A DNA stretch of 64,000 bases from Sporolactobacillus laevolacticus DSM 442 (GTDB lineage: Bacteria > Bacillota > Bacilli > Bacillales > Sporolactobacillaceae), in contig NZ_AWTC01000012.1 of NCBI RefSeq assembly GCF_000497245.1, positions 1 through 64,000 of the forward strand, written 5' to 3'. Made by a program: the position numbers and the translations under genes. The stretch's first letter is position 1; the number at the start of each line of letters is the position of its first letter. Below, one piece after another: positions 1 through 64,000 of the stretch. The notes beneath the pieces were generated by a model, which saw only the letters and a list, made by a program, of their open reading frames with translations, did no database searches and was not told where the DNA came from.

Positions 1-85
1 TCTTAGCACGAAGGGAGGCTTTTTTTGATACATCGCTGGAAGCTTTCCGGAACCCCAGGCATAGCCTAGGGTTTTCAGTACAAGA

Positions 86-361
86 AAATAAAAAAACCCG
101 CCCCTGTGTAGGGACGAGTTTTACCCGCGATACCACCCTGCTTCTGCAAATGAATCACGTAATTACTCATTTACAGCGCTCATACAACGTACCAACATAC
201 GCGTTCTTTTTAACGGCAGAATCCCGTCAAAGCTTAGTTTTCACCTCAGCTTTGCTTCTCGGAGAGGATTTTCACTACAGTCCTAATCGTTGACTTTCAC
301 CAAAGCATCAACTCTCTGTAGATCAGGGATCTATAATTACTCGTTCTCGTCATCGAATTTA
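86..361 (-). promoter_or_regulatory. T-box riboswitch leader
   Basis: Read on the minus strand, positions 139-125 give AGGGTGGTATCGCGG, a near-exact T-box antiterminator motif. It is followed by a 12-bp hairpin (arms 110-121 and 94-105, loop of four) and a run of T, the competing terminator. Upstream (361-145) is the structured region expected for Stem I, including the GGTGAAAG apical-type sequence. T-box leaders sense uncharged tRNA and control aminoacyl-tRNA synthetase or amino-acid genes. The controlled gene lies left of position 1. The specifier codon could not be assigned with confidence: the GTGAAAATCC stretch would allow AUC or AAU. Confidence 0.88.
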
Positions 362-374
362 TTTTTACGACTTC

Positions 375-416
375 ATTATACGGTTAGTTTAAAATAGTGC
401 ACTATAAACTGTCAAG
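375..416 (-). promoter_or_regulatory. Promoter for the T-box leader
   Basis: On the minus strand TTGACA (415-410) is followed after 18 bases by TAAACT, and a perfect TATAAT occurs slightly downstream (381-376). Which -10 is used is uncertain; both would start transcription just upstream of the T-box leader. The spacer contains the palindrome TAGTGCACTA. Confidence 0.55.
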
Positions 417-467
417 TTATGTTTCACCTATTAAAGGATGCGCAACACAATACACAACACCTCAATG

Positions 468-1376
468 TCATCCTTGATCCTCAAGGATCATTTCATTGCT
501 GTGCTGACTCTGCTTGCTTTCGGTATATCGGCCATAATAGGTTGCCAGAATGATTAGGATTCCACCTAGCCATCCTTGCCAGGTTAAGTGTTCTCCACCT
601 ATAAACACGGCGAAGATGGTTGAGAACACCGGCTCTGTGCCCATCAATAACCCCACACGCGTTGGTGATGTTCTTCTGATCATTACAAGTTGAATATAGA
701 AGGCTAGCAAAGTTCCAAAGAGCGAAAGATAGATGGTCAGTAACCAGAAATTGAGATCCGCTGGTAACATGCTCTCATTCGAAGGTCTAAAAAACAAAGA
801 CAATGTCCCCATGATGATTGCGACAACACTTAACTGAATCGTGGTCAGCGCCCGTGAATCCATCTCGGCATGCGATAGTTTCTGAGTGAGCGTCATTTGC
901 ATGCCTCTTAGTGCCGCCGCACATAGGATGAGCAGATCACCAATATTAAAATGATAGCCTTCTTTTAAGCTCAAAAGCGATGTTCCGATGACACTGATCA
1001 TCACAGCTGCGAGAATTCCAAGACGTAATTTTTTCTTAAGAATAACCGCTTCAAAAAGAGGCGTAAACACGACAAACAAGCTGATCAGAAAGCCTGAATT
1101 TGCGGCAGAGGTATACTTTATCCCCCAAGTTTCATTTATAAAAATCGCAGAGAGAAATAAACCAAAAATGAGTCCGGATAACCATGTCTGCTTTGATGAT
1201 CGCAACAGAACTTTCCAGGTGAACACAAGCATAACCAGAACAGTAATTGCAAAGCGAATAAATAAAAATGAAAAAACAGAAAGATCCTGCAAAACGACCT
1301 TTGTAACTAAATAGCTGGATCCCCAAACGATTGCTACAAACAGCAGTGATAAATCGGCAAGTCTTTGATGTTTCAC
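468..1376 (-). CDS. EamA/DMT-family transporter
   Basis: A 302-residue integral membrane protein with about ten hydrophobic helices in two EamA halves (roughly 5-140 and 150-290). It begins with the typical DMT start (LLFVAIVWGSSYLVTK) and has a second repeat motif near GLLMGTEPVFSTIFA. Members of the drug/metabolite transporter superfamily export amino acids, metabolites or drugs; the substrate cannot be read from sequence. The start is GTG at 1376, eight bases after AAAGGAG. It stands alone, opposite to murI. It is one of four EamA transporters in this window. Confidence 0.9.
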   Translation of the reverse strand: MKHQRLADLSLLFVAIVWGSSYLVTKVVLQDLSVFSFLFIRFAITVLVMLVFTWKVLLRSSKQTWLSGLIFGLFLSAIFINETWGIKYTSAANSGFLISLFVVFTPLFEAVILKKKLRLGILAAVMISVIGTSLLSLKEGYHFNIGDLLILCAAALRGMQMTLTQKLSHAEMDSRALTTIQLSVVAIIMGTLSLFFRPSNESMLPADLNFWLLTIYLSLFGTLLAFYIQLVMIRRTSPTRVGLLMGTEPVFSTIFAVFIGGEHLTWQGWLGGILIILATYYGRYTESKQSQHSNEMILEDQG

Positions 1377-1756
1377 GGCTTCAGCTCCTTTGAATAGTAC
1401 ATTGAAGTTAACTCTCGTTGATTCAGGTATTATTATGTAGCGCCATAAGTTGCGACCAATATGAAAATTTGTTTTCTATGTGCATTAAGAAATCCATTCT
1501 CTTCAAACACAACATTTGTTTTTTAACGTTCGACTTATGAGACTTAATCTTACCAAGGCCTAGTTACAACGACAAGCCCTTCCTTTTGTGGCTCGCACAA
1601 TAGAGGAGGAATTTGAATCCATCTAATGAACTCACATTCCCCATAAAGATATAAACGTTTGTTTAATTTCTGCGAACACAAAATTAAACTGAATTATATG
1701 GGATAAGTGGTATACTGAGCAATGGTAAAGATAAAAAATAAAAAAGAGTGAAATTG

Positions 1757-2539
1757 ATGAAAATAGCCTTTTTTGATTCCGGTATCGGTGGATTGACCGT
1801 CCTGCATCAAGCGATGAAAATCCTGCCAAATGAAGATTATCTTTTTTACGCAGATACAGCGCATGTTCCTTATGGTGAGAAGCCAAAAGAAATGGTAAAA
1901 AAATATGTTCTGGAGGCCGCTGATTTTCTCGCTGCCCAGGATATAAAAGCACTGGTTGTAGCCTGCAATACGGCAACTAGCATTGCCATTGAAGACTTAC
2001 GCAAAATTTACTCTTTTCCTATACTCGGAATTGAACCTGCGGTAAAACCTGCGATTCAACAAAGCGAGAAAAAGAGAAAGAAAGTGTTGGTTTTAGCCAC
2101 ACGACTAACACTGAAAGAAGAGAAATACCATCATTTAGTAGAATGTATTGATAAGTATGATATTGTTGACGGGCTTCCACTTCCGGGTCTTGTTACACTT
2201 GCTGAACAGTACAATTTTCACGAAGATCAGGTTGTTCCCTACTTAAAAGAACAGCTGATGCCTTTTGATTTGAATCAGTATGGCACTGTGGTGCTCGGTT
2301 GTACGCACTTTCCATTTTTTAAAGATAGTGTCAAAAAACTATTCCCAGATGAAACAGATATTATTGACGGGAGTATTGGAACAGCCAATAATTTAAAACG
2401 TATACTACGCGAGCGCGGGCAGATCGGTGGGGGTACCGGAGCTATTACCTTTTATCAATCAAGTGTGGAAGTAAAGGATCCTGAGACACTTGGCCATTAT
2501 CATGAAGCCTTGGACAGGTTGGATGCTTTAAATAAATAG
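1757..2539 (+). CDS. murI: Glutamate racemase
   Basis: Converts L-glutamate to D-glutamate for peptidoglycan synthesis in the cytoplasm. The N-terminal DSGIGG motif holds the conserved Asp; the two catalytic cysteines are in VVACNTATS (first half) and VLGCTHFPF (second half), the arrangement of cofactor-independent amino-acid racemases. At 260 residues the length is normal for the family. An in-frame GTG lies three codons upstream at 1748, but ATG at 1757 gives the conserved KIAFFDSGIGG start and follows an AGAG-type site. It ends before a strong hairpin shared with the convergent ketopantoate reductase gene. Confidence 0.96.
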   Translation: MKIAFFDSGIGGLTVLHQAMKILPNEDYLFYADTAHVPYGEKPKEMVKKYVLEAADFLAAQDIKALVVACNTATSIAIEDLRKIYSFPILGIEPAVKPAIQQSEKKRKKVLVLATRLTLKEEKYHHLVECIDKYDIVDGLPLPGLVTLAEQYNFHEDQVVPYLKEQLMPFDLNQYGTVVLGCTHFPFFKDSVKKLFPDETDIIDGSIGTANNLKRILRERGQIGGGTGAITFYQSSVEVKDPETLGHYHEALDRLDALNK

Positions 2540-2605
2540 GAGCGGCTACAGCATTTAATGAACGTGTACTTCTCCCAGTAAAACCGTTCGGTTTCAATGA
2601 TGAAA

Positions 2606-2655
2606 AAAAGTTCTTTATTGTTGGTGTGCTCACCATTCAATAAAGAACTTTTTAC
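2606..2655. terminator. Bidirectional terminator between murI and panE
   Basis: A 13-bp perfect inverted repeat (AAGTTCTTTATTG at 2608-2620 with CAATAAAGAACTT at 2638-2650) flanked by A and T runs. It can terminate murI (+) and the convergent reductase (-). The arm sequence recurs at two other terminators in the window. Confidence 0.85.
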
Positions 2656-2727
2656 TTAGGTTTATTTTAATTCAGCAGCAAAGTTTTAAAAAATGACGCC
2701 CTACTTCAAAATAATACAGGTTGCCTC

Positions 2728-3642
2728 TTAAACCATCTTTTCGTACACTTTTAGATTCTGATAAACAACACTTAACAATGGCGCATCGACATGGGATTCT
2801 TTTGCTAATTGCAATAAATAGCCTTGTAAATGCTTGCCTTCAATTAACGAGCCTTTTTCCATATCGCGCTGCATCGACGATTTCATGTCATACCCGAGTT
2901 GGTCGATCAACTGCATATGCTTGTCCACGATTGCGTTATCAATAGGAGCCCCGGATGCTTTCATGATCTGTGCCCCTTCTTCAAACAACCGGCGAATAAA
3001 GTCCCGACCGCCGTCGCTTTCACGAATGGGGCCAATTGGAGCGCGCATGAGTGTCGTCACACCCGACATAACAGTTATAAATAAGTATTTGTGCCACATA
3101 TCTTGCGTAATATGATCACTTAGAACAAACTCTGCTTTCGTGTCACTCAGTGCGTCGGTGATCCGTTGGATTCGCTCAGAACCCTGGTGATCTGGTTCGC
3201 CAAATACGAGCCGGTCTAGCGCACTAGTATGGACAACTTCTCCCGCTTTATTTAATGTTGTTTCAATGAAACACAGCCCGCCAATGACCTGATCATCGCC
3301 AAACGCCTTTTTAAGCAATGGCAGATGAGCGATCCCATTTAACAGCGGCAAGATGACTGTCTGCTCGCCGACAAAGGGCTTCAAATCGTTTATGGCTTCT
3401 TCCAAATGATAAGCTTTTGTTGAAAAGAGTACCAAATCAAACGGATCTGTTTTATCCGTTTTGGTGATTAATTTTGGTTTAAAGGTGAGATCCCCTTTTA
3501 CACTTCGGATCACTAGGCCGTTGTTTTCAAGAAGTTGTTTCCGCCTCTCACGGACAAGAAAGGTCACGTCTTCTCTTTTTTCTACTAAACGGCCGCCAAA
3601 ATAGCCGCCGACGCCTCCAGCTCCTAGTACTAAAATACGCAT
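2728..3642 (-). CDS. panE: 2-dehydropantoate 2-reductase (ketopantoate reductase family)
   Basis: NADPH-dependent reduction of ketopantoate to pantoate in coenzyme A synthesis is the family role. The N-terminus carries the dinucleotide-binding GAGGVGGYFGGRL motif, and the C-terminal half has the PanE/ApbA helical domain, including the ITQDMWHKYLFITVMSGVTTLMR segment with the family's Lys. At 304 residues it has the usual length. AGGAGG precedes the ATG. PanE paralogues are common in Bacilli, so this could be a reductase of a related 2-keto acid; there are no other pantothenate genes nearby. Confidence 0.85.
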   Translation of the reverse strand: MRILVLGAGGVGGYFGGRLVEKREDVTFLVRERRKQLLENNGLVIRSVKGDLTFKPKLITKTDKTDPFDLVLFSTKAYHLEEAINDLKPFVGEQTVILPLLNGIAHLPLLKKAFGDDQVIGGLCFIETTLNKAGEVVHTSALDRLVFGEPDHQGSERIQRITDALSDTKAEFVLSDHITQDMWHKYLFITVMSGVTTLMRAPIGPIRESDGGRDFIRRLFEEGAQIMKASGAPIDNAIVDKHMQLIDQLGYDMKSSMQRDMEKGSLIEGKHLQGYLLQLAKESHVDAPLLSVVYQNLKVYEKMV

Positions 3643-3713
3643 AGTGCCCTCCTGTTTTATCTATAATCATCATTTATGAGTATCAACCGTTCTGAGTCCG
3701 CATGCTAATGCTG

Positions 3714-4271
3714 TTATCGATAGTTGTCATGAATGGGTTGAAATAAATCCTCATCTGCATTTCGGACCATCGAAAAATGATCGTCATTGTCATAACCGTG
3801 CAGCGTCCGATTATGATGCTTGATGATTTGTTCCGCAGGCAAAACCGGTGTATCCGCTGTTGAATGTGCATCGCCAACAAGTGTGACATCAAATCCGTTG
3901 ACTGTAGCCATTCGAACAGCTGTGTCAATACAATATTCAGTCTGGCATCCGGCAATCACGAGATGATCGATGCCGCGCTCCTGAAGATAACTTAATAATG
4001 GCGTGTGATAAAAAGAGCTCGTTGCGCTTTTATTAAAAATTGGCGCACCCTCTGGTATATGAATCGCAGGATGGACTTGGAATCCTTCCCCCTCACCACC
4101 GGCAACACTCGTATCGCGGATAAATACAACTGAACTTTCCGATTGAATCGCTTTTTCGATTACGGAATTGATCTTTTGAAGTAATCCTTCTTTATTGTAA
4201 ACTCCACGTTCTTGTTCATCGCCTTCAATTAACGCCTTTTGTGAATCAATGACGAGCAAAGCCTGGTTCAT
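3714..4271 (-). CDS. Cysteine hydrolase (isochorismatase-like family)
   Basis: A 185-residue alpha/beta hydrolase of the isochorismatase-like superfamily, which includes nicotinamidases and other amidohydrolases. The catalytic set is visible: Asp9 in LLVIDSQ, a Lys in IFNKSATSSF, and the nucleophilic Cys in GCQTEYCIDT. The start is ATG at 4271, behind AAAGGAGAG; the frame stays open further upstream but has no ribosome binding site there. It is a single gene; the substrate is unknown. Confidence 0.87.
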   Translation of the reverse strand: MNQALLVIDSQKALIEGDEQERGVYNKEGLLQKINSVIEKAIQSESSVVFIRDTSVAGGEGEGFQVHPAIHIPEGAPIFNKSATSSFYHTPLLSYLQERGIDHLVIAGCQTEYCIDTAVRMATVNGFDVTLVGDAHSTADTPVLPAEQIIKHHNRTLHGYDNDDHFSMVRNADEDLFQPIHDNYR

Positions 4272-4418
4272 CGGCAACTCTCCTTTATCGTTTTTACCAT
4301 TGTAACATAACTGATATGCAGCGTTGACGCACACGCATTGCTCAATAAGTACTTAACTTTGTGACTACCTTTCATCTGAATCCATTCACTCATAGCACGA
4401 CATTAAGACAGGGTTTAT

Positions 4419-4925
4419 TTAAAGCGTTAACAAATATTCGTCCAACCGATCCCAAGTTTCAGAAATCCCCTGCTCCATTCCCATATCCAGAACGGTTTTG
4501 AGCGCTTCAGTGGAATCAAACACTGCCCTGCTGACAAGCTTTGTCCTTCCTTCCTCTTCAGTAAAAATCACTGTAATATGTGATGGAGGCATCCCCTCCG
4601 CTTCATTGCCTTCAGCATTAGAAAAATAATCGGTATAGGTAATCTTCTCATTCTCTACAATGTCCTGATAGATCGCTTTGCCCCAAGATTCCATTCCGTA
4701 AAATTCGCCTTGGTTTTTATCCATACATTTCATGCAGTAGTGCCAAACGCCGCCTGGACGAAAATCGATATTGCAAACCGGAAGTTTCCAACCACGCGGT
4801 CCCCACCACTGCTTCAGGCGCTCGGATTCTGAAAATGCTTTGAACACCAGCTCACGCGGCGCATCAAAAACGCGCTCTAAAATAAGCTCCCTACCATCTA
4901 TCTTCGAATTCATTTTGTTTTTCAT
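4419..4925 (-). CDS. SRPBCC / AHSA1-domain protein
   Basis: A 168-residue START/Bet v1-like protein of the AHSA1 (activator of Hsp90 ATPase homologue) type. Typical features are the N-terminal LILERVFDAPRELVFKAF and LKQWWGPRGW motifs and the C-terminal ISETWDRLDEYL helix that closes the hydrophobic pocket. The start is ATG at 4925 behind an excellent AAGGAGGAG. Such proteins bind hydrophobic ligands; the specific role is unknown. The MFS-fusion gene lies upstream, but a terminator separates the two, so this gene probably has its own promoter. Confidence 0.85.
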   Translation of the reverse strand: MKNKMNSKIDGRELILERVFDAPRELVFKAFSESERLKQWWGPRGWKLPVCNIDFRPGGVWHYCMKCMDKNQGEFYGMESWGKAIYQDIVENEKITYTDYFSNAEGNEAEGMPPSHITVIFTEEEGRTKLVSRAVFDSTEALKTVLDMGMEQGISETWDRLDEYLLTL

Positions 4926-5039
4926 TGATATCTCCTCCTTATATTTCATCGTGTTCCAGTGACATTTCCATGGTAATGTATTGAACTGCTTATTCACATA
5001 ATACCGCGTAGTATCTTTCGTTAAACCTGCCCTGATACC

Positions 5040-5096
5040 AAAAACATAACAAAGAAGGCTGATCACGATCAAAAAGATCTGCGGACCAGCCTTCTG
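5040..5096 (-). terminator. Terminator of the ACT-MFS gene
   Basis: On the minus strand AGAAGGCTG pairs with CAGCCTTCT, with a second inner GATC-TTTTT-GATC pairing, followed by TTTGTTATGTTTTT. It lies just downstream of the stop codon at 5142. Confidence 0.75.
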
Positions 5097-5141
5097 CATT
5101 ATCATTCGATAAGTTAACACGTCATGCCTACTACAAGGCAC

Positions 5142-6605
5142 TTATTTGAAAGTTGCTTGTCTCTCATTTCTCCTATCGAGGATCCAATACACTATACTGA
5201 CAAGAATCATGCCTGCCATCAACGCAGCGTATAACAGGATGGAGCCATTGAGCCCAACCCATCGGGCGACAAAGCCAAGACCCAAGATCGGAAGACTAAC
5301 GCCTAAATAGGTTAGAACGTAAAAGGATGCGATAATGTCCCCACGTGATTGATCCGGTGAGATGTGGTTCGTTAACGCCAAACTCCCCGCAAAAGTTGGA
5401 CCATGCCCGAATCCAATTAACACGGTCGTTAAGAGTAAGAAGATCAATGATTTTGTTTGCAGGGTCATGACCAAAGTTACGAGTCCCAAAAGAATCAGAA
5501 CAAATCCGATAATTACTAATTTCTGCAAGGGTAATTTTTTCAACACGATTTGACTGATTGTTGAGATGCTCAGGACAAGTGCAACGATCGCTCCGGCTAC
5601 CGCTAAATTCGAGCTTCCCACCAATTGATCTGTATAACTCGGTATGATGGACAGCATCAGGCTCATGATCGACCAGGCGATGAATGAGGTCATGCCTGAA
5701 AGATAGAATCGGCCCAGGATGCTGCGCGGAACCGCCGGACGATGAATACGAACAGCTCCGGAACGCTTTATCTTTTCACTCATGTAAAGAAGACCCACAA
5801 ATCCAGGAATAGCTAAAAACATGTGAATAAAATAAGCCAATTTCATCGGAAACGGTGCGTACTCACCAAGAAAGCCTGATAGGACAGGACCAAGTGCATT
5901 GCCCACTGTGACCGCCATTGACCCGATAAAAGCCGCTTTAATCCGATTCCGCTTTTCATCAAGTTCAGTTAACGCTGCGACCGCCACGCCATTCATCATG
6001 CCGACCGATAGCCCCTGAAAGATTCTAGAGATAAGCAGCATCGTAAAATTAGTGGACAGGACAAACAATACTGACCCGATAATAATGAAGAAGACACCAG
6101 GAATCAGCAGTTTTTTTCGTCCCAATTGGTCGGAAAGCTGCCCGGAAATAATAATTGTTGGAATGACGACGACTGCGTAAATGGCAAAAAGCAAGGTCAC
6201 CATGCTCGGTGACAGATGCCATTGAACACGATAAAGTGCGAGCAATGGAGAAGGAATATTGGTACCTAGAAGCGTAATGCATAAACTGTACGCAACGAGC
6301 CAAAAGGCGACTGCACGATTTGAAAAGATGCTGCTTAGCTTATTATCCAAACCATGCAGAGCAGGTCTTGGACGCATCACATTCACTTGAATAACATCCA
6401 TTAAACCGTTCAACTGTTTAATCACTTTATCAAGAACTGTTGTTTCGCTCTGGAGTGAAATTTTCATTCTAGATGTATTTGCTTCTTTATATGTGCCAAC
6501 AGTTAATGTATCAATGTTTAGGCCGAACTGGCTAAACATATGAGAAACCTGAGCTAAGATACCCGGTTGATTTTTGACGATCACGGAAATACGTTGGGTT
6601 TTCAT
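5142..6605 (-). CDS. ACT domain fused to a DHA1-type MFS transporter
   Basis: A 487-residue protein in one uninterrupted frame. Residues 1-78 form an ACT domain very like the regulatory (small) subunit of acetolactate synthase (ISVIVKNQPGILAQVSHMFS, NIDTLTVG, MDVIQVNVM). From about residue 95 there is a 12-helix MFS carrier with the loop 2-3 motif GQLSDQLGRKK. ACT domains bind amino acids, so the carrier may be gated by or sense an amino acid (inference). The start is ATG at 6605 behind AAGGGG. It is transcribed divergently from a LysR regulator, which probably controls it. I do not know this fusion as a characterised transporter class. Confidence 0.88.
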   Translation of the reverse strand: MKTQRISVIVKNQPGILAQVSHMFSQFGLNIDTLTVGTYKEANTSRMKISLQSETTVLDKVIKQLNGLMDVIQVNVMRPRPALHGLDNKLSSIFSNRAVAFWLVAYSLCITLLGTNIPSPLLALYRVQWHLSPSMVTLLFAIYAVVVIPTIIISGQLSDQLGRKKLLIPGVFFIIIGSVLFVLSTNFTMLLISRIFQGLSVGMMNGVAVAALTELDEKRNRIKAAFIGSMAVTVGNALGPVLSGFLGEYAPFPMKLAYFIHMFLAIPGFVGLLYMSEKIKRSGAVRIHRPAVPRSILGRFYLSGMTSFIAWSIMSLMLSIIPSYTDQLVGSSNLAVAGAIVALVLSISTISQIVLKKLPLQKLVIIGFVLILLGLVTLVMTLQTKSLIFLLLTTVLIGFGHGPTFAGSLALTNHISPDQSRGDIIASFYVLTYLGVSLPILGLGFVARWVGLNGSILLYAALMAGMILVSIVYWILDRRNERQATFK

Positions 6606-6720
6606 AGGACTACCCCTTTCTTACTGCTTACTTTTTATGATATCATCACCTTAACTATACGGAAAATATCTGTTTTGTTTGTTTATCATACTGTTAAGGT
6701 ATAGTTAGGAGGTATTTTCG
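6606..6720. promoter_or_regulatory. Divergent promoter/operator region of ACT-MFS and lysR
   Basis: A 115-base intergenic region. TAACTATAC (6652-6660) is the inverse of GTATAGTTA (6699-6707), and TATCAT followed by TTAA is repeated directly near both arms. This is the expected place for a LysR-type binding site. Confidence 0.55.
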
Positions 6721-7626
6721 ATGGATGTCAGACAGCTACGTTATTTTCTGGCGATCGCTAAAGAAGGCCAAATTACTCGTGCAGCAAAAACGTTAAACAT
6801 TGAGCAGCCGCCTTTGAGCCGGCAATTGAAGCTGATCGAGGAGGAACTCGGAGTCACGTTATTTGATCGAAATGGTAAACGCATGACATTGACTGAAGCC
6901 GGTACCGTGCTGCAAGCCAAAGCAGAAGCAATTGTCCGTCAACTGAATGAGACGGTTACGGAAATCAAGGAGATCGATCAAGGGATTCAAGGCATGCTCT
7001 CAATCGGGTCCGTCTTCTCCTGTGTGTCCTTATTGCCGGAAAAAATCGCCTTTTTCCGTGAGCGTTATCCACGCGTCACATTCAAAATCCTGGAAGGCGA
7101 TCATGTGGTACTAGGCGAGTATTTGGAAGATCGCAGTATCGAACTCGTGGTCACAAGACTGCCATTTGAGTCAAATTACGACATAAGCAATTATGAATCA
7201 CTCCGACTACCCTCAGATCCGTTTGTGATTGTCGTTCCTAAGAAACGGAACTGGCGTCAAACAGAATCTTCTTTTTTATTGAAAGATTTAGCAACGACAC
7301 CGTTGATCGCCTTGAAAAGTGATAAAACAATTCAATTGAATGAAAAAATCGTCAATGAATGCCGGCGATTAGGATTTGAACCCAATATTATCTGTGAATG
7401 TTCCAGTGTGTCCATTACGATTGCTTTGGTCATTGCCGGAATTGGTGTGACCATCTTGCCGAAATCGGTGTTATCGGCCTTTTCGGTCGCCGACATTGAG
7501 CTCTTCGATCTGCCTGATATCACCGTACAATCCGATGTCGGCATTATCTGGTTGAAAAACCGTTACCTGACCAAGAAAGCTCAGAGGTTTATCGAGCTGT
7601 TTGAAAGCACAAAAGAGAATTATTGA
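6721..7626 (+). CDS. LysR-family transcriptional regulator
   Basis: 301 residues with the N-terminal winged helix-turn-helix (MDVRQLRYFLAIAKEGQITRAAKTLNIEQPPLSRQ, residues 1-60), a linker helix, and a periplasmic-binding-protein-like effector domain (about 90-295). The ATG follows TAGGAGGT. It is divergent from the ACT-MFS gene and probably regulates it together with its own expression, as is usual for LysR pairs. The effector is unknown; an amino acid would fit the partner's ACT domain (inference). Confidence 0.93.
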   Translation: MDVRQLRYFLAIAKEGQITRAAKTLNIEQPPLSRQLKLIEEELGVTLFDRNGKRMTLTEAGTVLQAKAEAIVRQLNETVTEIKEIDQGIQGMLSIGSVFSCVSLLPEKIAFFRERYPRVTFKILEGDHVVLGEYLEDRSIELVVTRLPFESNYDISNYESLRLPSDPFVIVVPKKRNWRQTESSFLLKDLATTPLIALKSDKTIQLNEKIVNECRRLGFEPNIICECSSVSITIALVIAGIGVTILPKSVLSAFSVADIELFDLPDITVQSDVGIIWLKNRYLTKKAQRFIELFESTKENY

Positions 7627-7656
7627 TTTTGAAGGTCCATTCGACAGATAGGCGTA

Positions 7657-7698
7657 AAGAAAAAGCCTCTCTGCCTAAGAAAAACTGCAGAGAGGCTT
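7657..7698 (-). terminator. Terminator between lysR and the S53 protease
   Basis: The 11-bp arms AGCCTCTCTGC (7664-7674) and GCAGAGAGGCT (7687-7697) form a hairpin. The T-rich tail is on the minus-strand side, so it mainly terminates the protease gene, and it may also serve the convergent lysR. Confidence 0.8.
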
Positions 7699-7716
7699 GC
7701 ACATTATTTAGATAAA

Positions 7717-8916
7717 TTATTTGCTGCTTAGGATCGGAATGAATTGGCTAGCCACCGGACTGCCGATTCCAGTAACCAGATCATAACCAGAATTTGCAGA
7801 ATAGCCCCCATTGCTTCCTGAGACAATGTCGTGATAATCCGAATTATAACCACTGCTGCCTGCAATTCCGGCAATTGAGTAAATGTCACTTAGTACTTGT
7901 GTACTCGATAATGGTTGAGTTCGTCCTTGATTTGCTAATGCAACAAGGGCGCCCCATGCCGGTGCGCTGAAGCTTGTTCCGCCGACTTGAAACCATCCTG
8001 ATTGTCCTTGATCAGGTGTGCTGGTGTATACATAGACACCGGTATTCGGGTCCGCATCAAATGACACATCAGGAATGCCTCGCTTCGTACCGACGATGCT
8101 TGTCCAATTCGACTGGAACGTTGGTCTGCTTTCATAGGTACTGGTAGCTCCGCCAGAACCCGACCAAGCGGTCTCACTGATATAGTTTCCAACACTATCC
8201 GCATCCAAAGATGTTCCGCCGACCGAAACAACATAAGGAGAGGAAGCTGGCCATGAACTCCCTGATCCGCTATCTCCGGAAGATGCAAGATACGTAATGC
8301 CCGTATGATTAAAATGCGTGTTGTACGTGGTTTCTCCTGAAAATTCGGAGCCGCCCCAGCTATTTGAGACTATGGTCGCTCCATGATTCGTTGCATAATC
8401 TTCAGCAGTTAAAAGATTAGTAGTAGACGCTGATTTTGCTGCAACAACCATAATTTTAGCATCTGGAGCAAGAGCATGAGCCCATTCAACATCCAAGGCG
8501 GTTTCGAGTGCCCATCCTCCATTAGTTGTAGGCGTTCCGCTTGGATAATCTACTTCGATGTTGGCATCAGGGAGACCGAATTGCTGATCAAATGTGTTAA
8601 GATCATTGACAATGGTTGGACTTCCATAGGCTTCGATAAGTGCAATCGTTTGTCCGGCCCCCGTCTCGTTTAGTTGATCAATTCCATATGCTTTTTTGAT
8701 CTGTGAAGGCGAGAAGACATTAGACACGACATTAGGCTTAATACCCTTAGAGATCGGCTTGTAATGGATTGGATTATGAGCTTCCCAACCCTTAGGCGGT
8801 GTGGCTGGCGTTACTGTTTTTGCACTAGCATATGATGATGACGTGGCAAAGAGACTAAAAACTGCGATCACAACTGCTGCAACGCTAAACTCTACTTTTC
8901 TGATTAGTGATTTCAT
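7717..8916 (-). CDS. Secreted S53-family (sedolisin/kumamolisin-like) serine-carboxyl peptidase
   Basis: A 399-residue exported protease. Residues 1-33 form a signal peptide ending in SYASAKT. The S53 catalytic set is visible: Glu138 and Asp142 in ETALDVEWA, the oxyanion Asp215 in SSGDSG, and nucleophile Ser315 in GGTSFSAP. A C-terminal calcium site follows (Asp363, and GYDLVTGIGSP). Family precursors normally have a propeptide of about 150-200 residues; here only some 30 residues separate the signal peptide from the catalytic domain. ATG follows AAGGAGGG. The gene is divergent from the PapR-like peptide gene across a perfect PlcR box, so quorum control is likely (inference). Confidence 0.93.
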   Translation of the reverse strand: MKSLIRKVEFSVAAVVIAVFSLFATSSSYASAKTVTPATPPKGWEAHNPIHYKPISKGIKPNVVSNVFSPSQIKKAYGIDQLNETGAGQTIALIEAYGSPTIVNDLNTFDQQFGLPDANIEVDYPSGTPTTNGGWALETALDVEWAHALAPDAKIMVVAAKSASTTNLLTAEDYATNHGATIVSNSWGGSEFSGETTYNTHFNHTGITYLASSGDSGSGSSWPASSPYVVSVGGTSLDADSVGNYISETAWSGSGGATSTYESRPTFQSNWTSIVGTKRGIPDVSFDADPNTGVYVYTSTPDQGQSGWFQVGGTSFSAPAWGALVALANQGRTQPLSSTQVLSDIYSIAGIAGSSGYNSDYHDIVSGSNGGYSANSGYDLVTGIGSPVASQFIPILSSK

Positions 8917-9018
8917 TCTTTTCCCTCCTTAAAAATATTAGATTAATAGATTGAATACATATTAACAGCATGTTCATTATTTTTTTGTCGTATTATGTAG
9001 GAAAATAGCTTATAAAAA

Positions 9019-9034
9019 TATGCAATATTACATA
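9019..9034. promoter_or_regulatory. PlcR box
   Basis: TATGCAATATTACATA matches the published PlcR-binding consensus TATGNANNNNTNCATA at every defined position. It sits between the divergent protease gene and the PapR-like peptide gene, next to a plcR-like regulator gene. I saw no second full match elsewhere in the window by eye. Confidence 0.85.
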
Positions 9035-9048
9035 ATTTATCCGATTTA

Positions 9049-9070
9049 ATTGGAGTATAATAGCTCCAAT
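9049..9070 (+). promoter_or_regulatory. -10 region of the papR-like gene inside an inverted repeat
   Basis: TATAAT (9056-9061) lies 21 bases after the PlcR box with no recognisable -35 hexamer, as expected for an activator-dependent promoter. It is flanked by ATTGGAG and CTCCAAT, a 7-bp inverted repeat. Confidence 0.65.
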
Positions 9071-9108
9071 AAAAGTGACTATTTTAAGAGCATAGGGAGG
9101 AATTATTC

Positions 9109-9237
9109 GTGAAAAAACTTTTAATTAAGTGTAGCTTGATTATCTGCGTACTGACGTTAGCCATTCCTTTTGTTGCCACCCCGTCTGATAAATCGGATCT
9201 GCCCTTTGAGGACGTCGTATCACCAGTAAGCAAATAG
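9109..9237 (+). CDS. papR: PapR-like exported signalling peptide precursor
   Basis: A 42-codon gene starting with GTG behind GGGAGGAATTATTC. The product has a Sec-type signal sequence (MKKLLIKCSLIICVLTLAI...) followed by a short polar tail containing KSDLPFEDVVSPVSK. In Bacillus cereus PapR is a 48-residue exported precursor whose C-terminal heptapeptide (for example ADLPFEF) is re-imported and activates PlcR. The SDLPFE core is preserved here, but seven residues follow SDLPFED, so the active peptide would need C-terminal trimming or is longer. It neighbours the plcR-like gene, a PlcR box and a secreted protease. The assignment rests on short-motif identity plus context. Confidence 0.85.
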   Translation: MKKLLIKCSLIICVLTLAIPFVATPSDKSDLPFEDVVSPVSK

Positions 9238-9254
9238 CCTCTCTTTAACATCAC

Positions 9255-9300
9255 AAAACAAACAGACCATCTTAACACGAGATGATCTGTTTGTTTTTTT
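9255..9300. terminator. Bidirectional terminator between papR-like and plcR-like genes
   Basis: AAACAAACAGACCATCT pairs with AGATGATCTGTTTG (one internal mismatch) and is followed by T7 on the plus strand and by A/T-rich sequence on the other side. It separates the two convergent genes. Confidence 0.85.
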
Positions 9301-9316
9301 ACAGTGATCTTATCTG

Positions 9317-10219
9317 TTATTCATCAACCATACTAATCTCATCTTTTAGGTATCTATATTTCTTTTTGAAGCTTATTTGTTTATAAAAATCCAAATGCAA
9401 CAGATCAAAAAAGAAGTAGGCTTTTCGATAAAGCTCGGCGATTTCATCATTTGAACCCTTAATTTTTTCTATACATTCGGCTTTTTGATAATATAACTGC
9501 CCGAGCAAAGCCATATTGTTTAGTTGAATCGATAGCATCAATGCTTGATTAATTTGCTGTATGCTTGAATCATATTCGTTTTTTTGAAAAAGAAGTTTGC
9601 TATAGTTATATAATGCTTTAATTTTTAAACTGAGAAAATTTTTCTCAAAAGACTCATAGTGAATAACTTCTTTATAAAGCCGGATACTCTCATTTATTTT
9701 GTTTTGTTCCGCATACACATTTGCGATAGAGTTCTTAATATAAAAATCTAAATGAAGATAGATGGCGGATGGCGTTTTATTTAGTAATAACAAATTAAGC
9801 TCTGTAATGCAGGTATAACCTTCAACCCTTCCTAACCGATAAGAGGCTAACCAATACTGCCAGGACAGAATCTTATTGAATTCAAAGTGTTCCGAGTGGT
9901 TACTTTGCTCGTAAGCAATGCATGCTAAAATCTCTTCATACTTCTTTTGCTTACTCAGTTCGAACAACTCGTTCACAATCGCATTCTTATACGTAAAATC
10001 TTCATACACCAACACTTTAAAAAAGTAGTCAACAGGAACATTTAGTTTTGAGGAGAACAAGTGCAGCAGATCAATGCTGGGAAAAACCTCACCATTTTCA
10101 ATTCTGCTGATCTCAGATTGATGGCATACATTTTGGGATAGATCCTTCTGGGTTAATCCGCGTTTTTTTCGCCATTTTTTGATTTCTTTTCCTAACCTAG
10201 ATTTATCCAAGCAACTCAC
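9317..10219 (-). CDS. plcR: PlcR-like quorum-sensing regulator (RNPP family, HTH-TPR)
   Basis: 300 residues: an XRE-type helix-turn-helix (about 8-62; GKEIKKWRKKRGLTQKDLSQ, then CHQSEISRIENG) followed by degenerate TPR repeats to the C-terminus. From memory of B. cereus PlcR, several blocks align closely (TQKDLSQNVCHQSEISRIE, SIANVYAE, MALLGQLYYQKAEC, YRKAYFFFDLL), so this is a PlcR homologue rather than a generic HTH-TPR protein. PlcR binds its box when loaded with re-imported PapR peptide. The GTG start follows AAAAAGG; a TTG three codons later is also possible. The coding sequence is notably AT-rich, which may indicate acquisition by transfer. Confidence 0.9.
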   Translation of the reverse strand: MSCLDKSRLGKEIKKWRKKRGLTQKDLSQNVCHQSEISRIENGEVFPSIDLLHLFSSKLNVPVDYFFKVLVYEDFTYKNAIVNELFELSKQKKYEEILACIAYEQSNHSEHFEFNKILSWQYWLASYRLGRVEGYTCITELNLLLLNKTPSAIYLHLDFYIKNSIANVYAEQNKINESIRLYKEVIHYESFEKNFLSLKIKALYNYSKLLFQKNEYDSSIQQINQALMLSIQLNNMALLGQLYYQKAECIEKIKGSNDEIAELYRKAYFFFDLLHLDFYKQISFKKKYRYLKDEISMVDE

Positions 10220-10419
10220 CTTTTTTCCGTGACTTACCTATGCGAGCCATTCGATTTGTCATGATTCGCCGTCAAGCCTAACTTTTAAGTTCTTCCACAA
10301 ATGCCCAGGTATTTCCTTCTGCCACCGTGTAACCTGCATCCCTCCTCTGTAATCCTGATATAATTGTTTATAATTCGTACATCTGAATTGGAAGCTTTAG
10401 ATGAAAGGAAGTAGAGCGA

Positions 10420-10911
10420 ATGAACATTAGGCACGTACGTAAAGAAGACCTGAACCAGTTAGTTAGGCTTGAAAACACAGGTTTTACTCCTGAAGAGGCC
10501 GCAACTGAGAAAGCCTTTATCAACCGGACCAAAACCATCCCGGATACATTTATCATTGCTGAGGAAAATCAAGAAATCGTCGGCTACGTGAATGGCCCCG
10601 TTATTCCTGTTCCGTTCATCACCGATGATTTATTTAATACAACGGTTCCTAACCCAGAGAGAGGCGGCCATCAAAGCATTTTAGGTATCGTGGTTAATCC
10701 TAAATATCAAGGGAGAGGCATTGCCAGTTTATTACTCAGACAATTGGAGAAACAAGCGCAAAAGAAGGAACGCTTAACCGTTACATTAACGTGCCGCAAA
10801 GAATTGATCCCTTTCTATGAAAAAAACGGCTATGCGAATCAAGGTATTGCAGATTCCGTACATGCCGGGATTCAGTGGTTTAACATGAATAAACGATTGC
10901 AGACAAAGTGA
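10420..10911 (+). CDS. GNAT-family N-acetyltransferase
   Basis: 163 residues with the GNAT fold. The acetyl-CoA loop is GIVVNPKYQGRGIASLLL (motif A, about residues 90-107), and the C-terminal part (LIPFYEKNGYANQG) is motif B. The overall pattern resembles the AANAT-like arylalkylamine acetyltransferase branch. ATG follows AAAGGAAG. It stands alone, upstream of the plcR-like gene on the opposite strand. The substrate is unknown. Confidence 0.88.
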   Translation: MNIRHVRKEDLNQLVRLENTGFTPEEAATEKAFINRTKTIPDTFIIAEENQEIVGYVNGPVIPVPFITDDLFNTTVPNPERGGHQSILGIVVNPKYQGRGIASLLLRQLEKQAQKKERLTVTLTCRKELIPFYEKNGYANQGIADSVHAGIQWFNMNKRLQTK

Positions 10912-10987
10912 AAATATTTTAGTAGGCTACCGCCGCGTTCTTGCTGCTGAAGGGGTACTTTGCTGTGGGGAATAATGACATATGACA

Positions 10988-11036
10988 GAAAAAATCACTT
11001 CTTAAAGATAGAGATGTCTTATGAAGTGATTTTTAT
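10988..11036. terminator. Terminator
   Basis: AAAAATCACTTC and GAAGTGATTTTT form a hairpin with A/T flanks between the acetyltransferase (+) and the convergent PfpI-like gene (-). Confidence 0.8.
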
Positions 11037-11117
11037 CAAACTTTATTTCAAGGCGCCATCATGACATAACAGTCATGGGAATGGGCCTTGGTCTCATACA
11101 AGAGCACGATCTAACTA

Positions 11118-11729
11118 TTACTTTATATTTTTAATATATTCATAGTAGCCAAGCTTATGAAATTGATACCAACTGTCTGCTTCATCCTCAGTTCTAATCC
11201 CCAAAGCGATTAGAACTTCTTTGGCAAATTCTAACGTAGCCGTTCCATTAGCAGTGATAACATTCCCGCTTCGGACCGCTTGTTGATTTATGTACTTCCT
11301 TTCCCCAGTGTAGTTCTTTCCCGCCGCTCGCTGTAATTCCTCTAATTGATTACTTGTATGCTCAATTTCATTGAGAAATCCATTCATTCCCAAAAAAACG
11401 GTAGCGTCACAAATGGCGCCTAAAACAACATTCTTCTCTAATGCTTTATTTACAAGAGGGATAATTTTTTTACTTGATTCTTTCCTCCAAGAATTCCCCC
11501 CAATAAGTATTAAGCCGTAAAAATCATCATTCAATGAATCAATATCATAATCTGGCAGGACAGTGAATCCACCTATTGAATGAACCGGTTCTTTTGATAT
11601 GGATACTGTTTTGACACAATAATCGTTTAATTCTTCTCCCGATTTCCTCATAATTTCGGGAGCGAGATAAGCGCCTTCCCAGTCCGCATATTCCTCCAGA
11701 ATGACGAATACGATCTGTTTTTCATTCAT
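11118..11729 (-). CDS. DJ-1/PfpI-family protein
   Basis: A class I glutamine-amidotransferase-like protein of about 203 residues. The nucleophile elbow is LGAICDATVFLG, with Cys at the usual DJ-1 position; the preceding GLILIGG loop and the acidic N-terminal residue are also typical. It resembles the YoaZ/putative-protease branch. The ATG at 11729 follows AAGGGATG; an upstream in-frame ATG (11768) lacks a ribosome binding site. Family activities include deglycase, chaperone or stress roles; none can be chosen here. Confidence 0.83.
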   Translation of the reverse strand: MNEKQIVFVILEEYADWEGAYLAPEIMRKSGEELNDYCVKTVSISKEPVHSIGGFTVLPDYDIDSLNDDFYGLILIGGNSWRKESSKKIIPLVNKALEKNVVLGAICDATVFLGMNGFLNEIEHTSNQLEELQRAAGKNYTGERKYINQQAVRSGNVITANGTATLEFAKEVLIALGIRTEDEADSWYQFHKLGYYEYIKNIK

Positions 11730-11835
11730 CTTTATGCAACATCCCTTCCCATTTAATTGAAAATACATCCATAGCCAAGTATCGATTCTTCATTATTGAT
11801 TGACGAACTACTCCATATTAGATCAAAAAGCGAAA

Positions 11836-11876
11836 CACACGTTCGATTAATTTCATTTTAATCGAAACCGCGTGCG
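11836..11876. repeat. Inverted repeat in divergent intergenic region
   Basis: TTCGATTAA (11842-11850) and TTAATCGAA (11858-11866) form a 9-bp palindrome that extends imperfectly through CACACG and CGCGTG. It lies between the divergent PfpI-like gene and the membrane-protein/tetR unit, so it is an operator candidate. Confidence 0.5.
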
Positions 11877-11895
11877 TTTACAACAACAAACAGAG

Positions 11896-11952
11896 TTGAC
11901 AGCACGCTCAGTTTACGTTAAATTAAACGTGTTTAATACATGTTTAATTTAA
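11896..11952 (+). promoter_or_regulatory. Promoter with TetR-type operator
   Basis: TTGACA (11896-11901), then 17 bases, then TAAATT (11919-11924). A perfect 11-bp inverted repeat, TTAAATTAAAC (11918-11928) with GTTTAATTTAA (11942-11952), overlaps the -10 and the start of transcription. It fits autoregulation by the downstream tetR gene. Confidence 0.7.
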
Positions 11953-11969
11953 TGATTGGCGGGATGAAT

Positions 11970-12368
11970 ATGAGAAAAGAAGATCCAAAATTAGTTCAGA
12001 TTTACAATGGGTTGGGATGTTTTATTGGATTATTGATTGATGGAATAGTTTTCTTATATTTGCAACAACAAAATAAAGATTCGATTTATGTAAATCAGGC
12101 GGATATACGTTGGGTAATTATCGGCACATTATTTTTAATGTCTTTGACTGCCGGTACTGGGATTGGATGGCTTTTAATGGGGAGACGCGCGTACCACTCA
12201 GCATATAGGCATGCTTCGCAATCATTCGGTCTTACAGCGGGTGCATGTATCGGTATCGTTGCCTTAATTATGGGTTATGGGTATATTATTTTTATCGTTG
12301 TTTTAGGTGCATGCACCATTATAGGTGGAACCATCGGGCGGCTATTTGCAGGATCTGAAGAAGAGTAG
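11970..12368 (+). CDS. Small membrane protein
   Basis: About 132 residues with four predicted hydrophobic helices: LGCFIGLLIDGIVFLYL, then WVIIGTLFLMSLTAGTGIGWLL, SFGLTAGACIGIVALIMGYGY and a C-terminal IIFIVVLGACTIIGG, with Gly-rich helix faces. I do not recognise the family. The preferred ATG at 11970 follows GGCGGGATGAAT; upstream in-frame ATGs would lie at or before the expected transcription start. It precedes a tetR gene by about 20 bases and shares its promoter, so its level is probably controlled by that repressor. Confidence 0.75.
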   Translation: MRKEDPKLVQIYNGLGCFIGLLIDGIVFLYLQQQNKDSIYVNQADIRWVIIGTLFLMSLTAGTGIGWLLMGRRAYHSAYRHASQSFGLTAGACIGIVALIMGYGYIIFIVVLGACTIIGGTIGRLFAGSEEE

Positions 12369-12389
12369 AACAAGGATATGAGGGATTAA

Positions 12390-12956
12390 ATGACAAAGGC
12401 AAATGTTAAAGAAAAGCTGATTAAAGCCACAACTGAATTGTTGTTAGAAGAAGGACATGCAGAAACCATCACTTCAAGACAAATTGCTGAAAAAGCAGAA
12501 ACAAATTTGGCGATGATCAATTATTATTTTCATTCTAAAGATGAATTGATCAACTCTGCTGTTAATTTATTAATAAAAAGCGCTGCCGATAACTGGATGA
12601 ACGTAGCCGATTCAACTCAATCTCCTTATGAAAAACTGCTCCACATGCTTTTGCAATTGAGCAAACTAACGATGCAGTATTATTCGTTTACAAAAACCAC
12701 AACGATCTATGAATTAACAAAAACGGACATCCATTTGCCCTACTATATTATCCCACTGCTCGAACAAATTTATGGAGATCAAAGAAATGACTTTGAGGTA
12801 AAGATGATCGCATTTGAAATCATTTCTTTTTTACAAGTGTTGATGATAAAAGCAGAAGACTTCTTCAAATATGCGGGTAAAGACGTTCGTGATGATACCC
12901 AGCGTGAATTTGTTATTCGGGCTTTTTTAAAGTCAACGCTTGGTCACCGTTCCTGA
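12390..12956 (+). CDS. TetR-family transcriptional regulator
   Basis: 188 residues with the N-terminal TetR helix-turn-helix (residues 5-52; ITSRQIAEKAETNLAMINYYFHSKDELI) and an all-helical ligand-binding C-terminal part. It is the second gene of an operon with the small membrane protein, and the 11-bp inverted repeat at that operon's promoter is its likely operator. The ligand is unknown. Confidence 0.9.
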   Translation: MTKANVKEKLIKATTELLLEEGHAETITSRQIAEKAETNLAMINYYFHSKDELINSAVNLLIKSAADNWMNVADSTQSPYEKLLHMLLQLSKLTMQYYSFTKTTTIYELTKTDIHLPYYIIPLLEQIYGDQRNDFEVKMIAFEIISFLQVLMIKAEDFFKYAGKDVRDDTQREFVIRAFLKSTLGHRS

Positions 12957-13011
12957 ATAAGATTACTGAACTGTGACTTGGTGGGTACTGAGAAAACCGT
13001 ATTGTTTTTAT

Positions 13012-13040
13012 TTGCATATAGTTTGATATCAAACTATAAT
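13012..13040 (+). promoter_or_regulatory. MarR-gene promoter and palindromic operator (site 1)
   Basis: A perfect 22-bp palindrome (13017-13038, core AGTTTGATATCAAACT) overlaps TTGCAT (13012-13017) and TATAAT (13035-13040), spaced by 17. It would be blocked by bound repressor. The -10 ends only seven bases before the ATG, so the transcript may be leaderless. Confidence 0.78.
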
Positions 13041-13046
13041 ATAGTT

Positions 13047-13469
13047 ATGAAAACAGATAATACCTTTAACTTATTGGCAAGAATCCATGAAAAAGCGAAT
13101 AAAAAGCTGATCTCGTCTTTGAATGAGTATGGCATTACCGATCTCGCTCCTTCCCATGGAGATATTTTGGCCGCGTTATTTAAGAAAGACTGCGTCACCA
13201 TGATGTCAATTGCTCAGTTAATTCATCGCGACAAGTCAACCGTTACTCAGCTCGTTAAAAAGCTGGTCAAAAAAAATTATGTCTTTTGCAAAGATAATCC
13301 TCAAGATCACCGTTCAAGTTTGGTGTGCCTGACTGATAAGGGAAAAAGTTTAAAAGAAATTTTCCAAAAAATATCCCGCGAATTATATGAGACAGCTTAT
13401 GACGGATTAACTCCAAATGAGATTGCTAATTTTCATCAACTCGTTGAAAAAATTCATAATAACTTTTAA
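13047..13469 (+). CDS. MarR-family transcriptional regulator
   Basis: 140 residues from ATG at 13047 (KTDNTFNLLARIHEK...). It has the MarR winged helix: recognition region MSIAQLIHRDKSTVTQLVKKLVKKNYV, then the wing DNPQDHRSSLVCLTDKG. There is no Shine-Dalgarno sequence before this ATG; a TTG further upstream (12978) would keep the frame open but would lie before the promoter. The gene is followed by an alpha/beta hydrolase, and identical palindromes precede both genes, which indicates autoregulation plus control of the hydrolase. Confidence 0.87.
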   Translation: MKTDNTFNLLARIHEKANKKLISSLNEYGITDLAPSHGDILAALFKKDCVTMMSIAQLIHRDKSTVTQLVKKLVKKNYVFCKDNPQDHRSSLVCLTDKGKSLKEIFQKISRELYETAYDGLTPNEIANFHQLVEKIHNNF

Positions 13470-13483
13470 AAAAATTTAAAATT

Positions 13484-13503
13484 ATAGTTTGATATCAAAC
13501 TAT
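13484..13503. promoter_or_regulatory. MarR operator (site 2)
   Basis: ATAGTTTGATATCAAACTAT is a perfect 20-bp palindrome identical to the centre of site 1. It lies directly upstream of the hydrolase ribosome binding site. Confidence 0.78.
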
Positions 13504-13519
13504 TATGAGGAGGTATTTT

Positions 13520-14188
13520 ATGGACATCAAGCGACAGTTAATCCTTAATAATGGCGTAAAGATTCCAGCCGTTACTCTGACTCCTGAGAAAATCATCGGA
13601 AGTGCAATCATCATCCACGGCTACGGCGGATCTAAAGAAGAACAATTAGGTCTTGCATTAGGCGTCAGTGAATTAGGTTTGAAAACAACTGTTATTGATT
13701 TACGCGGACACGGGGAAAACTCCTTACCATTCGATTCACGAGTATTGGAAGACGTTGAGGAATTAATAAATACATCCAGAAACTTTGGAAAGATCACGGT
13801 TATTGGACATTCATTAGGGGGAAGACTTGCACTGATCAGTCACGCCGATGCAGCTATTGGTATCTCCCCTGCAATGAATCAACATTTTGGCAAAGCAACA
13901 ATGCAAAAACTGGCGGATCTGCGCGCATATCGTGTTCACCCGTCTTCACCTGACCTATTGAATCACTTGCTTAAAACACTCCGAATGCCCGATTTTGCGA
14001 ATCATACAGATCAATACGTTCTGTATGGAACACGCGACATTCCTGAAATCTATGAGACCTGCCGCAAATTGCCCGGAGCTTTTGAAATTTCTGAGGCTTT
14101 GCACAGCGATATTTTTACACTTCCAAAGACGTTTTCAATAATTCGCAAACTATTGAAGACCATTTACCCTAAAGAAACCAGGTGTTAA
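13520..14188 (+). CDS. Alpha/beta-fold hydrolase
   Basis: 222 residues. The nucleophile elbow is GHSLGG, the oxyanion region is HGYGGSKEE, and the family DLRGHG motif is present; the C-terminal LHSDIF contains the candidate His. The ATG follows GAGGAGGT. It lies just behind the marR gene and its second palindromic operator, so it is the likely regulated target. The substrate is unknown; a small ester is plausible. Confidence 0.87.
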   Translation: MDIKRQLILNNGVKIPAVTLTPEKIIGSAIIIHGYGGSKEEQLGLALGVSELGLKTTVIDLRGHGENSLPFDSRVLEDVEELINTSRNFGKITVIGHSLGGRLALISHADAAIGISPAMNQHFGKATMQKLADLRAYRVHPSSPDLLNHLLKTLRMPDFANHTDQYVLYGTRDIPEIYETCRKLPGAFEISEALHSDIFTLPKTFSIIRKLLKTIYPKETRC

Positions 14189-14257
14189 TCCCTTTAAGGC
14201 TAAAGAAATACGTCCGCCCATTCATTATAAGAAAAAAAGCGAAATCATTATTTTATG

Positions 14258-14292
14258 AAAGAGCGAGAGTGCAAGCCCGCCCTCTCGCTCTT
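14258..14292 (-). terminator. Terminator of the DUF1540 gene
   Basis: AAGAGCGAGAG and CTCTCGCTCTT form a perfect 11-bp stem downstream of the small minus-strand gene; the T-tract (TTTCATAAAAT) is weak. Confidence 0.65.
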
Positions 14293-14320
14293 CCGTATTA
14301 GTTACAAATCTCATCAACAG

Positions 14321-14476
14321 TTATTTTTCCACTTTAAACGTCTTGCAGTCCGTTTCTTCGTTATTGGCTGCCTGTTTACCCTTATGACTGACAACATAAA
14401 TGGCATCCGCCGCGCATTTGTTTCCTGAATCCCAAAAGGTACAGTTGTTGACTTCACAAAGCACATCTTTAGCCAA
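14321..14476 (-). CDS. DUF1540-domain small protein
   Basis: A 51-residue protein, too short for usual gene-size cut-offs. It starts with TTG behind AGAGGAGGTGAGAGAC. The sequence AKDVLCEVNNCTFWDSGNKC followed by a central AIYVVSHKG and a C-terminal ETDCKTFKVEK matches the DUF1540 pattern: four conserved Cys in C-x4-C-x8-C and C-x-TF arrangement. DUF1540 proteins are common in spore-forming Bacillota, sometimes in tandem, and may bind metal; function is unknown. Confidence 0.88.
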   Translation of the reverse strand: MAKDVLCEVNNCTFWDSGNKCAADAIYVVSHKGKQAANNEETDCKTFKVEK

Positions 14477-14570
14477 AGTCTCTCACCTCCTCTGGGCTAG
14501 TGTTCGCTAAGCTCAAAGGATCGATACTTTGCATGATCACTTAGTTAGCCATTTCACATACGTAAAAAAA

Positions 14571-14603
14571 AAGACCGAAATCATCGTGTGATTTCGATCT
14601 TCT
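14571..14603 (-). terminator. Terminator of the YczE-like gene
   Basis: AAGA-CGAAATCA and TGATTTCG-TCTT form a hairpin at the 3' end of the membrane-protein gene, with a long T-tract on the minus strand (complement of A9 at 14563-14571). Confidence 0.8.
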
Positions 14604-14623
14604 TGATTTAATGATTCACCGGA

Positions 14624-15325
14624 TCAATAGCTCAATCCATGCTGGTGGTTCACTGTATGCTCCACATGCTGGTGCTTTAGCGTTGGAAAAATACACTTAT
14701 CGAAAATACCGACCAATGTGCCCTGAAAGATCAGCGCAAAAATAGTGCCGACATTAATTGCAAAAAGCTGATGCGCGTCGATCCAGCACACAAGAATGAT
14801 TACAATCGGTGGTGAAAAGGTCACCAACTGTGCGATAGTGGCACTGCCTTTAAAGTATTTAAAACGGATAATCTGCATTAAATCATCACATGGATGAAGC
14901 ATTATGTTCACCCGTTGATAAATAGAGATCGCCATTGCGATAAAGCATATGCCCACGACATCTAAAATAATCCTTACTGTTAAGGGTAATTCGTTAATAC
15001 CTAGACTAATTAAGTAAGTGCTAATGATCCCGATTAAATAGCTGAATGGGCCTAAAAAAATCAGGTTGCCCAAAACGCGACGCCAATCAAATTTTCCAAT
15101 AATCAGGGCGTTGGCCATAATCACAATAACGCCGGAAGCAAACAGAATCAGGCTCAAAGGAATACTTGTTATCTGAGTAAAGTTAACCGCGGAAGCAGTC
15201 CATAGTGCGCTCCCCAAATTTAATGAAACGGTCAGTGCATTTCCTAACGCGTTAAGAAAAATTGAAAGTACAAAATAACCGATGTTCTCACTACTTTTTA
15301 CATATACTGTATGCTTTGCTAACAC
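14624..15325 (-). CDS. YczE/YyaS/YitT-family membrane protein
   Basis: About 233 residues with five hydrophobic helices. The N-terminal helix FVLSIFLNALGNALTVSLNLGSALWTA and the conserved HPCDDLMQIIRFKYFKG segment resemble the YczE/YyaS group of integral membrane proteins (COG2364). The C-terminus is His-rich (KHQHVEHTVNHQHG), which could bind metal. GTG at 15325 is preferred because AAAGGA lies eight bases upstream; an in-frame ATG at 15349 has no ribosome binding site. Function is unknown. Confidence 0.8.
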   Translation of the reverse strand: MLAKHTVYVKSSENIGYFVLSIFLNALGNALTVSLNLGSALWTASAVNFTQITSIPLSLILFASGVIVIMANALIIGKFDWRRVLGNLIFLGPFSYLIGIISTYLISLGINELPLTVRIILDVVGICFIAMAISIYQRVNIMLHPCDDLMQIIRFKYFKGSATIAQLVTFSPPIVIILVCWIDAHQLFAINVGTIFALIFQGTLVGIFDKCIFPTLKHQHVEHTVNHQHGLSY

Positions 15326-15487
15326 GTACATTTCCTTTCTAAAGTCCATTTCGTGTGTCTGCTCAACATCACATTGAGCTGGTATCCGTGAAAAAGGAAC
15401 GTTCGATAAAATACGCTGAGTTCAGGTAACATTTTCAACTCAAGTCGATTTATTCTAACTCTTTCCGAATCATAGATCAATGATGAA

Positions 15488-15522
15488 AATAGAAAAAAAA
15501 CTTTCTAAGAAAGTTTTTTTCG
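15488..15522 (-). terminator. Terminator of the PfkB-kinase gene
   Basis: AAAAACTTTC and GAAAGTTTTT with a three-base loop and T8 on the minus strand, directly behind the stop codon. Confidence 0.8.
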
Positions 15523-15532
15523 TCACCTCAGA

Positions 15533-16477
15533 TTAGGAGAGCGCGGGTACATCAAGTTTTACAACGTCACACAATGGGATCAGCTTTTTGTAGTCCTCCA
15601 GGATCACATGAGCAGTTTCAAAAGTCATCGCGTTGGCTGCCGACAGAGCGATGGAATGTCGCAACACGTATTCAGGAGGACGCTTTTCAAAGAGCGAAAC
15701 ACTGAGTGAAGCAACCATCGTATCTCCGCACCCCAATGTGCTTTTCACTTCTATTTCAGGAGCTTTTCCACGCCATACTCCATCTTTGCAGATTAACATG
15801 GCACCCTCCCCGCCCAAAGAAACGAGTACATAAGGGACTCCTTTGCCGACAAGTTGCTGTCCAAACACAATAATCTCCTCATCGGTCGCTTCTTCCTTGC
15901 CCATAAGATCGGTCATTTCGTCACGATTCGGCTTAATCAGATCCGGTTTTTCTTCAACAGCAATGCTAAGCCACTCGCCGGATGTGTCCGCAATCACAAA
16001 GTTACAAGACTTTCTTGCTGTGCGCAGCAGTTCACGAAAATAATCAGTGCTGACACCTTGTGGCACACTTCCGCAAATGGTTACCGCATCGCTTTTTTCA
16101 GCCAATGACCGGAATCGGTCCATTAACAAAGTGCATTCTGCTTCGGTAACGGTTGGTCCATTTTCCAGCAGCTCGGTGCGTGTCCCGTTCTTCTCAAAAA
16201 GCTGGATATTGGTTCTTGTCGACCCCTCAATAGCTACAAAAGAGTTGCCAATGCCTTCTTCTTGAAAACACCGGACAAAGATGTCAGCAACATCTCCGCC
16301 GAGAAATCCGGTCGCCTCAACTTCTTTGTGAAGATCACACAAGACTTTGGCAACATCGATGCCCTTTCCTGCCGCTGAAACGGATAAAAGCCGCATGCGG
16401 TTCGACTTTCCCACTTCTAACGCGTCTGTCTCAAGCAACTTGTCCAGTGCAGGATTCAGTGTGACGGTTGTAATCAT
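15533..16477 (-). CDS. 1-phosphofructokinase/tagatose-6-phosphate kinase family (PfkB)
   Basis: A 314-residue ribokinase-fold sugar-phosphate kinase. The N-terminal ITTVTLNPALDKLLE and the C-terminal signature GCGDTMVASLS (catalytic Asp in GDT) match the FruK/LacC branch, which phosphorylates fructose-1-phosphate or tagatose-6-phosphate to the bisphosphate. The substrate-binding GKGIDVAKVL segment has GKGxxVA in place of the common GKGINVA. There is no PTS, fruR or lac gene nearby, so the sugar cannot be decided from context. Confidence 0.85.
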   Translation of the reverse strand: MITTVTLNPALDKLLETDALEVGKSNRMRLLSVSAAGKGIDVAKVLCDLHKEVEATGFLGGDVADIFVRCFQEEGIGNSFVAIEGSTRTNIQLFEKNGTRTELLENGPTVTEAECTLLMDRFRSLAEKSDAVTICGSVPQGVSTDYFRELLRTARKSCNFVIADTSGEWLSIAVEEKPDLIKPNRDEMTDLMGKEEATDEEIIVFGQQLVGKGVPYVLVSLGGEGAMLICKDGVWRGKAPEIEVKSTLGCGDTMVASLSVSLFEKRPPEYVLRHSIALSAANAMTFETAHVILEDYKKLIPLCDVVKLDVPALS

Positions 16478-16835
16478 CGTGCATTGCTCCCTTCGTTAGG
16501 TATTTTCACCTCTACGTAGTCTATACCCTGAGAACATCCACTATTCAGTAACGAAAATGTGCTTTAATTTTTCGAGAACGTACTCCGATCTCGGATCGAG
16601 AGCTTAGATCACTAGTTATCAACACGATTTTCATCATGTTTACTTTTTCAAATGGAACCACTTTTTCACGTTTCGTTACGAACAAAAGAAATCGTACATA
16701 TTCTTGAAAACACGCACACTTCACTAATCAAACGCATTAAAGCTTCTACCCAGTCTCGTTTACACAAATTCTGATCTATGCTATTTTTTGGTAAATTGAT
16801 GATGTTGTAAGTAGAGTGCGGGGTATCGATTAAAA
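16478..16835. other. Intergenic region without a recognised gene
   Basis: 358 bases between the divergent PfkB kinase and the AEC transporter. It must hold both promoters. GTAACGAAA (16550-16558) and TTTCGTTAC (16672-16680) form a widely spaced inverted repeat. No convincing coding frame or structured RNA was seen. Confidence 0.5.
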
Positions 16836-17765
16836 ATGGAATTTTCAACGGTTCTTTACCAGGTTTTCATGATTTTTACGCTTATGGCTGTCGGATTCTT
16901 TGCTCACAAATGGAACTTAATCCATGAAAGCGGCGCAAAAGACATGACAAAAATTTTACTCTATATTGTGTCTCCCTGCGTCATCATTCTTGCTTTTCAG
17001 CAGCCGTTCACCATTCGAAGACTGCACGTGCTCCTAATCTCTTTTTTCTGTGTTGTCTGTATCTTCCTCTTTTCCATCACGGCATCTCGGCTGATTTTCA
17101 ACCGACGCTTAATTAAAGATGAGGGAAGAAGAAACGCATTGAAATTCAGTGCGACCTATTCAAATGCCGGATTCATGGGCATCCCACTCGTCAATGCCGT
17201 GCTTGGAACACAAGGTGTTTTCTATGCAACAACCTACCTTGCCGGATTCAATCTCTTTTGCTGGACGCATGGTATTGGGCTCTATGGAAAAAAGAAAGAC
17301 AGAAGGACAATCATCAAGAATATGTTCAACCCGAATATCATCGCAGTCCAGGTTGGGCTGATCCTATTTCTTTTTTCTTTAAAGCTGCCACTGTTTTTGG
17401 TCACTGGACTGACGTACATCAGTCATTTGAATACGCCGCTGAGTATGATTGTGATCGGTGACAGCATTGCCGCTCTGCCGCTGCTCAGCTTCTTCAATGA
17501 CCGTGGAATATGGCCAGGCGTAATCATGCGCAATTTAATCGTGCCTGCAGTGGCGATTTTGCTGCTTCATTTGACAGGAATCAGCCAGACCGCCCTTCTC
17601 TCTGTAATCCTTTTGTCTGCCTGCCCAATCGCCGGCATCGTTGTGCTTTTCGCCTTGCTCAACGATTTCGACCAAACCTTCCCCACTAAATTGATGACCG
17701 TTTCCACCCTTCTATCCGTTGTAACTATCCCTATTGTTTCCCTTCTGGCACTCATGTTAGGATAA
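16836..17765 (+). CDS. AEC-family (auxin efflux carrier-like) transporter
   Basis: 309 residues with about ten membrane helices. The N-terminal half carries the typical FMIFTLMAVGFFAHKW...ILLYIVSPCVIILAF and FSATYSNAGFMGIPLVNAVLG motifs of AEC permeases; the C-terminal half carries PLSMIVIGDSIAAL and ACPIAGIVVLFA. In Firmicutes, members transport malate or other carboxylates, but the substrate here is unknown. The ribosome binding site is weak (GCGGGG). Confidence 0.9.
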   Translation: MEFSTVLYQVFMIFTLMAVGFFAHKWNLIHESGAKDMTKILLYIVSPCVIILAFQQPFTIRRLHVLLISFFCVVCIFLFSITASRLIFNRRLIKDEGRRNALKFSATYSNAGFMGIPLVNAVLGTQGVFYATTYLAGFNLFCWTHGIGLYGKKKDRRTIIKNMFNPNIIAVQVGLILFLFSLKLPLFLVTGLTYISHLNTPLSMIVIGDSIAALPLLSFFNDRGIWPGVIMRNLIVPAVAILLLHLTGISQTALLSVILLSACPIAGIVVLFALLNDFDQTFPTKLMTVSTLLSVVTIPIVSLLALMLG

Positions 17766-17809
17766 AAATAAAGATTATTAGCAGGAGTTGCTTCAGGAGG
17801 GGGATTATA

Positions 17810-18310
17810 TTGAAGAAAGGATTTATATTTATCATTATTGGAACTGTTCTTGGTGCTCTATTGATGGGGTGTTCGCAAGAAAACAAACCGGTGAAAATCA
17901 CGAATCCCATGGATCGAGCAATCTCGCATTATATTCTAAAGTACAACAAAAACAAGTATCTAAAAACGGACAAACAATTTGAAGTTCATAAACTGTATGG
18001 TGCCTCAAAAAACGGCAAGGGTGGCATAGATGTATACATCTATTCGGTTTACGAGGGATTCGATAAAGAGTCAAAAAACAAGGTAAAGTCTGGAGGGTCT
18101 CTACCTGCTTTAGTAAAATTAAAGAAGATAGACAATCAATATAAAGTGATCGGTTATAAAGAGCCTGACGATGGGTCTGGTTGGACACCGTCCATAAAGA
18201 AAATGTTCCCGCCGAAATATGCCAACGAAGCAATTAAGGGTACTGGTGTCGAGGCAATCCAACACCAGCTCGATAAAAAAGTGAATGAATGGCTGGAAAA
18301 TGCAAAGTAG
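17810..18310 (+). CDS. Putative lipoprotein of unknown function
   Basis: 166 residues, TTG start behind GGAGGGGG. The signal peptide ends in a lipobox (GALLMGC), so the mature protein is probably a lipid-anchored surface protein starting at Cys21. The soluble part contains VHKLYGASKNGKGGIDVYIYS and IGYKEPDDGSGWTPSIKKMFP. I recognise this pattern only as a conserved Bacilli hypothetical lipoprotein. The upstream AEC transporter gene is close (45 bases), so co-transcription is possible. Confidence 0.8.
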   Translation: MKKGFIFIIIGTVLGALLMGCSQENKPVKITNPMDRAISHYILKYNKNKYLKTDKQFEVHKLYGASKNGKGGIDVYIYSVYEGFDKESKNKVKSGGSLPALVKLKKIDNQYKVIGYKEPDDGSGWTPSIKKMFPPKYANEAIKGTGVEAIQHQLDKKVNEWLENAK

Positions 18311-18537
18311 CCTGTGTACCGCGGAGTCAAAAAGATCCTGCAATTTATTGATTCATTTCTAGCGAGTGTTTGAGATTCGATCATTATTTTGTGATTAACA
18401 CAATAAACCATTTGAGTTCTATTAAAAAGCCACATTTCTATAACACGTTTTTTCTTTGACGAAATAAAACAAGACTGTCGCTATGATTGACTCATACCAA
18501 CAGTCCCAATGAATTGCATTCAATTGTCATGTGTTCA

Positions 18538-19476
18538 TTACTTTTCAGGAAGCGCAAGCCCTTGATCTGGATAGATTCGATCCGATGACAAATGATTGAT
18601 CTTCATCAATTGCTCAACGGTTGTTCCGTATATTTTGGCAATCGACCAAAGCGAATCTCCTGATTTAATCGTGTAATTTTCAGATACTTCCTGTACATAG
18701 ATCTTTTGCCCAGGATAAATCATTGAATCGTTCAGCTGGTTCAATTGTTCAATCTTCTGCACGGAAAGTCCATGATGATTGGAAATCGACCATAACGTGT
18801 CTCCTGCCTGCACAATATAAACCCCCGAAGCATTCTGTGTGCCAGTCCTACCAGAAGGTTCAGACCCTTGCTGCGACGCTGCAGAAATCCGAGTGGTTGA
18901 TCCACTGTTATTCGTTTGCGAAACTGAAGAGCTCTGTGATGAATCGGTTTGTGTCGATGATGCTTGAGGAGACGGCGTTGATGTCTGTGACTGAGTCTGT
19001 GGTGCACTCGATGATTGCTGCGCTTGGTTGCTCGTTACAATCCGTCGTGCAGTGACATATCGTGGTTCCCAATAGCTTGATGCTCCACCACCAAAGATCT
19101 GTGTTTCACGGACGCCAATCTTTGCTGTTTCAGCACTGATCATGCGGTTATTGCCAACATAGATACCGACATGTGAAATACCGCTGCCTGATGTGTTAAA
19201 GAAAACTAGGTCACCAGGCTGCAAGTCCGAGCGGTTAATCGCCATCCCATAACCTGCTTGCGCCGCCGCACTGTGCGGCAACTGAATGCCAAAGTGTGAA
19301 AAGACACGCATCGTAAATCCTGAACAGTCATTTTGTCCCCATGAATACGCTTTGCCAATGCCTTGTTCCGCTAAATCCACTGCTGAAACGGATGATGCAG
19401 CATGGGCTTGATGTGTTCCCAGACTCGTTAATGCCAACCCTCCAATTAACGTAACTGATAATAGAGTTCGTTTCAT
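18538..19476 (-). CDS. Secreted NlpC/P60 endopeptidase with two LysM domains
   Basis: 312 residues: signal peptide (1-26, ending AHAAS); NlpC/P60 domain (about 32-145) with catalytic Cys in NDCSGF, His in SHVGIYVG and a third polar residue near RMISAETA; a low-complexity Ser/Gln/Thr linker (150-215); then two LysM domains (YIVQAGDTLWSISNHHG and YTIKSGDSLWSIAKIYG). It probably cleaves peptidoglycan stem peptides at the cell wall. The domain order (catalytic first, LysM last) is reversed relative to the LysM-first LytE/LytF of B. subtilis. Confidence 0.93.
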   Translation of the reverse strand: MKRTLLSVTLIGGLALTSLGTHQAHAASSVSAVDLAEQGIGKAYSWGQNDCSGFTMRVFSHFGIQLPHSAAAQAGYGMAINRSDLQPGDLVFFNTSGSGISHVGIYVGNNRMISAETAKIGVRETQIFGGGASSYWEPRYVTARRIVTSNQAQQSSSAPQTQSQTSTPSPQASSTQTDSSQSSSVSQTNNSGSTTRISAASQQGSEPSGRTGTQNASGVYIVQAGDTLWSISNHHGLSVQKIEQLNQLNDSMIYPGQKIYVQEVSENYTIKSGDSLWSIAKIYGTTVEQLMKINHLSSDRIYPDQGLALPEK

Positions 19477-19823
19477 CGTTTTGCCCCCAGATGAGACCTT
19501 CCTAAGCCTCTTTTTTTATTGTTCGCTCTTCTATGTAAACGATTGCCAACAAAATCAATCATAGGCTCCCAAAATTGCAAAGCCGTAACACGCAATTGAC
19601 AGCAGCGATACAGTTCGTTTACAAAAAACGAGAAAAAAATCATATTTACGCTATATTTTTGAACGATTGGCATCCGGATACTGATCTGGAAATTTTAGCC
19701 GATTTTCGGTATGCATTGATTCATAGTCAAAACGCCGATATGCATGTTATCATTAGCTGGAAACACACCAAAAAGCGTGTCGCACCAACAATCTGAATGA
19801 ATTGCTAGAGGAGAAAAAAATAG
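19477..19823. other. Intergenic region upstream of the wall hydrolase
   Basis: 347 bases holding the promoters of the divergent endopeptidase and hydrolase genes. I looked for a ydaO-type c-di-AMP riboswitch, common before such hydrolases, and did not find its conserved core. An open frame at 19575-19796 lacks a ribosome binding site. Confidence 0.4.
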
Positions 19824-20615
19824 ATGAAGCGAAACTATTATCAATCAGCTGAACTCCGATTATCTTATCTAGACTTTGAAGGCAGGGACAAGCCTATACT
19901 TCTATGCCTTCATGGCCACTTTGGCAATGCTGCAATGTTTGCACGCCTAGCAGAAAAGCTGCCGGACTGGCATGTGTACAGCCTCGACCAAAGAGGGCAT
20001 GGATGGAGCCAACATGCAGAGAGCGAAGATTATCAAAGGGAAGATTATGTCCGGGATATACTAACGTTTATGGATCACGTACTTCAGAATAAACCAGTGG
20101 TCCTCCTTGGTCATTCATTAGGCGGTGTTAATGCCTACCAAGCAGCGGCAAGATTGAAACAGCGTGTCCGCGGATTAATTATTGAGGATATTGGGGCGGT
20201 GATTGATGATGACTTAAGTTTTGCTTCTTCGATAATGGAACCAAAGCCGACTTTGCACGCCCTCGGAGAAGGACTGAAAGCTGTTGGAATAGATGACGAT
20301 AACTACTTCATTGAGAGCGCCTATGAAAACGAATACGGTTGGAACTTTCGTTTTGATAAGAAAAATATCCCTTTTTCTCAAAACTATTTAAATGGAGCAT
20401 GGTGGGATGATTTTCTGGCAACGGACTGTCCTGCTCTATTACTGCATGGCAAGCTTTCTCACGTCGTTTCTGATGAACAGATCATTGAAATGGCCAAAAA
20501 GCGCAAGCATACAACCTATCAATTCTTTGAAAAGAGCGGGCACACCATTCATGACGATGAACCATTGGCTTTTTGCAAAGCCGTTGCCGCTTTTTTGAAA
20601 CAATTTCAAGCTTAA
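19824..20615 (+). CDS. Alpha/beta hydrolase
   Basis: 263 residues with the canonical fold: LCLHGHFGNAAMF (oxyanion), YSLDQRGHGWS, nucleophile GHSLGG and C-terminal catalytic His in FEKSGHTIHDDEP; Asp is in LLHGKLSHVVSDE. The ATG follows AGAGGAG. It stands alone. It resembles non-haem haloperoxidase/esterase-type hydrolases; the substrate is unknown. Confidence 0.9.
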   Translation: MKRNYYQSAELRLSYLDFEGRDKPILLCLHGHFGNAAMFARLAEKLPDWHVYSLDQRGHGWSQHAESEDYQREDYVRDILTFMDHVLQNKPVVLLGHSLGGVNAYQAAARLKQRVRGLIIEDIGAVIDDDLSFASSIMEPKPTLHALGEGLKAVGIDDDNYFIESAYENEYGWNFRFDKKNIPFSQNYLNGAWWDDFLATDCPALLLHGKLSHVVSDEQIIEMAKKRKHTTYQFFEKSGHTIHDDEPLAFCKAVAAFLKQFQA

Positions 20616-20662
20616 TCATGCATCGGCCGTATTCCTTAACACGTTTGCAGGTTCCCTTCTCA

Positions 20663-21433
20663 TCAAAAAATAGGTAATAGTATTTTCACGATTAGCAACA
20701 CAATTACGGTAAGCATAACCGGACGAAGGATTTTAGCACCATATTGTGCAAAATAGACACCTACATAGGCTCCAATAATGACTGAAATGCCCATGACCAA
20801 TCCGGCGACCCAGAGTACGCTGCCATGCATTGCAAAAACGATAAACGCAGTTACATTTCCCACGAGACTGATCACTTTCGCTGAACCGCTTGCTTGCAAA
20901 AGCGAAAACCCAAACCATATGGTCAATGAGAAAATAATCAGCAGTCCGGATCCGGGTCCAAAAAAACCTTCATAGAATCCGAAGAAAAGACCTAACAAAA
21001 AAATGATCAAAGCCCTAGCTAAAGTTAAAGAACCCTTTCCTATCCTCTCTTGGGTTCCAAATTCCTTTTTCAGAAGGACAATCACCCCAATCACAACTAA
21101 TAGAATCATAATAATCACCTGGAGGATTTCAGGAGGGATTTGAATGGTTGTTACGACGCCTAAAATCGTACCCGGCAGCGTACCAATTAAACAGATTAGT
21201 GTCTCCGGCCACCAGCGCATATACCCTTTTTGCGAAAATTTTACCGTTCCTATTAAAGAACCCATCGATAGAGCAAATTGATTGGTACCCAAAACGACCT
21301 GTGCTGGTGCGCCAACGAGAAAAAGGGCAGGAATACTGAACAGTCCTCCACCACCAATAATCGTATCAACAACTCCAGCGAAAAATCCTCCGACAATAAG
21401 TATTACAAGTTGAGAAAATCCTAAAGTAATCAT
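20663..21433 (-). CDS. TSUP-family (TauE/SafE) sulfite/organosulfonate exporter
   Basis: 256 residues, eight hydrophobic helices. The N-terminal FAGVVDTIIGGGGLFSIPAL and the central FYEGFFGPGSGLLIIF are the duplicated TSUP motifs. Such carriers export sulfite, sulfoacetate or related anions. It is divergent from a TrmB-type regulator, with an inverted repeat in the shared intergenic region. Confidence 0.92.
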   Translation of the reverse strand: MITLGFSQLVILIVGGFFAGVVDTIIGGGGLFSIPALFLVGAPAQVVLGTNQFALSMGSLIGTVKFSQKGYMRWWPETLICLIGTLPGTILGVVTTIQIPPEILQVIIMILLVVIGVIVLLKKEFGTQERIGKGSLTLARALIIFLLGLFFGFYEGFFGPGSGLLIIFSLTIWFGFSLLQASGSAKVISLVGNVTAFIVFAMHGSVLWVAGLVMGISVIIGAYVGVYFAQYGAKILRPVMLTVIVLLIVKILLPIF

Positions 21434-21503
21434 AATGAGGCTCCTGTTCCTTAATGTATTTCATTTGGCATTACTCTTACGTACTTTTTCTTCAAGTTAA
21501 CAT

Positions 21504-21525
21504 AGTTACTATCGTAGTAGTAACG
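21504..21525. promoter_or_regulatory. Inverted repeat operator candidate (TSUP/trmB)
   Basis: GTTACTA (21505-21511) and TAGTAAC (21518-21524) with a six-base spacer, between the divergent exporter and regulator genes; a TATAAT at 21533-21538 lies just downstream on the plus strand. Confidence 0.5.
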
Positions 21526-21683
21526 CTACTTTTATAATAAGTTCATCCGTGAAAAATAACAAGTATCTTTTTTTACCGTTAAGCACTCTGGTCTTTAACA
21601 AGCGAAGGTTTCTCGAAATCCATCTCTGACTCTGATAAGATGTGTTTAGGAAAGCTTTATCATTGGTTTGGAGGAAAATATAA

Positions 21684-22511
21684 ATGGATTTACTCGATAC
21701 TCTGCAATCCATTGGCTTAACACAGTATGAATCAAAAACATTTATCACGCTGGTTAGTAACGGGGCCAATACACCGTTTCAAATCAGTAAATTTTCCGGC
21801 ATTCCAAGAGCCCGCATTTACGACACGTTAGACTCTCTTGTTGAAAAAGGACTGGCCATGAGAGAGGTCATGAATGACGGCACGAAAACCTATCGTGCAA
21901 TACCCATAGACGTTTTTTTGGAGCAGCAAAGGAAAAAATGGAACGATTCCTATCAAGTAATGGAAACTGAATTAAAAATCCTGGATGAGCAGAAAGCCAA
22001 ATCGGAGAGCTATGTCTCCACGGTCAAAGGGGAAGGCAGCATTCTCTCTTTTTGTAAAACATTAATTCAGCAGGCAGAACACCAAATTGTGCTGTCCATA
22101 TGGAATCCGATGTATCAGGTTTTACTTCCGGACTTACAAGACAAAGCAAGCAAAGGCTGTCAAATACGGGGCATTGCATTTGAAATCGATAACCCTATGC
22201 CTGAACTAATCGTTCACAGAAGCAATGACTATATGTCAAGCTTGTCATCGAATAAATGGTTCATTTTATCTGTAGACAGCCGGAAACTTTTATATGGCCA
22301 CGCCGCTGAAAAAAACGAAAATGCTTTTTATACCGATGATTCTGTTCACATTTTCTTGCTGGAGGACTACATCTGGCATGATGTCCTTGTTAATCGACTG
22401 GTTGAAAAAGGGGAGCAAAACCAGTTGGACCGCTGGATCTTACCCGAAATGGAGAAGTTCTTTGGAAAGAGAATGATTCCTGAGTCTTTTTGGAAAAGGA
22501 ACGATGTTTAA
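21684..22511 (+). CDS. TrmB-family transcriptional regulator
   Basis: 275 residues. The N-terminal winged helix (LQSIGLTQYESKTFITLVSNG, then FSGIPRARIYDTLDSLVEKGL, residues 5-62) is the TrmB signature, followed by a coiled linker and a PLD-like C-terminal ligand domain (ISFCKTLIQQAEHQIVLSIWNP-type). TrmB regulators are best known from archaea, where they sense sugars; bacterial members are less studied. It is divergent from the TSUP exporter, which is the probable target (inference). Confidence 0.88.
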   Translation: MDLLDTLQSIGLTQYESKTFITLVSNGANTPFQISKFSGIPRARIYDTLDSLVEKGLAMREVMNDGTKTYRAIPIDVFLEQQRKKWNDSYQVMETELKILDEQKAKSESYVSTVKGEGSILSFCKTLIQQAEHQIVLSIWNPMYQVLLPDLQDKASKGCQIRGIAFEIDNPMPELIVHRSNDYMSSLSSNKWFILSVDSRKLLYGHAAEKNENAFYTDDSVHIFLLEDYIWHDVLVNRLVEKGEQNQLDRWILPEMEKFFGKRMIPESFWKRNDV

Positions 22512-22540
22512 CAAGAACTAACTGATGCATTTTCTTTTTT

Positions 22541-22585
22541 CGAAAAAAAAAACATCCCTTCAGATAGAAAATATCTAAAGGGATT
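22541..22585 (-). terminator. Terminator of the EamA gene
   Basis: ATCCCTTTAGATA pairs with TATCTGAAGGGAT (one mismatch), followed on the minus strand by T10. It lies downstream of the EamA stop at 22601 and may also serve the convergent trmB. Confidence 0.85.
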
Positions 22586-22600
22586 GAATTAACCTATAAT

Positions 22601-23476
22601 CTAGTCTTTTTCCTTAATAACGATGAGAACACCGATGAGCACTAAGAAAGCGCCAATCCAGAATGTTCCGCCTATGTTTTCTCCTAACAGAAGCCATCCA
22701 AGTAGTGTTCCCATTAAAGGCTGGAAAAAGAAAAACAACCCGCCGCTTGAAGCATTCAACAATTGTAATCCGCGATTCCAAAGTAAAAATCCCAAGGCGG
22801 TTGAAATAATGCCCAAATACAAAACGCCGCCCCATATCGTCGGATGAACCAATTGAGCAGTATCAATCTCATGTAGCCTGCCCAAAACAAACGGGGTGAG
22901 CAGCACAATGGCAACCAGAATCGGATAAGTGGTTATCGCAATAGGTGAATAACTTTTTGGTACACGTTTTATAAGAACAGACATCAATGCCCATGTTAAA
23001 GCCGCAATCAGAAGGAAGATCCCGCCAAGTTGACCGGACATGTCAATCGTGCCGTTCCCGACAATCAGCAATACGCCTATTGTGGCTAAACAAACGGACA
23101 GTATCTTTTTCACGTTCAGCCGCTCTTTAAGCAATATGCGGGCAAAAATGACCATAAATGCCGGTGTAGAAGAAGTGATGATTGCGCCCATTTGTGCCGA
23201 GGAGAATTTCGTGCCATATTCTTGCGTAACAATTGAAATCGTGTTGCCAATGATCCCAATGATGACAAGTAATAAGAGATCACGTTTCTGAATGCGCCAT
23301 GACTGCCGTTTGATCAGCCCAATGATAAGCAGCGCGATAAAAGCAACACAATACCTCATCCAAACAAGTTCGATCGGCGGTATCACGGAAACAACTACTT
23401 TAACGACGACATACATTCCGCCCCAAATACTGGCAGCTAAAGCTAAATATAATGAACCTAACCACGTGTTTTTCAA
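22601..23476 (-). CDS. EamA/DMT-family transporter with attenuator-like leader
   Basis: About 291 residues, ten helices in two EamA halves (GSLYLALAASIWGGMYVVVK, and later ALTWALMSVLIKRV). TTG at 23476 is preferred because CGGAGGG lies nine bases upstream; an in-frame GTG (23485) overlaps that ribosome binding site. The 5' leader contains a short open frame and several copies of CTCCGT that could pair with the ribosome binding site, so translation is probably regulated. The substrate is unknown. Confidence 0.88.
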   Translation of the reverse strand: MKNTWLGSLYLALAASIWGGMYVVVKVVVSVIPPIELVWMRYCVAFIALLIIGLIKRQSWRIQKRDLLLLVIIGIIGNTISIVTQEYGTKFSSAQMGAIITSSTPAFMVIFARILLKERLNVKKILSVCLATIGVLLIVGNGTIDMSGQLGGIFLLIAALTWALMSVLIKRVPKSYSPIAITTYPILVAIVLLTPFVLGRLHEIDTAQLVHPTIWGGVLYLGIISTALGFLLWNRGLQLLNASSGGLFFFFQPLMGTLLGWLLLGENIGGTFWIGAFLVLIGVLIVIKEKD

Positions 23477-23484
23477 TTTTTGCA

Positions 23485-23620
23485 CCCTCCGTATTTATAA
23501 TCAGGTCAATACATGCCCCTAACGGAGAGCGTAGACACTACTCCATTAAGGACGGAGGAGTGCTGCTGGCACATCATTTTCAAATAACGGAGCTGAAAAC
23601 ATTTGTCTCACCTCTATAAT
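23485..23620 (-). promoter_or_regulatory. Leader with upstream ORF and anti-Shine-Dalgarno repeats
   Basis: On the minus strand the leader carries CTCCGT three times (complements at 23587-23592, 23552-23557, 23522-23527). The last is inside CTCTCCGT, able to pair over 8 bp with ACGGAGGG, the ribosome binding site of the EamA gene (23492-23485). This resembles translational attenuators; the inducer is unknown. Confidence 0.55.
23546..23602 (-). CDS. Leader peptide (upstream ORF) of the EamA gene
   Basis: An 18-codon frame (MFSAPLFENDVPAALLRP) behind a good GAGGTGAG site, ending about 70 bases before the EamA start. Two of the CTCCGT anti-Shine-Dalgarno copies lie within it, so ribosome position on this frame could change the leader fold. 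It is plausible as a regulatory leader peptide, with no direct proof of translation. Confidence 0.45.
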   Translation of the reverse strand: MFSAPLFENDVPAALLRP

Positions 23621-23836
23621 CAACTGATTAATGACATTATACATCATGGTTCGTTTTTTGTGGTAAAACGTTCTACTTTAAGGAGAAGTGCAATCCACTT
23701 TGGAGTGAAACATTACAGGTTTGGATCGAAATCTACCAACTCTGGAGCGCACCTCTTTGTTCGGAGCGCTCGCCCATTCGTTCGGAGCACTTTCAGATTT
23801 AACTGATTAGCTTCGGCATTCTTGCTTGGATGATCT

Positions 23837-24334
23837 CTATTTAACAAGCTTAACAATCTGATCAGCAGCCTGAACAGCTGAAATGGTGCTGACATCAATC
23901 TTTTGCGTATTCATCTCTTTGTACAGCTTCATCCTAGCAATACTTCCCTCTATTGAATCAATGGTTCTTGTCCCTTTTTCTACATCGTTCATTATATGAT
24001 CTCTAAGCGCAGCTTCGGAGCAGATTAATGAGATTTTGTGGAGTTCGTAGTCACCGCTCAATCGAGACAACAGATCATCAAAGATCTGCTCCTGATGGAT
24101 CACCCAACAAAACACAATGTAGTGAAAGCCTGAATTCTTCAAGAATGCATTGAGCAGATGCGTAATGTTGTCTATGACCATGTTTTTATTTTCTTCCGTA
24201 AAGACCCATGGATTCATCTTCCAGCACCAGTCGCCATCAAGAAATACACTTGGCTCTAGCTTCTCGGACACGATTTCGGATACGGTGGTTTTCCCTACAC
24301 CCATTGTTCCATTAATGATGATCAATTTTTTCAT
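23837..24334 (-). CDS. P-loop kinase-like ATPase
   Basis: 165 residues. The N-terminal IIINGTMGVGKTTVSE is a Walker A motif (GxxGxGKT); the following FLDGDWCW and late arginine-containing helix resemble small-molecule kinases of the AAA_18/cytidylate-kinase-like fold (shikimate/gluconate kinase type). ATG at 24334 follows TAGGAGAC. The substrate is unknown. Confidence 0.85.
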   Translation of the reverse strand: MKKLIIINGTMGVGKTTVSEIVSEKLEPSVFLDGDWCWKMNPWVFTEENKNMVIDNITHLLNAFLKNSGFHYIVFCWVIHQEQIFDDLLSRLSGDYELHKISLICSEAALRDHIMNDVEKGTRTIDSIEGSIARMKLYKEMNTQKIDVSTISAVQAADQIVKLVK

Positions 24335-24498
24335 TGTGCGTCTCCTATTTGTAAATTTAATAAGCACACTCCATTTAATACCATTATAATGAACAATGCT
24401 TGCCCTGACGTGCTAATATTAGATTAACAGTGATTGAATTCGTAGTTTTTTACTCAGAATCACGAATGGAACGGAATAATGCTAGACGGAGGTTAATC

Positions 24499-25887
24499 AT
24501 GTCGGAGAAACAGAAGGTTATCATTGTTGGCGCCGGTATTTCAGGACTGGCTGCTGTTTATTATATGAAGAAGAAAAATCCGGAGGCACAGGTTACTTTA
24601 CTGGAAGCTTCTGACAGGATCGGCGGGAAGATCAAGACTGTGCGGCGAGATGGATTTATCATTGAATGCGGTCCTGAAGGTTATATGGCACGCAAGCCAA
24701 CACTGACAAACCTGATCAAGGACATTGGCCTTGGCGATAAGCTGGTTCGTTCCGGCAGCGGTACCTACTACATTTACGTGAATCATCGGCTCAGAAAAAT
24801 GCCGAACGGTTCCGTCATGGGGATACCGACCAAATTGCTTCCCATGGTTACAACTGGTTTAATCAGCCCGCTCGGAAAACTGCGTGCAGCTTTGGATCTG
24901 CTGATTCCGCGCGTTTATCAGGACAAAGACATTTCGCTAAATGAATTTTTCGAACGGCGTCTTGGGGCAGAACTGGTCACTAATATGATTGAACCCTTGC
25001 TGTCCGGCATTTACAATGGCAATCTATCGGATATGAGCCTGGAAGCGACACTGCCTCAATTTGCAGCTATTGAGAAGAAGCACAGAAGTCTGATTTTGGG
25101 CATGAAAAGCATTCAGCCGCCAAAGCAGGCTGGCGCATCGAAAAAAGCCGTGGGACGATTTTTATCCCTGTCATGCGGACTTGATGTCCTGGTAGAGAAG
25201 CTGGCTTCCTATGCGGACGAGATCAAGCTGAATACACCAGTACGCCGGATCGAATCTGGGAAGGTCACCCTAGAAGATTTCACTGAGTTGAAAGCTGACG
25301 CCATTATTCTGGCGACATCACCGAAACAACTTGGCCCGCTGCTTGATTTTCCCGAAGCTTGGAATCTGAGTAATGATAAGCGAACAACAACGGCAACTGT
25401 GGCTCTTGCTTTTAAAAAAGGTGAGGTAGAATCGCTGGATGGTACCGGTTATGTTGTATCCAGAAAAGAAGGATTGAATATTACAGCGTGCAGCTTCATG
25501 GATCATAAATGGTCCTACACCGCCCCGGAAGATTGCACGCTTATCCGCACCTACGTTGGGACGGCTGACAATGCGGCAATCGTTGGGCAAAGCGATGAAG
25601 AGATCGAGAAAAAAGCACTGGCCGATCTGAGAAAGATCGGAAAAATCGGGACACCTTTGTTCTCAGTCATCACCCGCCAGATCGATAATATGCCGCAATA
25701 CACCATCAACCATAATCAACGTGTTCAAGTATTTGAAGAAGTTCTTGCGAAAATCAGCGGGATTTATGCATGTGGTGCTATTCTGCACGGCGTTGGTTTG
25801 CCAGATTGCGTGGATAATGCGATGCACGTATCCGAAGATGCTTCAAATAAATTGAAGAAAAACGAAGAAGCAGTAACAAATTCGTGA
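24499..25887 (+). CDS. hemY: Protoporphyrinogen/coproporphyrinogen III oxidase
   Basis: 462 residues. An FAD-dependent oxidase of haem synthesis; in Gram-positive bacteria the HemY/CgoX enzyme oxidises coproporphyrinogen III to coproporphyrin III. The N-terminal IIVGAGISGLAAVYYMKKK and ASDRIGGKIKTV are the Rossmann FAD motifs; the C-terminal YACGAILHGVGLPDCVDNA closes the FAD site. The start is ATG at 24499 after CGGAGG. The gene stands alone, without hemE or hemH, so the rest of the pathway is elsewhere. Confidence 0.93.
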   Translation: MSEKQKVIIVGAGISGLAAVYYMKKKNPEAQVTLLEASDRIGGKIKTVRRDGFIIECGPEGYMARKPTLTNLIKDIGLGDKLVRSGSGTYYIYVNHRLRKMPNGSVMGIPTKLLPMVTTGLISPLGKLRAALDLLIPRVYQDKDISLNEFFERRLGAELVTNMIEPLLSGIYNGNLSDMSLEATLPQFAAIEKKHRSLILGMKSIQPPKQAGASKKAVGRFLSLSCGLDVLVEKLASYADEIKLNTPVRRIESGKVTLEDFTELKADAIILATSPKQLGPLLDFPEAWNLSNDKRTTTATVALAFKKGEVESLDGTGYVVSRKEGLNITACSFMDHKWSYTAPEDCTLIRTYVGTADNAAIVGQSDEEIEKKALADLRKIGKIGTPLFSVITRQIDNMPQYTINHNQRVQVFEEVLAKISGIYACGAILHGVGLPDCVDNAMHVSEDASNKLKKNEEAVTNS

Positions 25888-25948
25888 TGATGTACATTGA
25901 TAATCAGGGTGCAGCATGCTGGTCATTTTGTACCTTATCTCAAGAACG

Positions 25949-26842
25949 TTAACGAAGGCCCCGTATAATTCCCTTTTTAGGATTCATAAAATACAAGGCA
26001 ACCCCGAAAAGAGTTATGATTCCGCCAACGAACTGTACCGGCACAATCGCTTCGTGTAATAAAATTAAGGCTAAGACCGATGCAATGACGGGTTCGGCAA
26101 CAACAGACATCGATATCATTGTTGCGTCAACATACTTTAGGCTGATATTAAAGAGCATATGGCCTAATACGGTCGAAACAAGAGCAAGAAGAATGAAAAC
26201 GAGCCAATTATTTAATGAGTAGCGGTACATCTCAACATTCGTGAACACATTGAATACGAGCAAACAAAGTCCTGCGATGAAAAATACAATAAAGCTGTAG
26301 GATTCCCCTGACATTTTTTTCATTAACTGTTGTCCAAACAACAGGTGGATCGCGTAAGCCGCAGCACCAAGCATTGAAAGGAAGTCTCCAAGCAATGCTT
26401 TTCCTGATAAACCGATGTCTCCCCAGGCAATAATCAAGGAGCCTAAGATAGCAATCACAAGACTCGTTATTCGTGCACCACTCGTTTTAGATCGATAGAA
26501 CAACAACATGCCGACCATTGTGAATGCCGGTTGAAGTGTTAAGATTACTGTTGAACTTGCTACAGACGTTAATTTCAAAGATTCCATCCAAAATAAAAAA
26601 TGCATGGCTAAAAACACTCCGGATAACATGAGTCGGATCCAATCTGACTTATTCAGTTTTCCATGAATGACGTACCGCCATGCACCGATCGGCAGCAGCA
26701 TCAACACAGTCAGCAGCATCCGGTACATCGCGATGATCGATGCAGGCGCAGTTGACCATTTGACAAAGATCGCTGAAAAGGAAACAGAAAGGACACCCAC
26801 CGTTAGTAAAAGATACGGTGACATAAAAACAGATTTTCGCAA
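25949..26842 (-). CDS. EamA/DMT-family transporter
   Basis: 297 residues with ten membrane helices and two EamA repeats (LLTVGVLSVSFSAIFVKWS, and ATMISMSVVAEPVIASVLAL). TTG at 26842 follows AAGGAGAG at seven bases. It lies downstream of, and on the same strand as, the amino-acid ABC operon but is separated from it by a terminator hairpin. The substrate is unknown. Confidence 0.9.
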   Translation of the reverse strand: MRKSVFMSPYLLLTVGVLSVSFSAIFVKWSTAPASIIAMYRMLLTVLMLLPIGAWRYVIHGKLNKSDWIRLMLSGVFLAMHFLFWMESLKLTSVASSTVILTLQPAFTMVGMLLFYRSKTSGARITSLVIAILGSLIIAWGDIGLSGKALLGDFLSMLGAAAYAIHLLFGQQLMKKMSGESYSFIVFFIAGLCLLVFNVFTNVEMYRYSLNNWLVFILLALVSTVLGHMLFNISLKYVDATMISMSVVAEPVIASVLALILLHEAIVPVQFVGGIITLFGVALYFMNPKKGIIRGLR

Positions 26843-26860
26843 TCAAGAACTCTCCTTAAA

Positions 26861-26910
26861 CAAAAAAAGTTCTTTTTCAAAGGATGTTTATCCTTTGAGT
26901 AAAGAACTTA
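26861..26910 (-). terminator. Terminator of the amino-acid ABC operon
   Basis: AAGTTCTTTACTCAAAGGAT pairs with ATCCTTTGAAAAAGAACTT (minus strand, two mismatches), followed by T7. Confidence 0.85.
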
Positions 26911-26924
26911 AATTAATAACTCAA

Positions 26925-27647
26925 TTATAGAACTTTTTCTAAAAAAGATTGAGTCCTTTTTTGGGTAGGCTTTTCAAAAATTTGCTCGGGGCTTCCTTCC
27001 TCAATAATCCGACCGTCTTCCATAAAAAGTACACGATCAGATACTTCACGTGCAAACCCCATTTCATGCGTAACAACAACCATTGTCATACCTTCTTTTG
27101 CTAACTTTTTCATTACATTTAAAACTTCCCCCACCATTTCAGGATCAAGGGCAGATGTTGGCTCATCAAAAAGCATAATATTAGGTTGCATGGCTAGGGC
27201 TCTTGCAATAGCTACCCGCTGTTTTTGTCCTCCAGAAAGTGTGTCAGGATTAACGTTTGCTTTCTCTCTAAGCCCTACTTGTCCCAAAAGATTTAGTGCT
27301 AAATGTTCTGCCTCGCCATTTTTTAGTTTCTTAATATACATAGGGGCAAGGGTTATATTTTTAAGGACACTGAGGTTTGGAAATAGATTAAAAGATTGAA
27401 ACACCATACCAATATTTTCTCTAATTTTATTAATGTTAGCTTTTTTATTTGTGAGTTCGACCTTCTCTATCGAAATGGAGCCAGCCGTTGCGCTCTCTAA
27501 TCCATTCAGACATCTGAGTAATGTACTCTTTCCAGAACCTGACGGACCAATAATACAAACAACTTCATTTTTTTTAACATGTAAATCAATATCTTTTAAA
27601 ACTTCGTGGATCCCATAACTTTTTTTTAGGTTCTGAACTTCAATCAT
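26925..27647 (-). CDS. Polar amino-acid ABC transporter, ATP-binding protein
   Basis: 240 residues, GlnQ-type ATPase. Walker [11 protein letters not shown]-loop [10 protein letters not shown], signature [15 protein letters not shown], Walker [15 protein letters not shown] and H-loop VVTHEMGFA are all intact. ATG at 27647 overlaps the permease stop codon (ATGA), so the two are translationally coupled. It energises import with the permease and binding protein upstream. Confidence 0.96.
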
Positions 27648-28291
27648 GATACCCACCTCTCAAGTCTGGATGATAGCAGCGTCAAGATTTCTATTACCAT
27701 GAAGTATAATATACCAACCATAATCCACACCTGAAAAGCTTTGAATGATGAAGCGATTATGATTTGTCCGCTAGATGTAAGTTCTATTACCCCGATCGAA
27801 GAGAGAATTGAAGTGTCTTTTAATGAAATAATGAATTGATTCACCAATGGAGGAATCATCCTTTTAAACGCCTGAGGCAATATCACTTTCCTCATGGATA
27901 CCCCATAAGGAAGTCCCAAACTTCTTGCAGCCTCCATTTGCCCACTGTCTATCGATTTGATACCCGCACGAATAATTTCTGAAATATAAGCACTAGCATT
28001 GATACCAATAGCAATGATCCCGGCTAGCATAGCATCCAATTTGAAATTTAAGACGCTCGGTAATCCGAAATAGATAAAGAATACCTGAACAAGAAGTGGT
28101 GTCCCTCTAACTAAATCGATATATAGTTTCGCAATTAATTTTAGAATTTTGTTGTGTCCGACATTAATAATTCCAAGCACTAATCCAATAATTACAGCAA
28201 CGATGATGCCGACACTAATTATTTTTAATGTCAGTACCAATCCGGCCAAGAGAGCAGGTAAGCTCGCCTCAAACAGTTTAAAAAAATCCAA
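27644..28291 (-). CDS. Polar amino-acid ABC transporter, permease
   Basis: 215 residues of the HisM/GlnP family, about five helices: [40 protein letters not shown], and the EAA loop [37 protein letters not shown] start behind GGGTGA. Only one permease gene is present, so it probably forms a homodimer. Confidence 0.95.
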
Positions 28292-28311
28292 ATTAAATCA
28301 CCCGCTCTAAA

Positions 28312-29091
28312 TTATTTAACTTTAATATATTTGCTAATAATTTTATCGTATTCACCATTAGCTTTTAGTTTTTTAATTCCATCATTAAATTTTTTGAGTA
28401 ATTCTTCATTATTACCCTTTTTAACAGCAAACCCATAGTTTGCTTTATCAAATTTTCCGACCATTTTTATTCCCGAGTTTTTATCTACAGTCATTCGATA
28501 AGCGACAACTGGGTAATCAGTTAAGCCAATATCGGCATTATCATTTGCTATTTGTTGGAACAAGGCTGGTGCATCATCAAAGTATTGAATTTTAAAGTTA
28601 TATTTTTTTTGATTTTTTTCAGCCCACGCTGCTCCAGATTCACCTTTTTTTACCGCAACCGTTTTATTAAGGAAGTCTTTTTCACTGTTAATTTTGTTAT
28701 TGTCTTTATTCGCAAATGCCCCAACCCCTGACTCATAATAGCCATCAGAAAAGTCTAACGTTTTCTTTCTTTCATCGGTGATGAACATTGCTGCTAGAGA
28801 CGCATCGACCTGGTTTGCTTGGAGAGCAGGGATAATACCATTAAAATTCATATGTTTTTCTTCATACTTGAAATGCTCAACCTTAGATACTGCTTTTAGT
28901 AACTCAACATCAATTCCAACCCATTTTCCATTCTCCTTGTACTCAAAGGGGGCATAATTCATATCCATAGCAATTACGTATTTTTTATCACTTTTCTTGC
29001 TGCTTCCCGATTGGCTTGAACATCCGGTAATTAATACGCTTATTACCAAAAACACAAAGATCGATATTAATCTTAATTTTTTTGTCTTCAT
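28312..29091 (-). CDS. Amino-acid ABC transporter, substrate-binding lipoprotein
   Basis: 259 residues. The signal peptide ends in a lipobox (VLITGC), so the mature protein is anchored at the outer membrane face. The bacterial solute-binding family 3 pattern (YAPFEYKENGKWVGIDVELLKAV, then NQVDASLAAMFITDERKKTLDFSDGYYE) indicates binding of a polar amino acid or similar. ATG at 29091 follows TTGGAGGAAA. It is the first gene of the importer operon and lies next to an ornithine-cyclodeaminase-family gene, which may use the same compound. Confidence 0.94.
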   Translation of the reverse strand: MKTKKLRLISIFVFLVISVLITGCSSQSGSSKKSDKKYVIAMDMNYAPFEYKENGKWVGIDVELLKAVSKVEHFKYEEKHMNFNGIIPALQANQVDASLAAMFITDERKKTLDFSDGYYESGVGAFANKDNNKINSEKDFLNKTVAVKKGESGAAWAEKNQKKYNFKIQYFDDAPALFQQIANDNADIGLTDYPVVAYRMTVDKNSGIKMVGKFDKANYGFAVKKGNNEELLKKFNDGIKKLKANGEYDKIISKYIKVK

Positions 29092-29200
29092 TCTTATTTC
29101 CTCCAATGGATCATGTATTTTTTAACAGAGAGTGCATGCATTGTTAAATGAAACTCATTAATTTAGAACTTGTTTTATAATTAATTCACTATGGGATTGT

Positions 29201-30325
29201 TTATTTAACCATATAAGGGGTATCCCAAAGCAACAAATTTGTCCCAATTCCCTTTTCCAATGCCTTCTGGTAAATATCGTATCCAAGTGCCACATCAAAA
29301 ACGGCCATTCCACATGCCACGAATATTATTTTTTCGTTTTTATTTGTTCTTCCTTCCTTTTCTTTTAAAATAACGTCTCCTATACTCGTTGATCGGATAA
29401 GTGGTTCAATTTTACCCTCATCGATCAGCTTATAGATGGGACCGCCAATAACTCCATCGTAATAAGCTTGTTTATCAACTGAAGTTTCTGCTTCTGCAAC
29501 ATAATTCTCATGAAGTTTCACATGATCATAGATAATTTTATTTGTTTCCCAAAATGCACGGTCAGCATTTGCCGGACCACTAAAAAGTATGATCGAACCT
29601 TTTTTAATCCATTCATTCTTTAAATAAAGTGGCTTGGCTCTAGAAGCCGCTATAGTCACAATGTCACTCTCTCTTAACGTCTCTTCCAATGAAGTACTTA
29701 CAATTCCTTTAATGCCCAAAAATTCTGCTGACCAATCTGCAAGTTGTTGGGCTTTTTCAACAGTACGATTATAGAAAATCGCTTTCTTAATATTAGGTGC
29801 CTGCGAGACAATGGATTGATAACAGAATTTATTGATTGGACCGCAACCGATAACAGCACAAACCTCTGCATCTGGATTTGCCAGATACTTTGTTGCTACC
29901 GCAGGAATGGCTCCTGTCCTGCAAGCGCTGATAAGATTAGCCGACATCAAGCTTAAAGGTTCACCAGTTTCTTTATCATTCAACATTAAGGTTAATATTG
30001 ATCTTGGTAGTCCTTTTTCTTTATTTTCAGCATTGGATCCGTACCACTTATTTCCACACACATCGAATCTTCCTCCCAAGTATGCCGGCATAGCCACAAA
30101 CCTTCTATCTGGTCCTGCAACCGGCATATTTGGAAAAGGACTTCTCTGGGGAAATGAGACACCTAAGCCATGACTATTGTGATTACTGCCACCCATTAGA
30201 TAGTCACCTTTACTTAATAAAGTAAATACTTCTTCAGCGATTTCAACATTTCTTTTTGTATCTAATACACCTGCATCAATCACGTTTGATTCTGACAGGT
30301 ACAAAAATTCAGTCTTTTTAGGCAC
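29201..30325 (-). CDS. Ornithine cyclodeaminase/mu-crystallin family protein (tyramine oxidase subunit B-like)
   Basis: 374 residues, GTG start at 30325 behind GGGAG. The C-terminal half holds a Rossmann NAD-binding motif (VCAVIGCGPINKFCYQSI) and the family segment LMSANLISACRTGAIPAVATKYLA with the substrate-binding Arg. The N-terminal GDYLMGGSNHNSHG and the SPFPNMPVAGPDRRFVAMPAYLGG block match the group annotated as tyramine oxidase subunit B. Related enzymes act on ornithine, alanine, 2,3-diaminopropionate precursors or imines. Its position directly upstream of an amino-acid importer suggests catabolism of the imported compound (inference). Confidence 0.85.
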   Translation of the reverse strand: MPKKTEFLYLSESNVIDAGVLDTKRNVEIAEEVFTLLSKGDYLMGGSNHNSHGLGVSFPQRSPFPNMPVAGPDRRFVAMPAYLGGRFDVCGNKWYGSNAENKEKGLPRSILTLMLNDKETGEPLSLMSANLISACRTGAIPAVATKYLANPDAEVCAVIGCGPINKFCYQSIVSQAPNIKKAIFYNRTVEKAQQLADWSAEFLGIKGIVSTSLEETLRESDIVTIAASRAKPLYLKNEWIKKGSIILFSGPANADRAFWETNKIIYDHVKLHENYVAEAETSVDKQAYYDGVIGGPIYKLIDEGKIEPLIRSTSIGDVILKEKEGRTNKNEKIIFVACGMAVFDVALGYDIYQKALEKGIGTNLLLWDTPYMVK

Positions 30326-30409
30326 TATGCACTCTCCCTCTCTATTGTTTCTATCTAGAAAAATATGTTTTAATACAAAAAGAATATCATCATACTTTTT
30401 TACTGTCAA

Positions 30410-30640
30410 TAATATATCGCTATTAAAGTCACAAATACTAACATTAAACTATATAATTTATATAATATCAGGTGATTAATAAGATTTGCTTTATGATTTT
30501 TATTGTTTTTGGCATTTTTTGTCATAAAACATAACACAAATCAGCCTAAATCTTTTTGCTAATTGACCAAATTGATATATCGCAATATAATTTTAGTATA
30601 AAATAATACAAATAGTATATTTAATTACAACGGAAGGCTG
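30410..30640. promoter_or_regulatory. AT-rich divergent promoter region
   Basis: About 230 bases separating the importer/cyclodeaminase unit from the glycerate kinase/enolase unit. ATATATCGC occurs at 30412-30420 and again at 30575-30583, and TTTATGA/TCATAAA forms an inverted repeat. These are candidate sites for the GntR or RpiR regulator downstream; no assignment is possible. Confidence 0.45.
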
Positions 30641-30646
30641 ATGATA

Positions 30647-32056
30647 ATGGGAAAAATACGAAATTATGACGATCTGATCTCACACGGATATAGTCATTCT
30701 CGTAAAATTATTCTTGATATAGTGAATAGAACACTAGATGAACTAGATGCTTATTCCAGAATGAAGCAAATCATTCATTTGGAAGATGATACCTTGATTA
30801 TCGGGGAAAAAAAGTGGGACCTGTCTCAAAAGAAAAACATCTACCTTATCGGCGCCGGTAAAGCATGCAATGCAATGGCCAAAGCAATTGATGAAATTCT
30901 TGGAGATAAGCTGACAAAAGGCATTATTATTGTGAAAGTATTAGAAAAAACAGATGTATATAACAAAACAGAAGTTTATGTTGGGGGACATCCATTGCCC
31001 AATCATGAAGGATATCTTGCAAGTAAGAAAATTCTCCAGCTCGTTGATTCTGCAGATTCCGATGATCTGTTTCTTGCAGTGGTAAGCGGCGGAAGTTCTT
31101 CATTGATGAGTTGTCCAATTGACGGAATAACTCTCGAGGATGAAAAAGTAACAACGGATATCATGTTGAAATCAGGTGCCGGCATTTATGAAATCAACGC
31201 AATCAGACGGCACATATCACAAATGAATGGCGGAATGCTTGCAAAGCGCATCCAAGAAAAAGGCGCTGAGCTGATAGGGTTCGGAATCAGTGACGCCGTT
31301 GGTAATCCTCCGACACAAAATATCCGTATTCCATATAAAAATTATTCCAGTACACCAATAGGTCCGGATAAGACAACATTTGAAGACGCGCAACATGTTA
31401 TTCAAAAGTACAATGTGCAGGATCGTCTTCCAAAAAGTGTTGTTGATTATTTGATGAACGCAGGACCAGAAAAAGAAACACCAAAAGAGTTCCCAGATAA
31501 TACGTATTACTTAATTAACACCTTGCCTGATTCTGGTATTTATGCAAAAAAAATATCAGAAGAATTGGGAATAAAGGCTATTATTCTATCATCTTACTTG
31601 GAAGGTGAAAGTAAAGAAGCCGGGATCTTTTTCGCAAGTATCGCAAAAGAAATACAAGAATACGGAAATCCGGTGAAAGCACCCTGCATTGTAATTAGTA
31701 CAGGGGAAACAACAACTGAGATTTTGGATAACCGCTTGATTAAAGGGCATGGCGGCCCATCTCAGGAATTGACAGCAAGCTTTGCAGCATCCATTGCTGC
31801 AGTTCCTGGTGCGTGCATGCTCTCAATTGATTCCGAAGGTACAGACGGCACAACACAGGTTGCCGGTGGAATTACAGACGCAACAAGTATGGAACAAGCA
31901 AAAAACAAGGGAGTGGATTTATTCTCCGCACTACGTTCACACTCATGTTATGAAGCGCTGTCCGAAATCGGAGATATCGTTATTACAGGAAACACAGGCA
32001 CAAATGTTTGCGATCTAAATATTTTATATATTCCTAAAAAAGGAGAACAACTATGA
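30647..32056 (+). CDS. Glycerate 2-kinase (GckA/MOFRL family)
   Basis: 469 residues. The N-terminal DUF4147 domain is clear (KNIYLIGAGKACNAMAKAIDEILGD, then FLAVVSGGSSSLMSCP), and the C-terminal MOFRL domain follows (GHGGPSQELTASFAAS, later DGTTQVAGGITD). The family phosphorylates D-glycerate at C2 to give 2-phosphoglycerate. ATG at 30647 has GGAAGG nine bases upstream; an earlier ATG (30641) is too close. Its stop overlaps the start of an enolase paralogue, so the two enzymes probably act in sequence. Confidence 0.9.
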   Translation: MGKIRNYDDLISHGYSHSRKIILDIVNRTLDELDAYSRMKQIIHLEDDTLIIGEKKWDLSQKKNIYLIGAGKACNAMAKAIDEILGDKLTKGIIIVKVLEKTDVYNKTEVYVGGHPLPNHEGYLASKKILQLVDSADSDDLFLAVVSGGSSSLMSCPIDGITLEDEKVTTDIMLKSGAGIYEINAIRRHISQMNGGMLAKRIQEKGAELIGFGISDAVGNPPTQNIRIPYKNYSSTPIGPDKTTFEDAQHVIQKYNVQDRLPKSVVDYLMNAGPEKETPKEFPDNTYYLINTLPDSGIYAKKISEELGIKAIILSSYLEGESKEAGIFFASIAKEIQEYGNPVKAPCIVISTGETTTEILDNRLIKGHGGPSQELTASFAASIAAVPGACMLSIDSEGTDGTTQVAGGITDATSMEQAKNKGVDLFSALRSHSCYEALSEIGDIVITGNTGTNVCDLNILYIPKKGEQL

Positions 32057-33324
32057 AAATTAAACAGATTCTGGCTAGACAACTTTTAGATTGTAAAGGT
32101 AGGCCTATGATTGAAGTAGATGTCATTACTGAAAATGGATGTATCGGCAGAGGAAGCGCACCCACCGGATCCTCAGTCGGTATGTACGAAGCATTTGTTT
32201 TGAGAGACCAGGACGACTACGAATATCATGGAATGAGCGTGCATAAAGCGATTAGTAATATTATTAATATTATCGCACCGCAATTAATTGGCATGGACGT
32301 ACTTGATCAAAAAGCGATTGATTACAAAATGATTCAACTAGATGGAACAGACAACAAGAGAAATTTGGGAGGAAACGCGATTTACTCTGTTTCTATTGCA
32401 TGTATGAGAGCTGCAGCCAAAGTCAGAAAACAGGAAGTTTATCAATATATTTCACAAGATCATATCACACAGGTACCAGTTCCAAGCTTTAATGTCATTA
32501 ATGGCGGCAAATATGACACATTCATTCAACCCTTTAATGAATTTATTATCATGCCTTATAAAGCCGAATCAATCTTCGAAGCGGTAGAAATGGCAGTTAA
32601 TACTTTTCAAGAACTAGAGAAAGTACTTACAAAATATCTGGGCAAAAAACCAACCACTGCACCTTCATATGGATATGCCGCTCCTTCAGAAGATCCTGAA
32701 GTCGTGTTTTCCTTAATTCAGGAGGCCATCGACAATTGCCACTACACAGAAAAGATGGCGTTTGCATTAGACTGCGCATCAAGTGAAATGTATGACAAAG
32801 AAACCAATACTTATTTATTAAAAGGTCATCGGGTAACTTCAGATGAATTATTGTCCTATATGAAGGACCTTTCAGAGAAATTCAATTTTGTTTTCATTGA
32901 AGATTTGTTTGATGAGAATGATTGGCCTGCTTTTGTTAAAGCTACTAAAACACTGAACAGATGTATGATAATCGGTGATGATCTCATCGTAACCAACTCT
33001 GACAAACTCGAGTATGCTAATACAATGGGTGCCGTGAATGGCTTTATTCTGAAGCCTAATCAGGTTGGTACACTTACCGAAGCTTTGGCAACCTACGATT
33101 ACGCCAAGAAGAATCATTTAATTGCTGTACCTTCCGGTAGATCCGGTGGTGTTATTGGGGACATTGCCATGGATTTTGCCGTGGGTCTGCAAGTCGGATT
33201 CATCAAAAACGGCGCCCCACGTTCGGGGGAAAGAATAGATAAATTGAATTATTTAATGCGCATTTGCAGCTTAAATCCAGAGATTAAATTGGCCGACCTT
33301 TCTCATTTAATTAAATTCGACTAA
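32053..33324 (+). CDS. Divergent enolase-family protein
   Basis: 423 residues, aligned by eye with bacterial enolase along its length. Metal ligands are kept: Asp240 (ALDCASSE), Glu283 (FIEDLFDENDW) and the Asp of IIGDDL near 309. The catalytic Lys334 (ILKPNQVGTLTE), phosphate-binding Arg363-Ser364 and Lys385 (FIKNGAPRSGERIDK) are also kept. Not kept are the general-acid Glu in GDEGGFAP (here PSYGYAAP, near 205), the His of GGSHADN (here GGKYDTF, near 153) and the His before Arg-Ser (Gly362). It therefore may not be a standard enolase. It overlaps the glycerate kinase by four bases. Confidence 0.88.
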   Translation: MKIKQILARQLLDCKGRPMIEVDVITENGCIGRGSAPTGSSVGMYEAFVLRDQDDYEYHGMSVHKAISNIINIIAPQLIGMDVLDQKAIDYKMIQLDGTDNKRNLGGNAIYSVSIACMRAAAKVRKQEVYQYISQDHITQVPVPSFNVINGGKYDTFIQPFNEFIIMPYKAESIFEAVEMAVNTFQELEKVLTKYLGKKPTTAPSYGYAAPSEDPEVVFSLIQEAIDNCHYTEKMAFALDCASSEMYDKETNTYLLKGHRVTSDELLSYMKDLSEKFNFVFIEDLFDENDWPAFVKATKTLNRCMIIGDDLIVTNSDKLEYANTMGAVNGFILKPNQVGTLTEALATYDYAKKNHLIAVPSGRSGGVIGDIAMDFAVGLQVGFIKNGAPRSGERIDKLNYLMRICSLNPEIKLADLSHLIKFD

Positions 33325-33390
33325 AAATTTGACAACATAGACGTTTTTCTATTTTTAACCTTCTTTTCTTATTAAATTTATACAATTGAT

Positions 33391-33432
33391 ATATTACTTT
33401 GACAAACGAACCTTATTTTGTCAAAGTAATAT
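33391..33432. repeat. 16-bp perfect inverted repeat
   Basis: ATATTACTTTGACAAA (33391-33406) and its exact inverse (33417-33432), spacer of ten. It lies between the enolase-like gene and the gntR gene. No T-tract follows, so it is more likely an operator for the GntR protein than a terminator; it contains TTGACA. Confidence 0.65.
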
Positions 33433-33467
33433 TTAGTTATAGACAACTATTAATTGGGTGAGTATAT

Positions 33468-34151
33468 ATGCCTATTCCAAAGATAAAAAAAGTGAATGAT
33501 CATGGTGAATTATCATCAAAAGAAATTGTGTATCGAACACTGAAAAAATGGATCATTGAAGGTCAACTCTGTCCTTTGGAAAAATTGGATCACAATGAAA
33601 TCGCAAACTATTTTTCTGTTAGTAGGACACCTGTCCGAGAGGCATTTCAATTATTAGAAACACAAAATTTGATACAATCTTATCCAGGAAAATCCACTGT
33701 CGTAACTGAATTAGAAGTAGATAACATTGACGAATTGTACCAACCACTGATCACCCTGCAAGGTCTTGCTATGTCATTATGCATTGATCGTTGCAGCGAA
33801 AACAATTTGGATCATCTTAATCAAATTAATGAAGAATTTAAAAGGGCAATCAGTTTGAGGCAGACAAACAATATTTTGAAAAAAGATCAGGAATTTCATA
33901 AATATTTAATCAACATGTCTGAAAACCAATATGTCATTGAGTTTTGTACGCTATTAATGGATCATGTATATCGACTTGAGTATCTTTTTTTTGAACATAA
34001 TACTGATCTTCATAAATCCTATTTTGAACACAAGGATATTATAGAGGCTCTACAACGAAAAGATTCATACGCTTCACCTCAACTCGTTAAACAACACTGG
34101 AACCGAACATTAATGCTCATACAAACATTGACTAAGACAGAGATACAGTAA
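33468..34151 (+). CDS. GntR-family regulator (FadR/FCD subgroup)
   Basis: 227 residues. The N-terminal winged helix (IVYRTLKKWIIEGQLCPLEKLDHNEIANYFSVSRTPVREAFQLLETQNLI) is followed by an all-helical FCD effector domain with metal-type His/Asp positions (DQEFHKYLIN). GGTGAG precedes the ATG. The subgroup senses organic acids or amino acids; the upstream kinase/enolase unit is the obvious candidate target. Confidence 0.92.
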   Translation: MPIPKIKKVNDHGELSSKEIVYRTLKKWIIEGQLCPLEKLDHNEIANYFSVSRTPVREAFQLLETQNLIQSYPGKSTVVTELEVDNIDELYQPLITLQGLAMSLCIDRCSENNLDHLNQINEEFKRAISLRQTNNILKKDQEFHKYLINMSENQYVIEFCTLLMDHVYRLEYLFFEHNTDLHKSYFEHKDIIEALQRKDSYASPQLVKQHWNRTLMLIQTLTKTEIQ

Positions 34152-34219
34152 CGTTTGATCCAGCAACCAGTCGATTCTATTTTTAAATTAATTTCATACA
34201 AGAAATTCCCGGAGGAAAA

Positions 34220-35068
34220 ATGGAACATTTTACACAAAATGTAAATCAAAATTTCAATCAATTTACATCATCTCAAAAAAAAGTAGCTAATTATATCCTT
34301 GACCATCTTGAAACCGTCGCTTTCAGCACATTAGAGGAACTTGCTTTAAAAATCGATACCAGTACCACAACCGTTATACGATTCACAAAGGTCTTGGGAT
34401 ACAAAGGCTACTCAGAGATGCAAAAAGATATTCAAAATGGGATTAAAAATAAAGATACATTGCCCCACCGAGTAAGTGAGATAGGGGATATCCCAAGCAA
34501 CCAGTTATTAAGAAGTGTTTTTAATAATGAGATCAATAATATACAAAAGACACTTGCTGCCCAATCAGAAGATGATTTAGATGAAGTGATAAAATTAATT
34601 ATAGATGCTAAGAACGTTTATATTATCGGGATGAGAAGTTCCTTTTCTTTAGCATTCTACACAGCATCCAGATTAGGCCAAATTAAAGGACACACCCATC
34701 TTGTTCAATCATCGGGAATGACTTTTCCAGAAGAAATATCCGGAGCGAAAAGCGGAGATATTTGCATTGTTTTCTTATTTCCTCGCTATTCAAAGACCAC
34801 GTCTACTTTGGTGTCGTCATTAAAAGAAAGCGGCGTAAAGATTATTCTATTTACCAGTCTAAATTATTCCATTCTCAAAGGTTACGGGGATATTATTATT
34901 CCATGTGCGGTTTCGGAAGTCACGTATAAGAATTCATTTGCAGCTCCGATATGCATAATTGATTATATCGTGGCGGCAGTACTTCAAAACAATCGAGATG
35001 AAGCTATTCAATTACTGGATAAAACTGAGAGATTACTTTCCCAGGGATACTATCTTGGATTGGTTTAA
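34220..35068 (+). CDS. RpiR/MurR-family regulator with SIS domain
   Basis: 282 residues: N-terminal HTH_6 domain (SSQKKVANYILDHLETVAFSTLEELALKIDTSTTTVIRFTKVLGYKGYSEMQ) and a C-terminal SIS phosphosugar-binding domain (DAKNVYIIGMRSSFSLAFYTASRLG). The ATG follows CCCGGAGG. RpiR regulators usually respond to a sugar phosphate, which fits the neighbouring phosphoglycerate-type enzymes. Confidence 0.92.
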   Translation: MEHFTQNVNQNFNQFTSSQKKVANYILDHLETVAFSTLEELALKIDTSTTTVIRFTKVLGYKGYSEMQKDIQNGIKNKDTLPHRVSEIGDIPSNQLLRSVFNNEINNIQKTLAAQSEDDLDEVIKLIIDAKNVYIIGMRSSFSLAFYTASRLGQIKGHTHLVQSSGMTFPEEISGAKSGDICIVFLFPRYSKTTSTLVSSLKESGVKIILFTSLNYSILKGYGDIIIPCAVSEVTYKNSFAAPICIIDYIVAAVLQNNRDEAIQLLDKTERLLSQGYYLGLV

Positions 35069-35069
35069 A

Positions 35070-35111
35070 TTGAACGTAAGGGGATTCCCAATTCCCTTAC
35101 GTTCAATTTTC
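35070..35111 (+). terminator. Terminator of rpiR
   Basis: TTGAACGTAAGGG pairs perfectly with CCCTTACGTTCAA, followed by TTTTC, immediately after the stop codon. Confidence 0.85.
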
Positions 35112-35193
35112 ATTCAGGCAGAAGTAACAAAAGCTAAAGATTATCCGATTAGATTATGCTTTTTAAGCCAAGGTTCTGATTTTAACATCATAA

Positions 35194-36132
35194 TTATTTG
35201 TAAGTCCTCTTTTCTTTCATTGATAAAATAAAAATTGTACTAATGATCAAAAGTGCTCCAATATAATCAAAAAAGCCAAAGGAAACATGAAGCCATACTA
35301 CCGATAGAATTGCTGCAGACAGTGGTTCGGCTGTTGCCAGTATACTCGCTTGAGCAGCACTTAAATAGTTCAGACTTTCTAGATAGCAGAAGAATGCAAT
35401 CAATGTTCCAAAAATAATGATAAAGGCAATAGGTGCAATGGAATAAAGCGAAAATTCCCCAGTAATGATCCATGGCGGATGAACAAAACTTAAACCCACT
35501 CCGCCAATAAGCATGCCCCACCCGACAATAACTACGGAACCCCACTTGCTGAGCAGCTTTCGAGGCTGCAACGTGTAAAAAGCTGCTGCGAGAGCACAAC
35601 TCAAGCCCCAAAATAGGGTTAAGCCGGAGATCGACAAACGGTGGATATTACCGTGCGTAACCAAAAAGAATGTGCCTAAAACAGCTAAACTAACCGCAGT
35701 TATTTCCTTAACGTTAGGTAGCCTTTTTAAGTTAACGGCTAAGTAACACGTAATGATTACAGGTCCTAAGCTTTGCAGGACCGTCGCTGTTGCGGCATTG
35801 CTATGCTTAATGGCCGCAAAATAGGCGTACTGAACACCGAGCATTCCTATTAAGCCAAAAAGTATAATGCTTATTCTTCCAGATTTATCTGCCCAAATGC
35901 CCCATATTCGGGACCTCTCTTTTTTGTAGTAAAGTCCCAACAGTAAAACACCGGACATCAACATTCTTAATACCGATAACCATTCCACATTAACCTTTAA
36001 ATGTTGAAAGAGAAATTGAGCGACTGTTCCTGAAACGCCCCACAGAATAGCTCCTGTCAGAACAAGTGCCACTCCCTTGATCCTAGAATAGCTTTTAGTC
36101 TCATAAAGTGTTGCCTGTGTTTGTTTTTCCAT
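35194..36132 (-). CDS. EamA/DMT-family transporter
   Basis: 312 residues, ten helices. The N-terminal IKGVALVLTGAILWGVSGTVAQFLF and the C-terminal YLSAAQASILATAEPLSAAILSVVWL resemble the YcxC/YdcZ-like EamA exporters common in Bacilli. It is divergent from an AraC regulator (36.3 kb), its likely controller. The substrate is unknown. Confidence 0.9.
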   Translation of the reverse strand: MEKQTQATLYETKSYSRIKGVALVLTGAILWGVSGTVAQFLFQHLKVNVEWLSVLRMLMSGVLLLGLYYKKERSRIWGIWADKSGRISIILFGLIGMLGVQYAYFAAIKHSNAATATVLQSLGPVIITCYLAVNLKRLPNVKEITAVSLAVLGTFFLVTHGNIHRLSISGLTLFWGLSCALAAAFYTLQPRKLLSKWGSVVIVGWGMLIGGVGLSFVHPPWIITGEFSLYSIAPIAFIIIFGTLIAFFCYLESLNYLSAAQASILATAEPLSAAILSVVWLHVSFGFFDYIGALLIISTIFILSMKEKRTYK

Positions 36133-36266
36133 CGTTCATCCCATCATTAACCATTTGATTTATCACTCTTGTCACTGAAAATGTAATATAATTATATTGA
36201 TATATAGTTTTTTATTCTACAAAAATATTAACGTAATCTATCGCTATATTGATGGGAAGAGAAATC

Positions 36267-37172
36267 ATGCAGATAAAAGATATACCTATTGACCAAAATC
36301 ATAGAGAAATAACGCTGCATGGCAGCTATGAATTTCCAATGGCGGTTTATCTGGATCAGCTGGATAGGAACAGCTTAGGCTTCGTCAATTGGCATTGGCA
36401 TGATGAGATTCAGTTTTCACTAGTTACCAAAGGTGAAGTTGAGTTTTGGGTGAACCAAAGATCCTACAGATTAAAAGCAGGTCAAGGTCTTTTTATCAAT
36501 AGCGGCTATCTACATATGTCTAGGCCTGTTTCAGAGCCCGATAGCACTTATATTTGTATTGATGCCGATATTAAGCTGCTGTCGTTTTTCCCGGGAAGTG
36601 CCGTAGAGCAAAACTATATAAAACCTTATCTTAAGCTTAGCGGCTTTTCGGAAGTCATTATAGATGGTGAAGCGGAGTGGCACAAGGACATTCGAGCAAA
36701 AATCGTAGAAGTTTATGAATTATATACCCAAGAGGCTTTCGGTTATGAGCTGGACATATGTATGCTACTTGCAGCGATGTGGCGGACGCTCATCTCAAAT
36801 CAGAAAAACCGACCAGAGATAACCACAAATGAATACGTGGACCAACAGCGGGTAAAAACGATCATGTCCTACATTCATGAGCATTACATGGAAAAAATAA
36901 CACTTCAAGAACTAGCAGACATTGTTCATATCAGCAAAGGTGAATGCTGTCGTTTCTTTAAGCGTATTGCCAAATGCACCGTGTTCGACTATCTCAAGAA
37001 CTACCGAATCAACAAAAGCATAGAATTGCTGCAAACGACAGAACTGACGATTAGCCAAGTTGCTGATTCCGTCGGATTCGGCAGTACAAGTTACTATATA
37101 GAGACCTTTAAGAAACATGTGTCATTTACTCCTAGAGAATATAGGATGAGCATGTCTATTCCCCAAAGGTAA
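36267..37172 (+). CDS. AraC-family transcriptional regulator
   Basis: About 301 residues with an N-terminal cupin (VNWHWHDEIQFSLVTKGEVEFWVNQRSYRLKAGQGLFINS, residues ~45-90) and a C-terminal double helix-turn-helix (MEKITLQELADIVHISKGECCRFFKRIAK and LTISQVADSVGFGSTSYYIETFKKH). The start is taken as ATG at 36267 behind GGGAAGAG. It probably controls the divergent EamA exporter. Confidence 0.92.
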   Translation: MQIKDIPIDQNHREITLHGSYEFPMAVYLDQLDRNSLGFVNWHWHDEIQFSLVTKGEVEFWVNQRSYRLKAGQGLFINSGYLHMSRPVSEPDSTYICIDADIKLLSFFPGSAVEQNYIKPYLKLSGFSEVIIDGEAEWHKDIRAKIVEVYELYTQEAFGYELDICMLLAAMWRTLISNQKNRPEITTNEYVDQQRVKTIMSYIHEHYMEKITLQELADIVHISKGECCRFFKRIAKCTVFDYLKNYRINKSIELLQTTELTISQVADSVGFGSTSYYIETFKKHVSFTPREYRMSMSIPQR

Positions 37173-37222
37173 ACAAAGTTTAATAGTATTAAAGCCTTTG
37201 AATTGATTGGGTTGCAGAAAAA

Positions 37223-37678
37223 TTAGAATTCCTTTGTCATAAATACGCTGTTTGGATCCGCTTTGTAATCCGAAAACGGCTGACAGAAATGGAATCCGAG
37301 ATTTGCGTAGAGTTTTCTGGCCGGTTCGAAAGCATCCATTGAGCCCGTCTCCAAACTTAACCTCTGATACCCGCGTTGCGTGGCCACTTCGATGATGTGC
37401 TGGAGGATCTGTCTCGCAACGCCTTTTCTTAAGTGCGCCGAAGATGTTCGCATGGATTTAACTTCCCCGTGTTGATCATCAAGCTCTTTAAGCGCTCCGC
37501 AGCCAAGCAATTCTTCCCCGTCCCATGCACTCCAAAAGGTTATTTCCGGTTTTCGCAAAGCATCAAGATCCAGTGCATGGATACTTTCCTTCGGAGAGTT
37601 TTTCTCCATGCCTTGAAGATGTTCTCTAATCAATCCGATCACTTGAGTTCCGGTTAAATCATCTCTTTTTATCTTCAT
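37223..37678 (-). CDS. GNAT-family N-acetyltransferase
   Basis: 151 residues from ATG at 37678, behind CGGAGGATA. The GNAT motif A is [18 protein letters not shown] and the C-terminal motif B is [27 protein letters not shown] and [11 protein letters not shown] match the PhnO/ElaA-like acetyltransferases. Its start lies inside the end of the upstream pentapeptide-repeat gene (20-base overlap), so the two are co-transcribed. Confidence 0.9.
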
Positions 37679-38612
37679 AGATATCCTCCGCAGGATTATT
37701 ATTTTGTTTCTTGTTAAAGAAAGTAGACCAATGGGACGGGCGAGAAAGCAAGCGCGGCAATTTTGTGCGTGCATCTCCCTTCGCCGAACTAAGTTGAGCT
37801 TGAGTGAGAAAAACACTCCCTGTAAGATCAGCTCCACTAAGGTCAGCGTCTCGTAAATCAGCACCTATAAAGTCAGCTGCTCTCAAATCAGCATCACGGA
37901 GATCAGTGGCAATGAGGTATGCCCCTCTTAAGTTCGCTCCTTTGAGATCAGCGCCACTAAGGTTCGCACCCATAAGATCAGCGCCCCTACGATCGATTCG
38001 CTTACGCTTTCTTGAACCCTTTTGCTGCTGTTGCGATTCCTTCCATACAAGTTCACTTGTTTTTATAAGTAACGCGTTTACTTCTATTCGGTGTGACGGA
38101 ATGTCTAAATCCATAAGTGCGTTAGGACTAAGTTGAGTCAACCGTTCTGTCTGATCAAGTGCGGAACAAAGTGCTTCTTGAATCGGAAGAGTCGCTTTCA
38201 TCGTGAGCGCTTCATTCAGATACCAAAGCATCTCATGGAGTTGAAGCATAATGGGAAACACTTCGAACATTTCCTTGGCCGTTTCCGGACCTTCATGCCA
38301 GCTGACTCCTCCGAAAGTGACTTGAGAAACCTTTTGCCCGGCACCGAAGCAATCAAAGGCGGTACATCCCTTGAATCCCTGTTGTCTGAGCTTTTCATGA
38401 ATGCTGCAGCGATAATCCGATTGCAGATTGGGGCAGGGTTTACCGGCATCTTTTTCGATTGCAAAATCTGCTGACGCTGAGAACGGCAGTGCAACACAAC
38501 ATAAACCGAAACAGTTTCCACAATCAGGACGTAAGTTGCTGCGACTCCTATCACGCTTTGGATTTGTATAATCCTTGTTCTCAAACACGAGGTGTATCTC
38601 CTTTATTTCCAT
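37659..38612 (-). CDS. Pentapeptide-repeat protein with Cys-rich N-terminal domain
   Basis: 317 residues. The N-terminal third contains Cys-rich motifs ([26 protein letters not shown], then [11 protein letters not shown]), which could bind a metal or Fe-S cluster. About residues 210-275 are pentapeptide repeats ([19 protein letters not shown] and so on), which form a right-handed beta-helix. Some pentapeptide proteins mimic DNA and protect gyrase, but this architecture is not Qnr-like. The downstream acetyltransferase overlaps it, so the pair may work together. Function is unknown. Confidence 0.87.
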
Positions 38613-38734
38613 ATAATTCGAATGATTTTAGGCTCTTTTTTCGTTACCTCAGTCCATTTGCTACCATTAATACTAGCATTGATCTTCTCGCAGTCAATCA
38701 TCGGATTGGCCTATACTTTATCAGATCCGGTGTA

Positions 38735-38772
38735 CGGCAAAATGTCTCAAAAACAATGTTTCTGAGACATTA
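38735..38772 (-). terminator. Terminator of the DHA2 transporter gene
   Basis: AATGTCTCAGAAACA pairs with TGTTTTTGAGACATT over 15 positions with one mismatch, followed by TTTTG on the minus strand. Confidence 0.8.
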
Positions 38773-38793
38773 ACTCTATACGTGATTCAAAGA

Positions 38794-40893
38794 TTATCTA
38801 TGTTGCGTACTGACAGTAGAGTCTTTAATCGATTTTTTTCTGACCCTCTTGTCAGTAAACAATCCAAGGAATGAAGAGGCGAGGAGAATAATGCCGGCAA
38901 TCATGAAATCCTTATCAAAAGCCTCTGCAATTTTGTCATTTTTTATTGACTCAATATGTTTCATCGCTTTTTGCATCGCTTCCGCTTGACCAGTAAGAGC
39001 AATCCCTTTTTTGAGCTGAGCACTGCCGTGTTCGAGTTTTGCCCCGGCTGCTTCCAAATCATGACCGGCTGAAACAAGCGTTGTATTCTTTTTATCCTGA
39101 TTTGCCATTTGCTGAAGCTTTGCCTCAAACATCTGTGCATTTTTTACAGAAGGATCCGTTCCCACTGTATACAACGTTATCAATCCGGTAAGATTGGCTA
39201 TGCCTTTTTGCAGCTGGTCCTTCTTTTTGCCTGTTGCTACCTGATAATCGGATACTTCCTGAGCAAGTTCTTCCCGATAAAGTGTTAATTTCTGTGTAGA
39301 CATACGGTCATTTCTGATTATAAAAAATAGAGTCTGATTGACGCCCATTGCGTACGTCTTCACATATTTTGAAAGAGACTGTGCTCCGTTTTGCATCCTG
39401 TCAGCACCATCATACAATTTCCGAAGCGTCTGGTTATCAGAAGGATGGGATTCATAGGAAGACGCAGTTAATGCCTTTTTTATATCTTTCTTCATTTGGT
39501 TTTCTAAATGAGTTTGGTTCTTAGAACCCGAATGAGCTGAAACCCGTTTCATGTCCCCGATTGCAACGCTCTTTACTGAAGAAGCCACATCCAATTGTCG
39601 AATGGTATGAATGGCTTCATCCCTGATCTCCGTTTTTGCATCGGAAACATGCATATCCAGGATACTGACAAGCAGTGCAATGCCGATACATGTACCAACC
39701 TGACGCGCAGCATTTACAATCCCTGAACCAATCCCGCTTTTCTCCTCTGGCAGGTACTTAATCGCTGAAACCATCGCCAAGCAGGAAAAGCCGAACCCAA
39801 GCCCAAAAATAATCATTTCAATGATCATTATCGGTTTGGACGTGTCAACATCCAGCCGTGCCAATAAAAGTGTGGCAACCCCCATAATGATAATACCGAG
39901 AACGTTGACCGGCCGAAAACCAAATTTGCTGGAAATTAGATTTCCGAGTGGCATCGCAATGATGATGGTCAGTGATACCGTCATCACAATATAGGCTGCT
40001 TGGAGCGGCTGATAATTGAGCACATTTTGCAGGAAAAAATTGAAAATCAGCGACGTCGTCACGATACCAAACCCTGAGATCATATAAACCGCTGAGGATG
40101 CGGTGAAGGTTAACTCACGGAACAGATGAAATTCAATCATCGGTGCCTTGACTTTTGCTTCGACGAAAAGAAACAAGGCGAGACTGACGGCCGTACCAAG
40201 AAACATTAGGACAATTGTCGGTGAATGCCAACCATAGTCATTGCCCTTCAGCAAACCAAACGTCATCAGAAATAATGCAGCAGTTAAGAGCAACATTCCG
40301 GCAAAATCCACACTCTTCGATACGGTTGTGTCATAGGACTCTCTTGTGAAGAAGACAATCAATACAAAGGCAATCACGGTAAAAGGTACATTGACAAAAA
40401 ATACACTCTGCCAGTTGAAGTAATGTAGAAGTACACCGCCAATCAGTGGACCCCCTGCAGCCGCTAACGCGGTAACTGCCCCCATTGCACTGGAAACCAT
40501 GCCCATTTTCTTTTTGCCAAACAAAGCAATTCCCATAGGTATTGCCACGGGCATTAGGATCGCACCGCCAAGTCCCTGAATAAACCGCACAATAATTAGG
40601 AAAAGCAGTGACTGAGAAAAACCGCATAATGCCGAACTGGCACCAAACAAAAACAAACCAACGAGCATTACCTTTTTTCTGCCAAACTGATCGGCCAGTT
40701 TTGATGCGGTAATCGTAAAGATGGACAGCGCCAGTACATAGATCGTGCTGATCCAGCTTGTATCGCTCAGATTCGCATGAAAATAATCCGTAATATCAGG
40801 TAAAGCAATGTTAATGATCGTGCTGTCCAGAATTCCCATGAACATGGCAATGGATAGAGCGATGAAACCAACGATCGTTTTCCCCTTACTCAT
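38794..40893 (-). CDS. DHA2-family MFS exporter with large extracytoplasmic insertion
   Basis: About 699 residues, against about 470-520 for typical EmrB/QacA proteins. Residues 1-430 hold 13 helices with the motifs DSTIINIALPDI, SKLADQFGRKKVMLVG and GAILMPVAIPMG. A region of about 210 residues (roughly 430-650) follows before the last helix. It is rich in heptad-like repeats such as GADRMQNGAQSLSKYV and AGAKLEHGSAQLKKGI, resembling YhgE/Pip-type surface domains. ATG at 40893 follows GGAGG. It is probably a drug exporter repressed by the divergent TetR. Confidence 0.88.
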   Translation of the reverse strand: MSKGKTIVGFIALSIAMFMGILDSTIINIALPDITDYFHANLSDTSWISTIYVLALSIFTITASKLADQFGRKKVMLVGLFLFGASSALCGFSQSLLFLIIVRFIQGLGGAILMPVAIPMGIALFGKKKMGMVSSAMGAVTALAAAGGPLIGGVLLHYFNWQSVFFVNVPFTVIAFVLIVFFTRESYDTTVSKSVDFAGMLLLTAALFLMTFGLLKGNDYGWHSPTIVLMFLGTAVSLALFLFVEAKVKAPMIEFHLFRELTFTASSAVYMISGFGIVTTSLIFNFFLQNVLNYQPLQAAYIVMTVSLTIIIAMPLGNLISSKFGFRPVNVLGIIIMGVATLLLARLDVDTSKPIMIIEMIIFGLGFGFSCLAMVSAIKYLPEEKSGIGSGIVNAARQVGTCIGIALLVSILDMHVSDAKTEIRDEAIHTIRQLDVASSVKSVAIGDMKRVSAHSGSKNQTHLENQMKKDIKKALTASSYESHPSDNQTLRKLYDGADRMQNGAQSLSKYVKTYAMGVNQTLFFIIRNDRMSTQKLTLYREELAQEVSDYQVATGKKKDQLQKGIANLTGLITLYTVGTDPSVKNAQMFEAKLQQMANQDKKNTTLVSAGHDLEAAGAKLEHGSAQLKKGIALTGQAEAMQKAMKHIESIKNDKIAEAFDKDFMIAGIILLASSFLGLFTDKRVRKKSIKDSTVSTQHR

Positions 40894-40913
40894 TTTGAAC
40901 CTCCACAATATCA

Positions 40914-40985
40914 AATATGAAATCACATTCATATTATACTTGTTTTTTACACTTGTAAATAAAAATATGAAATTACATTCATATT
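40914..40985. promoter_or_regulatory. Twin TetR operators between DHA2 and tetR
   Basis: Two almost identical 22-bp imperfect palindromes (40914-40935 and 40964-40985) with arms AATATGAA and TTCATATT. The second runs into TTGACA (40984-40989), a plausible -35 for tetR, and the first covers the promoter side of the DHA2 gene. One TetR repressor would control both genes. Confidence 0.78.
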
Positions 40986-41044
40986 GACAGCAATCTTAAT
41001 GGTTATTAAGATATAAAAAGAGCACAACTTTGGAGGTATCATTC

Positions 41045-41671
41045 GTGGAAAAAAAGAATGTCCGTATCCCACAGCAACAACGGTCAATCCAGAAAAAAAG
41101 GCGTATTATGGATGCCGCCTACCGTACGTTTACAAAAAAAGGCTATTTCAGTACATCCACTGCCGACATTGCTAAAGAAGCAGACCTCTCCGTTGGCAGT
41201 ATCTATGCTTACTTCGCAGACAAAAAAGATATTTTGCTTTCCTGTATGGAACAGTCTGCCAATGATCTTCACGAACATATCCGAACTGAACTGAATCGTA
41301 TCCCTGAAGATTACGATATCTATGAAACGACCAAAAAAGTGCTGCAAATAACCATAACTTTTCATAAGCGTCAAAGCTTACTCTATCATAATGAAATTAC
41401 ATCCCTTCAGTACCGTGACACAGATGTTGCTAACTTTTTCGTCCAAATTCAAGACCGAATGGCCAAAATGGTCACCAAAATTGTTGAAGCACATGGCTAT
41501 ACGTTTCCACAACCGCGCGAACAGTTTTTCCTTCTTTTTCGTATGTTTGACACGCTTCAAGACGAGTTAGCCTTCAATCAACGACCTGATTTAGATCATA
41601 CGATTCTTCTGGATGAAGCCGTACAACTGATTGTCAGCATGATTACACGAGTAAAAAAAGATAATCAATAA
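41045..41671 (+). CDS. TetR-family transcriptional regulator
   Basis: 208 residues, GTG start at 41045 behind TGGAGG. The N-terminal helix-turn-helix is RIMDAAYRTFTKKGYFSTSTADIAKEADLSVGSIYAYFADKKDIL; the remainder is a helical effector domain. It is divergent from the DHA2 exporter with twin palindromes between them, the classical arrangement of a drug-responsive repressor and its pump. Confidence 0.93.
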   Translation: MEKKNVRIPQQQRSIQKKRRIMDAAYRTFTKKGYFSTSTADIAKEADLSVGSIYAYFADKKDILLSCMEQSANDLHEHIRTELNRIPEDYDIYETTKKVLQITITFHKRQSLLYHNEITSLQYRDTDVANFFVQIQDRMAKMVTKIVEAHGYTFPQPREQFFLLFRMFDTLQDELAFNQRPDLDHTILLDEAVQLIVSMITRVKKDNQ

Positions 41672-42075
41672 ATGTTTAAATTAAGATAACTCAGTTTATT
41701 GCAATTGCACCGATCCCAAGTTTCCCATTGTTTTGGGACGCAAATAAGCCGAAAGGATGTAGGGAGTAATCCCACATCTTTTCGACTACGAGGCTTGCCT
41801 TTTTTTACTTATTTGGCTCCCCACTGGATTTTCGCCCGATTGAGGTGTCCGCCTCGAACGCATGTGAACTACATCGGCATTAAAATGCCGAGCTTCTAGG
41901 AACATTGCACACTTGTCCAAAAAATGGGTAGAGGTCACAACTCTTTTACTAAGGCTCGTCCCAAGCCAGTAGGTGATGTTTGTGGCAACTTGGTTTTCGT
42001 CTTAATGAGTATATTATAGAACGTACGATCGCTTTTATCAATGAGGTCGCCTGAGACACTGATTCATCGTGGTAA
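41672..42075. other. Structured intergenic region with IS200/IS605-like end
   Basis: 404 bases without a gene. On the plus strand GCCGAAAGGATGTAGGG (41750-41766) can pair with CCCACATCTTTTCGAC, then a small AGGC-TT-GCCT hairpin with T7 (41801-41816) could terminate tetR. On the minus strand, TAGAAGC, a hairpin CTCGGCATTTTAATGCCGA and GTAGTTCAC (about 41902-41866) resemble the right-end hairpin and cleavage site of IS200/IS605-type elements, with no transposase left. A decayed element or PATE is likely; an independent structured RNA is the alternative. Confidence 0.45.
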
Positions 42076-42855
42076 TCAATTACCGAGTTTTCTCAGTTGG
42101 CGACCTGTATAAATATAACCGATTAAAAGCAATGAGCCAAAAATCAAGGATACGCTTGTCCATTGCCCGGCTGTCCACTGCAGAGCATAGCGCGGTGAAT
42201 CTCCACGAAGATATTCCAGCATGAATCTGGCAAATGCGTACAAGATGTTATAGATGAGGAAATGGCTACCTGCAGGCAGTCTCTTATTCCGCAGGATAAG
42301 TAGTACCGCAAAAATTATGAGATCACATTGCCCTTCCCAGATTTCAGCCGGCCATAGAGGCTGTGATCCATAGCGGTCATAAGCCATTGTCCCTTCCGGA
42401 TAAACAATACCAAATCCGGAACCGGTTGGCGATCCGAAGGCGTCTCCGTTTAAGAAGCAAGCGATCCGTCCAAGCGCTTGTCCCAATATCACTGCCGGAG
42501 CAAGATAATCTGCATATTCCCAAAACGACAGTTTTTTCCGCCATGCATAAATGACGATCCCGATTGCTCCACCGACAATTGCGCCCATGATCGAGATTCC
42601 ACCGTTCCAAATCGCAAAAATTTCTGTTAGATGCTTGGAGTAATAGCCCCATTGAAAGAAGAATACATGCCAAATCCGCGCAAAAATTAGTGCACCAATA
42701 ATTGCATAAACGCATGAATCAAGCAGATGCGCTTGATAAATTGTGTTCTTCGTCAAAAAGTACGCAACACCAAGGGCAAGCAAAACGGCAACGGCGATAA
42801 TCACACCATATGAGTGAACGGCAAAACCACCGATTTCAAACAAGGTTACTCTCAC
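42076..42855 (-). CDS. lgt: Prolipoprotein diacylglyceryl transferase
   Basis: About 259 residues, seven membrane helices. Transfers diacylglycerol from phosphatidylglycerol to the lipobox Cys of prolipoproteins. The invariant GRIACFLNGDAFGSPT (Lgt signature), the N-terminal VHSYGVIIA with the essential His-Tyr, and Arg in ARFMLEYLRGDSP are present. GTG at 42855 is favoured by AAAGGAG at eight bases; an in-frame ATG at 42861 is too close to it. There is no hprK beside it, unlike in many Bacilli. Confidence 0.95.
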   Translation of the reverse strand: MRVTLFEIGGFAVHSYGVIIAVAVLLALGVAYFLTKNTIYQAHLLDSCVYAIIGALIFARIWHVFFFQWGYYSKHLTEIFAIWNGGISIMGAIVGGAIGIVIYAWRKKLSFWEYADYLAPAVILGQALGRIACFLNGDAFGSPTGSGFGIVYPEGTMAYDRYGSQPLWPAEIWEGQCDLIIFAVLLILRNKRLPAGSHFLIYNILYAFARFMLEYLRGDSPRYALQWTAGQWTSVSLIFGSLLLIGYIYTGRQLRKLGN

Positions 42856-43082
42856 CAACATTCTCCTTTCTCTTTAGCAATTGAAATTCACATAATAATA
42901 TCATAAAGAATAATTAATCAGCAAAACCGATTGCTAGATCTCGGAATTGTGGAGTGGATGTTCTCTAGCTTTAATCATAAATTATAATGACCGCCATTAC
43001 GCGGTCTATTTTGGCTCATTATACTTTTTGTTTGGCACTCTGAAGCAGATATCTTTTTATGCCCGTCCTTCACTCTTGGCTT

Positions 43083-44042
43083 TTAGATGTCACTGACTTC
43101 ATTTATTAGCGCGTCGTCCCATCTCCAATCGCTGACGTCCAGTGCTTCGGCAAGATGTTTCGGTTGACTGGCACCAACGAGTGCCGTAGTTACACCTGGA
43201 CGATTCAGAATCCAAGCAAGTGCTAATTGAGACATACTGCGATCCAGACGTTTCGCCAACTGACTGTATTTTCGCACCTTCTCAAAATTTTGCTCAGTGA
43301 AGTAGCGGAAAATTAACTTCTCACCGCTTGCTGCACGGCTTTCTGTCGGATATTCGGCACTCTCTGTATATTTTCCCGACAGCATCCCCCTTGCCAGCGG
43401 GCTGTAGACAAGCAGGCCTATTCCTTCCGATTGACAGTAGGGAAGAAGCTCCTGCTCCGCTTCTCTTGAAAGGAGATTGTATTGTGACTGTGACGAGATA
43501 AACGCCGACAGTCCGGCTACTTGGCTGATTTTCCGTGACTTTTCAATCTGCCATGCGGCAAAATTAGAACAACCGAAGTACCTAATCTTGCCTTGACGTA
43601 CCAGATCCGTTAGCGTCTCGAGTGTCTCTTCAATCGGCGTTTCTTCATCAAAATAATGGACCTGATAAAGATCGATGTAGTCGGTTTGCAGCCGGCGCAG
43701 AGAATCTTCAACAGCTTTCATAATATGTATCTTTGACAGCCCCTGATCGTTAACACCACGACCTGTCGGAAACCCAACCTTAGTTGCAAGAATCACTTTG
43801 TCTCGCCTGTGTTTTAAAGCGCGGCCAATAATTTCTTCAGAAGCTCCGGTACCAAATCGAAATGCTTCATCCTGCCCTTTCCCATAAAAATCTGCCGTAT
43901 CAATGAGATTAATCCCTCTATCTAATGCAAGGTCAATAATCTCACTAGATGCTTTTTCATCAATCCAGCGTCCAAAGGCCATTGTGCCTAGAGCAATCGA
44001 GGATACTTTAAGTCCGGTCCGACCAAGATTTCGATAGATCAT
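43083..44042 (-). CDS. Aldo/keto reductase
   Basis: 319 residues. NADPH-dependent carbonyl reductase fold (TIM barrel). The catalytic tetrad is visible: Asp in LIDTADFYG, Tyr in the same loop, Lys in VILATKVGF and His in DLYQVHYFD; the coenzyme loop near GASQPKHLAEAL is also present. It is downstream of, and co-directional with, a YciI-like gene, and an IclR regulator is divergent from the pair. Confidence 0.94.
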   Translation of the reverse strand: MIYRNLGRTGLKVSSIALGTMAFGRWIDEKASSEIIDLALDRGINLIDTADFYGKGQDEAFRFGTGASEEIIGRALKHRRDKVILATKVGFPTGRGVNDQGLSKIHIMKAVEDSLRRLQTDYIDLYQVHYFDEETPIEETLETLTDLVRQGKIRYFGCSNFAAWQIEKSRKISQVAGLSAFISSQSQYNLLSREAEQELLPYCQSEGIGLLVYSPLARGMLSGKYTESAEYPTESRAASGEKLIFRYFTEQNFEKVRKYSQLAKRLDRSMSQLALAWILNRPGVTTALVGASQPKHLAEALDVSDWRWDDALINEVSDI

Positions 44043-44084
44043 TTTAGTCCCATCCCTTCATCGATTTTTGCGATTTCATTGGAT

Positions 44085-44369
44085 TCATTTTAATAGATGA
44101 GTAAATTCAGGCGCACACTTGGATGGCAGAAATCCAATGAACGAATACTCGGCAACCTCATGAATCAAAAATGGATCGTGCTTTGCAATTTCCTGAGCTT
44201 CCTCTAATGTCGCGTCCATTAAAATTACTCCGCCCGTTCGTGGATTCCTTCTTCCGGAAGCGATAAATTTTTTCTCGTTATAATAATTGTCCAAATAGCT
44301 ATTATGTTGCTGCAGATATTTTTCTACTTCTTGAATGGGTTTTACATAAGTAAGAATTGAAATAATCAT
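44085..44369 (-). CDS. YciI-like protein
   Basis: 94 residues from ATG at 44369 behind AAAGGATG. The dimeric alpha/beta-barrel YciI fold is suggested by IISILTYVKPIQEVEKYLQQH and the conserved His-Asp pair in IAKHDPFLIHEVAEYS; GRRNPRTGGVILMDA is typical. YciI proteins may act in dehalogenation or stress responses; no specific role is known. It is the first gene of a unit with the aldo/keto reductase. Confidence 0.9.
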   Translation of the reverse strand: MIISILTYVKPIQEVEKYLQQHNSYLDNYYNEKKFIASGRRNPRTGGVILMDATLEEAQEIAKHDPFLIHEVAEYSFIGFLPSKCAPEFTHLLK

Positions 44370-44384
44370 AGCTGTCATCCTTTC

Positions 44385-44419
44385 GTTTCATATTTGAAAC
44401 TAAGTTTCTTATATGATAC
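44385..44419. promoter_or_regulatory. Paired IclR operator candidate
   Basis: GTTTCATATTTGAAAC (perfect palindrome, 44385-44400) and GTTTCTTATATGATAC (44404-44419) are spaced 19 bases start to start, between divergent YciI and iclR genes. Confidence 0.65.
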
Positions 44420-44465
44420 AACTAATATAATTGTTTGTGATTAACACTGTCAAGGGATGATAATT

Positions 44466-45242
44466 ATGGAGAATCAAGAACTGTTCGTGCCTTCTGTCCA
44501 TTCTTCTTTAGAAATATTAGAGTGGCTTTCAAAAGAAGAGCATAAGTATTCAACACTAACGGATCTATCTAATAACTTGCACATAAGCAAAAGCACCTGT
44601 TTACGCATATTAAAAACATTAACGGCGAAAGGTTATCTTTCCTATAACTCTGATTCAAAGAACTATAGTTTAGGATTCTCACTCATTCCATTAGGGATCA
44701 GGTCACAAGAAATCAACGACCGTATTGGCCGAGCAATTGCTTATTTGCCCCAAGTGGCAGAAGACACCGGGATAACTGCTGTATTAGTTAAAAGGATTGA
44801 TCATCGGCTGATGTATATCGGCAAGCAAGAGCCGCTTCAAAAAATCAGGCTGACGGTTACTGTTGGGGAAACTTTTCCGATACATGTAGGCGCGTTGGGG
44901 AAATGCTTCTTGGCCTATTTAGATACTGCAACAAGGGCAGCATTATTAAGTGAGTACACGACAAATGGCACGTTTCCAACGTATACCGATCATTCATTGA
45001 CTCACCTTGATCAATTGCTTGAGCAGATTGATCAAATTCGACGAGAGGGCGTTGCACAAAGCAACGGAGAATATAACGTCGGAATCAATGCCGTTGCCTG
45101 TCCCATCTTTGATGAAAGGAAAAAGATTATTCTTGTGCTAGGTGGCTTCACACTTAATCCCATTCAGGATACAGACAAATGGGAAGAAATGAAAAAGAAA
45201 ATGATAAGACACGCACACAAAATATCAGAGTTGATAATCTAA
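44466..45242 (+). CDS. IclR-family transcriptional regulator
   Basis: 258 residues with an N-terminal winged helix (LEILEWLSKEEHKYSTLTDLSNNLHISKSTCLRILKTLTAKGYL) and a C-terminal GAF-like effector domain (GETFPIHVGALGKCFLAYL, GINAVACPIFDE). ATG at 44466 follows AAGGGATG. It probably regulates the divergent YciI/aldo-keto reductase pair through the twin palindromes. Confidence 0.93.
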   Translation: MENQELFVPSVHSSLEILEWLSKEEHKYSTLTDLSNNLHISKSTCLRILKTLTAKGYLSYNSDSKNYSLGFSLIPLGIRSQEINDRIGRAIAYLPQVAEDTGITAVLVKRIDHRLMYIGKQEPLQKIRLTVTVGETFPIHVGALGKCFLAYLDTATRAALLSEYTTNGTFPTYTDHSLTHLDQLLEQIDQIRREGVAQSNGEYNVGINAVACPIFDERKKIILVLGGFTLNPIQDTDKWEEMKKKMIRHAHKISELII

Positions 45243-45285
45243 ACAGATCGTTTTTCTCATGATCCCTAATTCAATTGGATTTCGT

Positions 45286-45834
45286 TCACACTTCATGATT
45301 TCCCGCTTTCATTCCCGGCGCAAAATTCCGGCTTTGATCAAGCGGTTTTTCTTTAGCAGTGATCACTTCCGGTTGCAGGCAGAATACTGCGGTCGCACTT
45401 CCAAGAGATGAGCGGTATTTCTCAACATGGTTTCGTGACAAGGCCCGGTCATAATATCCGGGAACATATTTATCAAGTAATCTTTGCATCACTTCTGTCG
45501 CTTCATCCCAATCGGAGATGTGCGTGACTTCACCAAATACCATGACACTCATATAAGCGGTGTCTGTGTGCGCTGGTACTGGATGTGCCATGGTCCCGTA
45601 TTCTTCACAAACTGTAAAACAGATCTTGGCATTGGCTTTCATTAAATCTGCCTTTTTGCCCTCACTTGCCCCGTGAAAATAGATCTTGTTGTTGTACCAA
45701 ACAAAATTCAATGGAACGACATAAGGATATTCCTCATCAGAAAGTCCTAAAAAACCAATCCTAGCCTTCGTCAAAAATTGACTAATTTTCTCTTGATCAC
45801 GACATTCGAACATCTGTTTACGCAATGGACGCAT
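45286..45834 (-). CDS. Pyridoxamine 5'-phosphate oxidase-like flavoprotein
   Basis: 182 residues of the NimA-type PNPOx-like split barrel family: KISQFLTKARIGFLGLSDEEYPYVVPLNFVWYNNKIYFHGAS with the flavin-binding region, later VFGEVTHISDWDEA. The start is ATG at 45834 after AAGGTGG. Divergent from a MocR-type regulator, which uses pyridoxal phosphate as cofactor; this pairing suggests a role around vitamin B6 or nitro-compound reduction. Confidence 0.88.
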   Translation of the reverse strand: MRPLRKQMFECRDQEKISQFLTKARIGFLGLSDEEYPYVVPLNFVWYNNKIYFHGASEGKKADLMKANAKICFTVCEEYGTMAHPVPAHTDTAYMSVMVFGEVTHISDWDEATEVMQRLLDKYVPGYYDRALSRNHVEKYRSSLGSATAVFCLQPEVITAKEKPLDQSRNFAPGMKAGNHEV

Positions 45835-45865
45835 ATTATTTTCCACCTTTTCTGTCATTTATCGT

Positions 45866-45910
45866 TTATAATGTTTATTATAAGAACAGTTGTATCTTTT
45901 AAAAGATACA
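45866..45910. promoter_or_regulatory. Divergent promoter with two palindromes
   Basis: TTATAAT-GTTT-ATTATAA (45866-45883) and the perfect 20-bp palindrome TGTATCTTTTAAAAGATACA (45891-45910) lie between the flavoprotein and mocR starts. The first contains -10 sequences for both directions. Confidence 0.7.
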
Positions 45911-45948
45911 GATTCCTAGTTTTAGACCAGTACAGAGGTGGGAGAAAC

Positions 45949-47391
45949 GTGGAAATCATTCCGAAGCTCGACGATCGTTTAAAGGATTCATTATATATTC
46001 AGCTTTATCGCTATTTTAAACATGAAATTGAGCAATTTACCTTTGAAACAGGCATGCGCCTTCCATCCATCCGCTATCTTGCAGACCGATTAAATGTAAG
46101 CAACACCACTGTACAAATGGCTTATCAACAGCTTCTCGCTGAAGGATATATTGAAAGCAGGGCACGCAGCGGTTATTTTATTGCCGAACTGGACAGTGAT
46201 TTTATTGAATCAACCGTAACTCCATGCACAAAACTTTCCTCTGAGGATTCTTCTGAGCAAAAAGAAAAGCACATTTTATACGACTTCTTTATGTCAGACA
46301 TCGATACCGATCATTTTCCACTGGCTAGTTGGAGGAAGTATGCGAACAAACTGCTAAACTCTGAACATAAGGATGTGCTCAAATATGGAGAATATCAGGG
46401 TGAGTTGGGCTTAAGGAAGGCTTTATCTGATTATCTGCACCGGTCTCGAGGTGTCCATTGTACTCCGGAGCAAGTGGTTATCGCTTCAGGCACCCAATCT
46501 ATATTGCATATTCTCTATCAACTTATAAGGTGGAAAAATAAGCGTTTAGCTATGGAAGACCCGGGCTATCAAGGCGTTCGGCGGTCTTTACAAGGGCAAG
46601 ATATAAAACTGGTGCCAATCCCGGTTGAGAAGGATGGTCTATCCATTCGTGAATTTAAAAAGGTTCAAGCAGATGCAGTCTATATTACGCCTTCCCATCA
46701 ATATCCTCTTGGTATGGTCATGCCGATCGCAAAAAGAATTCAACTGCTTGCCTGGGCCAATGAGCAGGAGAGCTGGATAATTGAGGATGATTACGATGGG
46801 GAATTTCGTTATCGTGGGAAGCCGATCCCTTCATTGCAGGGGATTGATGAACATAGCCGCGTGATTTACATCGGCACTTTTTCAAAATCCCTAATGCCTG
46901 CGATCAGAGTGAGCTATATGGTCCTTCCTCCAGCTCTTCTCGAAACCTATAAACATCTTGAATGGGGGCAAACCGCTTCACGGCTTCATCAACAAACGTT
47001 AACCTTGTTTATTGAAAATGGAGAATGGGAGCAACACATTCGTAAAATGCGGACACTATATAAGAAAAAGCAAGCGGTACTCCTTGAAACCATTAAGTCA
47101 GTGATGGGAGAACATGTACATGTGAGTGGGCAGAATGCGGGGTTACATATCGTCCTTCACGTGAAGAGCAATTGTCCTGCCGACACACTCATCGCATGTG
47201 CCGAAAAAGCGGGTATAAAAGTATACGGTACCTCTTCCTACCTAAATCAGAACAAAACTTCATGTTCCCTGCCTATCTTACTTGGATTCGGCGGGTTATC
47301 ATTGAATGATATAAAGCAAGGCATTAAACTATTGCACAAGGCTTGGCTGCCTTATTACAAATCATCCGAGCAGTGCAGTGTGACACCTTAA
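45949..47391 (+). CDS. MocR-type GntR/aminotransferase regulator
   Basis: 480 residues. The N-terminal GntR winged helix (LYIQLYRYFKHEIEQFTFETGMRLPSIRYLADRLNVSNTTVQMAYQQLLAEGYI) is fused to a fold-type I aminotransferase-like domain (about 110-470) with the PLP Lys in GTFSKSLMPAIR. Such proteins (PdxR, GabR) sense PLP or its adducts. GTG at 45949 follows GAGGTGGGAG. It probably controls the divergent PNPOx-like gene. Confidence 0.92.
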   Translation: MEIIPKLDDRLKDSLYIQLYRYFKHEIEQFTFETGMRLPSIRYLADRLNVSNTTVQMAYQQLLAEGYIESRARSGYFIAELDSDFIESTVTPCTKLSSEDSSEQKEKHILYDFFMSDIDTDHFPLASWRKYANKLLNSEHKDVLKYGEYQGELGLRKALSDYLHRSRGVHCTPEQVVIASGTQSILHILYQLIRWKNKRLAMEDPGYQGVRRSLQGQDIKLVPIPVEKDGLSIREFKKVQADAVYITPSHQYPLGMVMPIAKRIQLLAWANEQESWIIEDDYDGEFRYRGKPIPSLQGIDEHSRVIYIGTFSKSLMPAIRVSYMVLPPALLETYKHLEWGQTASRLHQQTLTLFIENGEWEQHIRKMRTLYKKKQAVLLETIKSVMGEHVHVSGQNAGLHIVLHVKSNCPADTLIACAEKAGIKVYGTSSYLNQNKTSCSLPILLGFGGLSLNDIKQGIKLLHKAWLPYYKSSEQCSVTP

Positions 47392-47487
47392 TTTCACAAA
47401 CAGTTAACCAAACTTTTCTTTACGTAGGATGATCACCAAAAAGTGAAACTTTCAGGGCACACAAATATTTAAAAGCGATATTTTCCT

Positions 47488-48333
47488 TTAGCTATCTGTA
47501 AAGCTAAAATCACATAATACAGGCAAATGATCAGAAGGATAGATGCCTAACTGATTATCGGCAAGAATTCCATAGAGTAGAATCTTGATCCTTCCCACTC
47601 CTCGATAAAAAACATGATCGATTGCTCGGAATATCCGATCATGTTTTTGCTGTAAGCTCAACAAATCTGTCGTATATTGATGCATCAAGAAACGATGATA
47701 AGTAAAAGGTAAGCCATAGCAGATTGTCTCTTTTGCTGTCGAAGCATCTATAAAGCCAGAATGCAAAATCTGTTCGTAGGCAGGAGATTGTTCCGGAGAG
47801 TTGAAATCCCCACACAGAAATATTGGGCAGTTCGGCTCAACCAAGGCTAATTCATTGTTGATTACATTCGCACTATTAGCATTTGCTAGCTTACCAATGT
47901 GATCATAATGAGTATTTGCAATTACCAAAGAGTGGTTGGATGCTTGATGTTTTAATTGCTTCCAAACGACCGTTCGAGGTTTTTTAGCATCCCACCCGAT
48001 ACTACCTGCAATATGCGGTGTTTCAGATAACCAAAAATCTCCTTCACCTTTTAGGGTAAACATATCTTTGCGATGAAATATAGGCACTTGTTCACCATCT
48101 AATTTTCCATCATTACGTCCGATACCAAAACATGCATATTCCGGAAAACATTCCGCTAGAAAAGCCTTTTGATGCTCTAACGCTTCCTGAACACAGAAAA
48201 TATCCGGATTATAATATCTCAATAATGATACAATCTGTTGACAACGACAGTCCCACGAATAAGGGGCATCCGTACGTCGGTCGACAAGTATGTTAAAGGT
48301 CATCAATCGGATGGTGGTATTTTTTTGCTCCAT
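47488..48333 (-). CDS. Endonuclease/exonuclease/phosphatase-family protein
   Basis: 281 residues. The metal-dependent fold is shown by LMTFNILVDR (Asn), DIFCVQEALEHQ (Glu), ANTHYDHIG (His), LCGDFNSPEQSPAY (Asp-Asn) and YPSDHLPVLCDF (Asp-His). These are phosphodiesterases acting on nucleic acids, phospholipids or phosphoinositides; the substrate is unknown and no signal peptide is visible, so it is cytoplasmic. Confidence 0.9.
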   Translation of the reverse strand: MEQKNTTIRLMTFNILVDRRTDAPYSWDCRCQQIVSLLRYYNPDIFCVQEALEHQKAFLAECFPEYACFGIGRNDGKLDGEQVPIFHRKDMFTLKGEGDFWLSETPHIAGSIGWDAKKPRTVVWKQLKHQASNHSLVIANTHYDHIGKLANANSANVINNELALVEPNCPIFLCGDFNSPEQSPAYEQILHSGFIDASTAKETICYGLPFTYHRFLMHQYTTDLLSLQQKHDRIFRAIDHVFYRGVGRIKILLYGILADNQLGIYPSDHLPVLCDFSFTDS

Positions 48334-48888
48334 ATTAAATTCATCCTCTACAATCGGTGTTCGGTAATATACAGGAAGCTAAGCTATAAACAAAAATGTC
48401 ATTTATCATTTTGTGGAAGCTATTTTACCGGGTCTCATTGCTTGCTAAGCTTTACTTACAACTGAGGCTTTAGAGGCACCTAAGTTTACTAATAGTTCGT
48501 TTGCATTCCTTGCAAATTTGGGTGTATCACTAGGTACAGTCTCGGGTGGTAGGCTTATTATCCCTGTTCAGAACACAACAAATTGTATTGAGCGGTGTAT
48601 GTTTCAGATACTTGCATTCATTGCTTTGCAGTGAAAATTAAGCTCTTTGAGCTAAAAGAAATAAAGACTTAAATGCTAATGATTATCTCCGGAGACCGGC
48701 GATGTTAAAATAGCAATTTTGGGCATGCTGATTAATTTTTTTCATTTTAACAAGATGGTTGCCCTCTCAATTCTCATCATTGCTACTGGGTTTTGAGAGA
48801 ATTGATGATGGTCCACCTAAGTAAACAATAATAATGTAAAAAAGGAGAAGACAAAGTGACAAGCAACTCGTTCAGATAATTGATAACT
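48334..48888. other. Gene-poor region (555 bases) with decay remnants
   Basis: Contains the MFS remnant above. At 48838-48879 it also holds a perfect AAAAAAGGAG site before an eight-codon frame (GTG to TAA, encoding MTSNSFR), probably the start of a truncated gene or a regulatory mini-ORF. CAATTCTC/GAGAATTG around 48770-48805 is a weak hairpin. Confidence 0.5.
48449..48634 (+). pseudogene. Fragment of an MFS transporter gene
   Basis: A 61-codon open stretch without a start codon or ribosome binding site. It contains EAPKFTNSSFAFLANLGVSLGTVSGGRLI, which resembles a late membrane segment of AraJ/DHA1-type MFS exporters (usual form: EAP-x-hydrophobic-N-LG-x-x-G-x-x-GG). No further MFS sequence is recognisable on either side, so it is a degraded remnant. 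Confidence 0.55.
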
Positions 48889-49764
48889 CTACCTGTTTTC
48901 CCGAATAATCTTCATGATCTGATTCAATGCGGGCAGATGCTTGTTTTTGCTTTTATATGCAATATAAATGACATTTTTAACGCTTAACTTCTCTAATATA
49001 ACCTTGGCTTTTTCTTCATCCATTGAATTTTTTAATATATATGTCGGGATTAAACTGATTCCTGCTCCGTTTTCGATTGCCTTTAGAATTAAGTGCAAAT
49101 TAGGAATGATATGCTTTGGTTTAATAATTGGGCGTTTTTTAAAATGTACCCGCCAAAACCTTCTGATGATTGGCAAATCCAGACCATAGCTGATCCAATC
49201 CTGTGATAAAAGCCATTTTTCTTTTGAAGTTAAATCATCATCATTCATGGGTACTTCCAATTGTTTTGGCGCAGCAATGACAAATTCCTCTTCATCTAAT
49301 TTTGTGAATTCAATTCCCGGTATTTGCGACTTTTGCGAGGTAATGATCAAATCGACTTTATCTTCCTTCAATAATTCCAATAATTGATCGGCTGTTCCAA
49401 AGTAGGAAACGGTACCTGTTTGATACTCCTCAAGCTGATCCAGAATATGTTCATAAAAGTACTCTATGGCAGATCCAATTCTGATAATAGAAAGCGTTGG
49501 CAAAGAAGCCGCCTTAAAACTTAAGGTAGCTTCCTCTAAGGATTCAACAAGAGGCGCGAGCTGTGAATATAATGCCTTTCCTCTTTCAGTAGGCACCATT
49601 TTTCTCGCTGTCCGTACGAATAACGGTTCACCAACCTCAGCTTCTAATGAAGCTAAGTGCTGACTCATCGCCGGCTGTGTCATGATGCGGATCTTGGCAG
49701 CTTCAGACACCGAATTATATTTATATATAGAAACAAAGCTGCGATACCATTCAAAATCCACCAA
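48889..49764 (-). CDS. LysR-family transcriptional regulator
   Basis: 291 residues, TTG start behind GGAGGAG. The N-terminal helix-turn-helix is YRSFVSIYKYNSVSEAAKIRIMTQPAMSQHLASLEAEVGEPLFVRT; the effector domain follows. It lies 17 bases downstream of the short-chain dehydrogenase gene on the same strand, so both may be one transcript. Confidence 0.92.
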   Translation of the reverse strand: MVDFEWYRSFVSIYKYNSVSEAAKIRIMTQPAMSQHLASLEAEVGEPLFVRTARKMVPTERGKALYSQLAPLVESLEEATLSFKAASLPTLSIIRIGSAIEYFYEHILDQLEEYQTGTVSYFGTADQLLELLKEDKVDLIITSQKSQIPGIEFTKLDEEEFVIAAPKQLEVPMNDDDLTSKEKWLLSQDWISYGLDLPIIRRFWRVHFKKRPIIKPKHIIPNLHLILKAIENGAGISLIPTYILKNSMDEEKAKVILEKLSVKNVIYIAYKSKNKHLPALNQIMKIIRENR

Positions 49765-49781
49765 GTTGTAAAATCTCCTCC

Positions 49782-50537
49782 TCAGATCAGTTCATTAACA
49801 TCATAAACATGTCCGTTAATTAAACGTTTATTCAACACCAAATCAACCAATGCTTTCGCTACTTGAACAGGTTGCCGTAAAGCTCCACTGGTTTTGAAGT
49901 CTTGAAATTTATCAAGTTCAATAAATGCTTCTTTTTCAGCGCCTCTGATTGTCCCCTGCATTTCTGTATCCATAATACCGGGGCTAAAAGCTACAATCCT
50001 GTGAGCACTATCTATACGTTCCTGTTCAAGACCGGCTACCTTTGTGTGCATATTAATCGCCGCTTTGGTCGCATTATAGACACTCCATCCATGAATCGGC
50101 CGTTCAGCCGCACCAGAGGTTACATTAACAATAATCACTTCAAGCTCTTCATCCCTTAATTCTTTCAAAAGTGTATTGTTCATGAGCATAGGCGCAAGAA
50201 GATTTAACTGGACAGCTCGCTGGATCGCACTGTTATCTAGATAGCCTAAGCGTTCAATCGGTTCTACCATTCCTGCATTATTAATGACATATAATTTTTG
50301 AGGCTTTCTTTCAACAATCTGTTTGCTTACTTCCTTTATAATCGCTTCGATTTCTTCTACATTAATAAGATCGACGGGGTAGTGCGAAAAGCGCCCCTCA
50401 CTTTGAGTTATAAGGTTTTGTAACCTTTCATTCGTGTTTCGGGACAAACCGATAACTTCAATACCCTGTTCAATCAAAAGTTTACTAATTTCATACCCAA
50501 GTCCTTTAGATACTCCGGTAACAAGTGCCATTTCCAT
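49782..50537 (-). CDS. Short-chain dehydrogenase (benzil reductase-like)
   Basis: About 251 residues with the NADP motif ALVTGVSKGLGYEIS, the active-site Tyr-x3-Lys in VYNATKAAINMHTK, the NNAGMVEP motif and FSPGIMDTEM. It closely resembles the YueD group described as (S)-benzoin-forming benzil reductase, a sepiapterin-reductase-like family. ATG at 50537 follows GAGGTGG. It is followed by the lysR gene. Confidence 0.9.
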   Translation of the reverse strand: MEMALVTGVSKGLGYEISKLLIEQGIEVIGLSRNTNERLQNLITQSEGRFSHYPVDLINVEEIEAIIKEVSKQIVERKPQKLYVINNAGMVEPIERLGYLDNSAIQRAVQLNLLAPMLMNNTLLKELRDEELEVIIVNVTSGAAERPIHGWSVYNATKAAINMHTKVAGLEQERIDSAHRIVAFSPGIMDTEMQGTIRGAEKEAFIELDKFQDFKTSGALRQPVQVAKALVDLVLNKRLINGHVYDVNELI

Positions 50538-50565
50538 AGTTTCCACCTCATTTTTCCTACAAAAG

Positions 50566-50598
50566 AAAAAGCTGATATTCTTTAAGATACCAGCTTTT
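50566..50598 (-). terminator. Terminator of the PfpI-like gene
   Basis: AAAAGCTGGTATC and GATATCAGCTTTT (minus strand, one mismatch) followed by TCTTTT, directly after the stop at 50605. Confidence 0.8.
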
Positions 50599-50604
50599 CG
50601 TAGA

Positions 50605-51270
50605 TTAACCTAGTGTTTCGATCACTGCTTTGGCTACAGCTATCGTGGATTGAGGATTTTGACCGGTAATCAGATTACCGTCTATTTCGTAATGGGTAGT
50701 CCAATTTGGCGCAGCAACGAAAATCGCACCCAGATCACGAATCTTGCTTTCCAACAAGAATGGCAGTACCGGTTCCAGTCCTGTCTGTTCCTCTTCTTTG
50801 TCCGTAAAAGCATTCACACGTTTGCCGGCGACAAGCGGCTGGCCATTCGATAGCGTTGCACCAACCAATCCTGCAGGACCGTGGCAAACAGCAGCGACAA
50901 TTTTGTCTGCTTCATAGAAATCACGCAGCAATTCTTGTAACTTTTTGTTCTCAGGGAGATCAAACATTGCTCCATGTCCACCTGGGAGGAAAATCGCATC
51001 AAAAGAATCATAGGATACATCATCAAGTTTTACAGTGTCCTTCAAATACTTTTCCGTATCAAGAATCTCCTGCGATGTATTTTCATCTACACTACCAGGA
51101 TCAGGAGTGCTTACCCCGCCAAGCGGACTCGCAACCGTAATACTGTACCCTTTCTTTTTGAATTCAATATATGCTTCACCAAACTCGGACAACCAAATCC
51201 CCGTGGATTTGCCTTCTGTGAGTTTCGTATGATTCGTGACAACCATTAAGATATTTTTTGACACAACCAT
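50605..51270 (-). CDS. DJ-1/PfpI-family protein (Hsp31-like)
   Basis: 221 residues. The nucleophile Cys is in AAVCHGPAGLVG, with FLPGGHGAMFDL upstream and the acidic GIWLSEFGEAY (Glu) characteristic of the Hsp31/glyoxalase III-like class. It may act as a deglycase or glutathione-independent glyoxalase. AGGAGG-like sequence precedes the start. It is separated from the downstream SDR gene by a terminator. Confidence 0.9.
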   Translation of the reverse strand: MVVSKNILMVVTNHTKLTEGKSTGIWLSEFGEAYIEFKKKGYSITVASPLGGVSTPDPGSVDENTSQEILDTEKYLKDTVKLDDVSYDSFDAIFLPGGHGAMFDLPENKKLQELLRDFYEADKIVAAVCHGPAGLVGATLSNGQPLVAGKRVNAFTDKEEEQTGLEPVLPFLLESKIRDLGAIFVAAPNWTTHYEIDGNLITGQNPQSTIAVAKAVIETLG

Positions 51271-51378
51271 AACCTCCTATAAAGTTTTTTCGTTTACAAT
51301 GTCATTCTAATCCCAGACTATATATAAAACAAATTATGTTTTTATGTATATTGTATAAATATATTTATACATCAATAT

Positions 51379-51426
51379 ACAAAAAAGTTCTTTACTGATC
51401 GCTGTTCGTCAATCAGTAAAGAACTC
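51379..51426 (-). terminator. Terminator of the aspartate kinase gene
   Basis: AGTTCTTTACTGAT pairs with ATCAGTAAAGAACT, followed by T6 on the minus strand. The arm repeats the AGTTCTTT core of two other terminators here. Confidence 0.85.
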
Positions 51427-51465
51427 TATCTCGATTACTTTACTTCTAAACACTTGGCAGTGACA

Positions 51466-52830
51466 TTATCTAACCTTAACTTCTGCAAAAAATTCTTCAT
51501 AAAGCGCTTGTACGGCTTTTTTCTCAACGGCATCCTTTACGCCGAACATCATGCTTGTTTCAGAGGAGCCTTGATTAATCATTTCAATATTAATATTCGC
51601 TGCGGCTAATGCATTCGACGCTCTAGCCGCCGTACCGACTTTTTGGCGCATGCCTTCACCAACAAGCATGATTAGTGCCAGGTCATGCTCGACCCTGACT
51701 TCATCGGCATCAAGATCATCTATAATTCTTTTCACAATACTTTTCTCAATTTCTTCATCCATTTGGTTCTGCCTGACAATAATTGTAATGTCATCGATAC
51801 CCGATGGAATATGTTCAAAGGACAAGCCGAATTCTTCTAAAATCAGCAGAATTTTTCTTCCAAATCCAATTTCTTTGTTCATCATGTATTTGCCGACATA
51901 GATACTGCAGAATTTATCATCACTGGCAATACCCACTACAGGACCGTTTATATTTTCCCTTGCACTCATAATTAGCGTTCCAGGTGCTTCGGGGTTATTT
52001 GTATTTTTCACATTAACCGGTATACCCGCTCGAAACGCAGGGATGAGCGCTTCGTCATGAAAAACCGAAAACCCGCAGTACGATAACTCTCTCATTTCAC
52101 GGTAGGTTAGTTCGCGAATTTCTTTCGGGTTCTTAACAATATTCGGATTCACTGCATAAACTGCATCGACATCAGTAAAGTTTTCATAAAGATCCGCTTT
52201 TATACCATTTGCCAAAATTGAACCAGTAATATCCGAACCACTGCGTGAGAAGGTCACAACATCGCCTTCCGTGTTGTAGCCAAAAAATCCTGGAAATACA
52301 ATAATACCTGATTGTTTTTTCAATTCGTATAAACGTTCATACGACTCAGGCAATACTTGCGCATTCCCCGGTTCGTTACTTACTAAAAGCCCCGCTTCTT
52401 TTGGAGAAACATAGTGTGTTTCTAAGCCTTTATGATTAAAGACTGCTGCGATCAGCTTAGCATTATTATCCTCGCCGCTTGCTTTTACTGCTTCTATAAA
52501 GGAAGCCGGGTTGTCTTTGTCACCGTTAAGCAGGGACAAAAGATCATCCGTTATTTTTTCAATAATATTATTTGAGAGATTCAGCTCGTCAGCGATACTT
52601 TTATATCTGCCAATAATGGTTTCGACAAGTTCACTTGCATCTTCACCGTTAAGATAGTGTTCCGCACAGCTGATTAATAAATCGGTGACTTTAATATCAT
52701 CCGAATAACGTTTTCCCGGAGCTGAAACGACCACGATTTTGCGTTCAGGATCCGATGCAACAATATGAAAAACTTTCTCGACTTGCGCTCCGGAAGCAAG
52801 TGAGCTTCCGCCAAATTTAACAACTTTCAT
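51466..52830 (-). CDS. thrD: Aspartate kinase (ThrD/YclM type)
   Basis: 454 residues. Phosphorylates L-aspartate, the first step of lysine, threonine and methionine synthesis. The N-terminal VVKFGGSSLASGAQ, the central FSRSGSDITGSILANGI and two C-terminal ACT domains (EFGLSFEHIPSGIDDITIIV and NINIEMINQGSSETSMMFGV) are present. From memory it is very close to B. subtilis YclM/ThrD, the threonine-inhibited isoform. It is a single gene without a lysine riboswitch. Confidence 0.94.
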   Translation of the reverse strand: MKVVKFGGSSLASGAQVEKVFHIVASDPERKIVVVSAPGKRYSDDIKVTDLLISCAEHYLNGEDASELVETIIGRYKSIADELNLSNNIIEKITDDLLSLLNGDKDNPASFIEAVKASGEDNNAKLIAAVFNHKGLETHYVSPKEAGLLVSNEPGNAQVLPESYERLYELKKQSGIIVFPGFFGYNTEGDVVTFSRSGSDITGSILANGIKADLYENFTDVDAVYAVNPNIVKNPKEIRELTYREMRELSYCGFSVFHDEALIPAFRAGIPVNVKNTNNPEAPGTLIMSARENINGPVVGIASDDKFCSIYVGKYMMNKEIGFGRKILLILEEFGLSFEHIPSGIDDITIIVRQNQMDEEIEKSIVKRIIDDLDADEVRVEHDLALIMLVGEGMRQKVGTAARASNALAAANINIEMINQGSSETSMMFGVKDAVEKKAVQALYEEFFAEVKVR

Positions 52831-52965
52831 TCTGACAACCCCTACTATTGGTCACTTACCGCAAATGTACCACTAGTATCACTTATTTTAGAAAAAGAAT
52901 CAAACCTTTTTTACAATTGGCAATAATTTAATGAAAAATAACTTCAAATAAGTGATTTATTCGGA

Positions 52966-54123
52966 TCATCGTAAACTCATGATAAATTTTCCGATCCGAT
53001 CCATGCCTTCTTTGATCTTCTCCATAGAGGTTGCATAGGAGATACGCACGTATCCGGAGGCATTGGTCCCGAAGTTATCCCCCGGTACTACGGCAACGTG
53101 CTGCTCATCCAAAAGGCGGTCGCAGAATTCCTTAGCGGAAAGACCTATATCTTTGATATTCGCAAAGAGGTAGAAAGCGCCCATAGGCTTGATACAGGAA
53201 ATCCTATCTATCGAATTAATCCGTTCATAGATATAATTTCGCCGCTTTTCGTATTCTTTCACCATCATTTCTCTATATTCGGCGCCATTGGAAAATGCCT
53301 CAATTGCGGCATATTGCGCAGAAGAGTTGACACAGCTCCAAACGTCTTCAGTAATTTTCGTCATTTCACGAATAAGACTGATGGGGCCAGTAGCAAAACC
53401 GACACGGAAGCCGGTCATGGCATGTGTCTTGGAGCAACTGTCCACAATCAAGGTACGCTCCTTCATGCCGGGAAAGGTAGCAATACTGGTGTATTCCTGA
53501 TCATCAAACAAAATATGACGGTAGACCTCGTCACTGATGACAAAAAGGTCATGCTCTTTTGCAATTTCAGCGATCTCACGTAGCGATTCTTTATCCATAA
53601 CGCTCCCGGTAGGATTGCTTGGGGAGTTTAAGAGAATAACCTTGGATTTTGGCGTGATGACTTTTCGTACATCATCAGGCGACATGATGAATTCATTTTC
53701 TTCAGTTACGTCGACGCAGACCGGATTCCCTCCGCAAAGCACGACTTGTTGACCATAATTGGTCCAATATGGCGAGCTCAAAATGACCTCATCCCCAGGA
53801 TTAAGAAGGGTGGTCAGACCCAGAAAAAGAGCACCCATGCCTCCGGTAGTTACGAGGCAGCTTTCTACATGATAGGGAACACCGATCGTCTTCTCTAAAT
53901 AATTTACATAGACCTCTCTAAGCTTGGTCATGCCTGCGCCAGGTGCGTATTTTGTTTCTCCCTCATCAAGGGATCGTTTAGCAGCCGCAATGATGTTTGG
54001 TGCTGAGATGAAATCAGGTTCGCCAACTGCAAAAGAGATCACATCGTCGATACGTGATGCGCGTACCATCATATCTCTAATAGGCGAAGGCTGAATCGCT
54101 GCAACTTTATTCGAGTAGTTCAA
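52966..54123 (-). CDS. Class I aminotransferase (aspartate aminotransferase-like)
   Basis: 385 residues, TTG start behind GCAGGAGG. PLP fold-type I: the Schiff-base Lys is in DSCSKTHAMTGFRVGF, the NSPSNPTGSV loop binds the cofactor, and the C-terminal Arg in SGYVRISYATS binds the carboxylate. It resembles AspAT/PatA-type enzymes. It lies directly upstream of aspartate kinase with only about 130 bases between, so both may serve aspartate-family amino acids. Confidence 0.9.
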   Translation of the reverse strand: MNYSNKVAAIQPSPIRDMMVRASRIDDVISFAVGEPDFISAPNIIAAAKRSLDEGETKYAPGAGMTKLREVYVNYLEKTIGVPYHVESCLVTTGGMGALFLGLTTLLNPGDEVILSSPYWTNYGQQVVLCGGNPVCVDVTEENEFIMSPDDVRKVITPKSKVILLNSPSNPTGSVMDKESLREIAEIAKEHDLFVISDEVYRHILFDDQEYTSIATFPGMKERTLIVDSCSKTHAMTGFRVGFATGPISLIREMTKITEDVWSCVNSSAQYAAIEAFSNGAEYREMMVKEYEKRRNYIYERINSIDRISCIKPMGAFYLFANIKDIGLSAKEFCDRLLDEQHVAVVPGDNFGTNASGYVRISYATSMEKIKEGMDRIGKFIMSLR

Positions 54124-54526
54124 AAGTTTATCCTCCTGCTTTATGATGCGTATAAGTTAAATGATTATCTTTGTTCCATAAAGTAAAAATAACACACAAA
54201 AACGCTCTATTGCTATAGAAATTTGTCTTAAGGAACGTGAATCGTTGCATCATTTATCCTCTATGATTTTTTCAGTAGTTCGTTATTATTTGGAAGTCAT
54301 GTGTTTAATTTCAATTTTGTGTTAATTATCCCTGAAACTATTATAATGAACATATGTAAAAATTTTTAGATTTATGTAACACATTGTCGGCTCATCATTC
54401 AGCGCACGCCATCATAAACTGTCAACAATGTGTTCAGAGGGAACTTACTCTCTTGATTTTTGTACCTCCCATCTCATTCCTTGAGAATGAAACAGCAAAT
54501 AAAAAAGTATAGCGAGGAGTGAGGTC
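54124..54526. other. Intergenic region with a spaced inverted repeat
   Basis: 403 bases between divergent aminotransferase and FtsH-like genes. TATAAT (54343-54348) is a possible -10 for the plus strand. AACACATTGT (54378-54387) and ACAATGTGTT (54425-54434) form a perfect 10-bp inverted repeat about 37 bases apart. No small gene was recognised. Confidence 0.5.
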
Positions 54527-56239
54527 ATGAAAAAATATCGCTGGATTATGTGGCGGAAAGTACTCATTTTTGTTGCGGTTATCGCCATCATCGTTAGCTC
54601 TATTTGGGCAGGGGGACAAGTTGCACAGAATTTCGCATGGACGGTCTTCAGCCTTCTGTTTCAATTGTTTTTCGCAATTCTCGTGATGATCATTCAATTT
54701 GTCGCGCTCTTCTGGTTCCTTGCTAGGGGCCGGACCTACTGGATCATGCCTGGCGAAACCGGATCGAGCTGGGATGATTATCGGGGCAACCCAGAAATTG
54801 TTGAAAATGCCAAACGTATTGTCACTTTGCTTAAAGGCGTTAAAGGCTTTAAGAAAATGGGGGGACAAGCGATACGAGGCATGCTGCTTTGCGGGCCTCC
54901 GGGAACTGGTAAATCTTATCTCGCCCAAGTAATCGCCAACGAAGCCCAGGTTCCCTTCGCCTATGCTTCAGCCCCAAGCTTTCAAAATATGTTCTTCGGT
55001 GTCGGCAACTTAAAAGTCATGAGCCTTTACAGAAAAGCTCGGAAACTCGCAAAACCGTATGGTGCCTGCATTATTTTCATCGATGAAATTGACGCAATCG
55101 GCATGTCACGGCAAGCGAATATGGGTGGCGGCGGTCTCGGCGGACTGATGGGCATGGGAGGCTCCGGGCTGCTTAATGAACTGCTTCTGCAAATGGATCC
55201 GCCGAATATCGATCATTCACGTTTTGCTAAACTCCTACGTGGGCTTGGGCTGAGACATAAAAAAGCAGAGCCTCGTGCAGTCCTGACCATCGGCGCAACG
55301 AACTTGCCTGATGTGCTTGACCCTGCCCTGCTTCGCCCAGGTCGCTTTGATCGGAAACTGTGGGTTTATCCACCAGATTATGATGGCCGGGTGGATGTGT
55401 TCGACTATTATCTTAAGAAAGTGAACCACGATGAAACTTTAACGCCGCAAAAGGCTGCTCTAGACACGATTAGCTACAGTCCGGCGCAAATTAAGCATAT
55501 TGTTAACGAAGCGATTGTCATTGCACACGAACGCAAGGCGAAAAACGCAAACTATGAAGATTTCAGAGCTGCCATGGAAACCTATGAATGGGGGCTTAAG
55601 CAGCCTCTTCGCTCAATGAATGCCGATGAGAAACGAAATGTTGCCTATCATGAAGCGGGTCACGCTGTTGCTCAATATTTACTGAAGCCTCATGAACGTG
55701 TCTGGAAGGTAACCATTATCCGCCGAGGCAGCGCGCTCGGTCTGGCCGCAACGAAACCAACCCATGAGCGCTATAACCAAAGTGACAGCGAAATGCTGGC
55801 AGAAATTCAAGTATGCCTGGCCTCACGTGCTTCCGAAGAACTCTTTTTAGGAAAAAAATTAAACGGCGTCACCTCCGACTTGCAGCAAGCAACTGAACTG
55901 GCCGGTGCTTACATCGGCGCAGTTGGGATGGGGGACGAACTGTTCAGCTTTCTTTCGACAGGTTCACGACCTGACGCACTCAAGCAGCTCAGACCAAAAA
56001 TCAATACGTTGTTAAAGGATCAAATGAGCCAAGTAAAGACATTAATCGAAGAGCACACCGAATTTGTTCATGCCATTTCCAGAGAATTATTGACACGCGG
56101 CGATCTCACAGGAGAAGAAATTGAAGAAATCTACATCAATCTGTATGGTCACACCCGGCCTGATGTTCCGGAGATCAAAGCATTAGTCAATACAGAGGAT
56201 GCAGAAACCTCTACTAAAGAAAAGAACGAAAAGGAATAA
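54527..56239 (+). CDS. FtsH-like membrane AAA+ metalloprotease, shortened form
   Basis: 570 residues. Two N-terminal helices (about 10-30 and 38-66) are separated by only a few residues, so the roughly 70-residue outer domain of FtsH is absent. AAA+ domain: Walker A GPPGTGKS (123-130), Walker B IIFIDEID (182-189), a Gly/Met-rich insertion (about 198-213), an extra segment PPNIDHSRFAKLLRGLGLRH (225-244), and SRH at 254-277. The zinc protease motif is HEAGH (375-379), with a third ligand Asp near 451 (SDLQQAT). It is probably a paralogue of the essential FtsH with a special quality-control role. Confidence 0.88.
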   Translation: MKKYRWIMWRKVLIFVAVIAIIVSSIWAGGQVAQNFAWTVFSLLFQLFFAILVMIIQFVALFWFLARGRTYWIMPGETGSSWDDYRGNPEIVENAKRIVTLLKGVKGFKKMGGQAIRGMLLCGPPGTGKSYLAQVIANEAQVPFAYASAPSFQNMFFGVGNLKVMSLYRKARKLAKPYGACIIFIDEIDAIGMSRQANMGGGGLGGLMGMGGSGLLNELLLQMDPPNIDHSRFAKLLRGLGLRHKKAEPRAVLTIGATNLPDVLDPALLRPGRFDRKLWVYPPDYDGRVDVFDYYLKKVNHDETLTPQKAALDTISYSPAQIKHIVNEAIVIAHERKAKNANYEDFRAAMETYEWGLKQPLRSMNADEKRNVAYHEAGHAVAQYLLKPHERVWKVTIIRRGSALGLAATKPTHERYNQSDSEMLAEIQVCLASRASEELFLGKKLNGVTSDLQQATELAGAYIGAVGMGDELFSFLSTGSRPDALKQLRPKINTLLKDQMSQVKTLIEEHTEFVHAISRELLTRGDLTGEEIEEIYINLYGHTRPDVPEIKALVNTEDAETSTKEKNEKE

Positions 56240-56293
56240 CTAGTTTACCTTACCCAAGCTGCTTAGGAAGTCTGCAATTTAAACCTAACTATT

Positions 56294-56339
56294 AAAGCCG
56301 ATCATTACTCCTTCCAGGAGCCAATGATCGGCTTTTTTC
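56294..56339. terminator. Terminator between the FtsH-like gene and the catabolic operon
   Basis: AAAGCCGATCATT pairs with AATGATCGGCTTT, followed by T run; it ends the plus-strand protease gene and may also end the convergent operon. Confidence 0.85.
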
Positions 56340-56374
56340 TGCCACACATTTTCACTTTTCCGTACAACTTGACG

Positions 56375-57388
56375 TTAATCGTTCGCAGCTTCTGAGATCC
56401 ACACAGCACGTGAATCATCCGTATCAAAAGGAATACTACAATCGGCGCTAAGGAGAATACCTTTGCGGCCATTTTCTTTGAGCAGACGCTTTGTTTCAGT
56501 CTGAACATCTTCTCTTGTGCCCTTGTAAAAGACACCATTTTCCGTGTTTTCAAATCCACCCATCACTGCGCGGTCGCTGAAAAGCTTCTTTCCTTCTTTC
56601 AGAGAGACGTTTTCAACATAGGAAGCCCAGTGAAAAGCTTTCACCGGATAGTCCTTGTAATCGCCCAGTCGATTGCGTTTGCCTTCAAAGCCGCAGATGT
56701 GGATCATATTGTAATCATGAACATTTTGAACAGCCCGCAACAATTTAACTTCGCTTGGTTGAACATAGTGCTGCCACTGCTTTGTACTAATGACCGAATC
56801 CTGGGGTTGCTGCACACACAAATAGATGCCGTCAATCCCCGAATCCTTAATCAATTTGGTGCTCAATACAATCAGATCATCGGCAAGAACATCAAAAGCA
56901 TTGGCAATTGCCTGAGGATTCTCTTTGAATAAACGATAAATTTTTTCGGGATCATGTTCAATAATTTCGAATCGCAGACGCAGCTGATACCACGGCGAAA
57001 AAAAATTGTAGAAGCTGCCGATCTCCCCGTCATAATGATCGACAATTGCCTTAATCGCATCGACTTGGCGTGTGATCCAAGGATCGTCATGTTCAATGTG
57101 CTGAATTTTTTTCAGGTCTTCCGGTGTCTCAAACTCATTATCGATCACACTTGGATGCAAAAAGAAGCCGTCACTCATAATCTTTGTGAAATCAGGGTGG
57201 TAGCGATCATAAAAATTCTGCTGCAACTTAACCACCTTGTCGATCACAGCTGAATCACGATATCCAAGCACTTGCTGCTGCTCGTTTGACAGATAGTGAT
57301 GCCAGAAACCGGACAGTATCCGATCAGTGGGTTTGTTATCCAATGTATCTAAGAAAATCTGATGTTTGTTTTCTGCCACTTTAGTCAC
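56375..57388 (-). CDS. Uroporphyrinogen decarboxylase-family protein (methyltransferase-like)
   Basis: 337 residues with the URO-D TIM-barrel pattern, but divergent from HemE. MIHICGFEGKRN keeps the His-x-Cys arrangement of the MtaA/MtbA corrinoid methyltransferase branch, and the C-terminal SADCSIPFDTDDSRAVWI is typical of that family (zinc-type Cys). It is the last gene of an eight-gene operon with an amino-acid importer, so it probably acts on the imported compound rather than in haem synthesis. Confidence 0.82.
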   Translation of the reverse strand: MTKVAENKHQIFLDTLDNKPTDRILSGFWHHYLSNEQQQVLGYRDSAVIDKVVKLQQNFYDRYHPDFTKIMSDGFFLHPSVIDNEFETPEDLKKIQHIEHDDPWITRQVDAIKAIVDHYDGEIGSFYNFFSPWYQLRLRFEIIEHDPEKIYRLFKENPQAIANAFDVLADDLIVLSTKLIKDSGIDGIYLCVQQPQDSVISTKQWQHYVQPSEVKLLRAVQNVHDYNMIHICGFEGKRNRLGDYKDYPVKAFHWASYVENVSLKEGKKLFSDRAVMGGFENTENGVFYKGTREDVQTETKRLLKENGRKGILLSADCSIPFDTDDSRAVWISEAAND

Positions 57389-57411
57389 CCGTAATTATCA
57401 ATTTTTTATCA

Positions 57412-58155
57412 TTATGCCAAACGCCAGCCGCCATTGACGTGAAGACTTTGACCAGTGATATAGCTGGCATCGTCAGAAATCAGAAATGCAATCGGCTTAG
57501 CTACTTCAGAAGCTTGGGCAGGACGCTGCATCGGCACCTTTTTGCGGTACTTTTCAATGTTCTCCTGAATCCGTTCATGTGTCATTTCAGTATCAGTAAT
57601 TCCAGGAACGACCGCATTAACGCGAACATTTTTCGAAGCGCCCTCCAGTGCCAGTGTTTTGGTTAGACTGGTCACCGCACCTTTTGAAGCTGCATAAGCA
57701 TCGTAATCCAAGATTCCGTCAAAAGCATCGACAGAAGTAACGTTCACGATACTTCCAAAGCCCTGATCAACCAGCTTTGGCAGCAATGCTAGACTTGGGT
57801 ACAAGGTGCCGAAGAAATTTACATCCATGATTTCTTTCCAGGATTTATCATCATAATCTAAGACGTCTGTTGTATAGAAAAAGCCTGCCGAATTCACTAA
57901 CCCGTCAATTCGACCGGTTTTCAAATAAATATCATCAAACGTTTGTTTAACGGCTTCCTTATCGGTCAACTCCAGTTGATAGATATGGCTATGAACGCCG
58001 TTAATCGTCGTCTTTGACTGGACTTCAGCCAGCCGTTCTGCATTCCGACCGATTAAATGAATAGTGTATCCTCGCTGTGCCAGTTCAATCGCAGTTGCTT
58101 GACCAATACCGCTGCTTGCACCAGTAACAATCACATGTTTTTCTTCATTTGCCAC
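57412..58155 (-). CDS. Short-chain dehydrogenase/reductase
   Basis: About 247 residues from GTG at 58155, behind AAGGAGACA. NAD(P) motif VIVTGASSGIGQATAIEL, NSAGFFY, catalytic Tyr-x3-Lys in YDAYAASKGAVTSL and the C-terminal GQSLHVNGGWRLA are all present (classical SDR, FabG-like). The frame continues upstream into the ATPase end but has no better start. It is the seventh gene of the operon. Confidence 0.92.
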   Translation of the reverse strand: MANEEKHVIVTGASSGIGQATAIELAQRGYTIHLIGRNAERLAEVQSKTTINGVHSHIYQLELTDKEAVKQTFDDIYLKTGRIDGLVNSAGFFYTTDVLDYDDKSWKEIMDVNFFGTLYPSLALLPKLVDQGFGSIVNVTSVDAFDGILDYDAYAASKGAVTSLTKTLALEGASKNVRVNAVVPGITDTEMTHERIQENIEKYRKKVPMQRPAQASEVAKPIAFLISDDASYITGQSLHVNGGWRLA

Positions 58156-58260
58156 CTGCCTGTGTCTCCTTCTAAAATGGTTTAAACCTCGTCGAATTCT
58201 TGAAATCTTTTTAAGAAACACTCAAAGCAGGCAATTTTGCCACGATTTTATGTTTATTCT

Positions 58261-59001
58261 TTAGACATTCGCTAAGATGTCTGTCAGGAATTCTTGAGTT
58301 CTTTTTTCTGAAGGGTGTTCAAAAATATCCTCAGGTGATCCTTGCTCGACAATGTAGCCGTCAGCCATAAAGATCACTTTATTTGAAACATTACGTGCAA
58401 AATTCATCTGGTGCGTGACGACAACCATCGTCGTCCCCTCATCAGCAAGATTCCGCATGACTTTAAGCACTTCCCCGACCAATTCCGGATCCAAAGCTGA
58501 AGTAGGCTCGTCAAAGAAAATAACCTGGGGATTCAACGCAACTGCCCTGGCAATTCCGACCCGCTGCTGCTGTCCGCCGGAAAGCTGTGACGGGTAGTGA
58601 TTCCGGCGATCCGACAGACCGACCCGTTCCAGTGCCTCCAGAGCAATTTTCTCAGCCTCTCTTTTTTTCACCTTTCGGGCAACGATCAGCCCTTCGGTGA
58701 TGTTCTGCAACGCTGTTTTGTTATTAAAAAGGTTATAATTCTGGAAAACAAATCCGACATTGCGACGAATGGTCTGGATGTCTTTGCTGTTCAATTTTTG
58801 AAAGTCATTATCGACTCCGGCAAATTGGATGTGCCCGCCGTCTGCCTGCTCAAGAGTGGTTATGTTTCGCAAAAGCGTCGTCTTCCCGGAACCACTGGGT
58901 CCGATAATCGAAATCACGTCCCCCTTGTTCACATCCAAACTGATGCCCTTTAGAATTTCATTACCGTCATAGCCTTTTTTTAAGCCCTCTATTTTGAGCA
59001 T
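58261..59001 (-). CDS. Amino-acid ABC transporter, ATP-binding protein
   Basis: About 246 residues. Walker [10 protein letters not shown], signature [15 protein letters not shown], Walker [16 protein letters not shown]-loop VVTHQMNFA. It resembles TcyN/GlnQ. ATG at 59001 follows GAGAGGA; the start overlaps the upstream permease by about 35 bases, so they are translationally coupled. Confidence 0.95.
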
Positions 59002-59782
59002 GATTGGTCCTCTCACTTTCTGTTAAATCTGCTTCCGCCCTCACTTCAGGCTGCTTGATACTCAATGGACGCCAGTTGAAGAGGTTTGTTTTCTTCGTTG
59101 ATCTTCGGAATTTGCTGAAGTAGCGTTCGAGCAGATAGAAGATCACTTCCGCACTATAACAGATGATCAGATAGTAAATCCAAACAACCAAATAGGCTTC
59201 CAGAAAATTGTAGTTGAAGGCCGCTTCCGTCTTAGCAATCGCTGTAATATCCTTAACCGACATGATGAACGCTAACGACGAATTCTTAATCAGGTATAAG
59301 GTTGCATTCGTAATATTCGGCAGCGCTGAAATTAACGCCTGAGGCAAAATGATCCGCCAAAAGGTCTGGCGAGGCTGCATGCCGACCATCAAACCCGCTT
59401 CCATCTGACCCTTATCAACCGTTTGCAGAGCTGAACGAAAAACTTCCGTCAAGGTTGCAATACTGTTCAATGTGAAGACGATGTACGCGTAATAAATCGG
59501 ATTTATGCTGAATGCAGCCTTGCCGATGATCATGTTCAACAGGCTTGGAAATGCACTGTAGACAATCAGAATCTGCGCAATGATCGGTGTACCTCTCACA
59601 AAGGACACATAAAGCTTTACGATTTGTTCCAGACCCTTGACCCGATATATTCTGATTAAGGCAAACAAGCAGCCGACCGGCAATGAAATCAATAATGCAA
59701 CGAGAACAATCTGCAGCGTGACGGGGACACCCTGTATGGCCGTTTGGGCAACTTTAACCATAAAATCTGTATTTAATGACAT
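58967..59782 (-). CDS. Amino-acid ABC transporter, permease 2
   Basis: 271 residues, five helices; typical HisM/TcyM segments [22 protein letters not shown] and the EAA loop [34 protein letters not shown]-terminal extension of about 30 polar residues ([27 protein letters not shown]...) follows the last helix and covers the overlap with the ATPase gene. ATG behind AAGGGGAG. Confidence 0.94.
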
Positions 59783-59796
59783 TTAAGATGCTCCCC

Positions 59797-60495
59797 TTAA
59801 GCGGCAATCGTTTTTCTTTTTGCCTGATAGGATTTCTCAACCAAGGTCACGCCTTTGTCAATCGCCAGCGAGATCACCCAGTAGATTAAGGCTAAGGCAC
59901 AGTAGGTCTGCCAAGCATAGCCGCCAGAGTTATTGGCTACAATCATCTGAGCCTTGGCCACCATGTCGACAACCCCGATCGTGAATGTCAGCGCGCCTTC
60001 TTTCAAAAGGTTAATAGCTGAATTCGCAAAATTGGGCAGTGCGACAACGAAAGCCTGCGGTAACAGAATCCGATAAAAAGTCTGGAACGGCGTCATGCCG
60101 ACCATCAGACCCGCCTCCATCTGCCCCTTGGAAATCGACTCATAGGCTGACCGCATAATTTCTGAAACAGGTGCTGAAAACAGCAGTGTCAGCGCAATAA
60201 TGACAAAGTACATGCGGTTCCAGCCCTCAATGTTTATATGAAGCCATCCGCTAAATAAGAGCGGCATTCCGTAATACACAACGAAAATCATGATGATTGA
60301 CGGCGTTGCCCGAATAACACTCACATAGATGCTGGAAAGCACACGTAAAATGATCGATTGACTTTGCTTGGCCGCCGCGAGTCCTAGGCCTAGCAGACTT
60401 CCCAAAACGATCGATGATACAGATACAATCAAGGTAATGTTAATGGCTGGTAATAGTTGGCCTAAAAAATTAATGATTAATTTAATATTCTCCAT
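59797..60495 (-). CDS. Amino-acid ABC transporter, permease 1
   Basis: 232 residues, five helices; YVSVIRATPSIIMIFVVYYGMP and the EAA loop [34 protein letters not shown]. Two different permeases with one ATPase is the arrangement of TcyJKLMN-type sulfur amino-acid importers of B. subtilis. ATG behind GAGG. Confidence 0.94.
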   Translation of the reverse strand: MENIKLIINFLGQLLPAINITLIVSVSSIVLGSLLGLGLAAAKQSQSIILRVLSSIYVSVIRATPSIIMIFVVYYGMPLLFSGWLHINIEGWNRMYFVIIALTLLFSAPVSEIMRSAYESISKGQMEAGLMVGMTPFQTFYRILLPQAFVVALPNFANSAINLLKEGALTFTIGVVDMVAKAQMIVANNSGGYAWQTYCALALIYWVISLAIDKGVTLVEKSYQAKRKTIAA

Positions 60496-60525
60496 TTACA
60501 CAACCTCATCTATTATTTACTCGAA

Positions 60526-61407
60526 TTATTCAAACGGCTTGTTCAACAACTTAAAGTTATCCTGACCGAAGTATTTTTCTGAGAGTTGTGCTGCCTTACC
60601 AGAATCAATAACCTTCTTAATGGCCTTGTCATAAGCTGCTGCTAATTCTTTCTGGTCCTTGTTAAACAGTGGGTACGTCTTGATTCCGCCTAACGTAACA
60701 TAGGTTAACTTACCTTTCAGATCAGCATTCGCACCGTTCTTCTTTTCAACGTTTGCTTCAAACATTGGACGGATCGCGAAGTAAGCATCGTAACGGCCTT
60801 CATTGACCCATTTCAGAGCATCAGAAACGACGAATGTGTCGGCACTGCCTAGATCGATCTTAGGGTTGTGATTCTTGTTATAGTCAGCGATCACTGCGTA
60901 TTGTCCGTTTTGCGGAGCGATGGGAACCAATTTACCTTTATTATTTGCCAATTTAGCTAAACCGCCGAATTTATCTTTATCTTTTGTTCTGACAACAAAT
61001 CCAGAGTCACTCACACCTAAATAGTTCTTAGGATAAAGGTATGTCTTGGCACGATCCGCGGTGTAGAATACATTCTTAACGCCGACTTGGTACTTGCCAC
61101 TTTTTACACCAATCAAAACGTCATCGTCACTGGTACCTACATATTCGAACTTGTACTGCGGCAATAATTTATCAACTTCACGTAAGATCTGCACATCATA
61201 ACCGTCGCCTTGCTTCTTGTCATTTTGATAAGTAATCGGGAAGTTCGTGGTCGCATATGCGACTTTAATCACCTTTGGCTGATCCGAGCTGGCTTTGCTG
61301 GAAGACTTTGTTTTATCCGAACCCTGATTGCCGAGAAAATAAACTCCGGCAAATACAATGACAACTGCTGCTATAACCCCAATAATAATCTTGTCCAATT
61401 TCCTCAT
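60526..61407 (-). CDS. Amino-acid ABC transporter, substrate-binding protein
   Basis: About 293 residues; solute-binding family 3. The N-terminal hydrophobic segment (IIIGVIAAVVIVFAGVYFLG) has no lipobox Cys, so it is probably an uncleaved membrane anchor. The binding domain shows VAYATTNFPITYQNDKKQGDGYDVQILREVDKLLPQYKFEYV and ends KAAQLSEKYFGQDNF. ATG at 61407 follows GAGGAGG. The ligand is unknown; sulfur-containing or other polar amino acids are the most likely class. Confidence 0.92.
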   Translation of the reverse strand: MRKLDKIIIGVIAAVVIVFAGVYFLGNQGSDKTKSSSKASSDQPKVIKVAYATTNFPITYQNDKKQGDGYDVQILREVDKLLPQYKFEYVGTSDDDVLIGVKSGKYQVGVKNVFYTADRAKTYLYPKNYLGVSDSGFVVRTKDKDKFGGLAKLANNKGKLVPIAPQNGQYAVIADYNKNHNPKIDLGSADTFVVSDALKWVNEGRYDAYFAIRPMFEANVEKKNGANADLKGKLTYVTLGGIKTYPLFNKDQKELAAAYDKAIKKVIDSGKAAQLSEKYFGQDNFKLLNKPFE

Positions 61408-61421
61408 GTTGTGAATCCTCC

Positions 61422-62192
61422 TCATTTAAATGAAAATTTTATGTTATCAAGTGCTAATGTTTGTTGTTTTAACTGATCACCAGCGCCGTCAAAATTCAGT
61501 TGAACAATGTGGTTTTCCGGGCCCTGTTTAAAAGTCAATTGCCGATCGCCCAATTGAACATGGTATTCGGAATCTGTATTCTCAGTTTTGCTTTCCAATA
61601 ATCCACTCCAGATTCCGGCAACTTTTTCCGGATCAGGAACACTGAAAACAGCTTGTCTCGCCACTAAATCTCCGGCAGCATGCTGCACGATCAAGCCTTG
61701 CTCCGTGAGTTTTTGTTCACGATCTTTATCGCTGCCCTGCCATTGAATGAAAAACGGATACGGCAATCCGTCAATGGTGTCATCGATAAAGAAAATCAAC
61801 CATGTGATCAGGTGGCCTTGTTCGTCCAAGCGCTGACCCTCTTCGATTTCACCAACATTGATCCCGGCATCCTTCAGACGCTTGTGAACCGCTTCAATAT
61901 CCGTAGTACGGATCGCGATCGTGTTGATTCGCTGAACTTTTTGTTGATAATCTTTAACCGCATCATAAACTGCGGAAGCGTCTGAGCGGGAAAACTGCTT
62001 TGCTCGTACTTTATCATACACAGAAATCAATTCGATATAATTCAAGCCAAAATACCCTAAGGCATTTTCGGTACCCCATTTTTCATGACGGCCACCGCGT
62101 GCAAAGACAATTCCATGATCGCCGAAGAACTTCGCAGCCTCATCAACATTTTGAACATTGATCATTGTGTGATCCCAATTTAAAACGGCCAT
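61422..62192 (-). CDS. VOC-superfamily (glyoxalase_3-like) protein
   Basis: 256 residues. The N-terminal VLNWDHTMINVQNVDEAAKFFGDHGI (metal-type His) and IELISVYD are typical of glyoxalase-like VOC modules; a second module lies in the C-terminal half (QAVFSVPDPEKVAGIWSGLL). The ATG follows AAAGGAG, and the gene ends overlapping the start region of the binding protein. Family activities include lactoylglutathione lyase, dioxygenases and epimerases; none is established here. Confidence 0.85.
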   Translation of the reverse strand: MAVLNWDHTMINVQNVDEAAKFFGDHGIVFARGGRHEKWGTENALGYFGLNYIELISVYDKVRAKQFSRSDASAVYDAVKDYQQKVQRINTIAIRTTDIEAVHKRLKDAGINVGEIEEGQRLDEQGHLITWLIFFIDDTIDGLPYPFFIQWQGSDKDREQKLTEQGLIVQHAAGDLVARQAVFSVPDPEKVAGIWSGLLESKTENTDSEYHVQLGDRQLTFKQGPENHIVQLNFDGAGDQLKQQTLALDNIKFSFK

Positions 62193-62195
62193 TCT

Positions 62196-63005
62196 TTAGC
62201 TCTCCTTTCCCAATTCTGTCGTCCGTTTGATCGCTGCCAACACCGCATTCTGGACGCCTGCCGCAAAATCACTAGCATCCAACTCATGCTGAGCAGCAAT
62301 GCCAACCCCACCTGCTGAATTGTTGATATCCAACAACTCATAAGGATGTTTGCCTGTGATCTCCAGCATTTTCGCCGCGCCCTGCAAATTCTCAAGTGCT
62401 ATTTCGTTTGCTTGTTTTCTCGATAAGCCGCCAAGAACACCGGCGTTTGTTAAGGCAAGATAAAAGTTGTAAATATAATTTGGTCCCGCTATTGCGTAAC
62501 CTGTGTAAATATCAATTTGTTTTTCAGGAATGTAATCGACTTTCCCGAAGCTCTTCAGAAATTCATCCACATCCTCTTGCCTCGCCGACGCATTCAAAGC
62601 TACGCCGGAAACTCCGAATCCCGTATCCGTGAGTGTATTCGGAATAATACGTACAACTGGATAATCCTCATCTCCGATTGCGTCCGTCAATTGTTCAATC
62701 GTGACACCAGCAACAATAGAGATAATTGTTTTCTTTTGGCCGCTTGCACCAATCTGCTTGGAAATGCCTGCCCAGTCATCTTGTGGGCGAACACCGAGCA
62801 GAATTAAATCAGAATCCTTTAATGCTTGAGTTTGAAATTCCCGGCTGGTTGAAATGTGATAAGTATCTGCTAAATAGCGCACCCGATCCGGACTGATATC
62901 GACCACATGCGTCGTCTCAGGAGAAGTCGCCTGATTTTTTAGCGATGCACGAATGATTGCCTCAACCATTTGGCCGCCGCCAATGGCATACAATGATTTC
63001 GTCAT
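62196..63005 (-). CDS. Pyrroline-5-carboxylate reductase-like protein (ProC/ComER family)
   Basis: 269 residues from ATG at 63005 behind TGGAGG. Rossmann motif AIGGGQMVEAIIRA, conserved VRIIPNT and the C-terminal dimer helix (QHELDASDFAAGVQNAVLAAIKRT) are ProC-like; the start LYAIGGGQM differs from the usual GAGNM. True ProC reduces pyrroline-5-carboxylate to proline; ComER-type relatives have other roles. It is the first gene of the operon and separates it from a GntR-like palindrome. Confidence 0.87.
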   Translation of the reverse strand: MTKSLYAIGGGQMVEAIIRASLKNQATSPETTHVVDISPDRVRYLADTYHISTSREFQTQALKDSDLILLGVRPQDDWAGISKQIGASGQKKTIISIVAGVTIEQLTDAIGDEDYPVVRIIPNTLTDTGFGVSGVALNASARQEDVDEFLKSFGKVDYIPEKQIDIYTGYAIAGPNYIYNFYLALTNAGVLGGLSRKQANEIALENLQGAAKMLEITGKHPYELLDINNSAGGVGIAAQHELDASDFAAGVQNAVLAAIKRTTELGKES

Positions 63006-63602
63006 AGTCTTTCTAACCTCCATTTTGATAAAGAAGAAAACTCGGTCCTGTGATTCAGATTGTGTATACCTGCAATCCATTAGGTCAAAATGAACCATTT
63101 CCTTTAACTCTTAATGGTATGTTATCTGAAAAATCAGATTTAGTCAAATATTCCATAATTATCCAACACTATACATGGCTTGTATACAACATATGGACAT
63201 TATTTAAATTGACTTTCATGATTACCAACTTATCAAATTAATGTGGTATATCCTATATTAATAGTATGCTTTTTAGCTGTCAATTGATTTCTTCCGCTGT
63301 TCATTCACCCTGTTGCAATCTGCTTGAGGTCTTAAAAGTGCAGAAAAAAACGTATTCACACTGCAACCGCACACACGCACAGCCATTTGGTGCTGCGAAG
63401 CAGATCCTTTCAGGCAGAATAAAATCTTGCATTTGGCAGAAACTGGTAGATGGCTTTCTCGAAAAAAAACTCGAGAGGATTTTATTCCCTCTCGAGTTTT
63501 TTGTGGAGACTACTTTTTGGGACAGCCTCGTCCTAAACAGAAACCATTCGTTAACTTGATTTTCTCAGTACAGATTCAGGTACTTAGCACCGCATCAACG
63601 AC
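63006..63602. other. Intergenic region with operator and terminators
   Basis: Nearly 600 bases. TTGTATACAA (63180-63189), a perfect palindrome of the GntR/FadR type, lies in the leader of the operon on the minus strand. No small gene was recognised. Confidence 0.5.
63462..63503. terminator. Bidirectional terminator
   Basis: AAAACTCGAGAGG pairs with CCTCTCGAGTTTT with A and T runs on the two sides; placed between the ABC-F gene and the operon promoter. Confidence 0.85.
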
Positions 63603-64000
63603 TCATCTTTGATGCGGTTTCCCCATTTCTCTTTTTTCTTTTAATAGCCGCTGAAATTCTTCCTCTAGTTCTGGAGAAGGCTCAATACTCAACCTGCTGA
63701 GTACCTCCGTTATTTTTGTTTCGAGGACCAATCGCTTTTCCTTATCGTCATCGCGCACTTTTTTCGGTTTATCGTTTTTCCATTGTCGATAGGTTCCTTC
63801 AAATACGTGAATCGTCTGACTGCGGATTTCCAGGATCCGTGTTGCGATGTTTTCGATGAACCGGCGATCATGGGAAACAAAAATGACGCTTCCTTCATAG
63901 TCCTTAAGCAGCGACTCTAATGCAGCGACGGCTTCCATATCCAGATAATTCGTCGGTTCATCCAGAATCAATGTGTTCATGTCGCTCAAAAACACTTTAG
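63603..64000 (-). CDS. ABC-F family ATPase, C-terminal part
   Basis: The last 130-odd residues of a gene that runs beyond the window. Visible: VFLSDMNTLILDEPTNYLDMEAVAALESLL (Walker B with the ABC-F DEPTNYLD motif), VIFVSHDRRFIENIATRILEI (H-loop) and a charged C-terminal tail. ABC-F proteins act on the ribosome, in translation factor or antibiotic-resistance (ARE) roles; the form PTNYLD followed by EALE-like resembles the resistance branch (Vga/Lsa/Msr), but the missing N-terminal part is needed to decide. The frame is open to the edge. Confidence 0.9.
   Translation of the reverse strand, partial: KVFLSDMNTLILDEPTNYLDMEAVAALESLLKDYEGSVIFVSHDRRFIENIATRILEIRSQTIHVFEGTYRQWKNDKPKKVRDDDKEKRLVLETKITEVLSRLSIEPSPELEEEFQRLLKEKREMGKPHQR

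Follow-up and report, generated by a model that had tools for sequence, protein, structure and literature searches.

In Sporolactobacillus laevolacticus DSM 442, a kinase gene related to those of the class II glycerate 2-kinases is coupled to a gene encoding an enolase paralogue that lacks the general acid of the enolase reaction, and such pairs recur in Bacillota, Treponema and Rhizobiaceae. We propose, with a probability of roughly 40%, that the two proteins form a dedicated module in which a group X would be expelled from a 2-phospho-hydroxyacid to give phosphoenolpyruvate (PEP), with no use made of an acid of the Glu211 type. The features are collected in Table 1, where positions refer to the window, that is, the whole stretch of DNA that was analysed (64,000 nucleotides). 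The numbers of enolase residues (Glu211, His159, His373, Lys345 and so on) are those of yeast enolase.

Table 1. Genes and active-site codons at the kinase and enolase-paralogue locus.
Feature	Position	Strand	Basis and remarks
Polar-amino-acid-type ABC transporter, ATPase	26925-27656	-	Profile match
Polar-amino-acid-type ABC transporter, permease	27644-28291	-	Profile match
Polar-amino-acid-type ABC transporter, substrate-binding protein	28312-29106	-	Profile match
Ornithine cyclodeaminase/mu-crystallin family oxidoreductase ("tyramine oxidase subunit B", NF004848)	29201-30325	-	Profile match
DUF4147/MOFRL kinase, 471 aa	30641-32056	+	ORF, Pfam; relative of glycerate 2-kinase class II
Enolase paralogue, 423 aa	32053-33324	+	ORF; Pfam Enolase_N and Enolase_C
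Tyr154 codon, place of His159	32512-32514	+	Alignment
Ser205 codon, place of general acid Glu211	32665-32667	+	Alignment
Asp240 codon, metal ligand (Asp246)	32770-32772	+	Alignment
Glu283 codon, metal ligand	32899-32901	+	Alignment
Asp309 codon, metal ligand	32977-32979	+	Alignment
Lys334 codon, proton-abstracting Lys345 of enolase, retained	33052-33054	+	Alignment
Gly362 codon, place of His373, preceding Arg363	33136-33138	+	Alignment
Asp370 codon (Thr381 position), candidate relocated acid	33160-33162	+	Alignment; new acid in 35/35 paralogues
GntR/FCD regulator	33468-34151	+	Pfam; relatives within 8 kb at 11/33 loci, window included
RpiR/SIS-domain regulator	34220-35068	+	Pfam; relatives within 8 kb at 12/33 loci, window included

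The open reading frames of the kinase and the paralogue are both present and have four bases in common, ATGA (32053-32056), just as the first-pass annotation had described. Translation of the kinase may begin at 30641 or at an in-frame ATG two codons later (30647), the latter being better spaced from an upstream GGAAGG, and promoter-like sites near the cassette show no excess (27 against 25.9 in shuffles). The kinase shares with class II glycerate 2-kinases (GckA/TtuD) the domains DUF4147 (205.9 bits) and MOFRL (94.7 bits), and solved relatives were found in 1x3l and 2b8n. It falls below the cut-offs of both NCBIfam glycerate 2-kinase models, which are narrow by name (193.4 bits against 550 and 161.1 against 670). 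The paralogue scores 382 bits with the enolase (phosphopyruvate hydratase) model TIGR01060, above the cut-off of 300, and the paralogues of the carrier genomes also score above it. Its AlphaFold2 model (pLDDT 85.5, pTM 0.85) has enolase 4yws as best structural match (Z 47.4, rmsd 1.9, 388 residues), and the fold of the modelled protein is that of enolase; length, two-metal site, Lys345, Lys396 and the phosphate-binding Arg374 are alike as well.

Unlike enolase itself, the paralogue is accompanied by a kinase gene at all the loci viewed. In the comparison of neighbourhoods that had been suggested as a check on the pair, the kinase lies directly upstream at 30 of the 33 loci, an intact kinase is found nearby at two others (L080 and L081, on the opposite strand and with one gene between), and at L077 the kinase is truncated, leaving an intact copy at 32/33. 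Among the carriers are the named isolates Mediterraneibacter massiliensis (L034) and Faecalicatena orotica (L036). At L078 kinase and paralogue read as one fused frame of 895 aa. The divergence of one protein follows that of the other (Mantel r 0.90, with 0 of 5000 shuffles as high), L077 having been dropped from the kinase set and L054 from the paralogue set for this comparison. Of 72,556 plasmid records, nine have a kinase at least 63% identical, and these coincide with the nine that have a paralogue at least 58% identical, the next-best plasmid kinase being 37.5% identical; this gap, and the coupling to an altered enolase, distinguish the kinase from class II glycerate 2-kinases. Chance pairing is rejected in view of the intact kinase at 32 loci, the fusion frame and the Mantel result, and the coupling of kinase and paralogue is strongly supported.

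The active site of the paralogue has been altered in a constant manner. In a first alignment of 24 paralogues (including L054, a broken gene) with 33 canonical enolases, His159, Glu211 and His373 were each present in 33/33 of the latter, and were replaced in the former by Tyr, Ser and Gly, respectively, in 23/24 cases each. In a larger set of 35 paralogues from 33 loci, neither Glu211 nor His373 is retained in any, His159 is retained in one (L074_9404), and Gln167 has become Asn in 31. The acidic residues of the 377-380 loop are lost and a basic residue occupies position 390 in 34/35. These results bear out the earlier statement that the Glu of GDEGGFAP, the His of GGSHADN and the His before Arg-Ser are missing from the window protein. 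The retention of metal ligands and catalytic Lys, also noted then, extends to the whole set: Asp246, Glu295, Asp320, Lys345, Arg374, Lys396 and Glu168 are found in 35/35 paralogues, and Ser39 in 33/35, with Thr in the other two. The phosphate-binding "Arg-Ser" stood only in its first half, since the Arg is invariant but position 375 may be Ser, Ala or Gly. Because the pattern is constant over three phyla and within one clade, it points to constrained redesign rather than decay. That the protein might be a catalytically dead enolase that assists the kinase in a regulatory or structural role would suit the loss of the general acid, the fusion frame and the near-fixed adjacency; it is scarcely credible given that the metal ligands and both catalytic Lys persist in 35/35, as a dead enzyme would need neither.

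In the phylogenetic tree the paralogues form one clade (100/100 support) set apart from 34 canonical enolases, a separation that refers to these 34, which were taken from the window genome and from relatives of it (30 rows) as well as from L048-L050 and L075, and implies no placement among all enolases. L054 was left out of the tree, the near copies L055 and L056 were each counted, and the paralogue of L081 was located by tblastn. A second enolase of the relative G005 (L075) was considered as a member of the clade and rejected, as it keeps all canonical residues and lies outside the clade. A canonical eno, whose presence elsewhere in the genome was to be verified, was found at G000:C10:77556-78767 and is 41% identical to the paralogue; 16 of the 20 carrier genomes searched hold one too. 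None was seen in the assemblies of the other four (G059, G1058, G625 and G754), where the paralogue could therefore serve as enolase; in the family of G059, however, 30 of 80 genomes give no enolase match whatever.

In enolase, Glu211 is the acid that assists the departure of hydroxide (PMC4450660). A class II glycerate kinase phosphorylates the 2-hydroxyl to yield 2-phosphoglycerate (PMC2063504), and the pair could accordingly be a regulated route from D-glycerate, with the paralogue acting as a 2-phosphoglycerate enolase whose acid would come from Asp370, Tyr206 or Glu163. Asp370 and Glu163 (Glu168 of enolase) occur in 35/35 paralogues and Tyr206 in 32/35, the scores are above the eno cut-off, and no canonical eno was seen in two Treponema carrier genomes. 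With regard to a Glu supplied from a shifted position, which the first-pass annotation had proposed to look for by alignment, no conserved Glu replaces Ser205 or lies directly beside it in the 35 paralogues; Asp370 is a new acid that could serve as a relocated one, and Tyr206 could likewise supply an acid. This reading is nevertheless unlikely, given the replacement of Glu211 and His373 in all paralogues, His159 in 34 and Gln167 in 31, and because the window genome already has a canonical eno and would gain little from a poor second enzyme. The earlier annotation had left a choice between a short route through 2-phosphoglycerate and a related 2-phosphorylated acid; the latter fits better, since the residues that handle the C3 hydroxyl (which, Glu211 aside, we take to be those replaced here) have changed and canonical enolases are present in the window genome and in most of the carriers searched, and the former is disfavoured.

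In the module that we prefer, the kinase would phosphorylate the 2-hydroxyl of a 2-hydroxyacid X-CH2-CH(OH)-COOH in which X is not OH. The paralogue would then bind the product in the manner of enolase, by its carboxylate, C2 and phosphate and with two Mg2+; Lys334 would remove the C2 proton, and collapse of the dianion would expel X from C3, producing PEP and XH. That X would depart unaided by a general acid of the Glu211 type would explain why Glu211, His373, Gln167 and the acidic 377-380 loop were rebuilt and the rest was kept. X would most likely be attached through nitrogen, as in isoserine or a beta-N-substituted lactate, because enzymes of amino-acid and nitrogen metabolism are found among the neighbours. 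We infer the chemistry, the PEP product, the order of steps and nitrogen as leaving atom, of which the last is the choice that fits the neighbours best. Among the open-access literature matches listed, we found neither the kinase-enolase cassette nor a pathway for isoserine or a similar compound with these genes.

The most frequent of these neighbours is the ornithine cyclodeaminase/mu-crystallin family gene, divergent from the kinase, a third gene that was absent from the pair described earlier and with which the cassette remains small, at three genes. It is present at 27/33 loci including the window (broken in one; at L042, under an antisense ORF, it was recovered by tblastn), and a search of the genomes of L074, L076, L082, L083 and L039 did not detect it. 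In the window it probably starts at a GTG at 30325, the longest ORF extending to 30409. The protein passes NF004848 (424 bits, cut-off 362) and shares the Pfam domain (196 bits) of a family that includes alanine dehydrogenase, pyrroline-2-carboxylate reductase and SbnB. Among solved structures it is matched best by the pyrroline-2-carboxylate reductase 6t3e and by 4m54, which is entered as a putative ornithine cyclodeaminase and is presumably SbnB; with the SbnB model it stays below the cut-off (165 bits against 327). Three further members inspected on plasmids, 40-43% identical, adjoin Rid-family and FAD oxidoreductase genes.

A glutamate dehydrogenase family gene, as recognised by family models, is found at 13/33 loci and is of visibly different types. 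LarA-family racemase relatives occur at L033, L034 and L042 (below the models' cut-offs), a nickel-pincer isomerase of group 22 at L074 and L082 (above cut-off), members of the D-2-hydroxyacid dehydrogenase family at L032, L046, L076 and L080, and HyuAB, NCS1/cytosine permease, SsnA-like and PreA-like genes at a few loci. The cyclodeaminase-family enzyme, glutamate dehydrogenase, racemase or D-2-hydroxyacid dehydrogenase could convert a precursor of the amino-acid type to the hydroxyacid, or deal with the nitrogen once it has been released. For several of the accessory genes other roles are evident, and their presence nearby may be incidental. Transporters (TRAP, tripartite tricarboxylate, polar amino acid, APC, NCS1, sugar ABC) vary from locus to locus and are of no use as a guide to the substrate; since they differ so widely, one common substrate across the loci is not implied.

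TRAP transporters at 8/33 loci and tripartite-tricarboxylate transporters at L074 and L083 would agree with a substrate whose C3 carries one more carboxylate or carbon (3-hydroxyaspartate, tartrate or some other hydroxy-dicarboxylate), which would be phosphorylated on the hydroxyl adjacent to one carboxylate and converted to a substituted phosphoenolpyruvate. The LarA relatives of L033 and L042 score best with a malate racemase model, below its cut-off, and the 377-380 loop, which has lost acidic residues, and the basic residue at 390 point the same way. We consider this improbable: simpler dehydratases exist, and no recurring pyruvate kinase or phosphatase was recognised among the loci, unlike in a cluster on Salmonella plasmid NZ_CP022016.1. 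There, a DUF4147 kinase is likewise paired with an enolase paralogue of altered active-site His, but that paralogue (35% identical to the window protein) keeps Glu211 and has Leu for His159 and Glu for His373, and its cluster also includes a dedicated pyruvate kinase and a gene resembling D-Ala-D-Ala ligase.

An epimerase or isomerase acting on a 2-phospho-hydroxyacid, with no elimination, would account for the retention of the proton-abstracting half of the site and the loss of the leaving-group half, and the enolase superfamily contains many racemases. It is quite improbable, as no recurring phosphatase or other enzyme that would consume an epimerised phosphoacid was recognised among the loci and five of them already have separate LarA-family or nickel-pincer isomerase genes. 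Sulfite would also be a leaving group requiring no acid: kinase and paralogue would convert 3-sulfolactate, derived from cysteate, to PEP and sulfite, the reverse of the phosphosulfolactate synthase reaction. A PLP enzyme resembling CuyA/XcbE at L051 (228 and 241 bits, each cut-off being 450), the tripartite transporters of L074 and L083 and a TauE/SafE-family gene 9 kb away within the window, the last two labels having been checked with family models, may be cited in its favour. However, anaerobic sulfite reductase subunit C (AsrC) is above cut-off in only 4/23 carriers, the TauE-family protein has no relative in 578 neighbour proteins by one-sequence phmmer, and the nitrogen and nucleobase genes are left unexplained, making it very improbable; sulfonate catabolism is chemically attractive and not supported. 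Carboxyphosphonoenolpyruvate synthase, of a phosphonate antibiotic pathway, is likewise an enolase relative with another reaction at PEP.

Enolase is regarded as among the most invariant of metabolic enzymes, and here a clade passes the enolase family model yet is devoid of the general acid of the reaction and has its own kinase in three phyla. Automatic annotation would label its members phosphopyruvate hydratase; should they be lyases, enolase counts in genomes and metabolic models would contain a recognisable error. To judge from the genes and residues, the pair probably feeds another acid into central metabolism. It is possible, though doubtful in this full form, that the clade, found in gut bacteria, Treponema and rhizobia, consists of lyases performing a phosphorylation-activated beta-elimination to PEP, by which an unrecognised class of nitrogen-substituted lactates or their parent amino acids would enter central metabolism. 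If the paralogue does release a leaving group other than hydroxide, this would be a new reaction for the enolase family and would give gut and root bacteria a route to use a further compound.

The kinase of the window and the enolase-like protein that follows it (the paralogue) are encoded by frames that share the bases ATGA, the four-base overlap described in the first-pass annotation. With the divergent ornithine-cyclodeaminase-family gene, which has a probable GTG start preceded by a purine-rich, ribosome-binding-like stretch, they form the cassette considered here. Three genes of an amino-acid-type ABC transporter lie beyond the cyclodeaminase-family gene on its strand, and GntR/FCD and RpiR/SIS regulators lie downstream of the paralogue on the plus strand. 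The kinase belongs to the DUF4147/MOFRL (glycerate 2-kinase) family, which indicates only a putative substrate; for a kinase of this type, phosphorylation of the 2-OH of D-glycerate is described in PMC2063504. G+C is 33-42% over ~27-35 kb of the window vs about 39-46% in the flanks. Among 57 relatives of the window genome none had the kinase at E 1e-20, and the paralogue is absent from them, since their matches (113-312 bits, against 957 for the window's own) are at the level of canonical enolases. The cassette was therefore probably acquired. About 9 kb away is a gene for a TauE/SafE-family membrane protein (150 bits); the neighbour proteins of the examined loci, 578 in all, include no relative of it.

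Coordinates of the features (L, locus; G, genome; C, contig)
Feature	Position	Strand	Remark
Kinase ORF	window 30641-32056	+	471 codons
Enolase-like ORF (paralogue)	window 32053-33324	+	423 codons
Ornithine-cyclodeaminase-family gene	window 29201-30325	-	divergent from kinase/paralogue pair
TauE/SafE-family gene	window 20663-21433	-	
Canonical eno, window genome	G000:C10:77556-78767		
Tandem paralogues	L074 8054-10672		one kinase ahead; tripartite tricarboxylate transporter adjoining
Tandem paralogues	L083 8987-11571		one kinase ahead; tripartite tricarboxylate transporter adjoining
Split paralogue	L054 10001-11262		Rhizobium jaguaris plasmid pRCCGE525a
Tandem eno-model matches	G1059 C2:68440-70956		341 and 338 bits
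Large protein and partner	L032 10987-16899		
Salmonella plasmid cluster	L094 3200-10611		NZ_CP022016.1 463635-471046

We compared gene neighbourhoods at 33 loci: the window, 16 from a GTDB scan, seven from plasmids and nine from further genomes. The pairing recurs, as the first-pass annotation had proposed to examine, with an intact kinase at 32/33 loci; at 30/33 this kinase immediately precedes the paralogue in the same orientation. One of these 30, L078, has kinase and paralogue in a single 895-aa frame, which lies close to a contig edge and may reflect an assembly error. At L080 and L081 the kinase is on the opposite strand, separated from the paralogue by a single gene, and at L077 the kinase is truncated and the cyclodeaminase gene broken. 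The cyclodeaminase-family gene belongs to 27/33 loci in all, 23 of them within 8 kb; it is at the edge of the examined stretch at L035 and L037 and just beyond it at L032 and L046. It is on another contig in the L044 genome, and a search of the L039, L074, L076, L082 and L083 genomes did not find it. Pairwise distances correlate between kinase and paralogue (r 0.90, 31 loci), kinase and cyclodeaminase (0.84, 24 loci) and paralogue and cyclodeaminase (0.85, 23 loci), each with 0/5000 permutations, although plain co-descent of neighbours gives the same result.

In a first alignment of 24 paralogues with 33 canonical enolases, all of which have Glu211, His159 and His373 (yeast numbering), Ser, Tyr and Gly replace these residues in 23/24 paralogues at each position, Gln167 is Asn in 24/24, and the acidic ETED loop of canonical enolases is mostly a neutral GVIGD-type loop. 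A larger set comprised 35 paralogues from the 33 loci, with tandem pairs at two loci and one gene in two pieces. The proposed loss of the Glu and both His was borne out here (Glu211 0/35, His373 0/35, His159 1/35, L074_9404), as was retention of the metal ligands, catalytic Lys and phosphate-binding Arg: Asp246, Glu295, Asp320, Lys345 and Arg374 are present in 35/35, together with Lys396 and Glu168. In the four tandem-pair proteins position 373 is Gln and Gln167 is retained, and the tandem copies differ between themselves at several active-site positions, including those of Glu211 and Asp380. In enolase, according to PMC4450660, Glu211 is the general acid aiding hydroxide departure. Because a new acid, Asp370, is invariant in 35/35 paralogues eight residues past the lost His373, it may be a relocated general acid. 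At L054 the paralogue is split into two overlapping frames and is absent from the gene table, and the kinase and cyclodeaminase-family genes adjoin it.

The paralogue matches enolase by its fold, its model score and one half of the catalytic residues. Its AlphaFold2 model (pLDDT 85.5) has the enolase fold, with 4yws as best match (Z 47.4, rmsd 1.9 across 388 aligned residues), and it scores 382 bits on the NCBI eno model (cut-off 300), a threshold that family members also pass in each of the 20 carrier genomes examined; the genes would therefore be named phosphopyruvate hydratase automatically. Two on annotated plasmids are labelled 'enolase' or 'enolase C-terminal domain-like protein'. Judged by its residues, the protein should not carry the name phosphopyruvate hydratase, because it lacks the defining Glu211 and His373. 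G1059, the genome of L038, holds its cassette and a canonical eno, and also two more matches to the eno model, in tandem, with paralogue-like scores. A canonical eno, proposed as a check, is present elsewhere in the window genome, and was not found in 4/20 carrier genomes (G625, G754 and the Treponema genomes G059 and G1058). It is missing from all three genomes examined of that Treponema genus, and 30/80 assemblies of the family, to which G059, G1058 and G1062 belong, have no enolase match at E 1e-60; thus its lack is not specific to carriers. In two assemblies of that family the acid-less paralogue is the sole enolase-family member.

The GTDB species-genome scan gave 19 loci, comprising 16 paralogues (61-68% identical), mostly from Lachnospiraceae or other Clostridia with two from Treponema, and three canonical enolases (39-42%). 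In plasmids, nine records matched at 58-61% (from Agrobacterium, Rhizobium and Shinella), and identity then fell to about 41%; seven of the nine entered the locus comparison. In whole-genome samples the paralogue was present in 2/398 of the window's phylum (window genome counted), 10/397 of the family of G058 (three previously found) and 1/198 of the class of G059 (the one previously found), and is therefore rare and scattered. A maximum-likelihood tree separates 34 paralogue rows from 34 canonical rows by a branch with 100/100 support. Treponema rows fall among Lachnospiraceae and rhizobial rows cluster together, which points to horizontal transfer.

No report of the kinase/paralogue cassette was found among the matches listed from the open-access literature. 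Another pairing of a DUF4147 kinase with an altered enolase is in a Salmonella plasmid cluster, together with an MFS transporter, a D-Ala-D-Ala-ligase-like protein, a GntR regulator and pyruvate kinase. That enolase paralogue keeps Glu211, has Leu for His159 and Glu for His373, and is 35% identical to the window protein and 49-50% to six canonical enolases. A megablast search of 5,426 E. coli genomes gave no match to the cluster.

Other neighbours vary. Glutamate dehydrogenase family members, at 13/33 loci within 8 kb, are of visibly different types, which suggests recruitment more than once: that of L032 passes an NADP-specific model, those of L033, L051 and L054 have their highest scores, below the cut-offs, with other glutamate dehydrogenase models, and those of L035 and L038 were assigned by Pfam. 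At L032, L041 and L046 the glutamate dehydrogenase is followed by a ~1600-aa protein, which has HD and nucleotidyltransferase-like domains, and by a partner of 334 aa. LarA-family racemase relatives occur at L033, L034 and L042, a nickel-pincer isomerase of group 22 at L074 and L082, D-2-hydroxyacid dehydrogenase family members at L032, L046, L076 and L080, and HyuAB at L051, L055/L056 and L082. TRAP transporters are present at 8/33 loci, and polar amino acid, APC, NCS1, DUF3100 and sugar ABC transporters at one or few each. SsnA-, cytosine-permease- and PreA-like genes adjoin the cyclodeaminase gene at L045, and L079 has an allantoin-permease-like gene. The plasmid loci L085, L086 and L087 carry other members (40-43% identical) of the 'tyramine oxidase subunit B' subfamily, to which the window's cyclodeaminase-family protein belongs, followed by Rid-family and FAD oxidoreductase genes, one of them inside a nicotine-degradation region; at L084, with a closer member (54%), those genes do not adjoin.

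The residues that hold the carboxylate, C2 and phosphate and remove the C2 proton are kept, whereas those holding and protonating the C3 hydroxyl (which, apart from Glu211, we take to be its contacts in enolase) are rebuilt. The plain reading is that the substrate would be a 2-phospho-hydroxyacid with another leaving group, X, on C3. Since the neighbours that recur across the loci include no recognised user of an unusual phosphoenol product, PEP itself is the probable product and X-CH2-CH(OH)-COOH the probable substrate. Our best guess, because of the nitrogen-handling neighbour genes, is that X is attached through nitrogen. Relatives of the cyclodeaminase-family protein act, by the names of the matched families and structures, on alanine or cyclic imines, and the substrate of one, SbnB, is presumably a beta-N-substituted alanine. 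If the XH compounds released were of several kinds, the variety of transporters and additional genes among the loci would be accounted for. The cassette is real and conserved, and the mechanism class, in which we infer chemistry from residues, is plausible.
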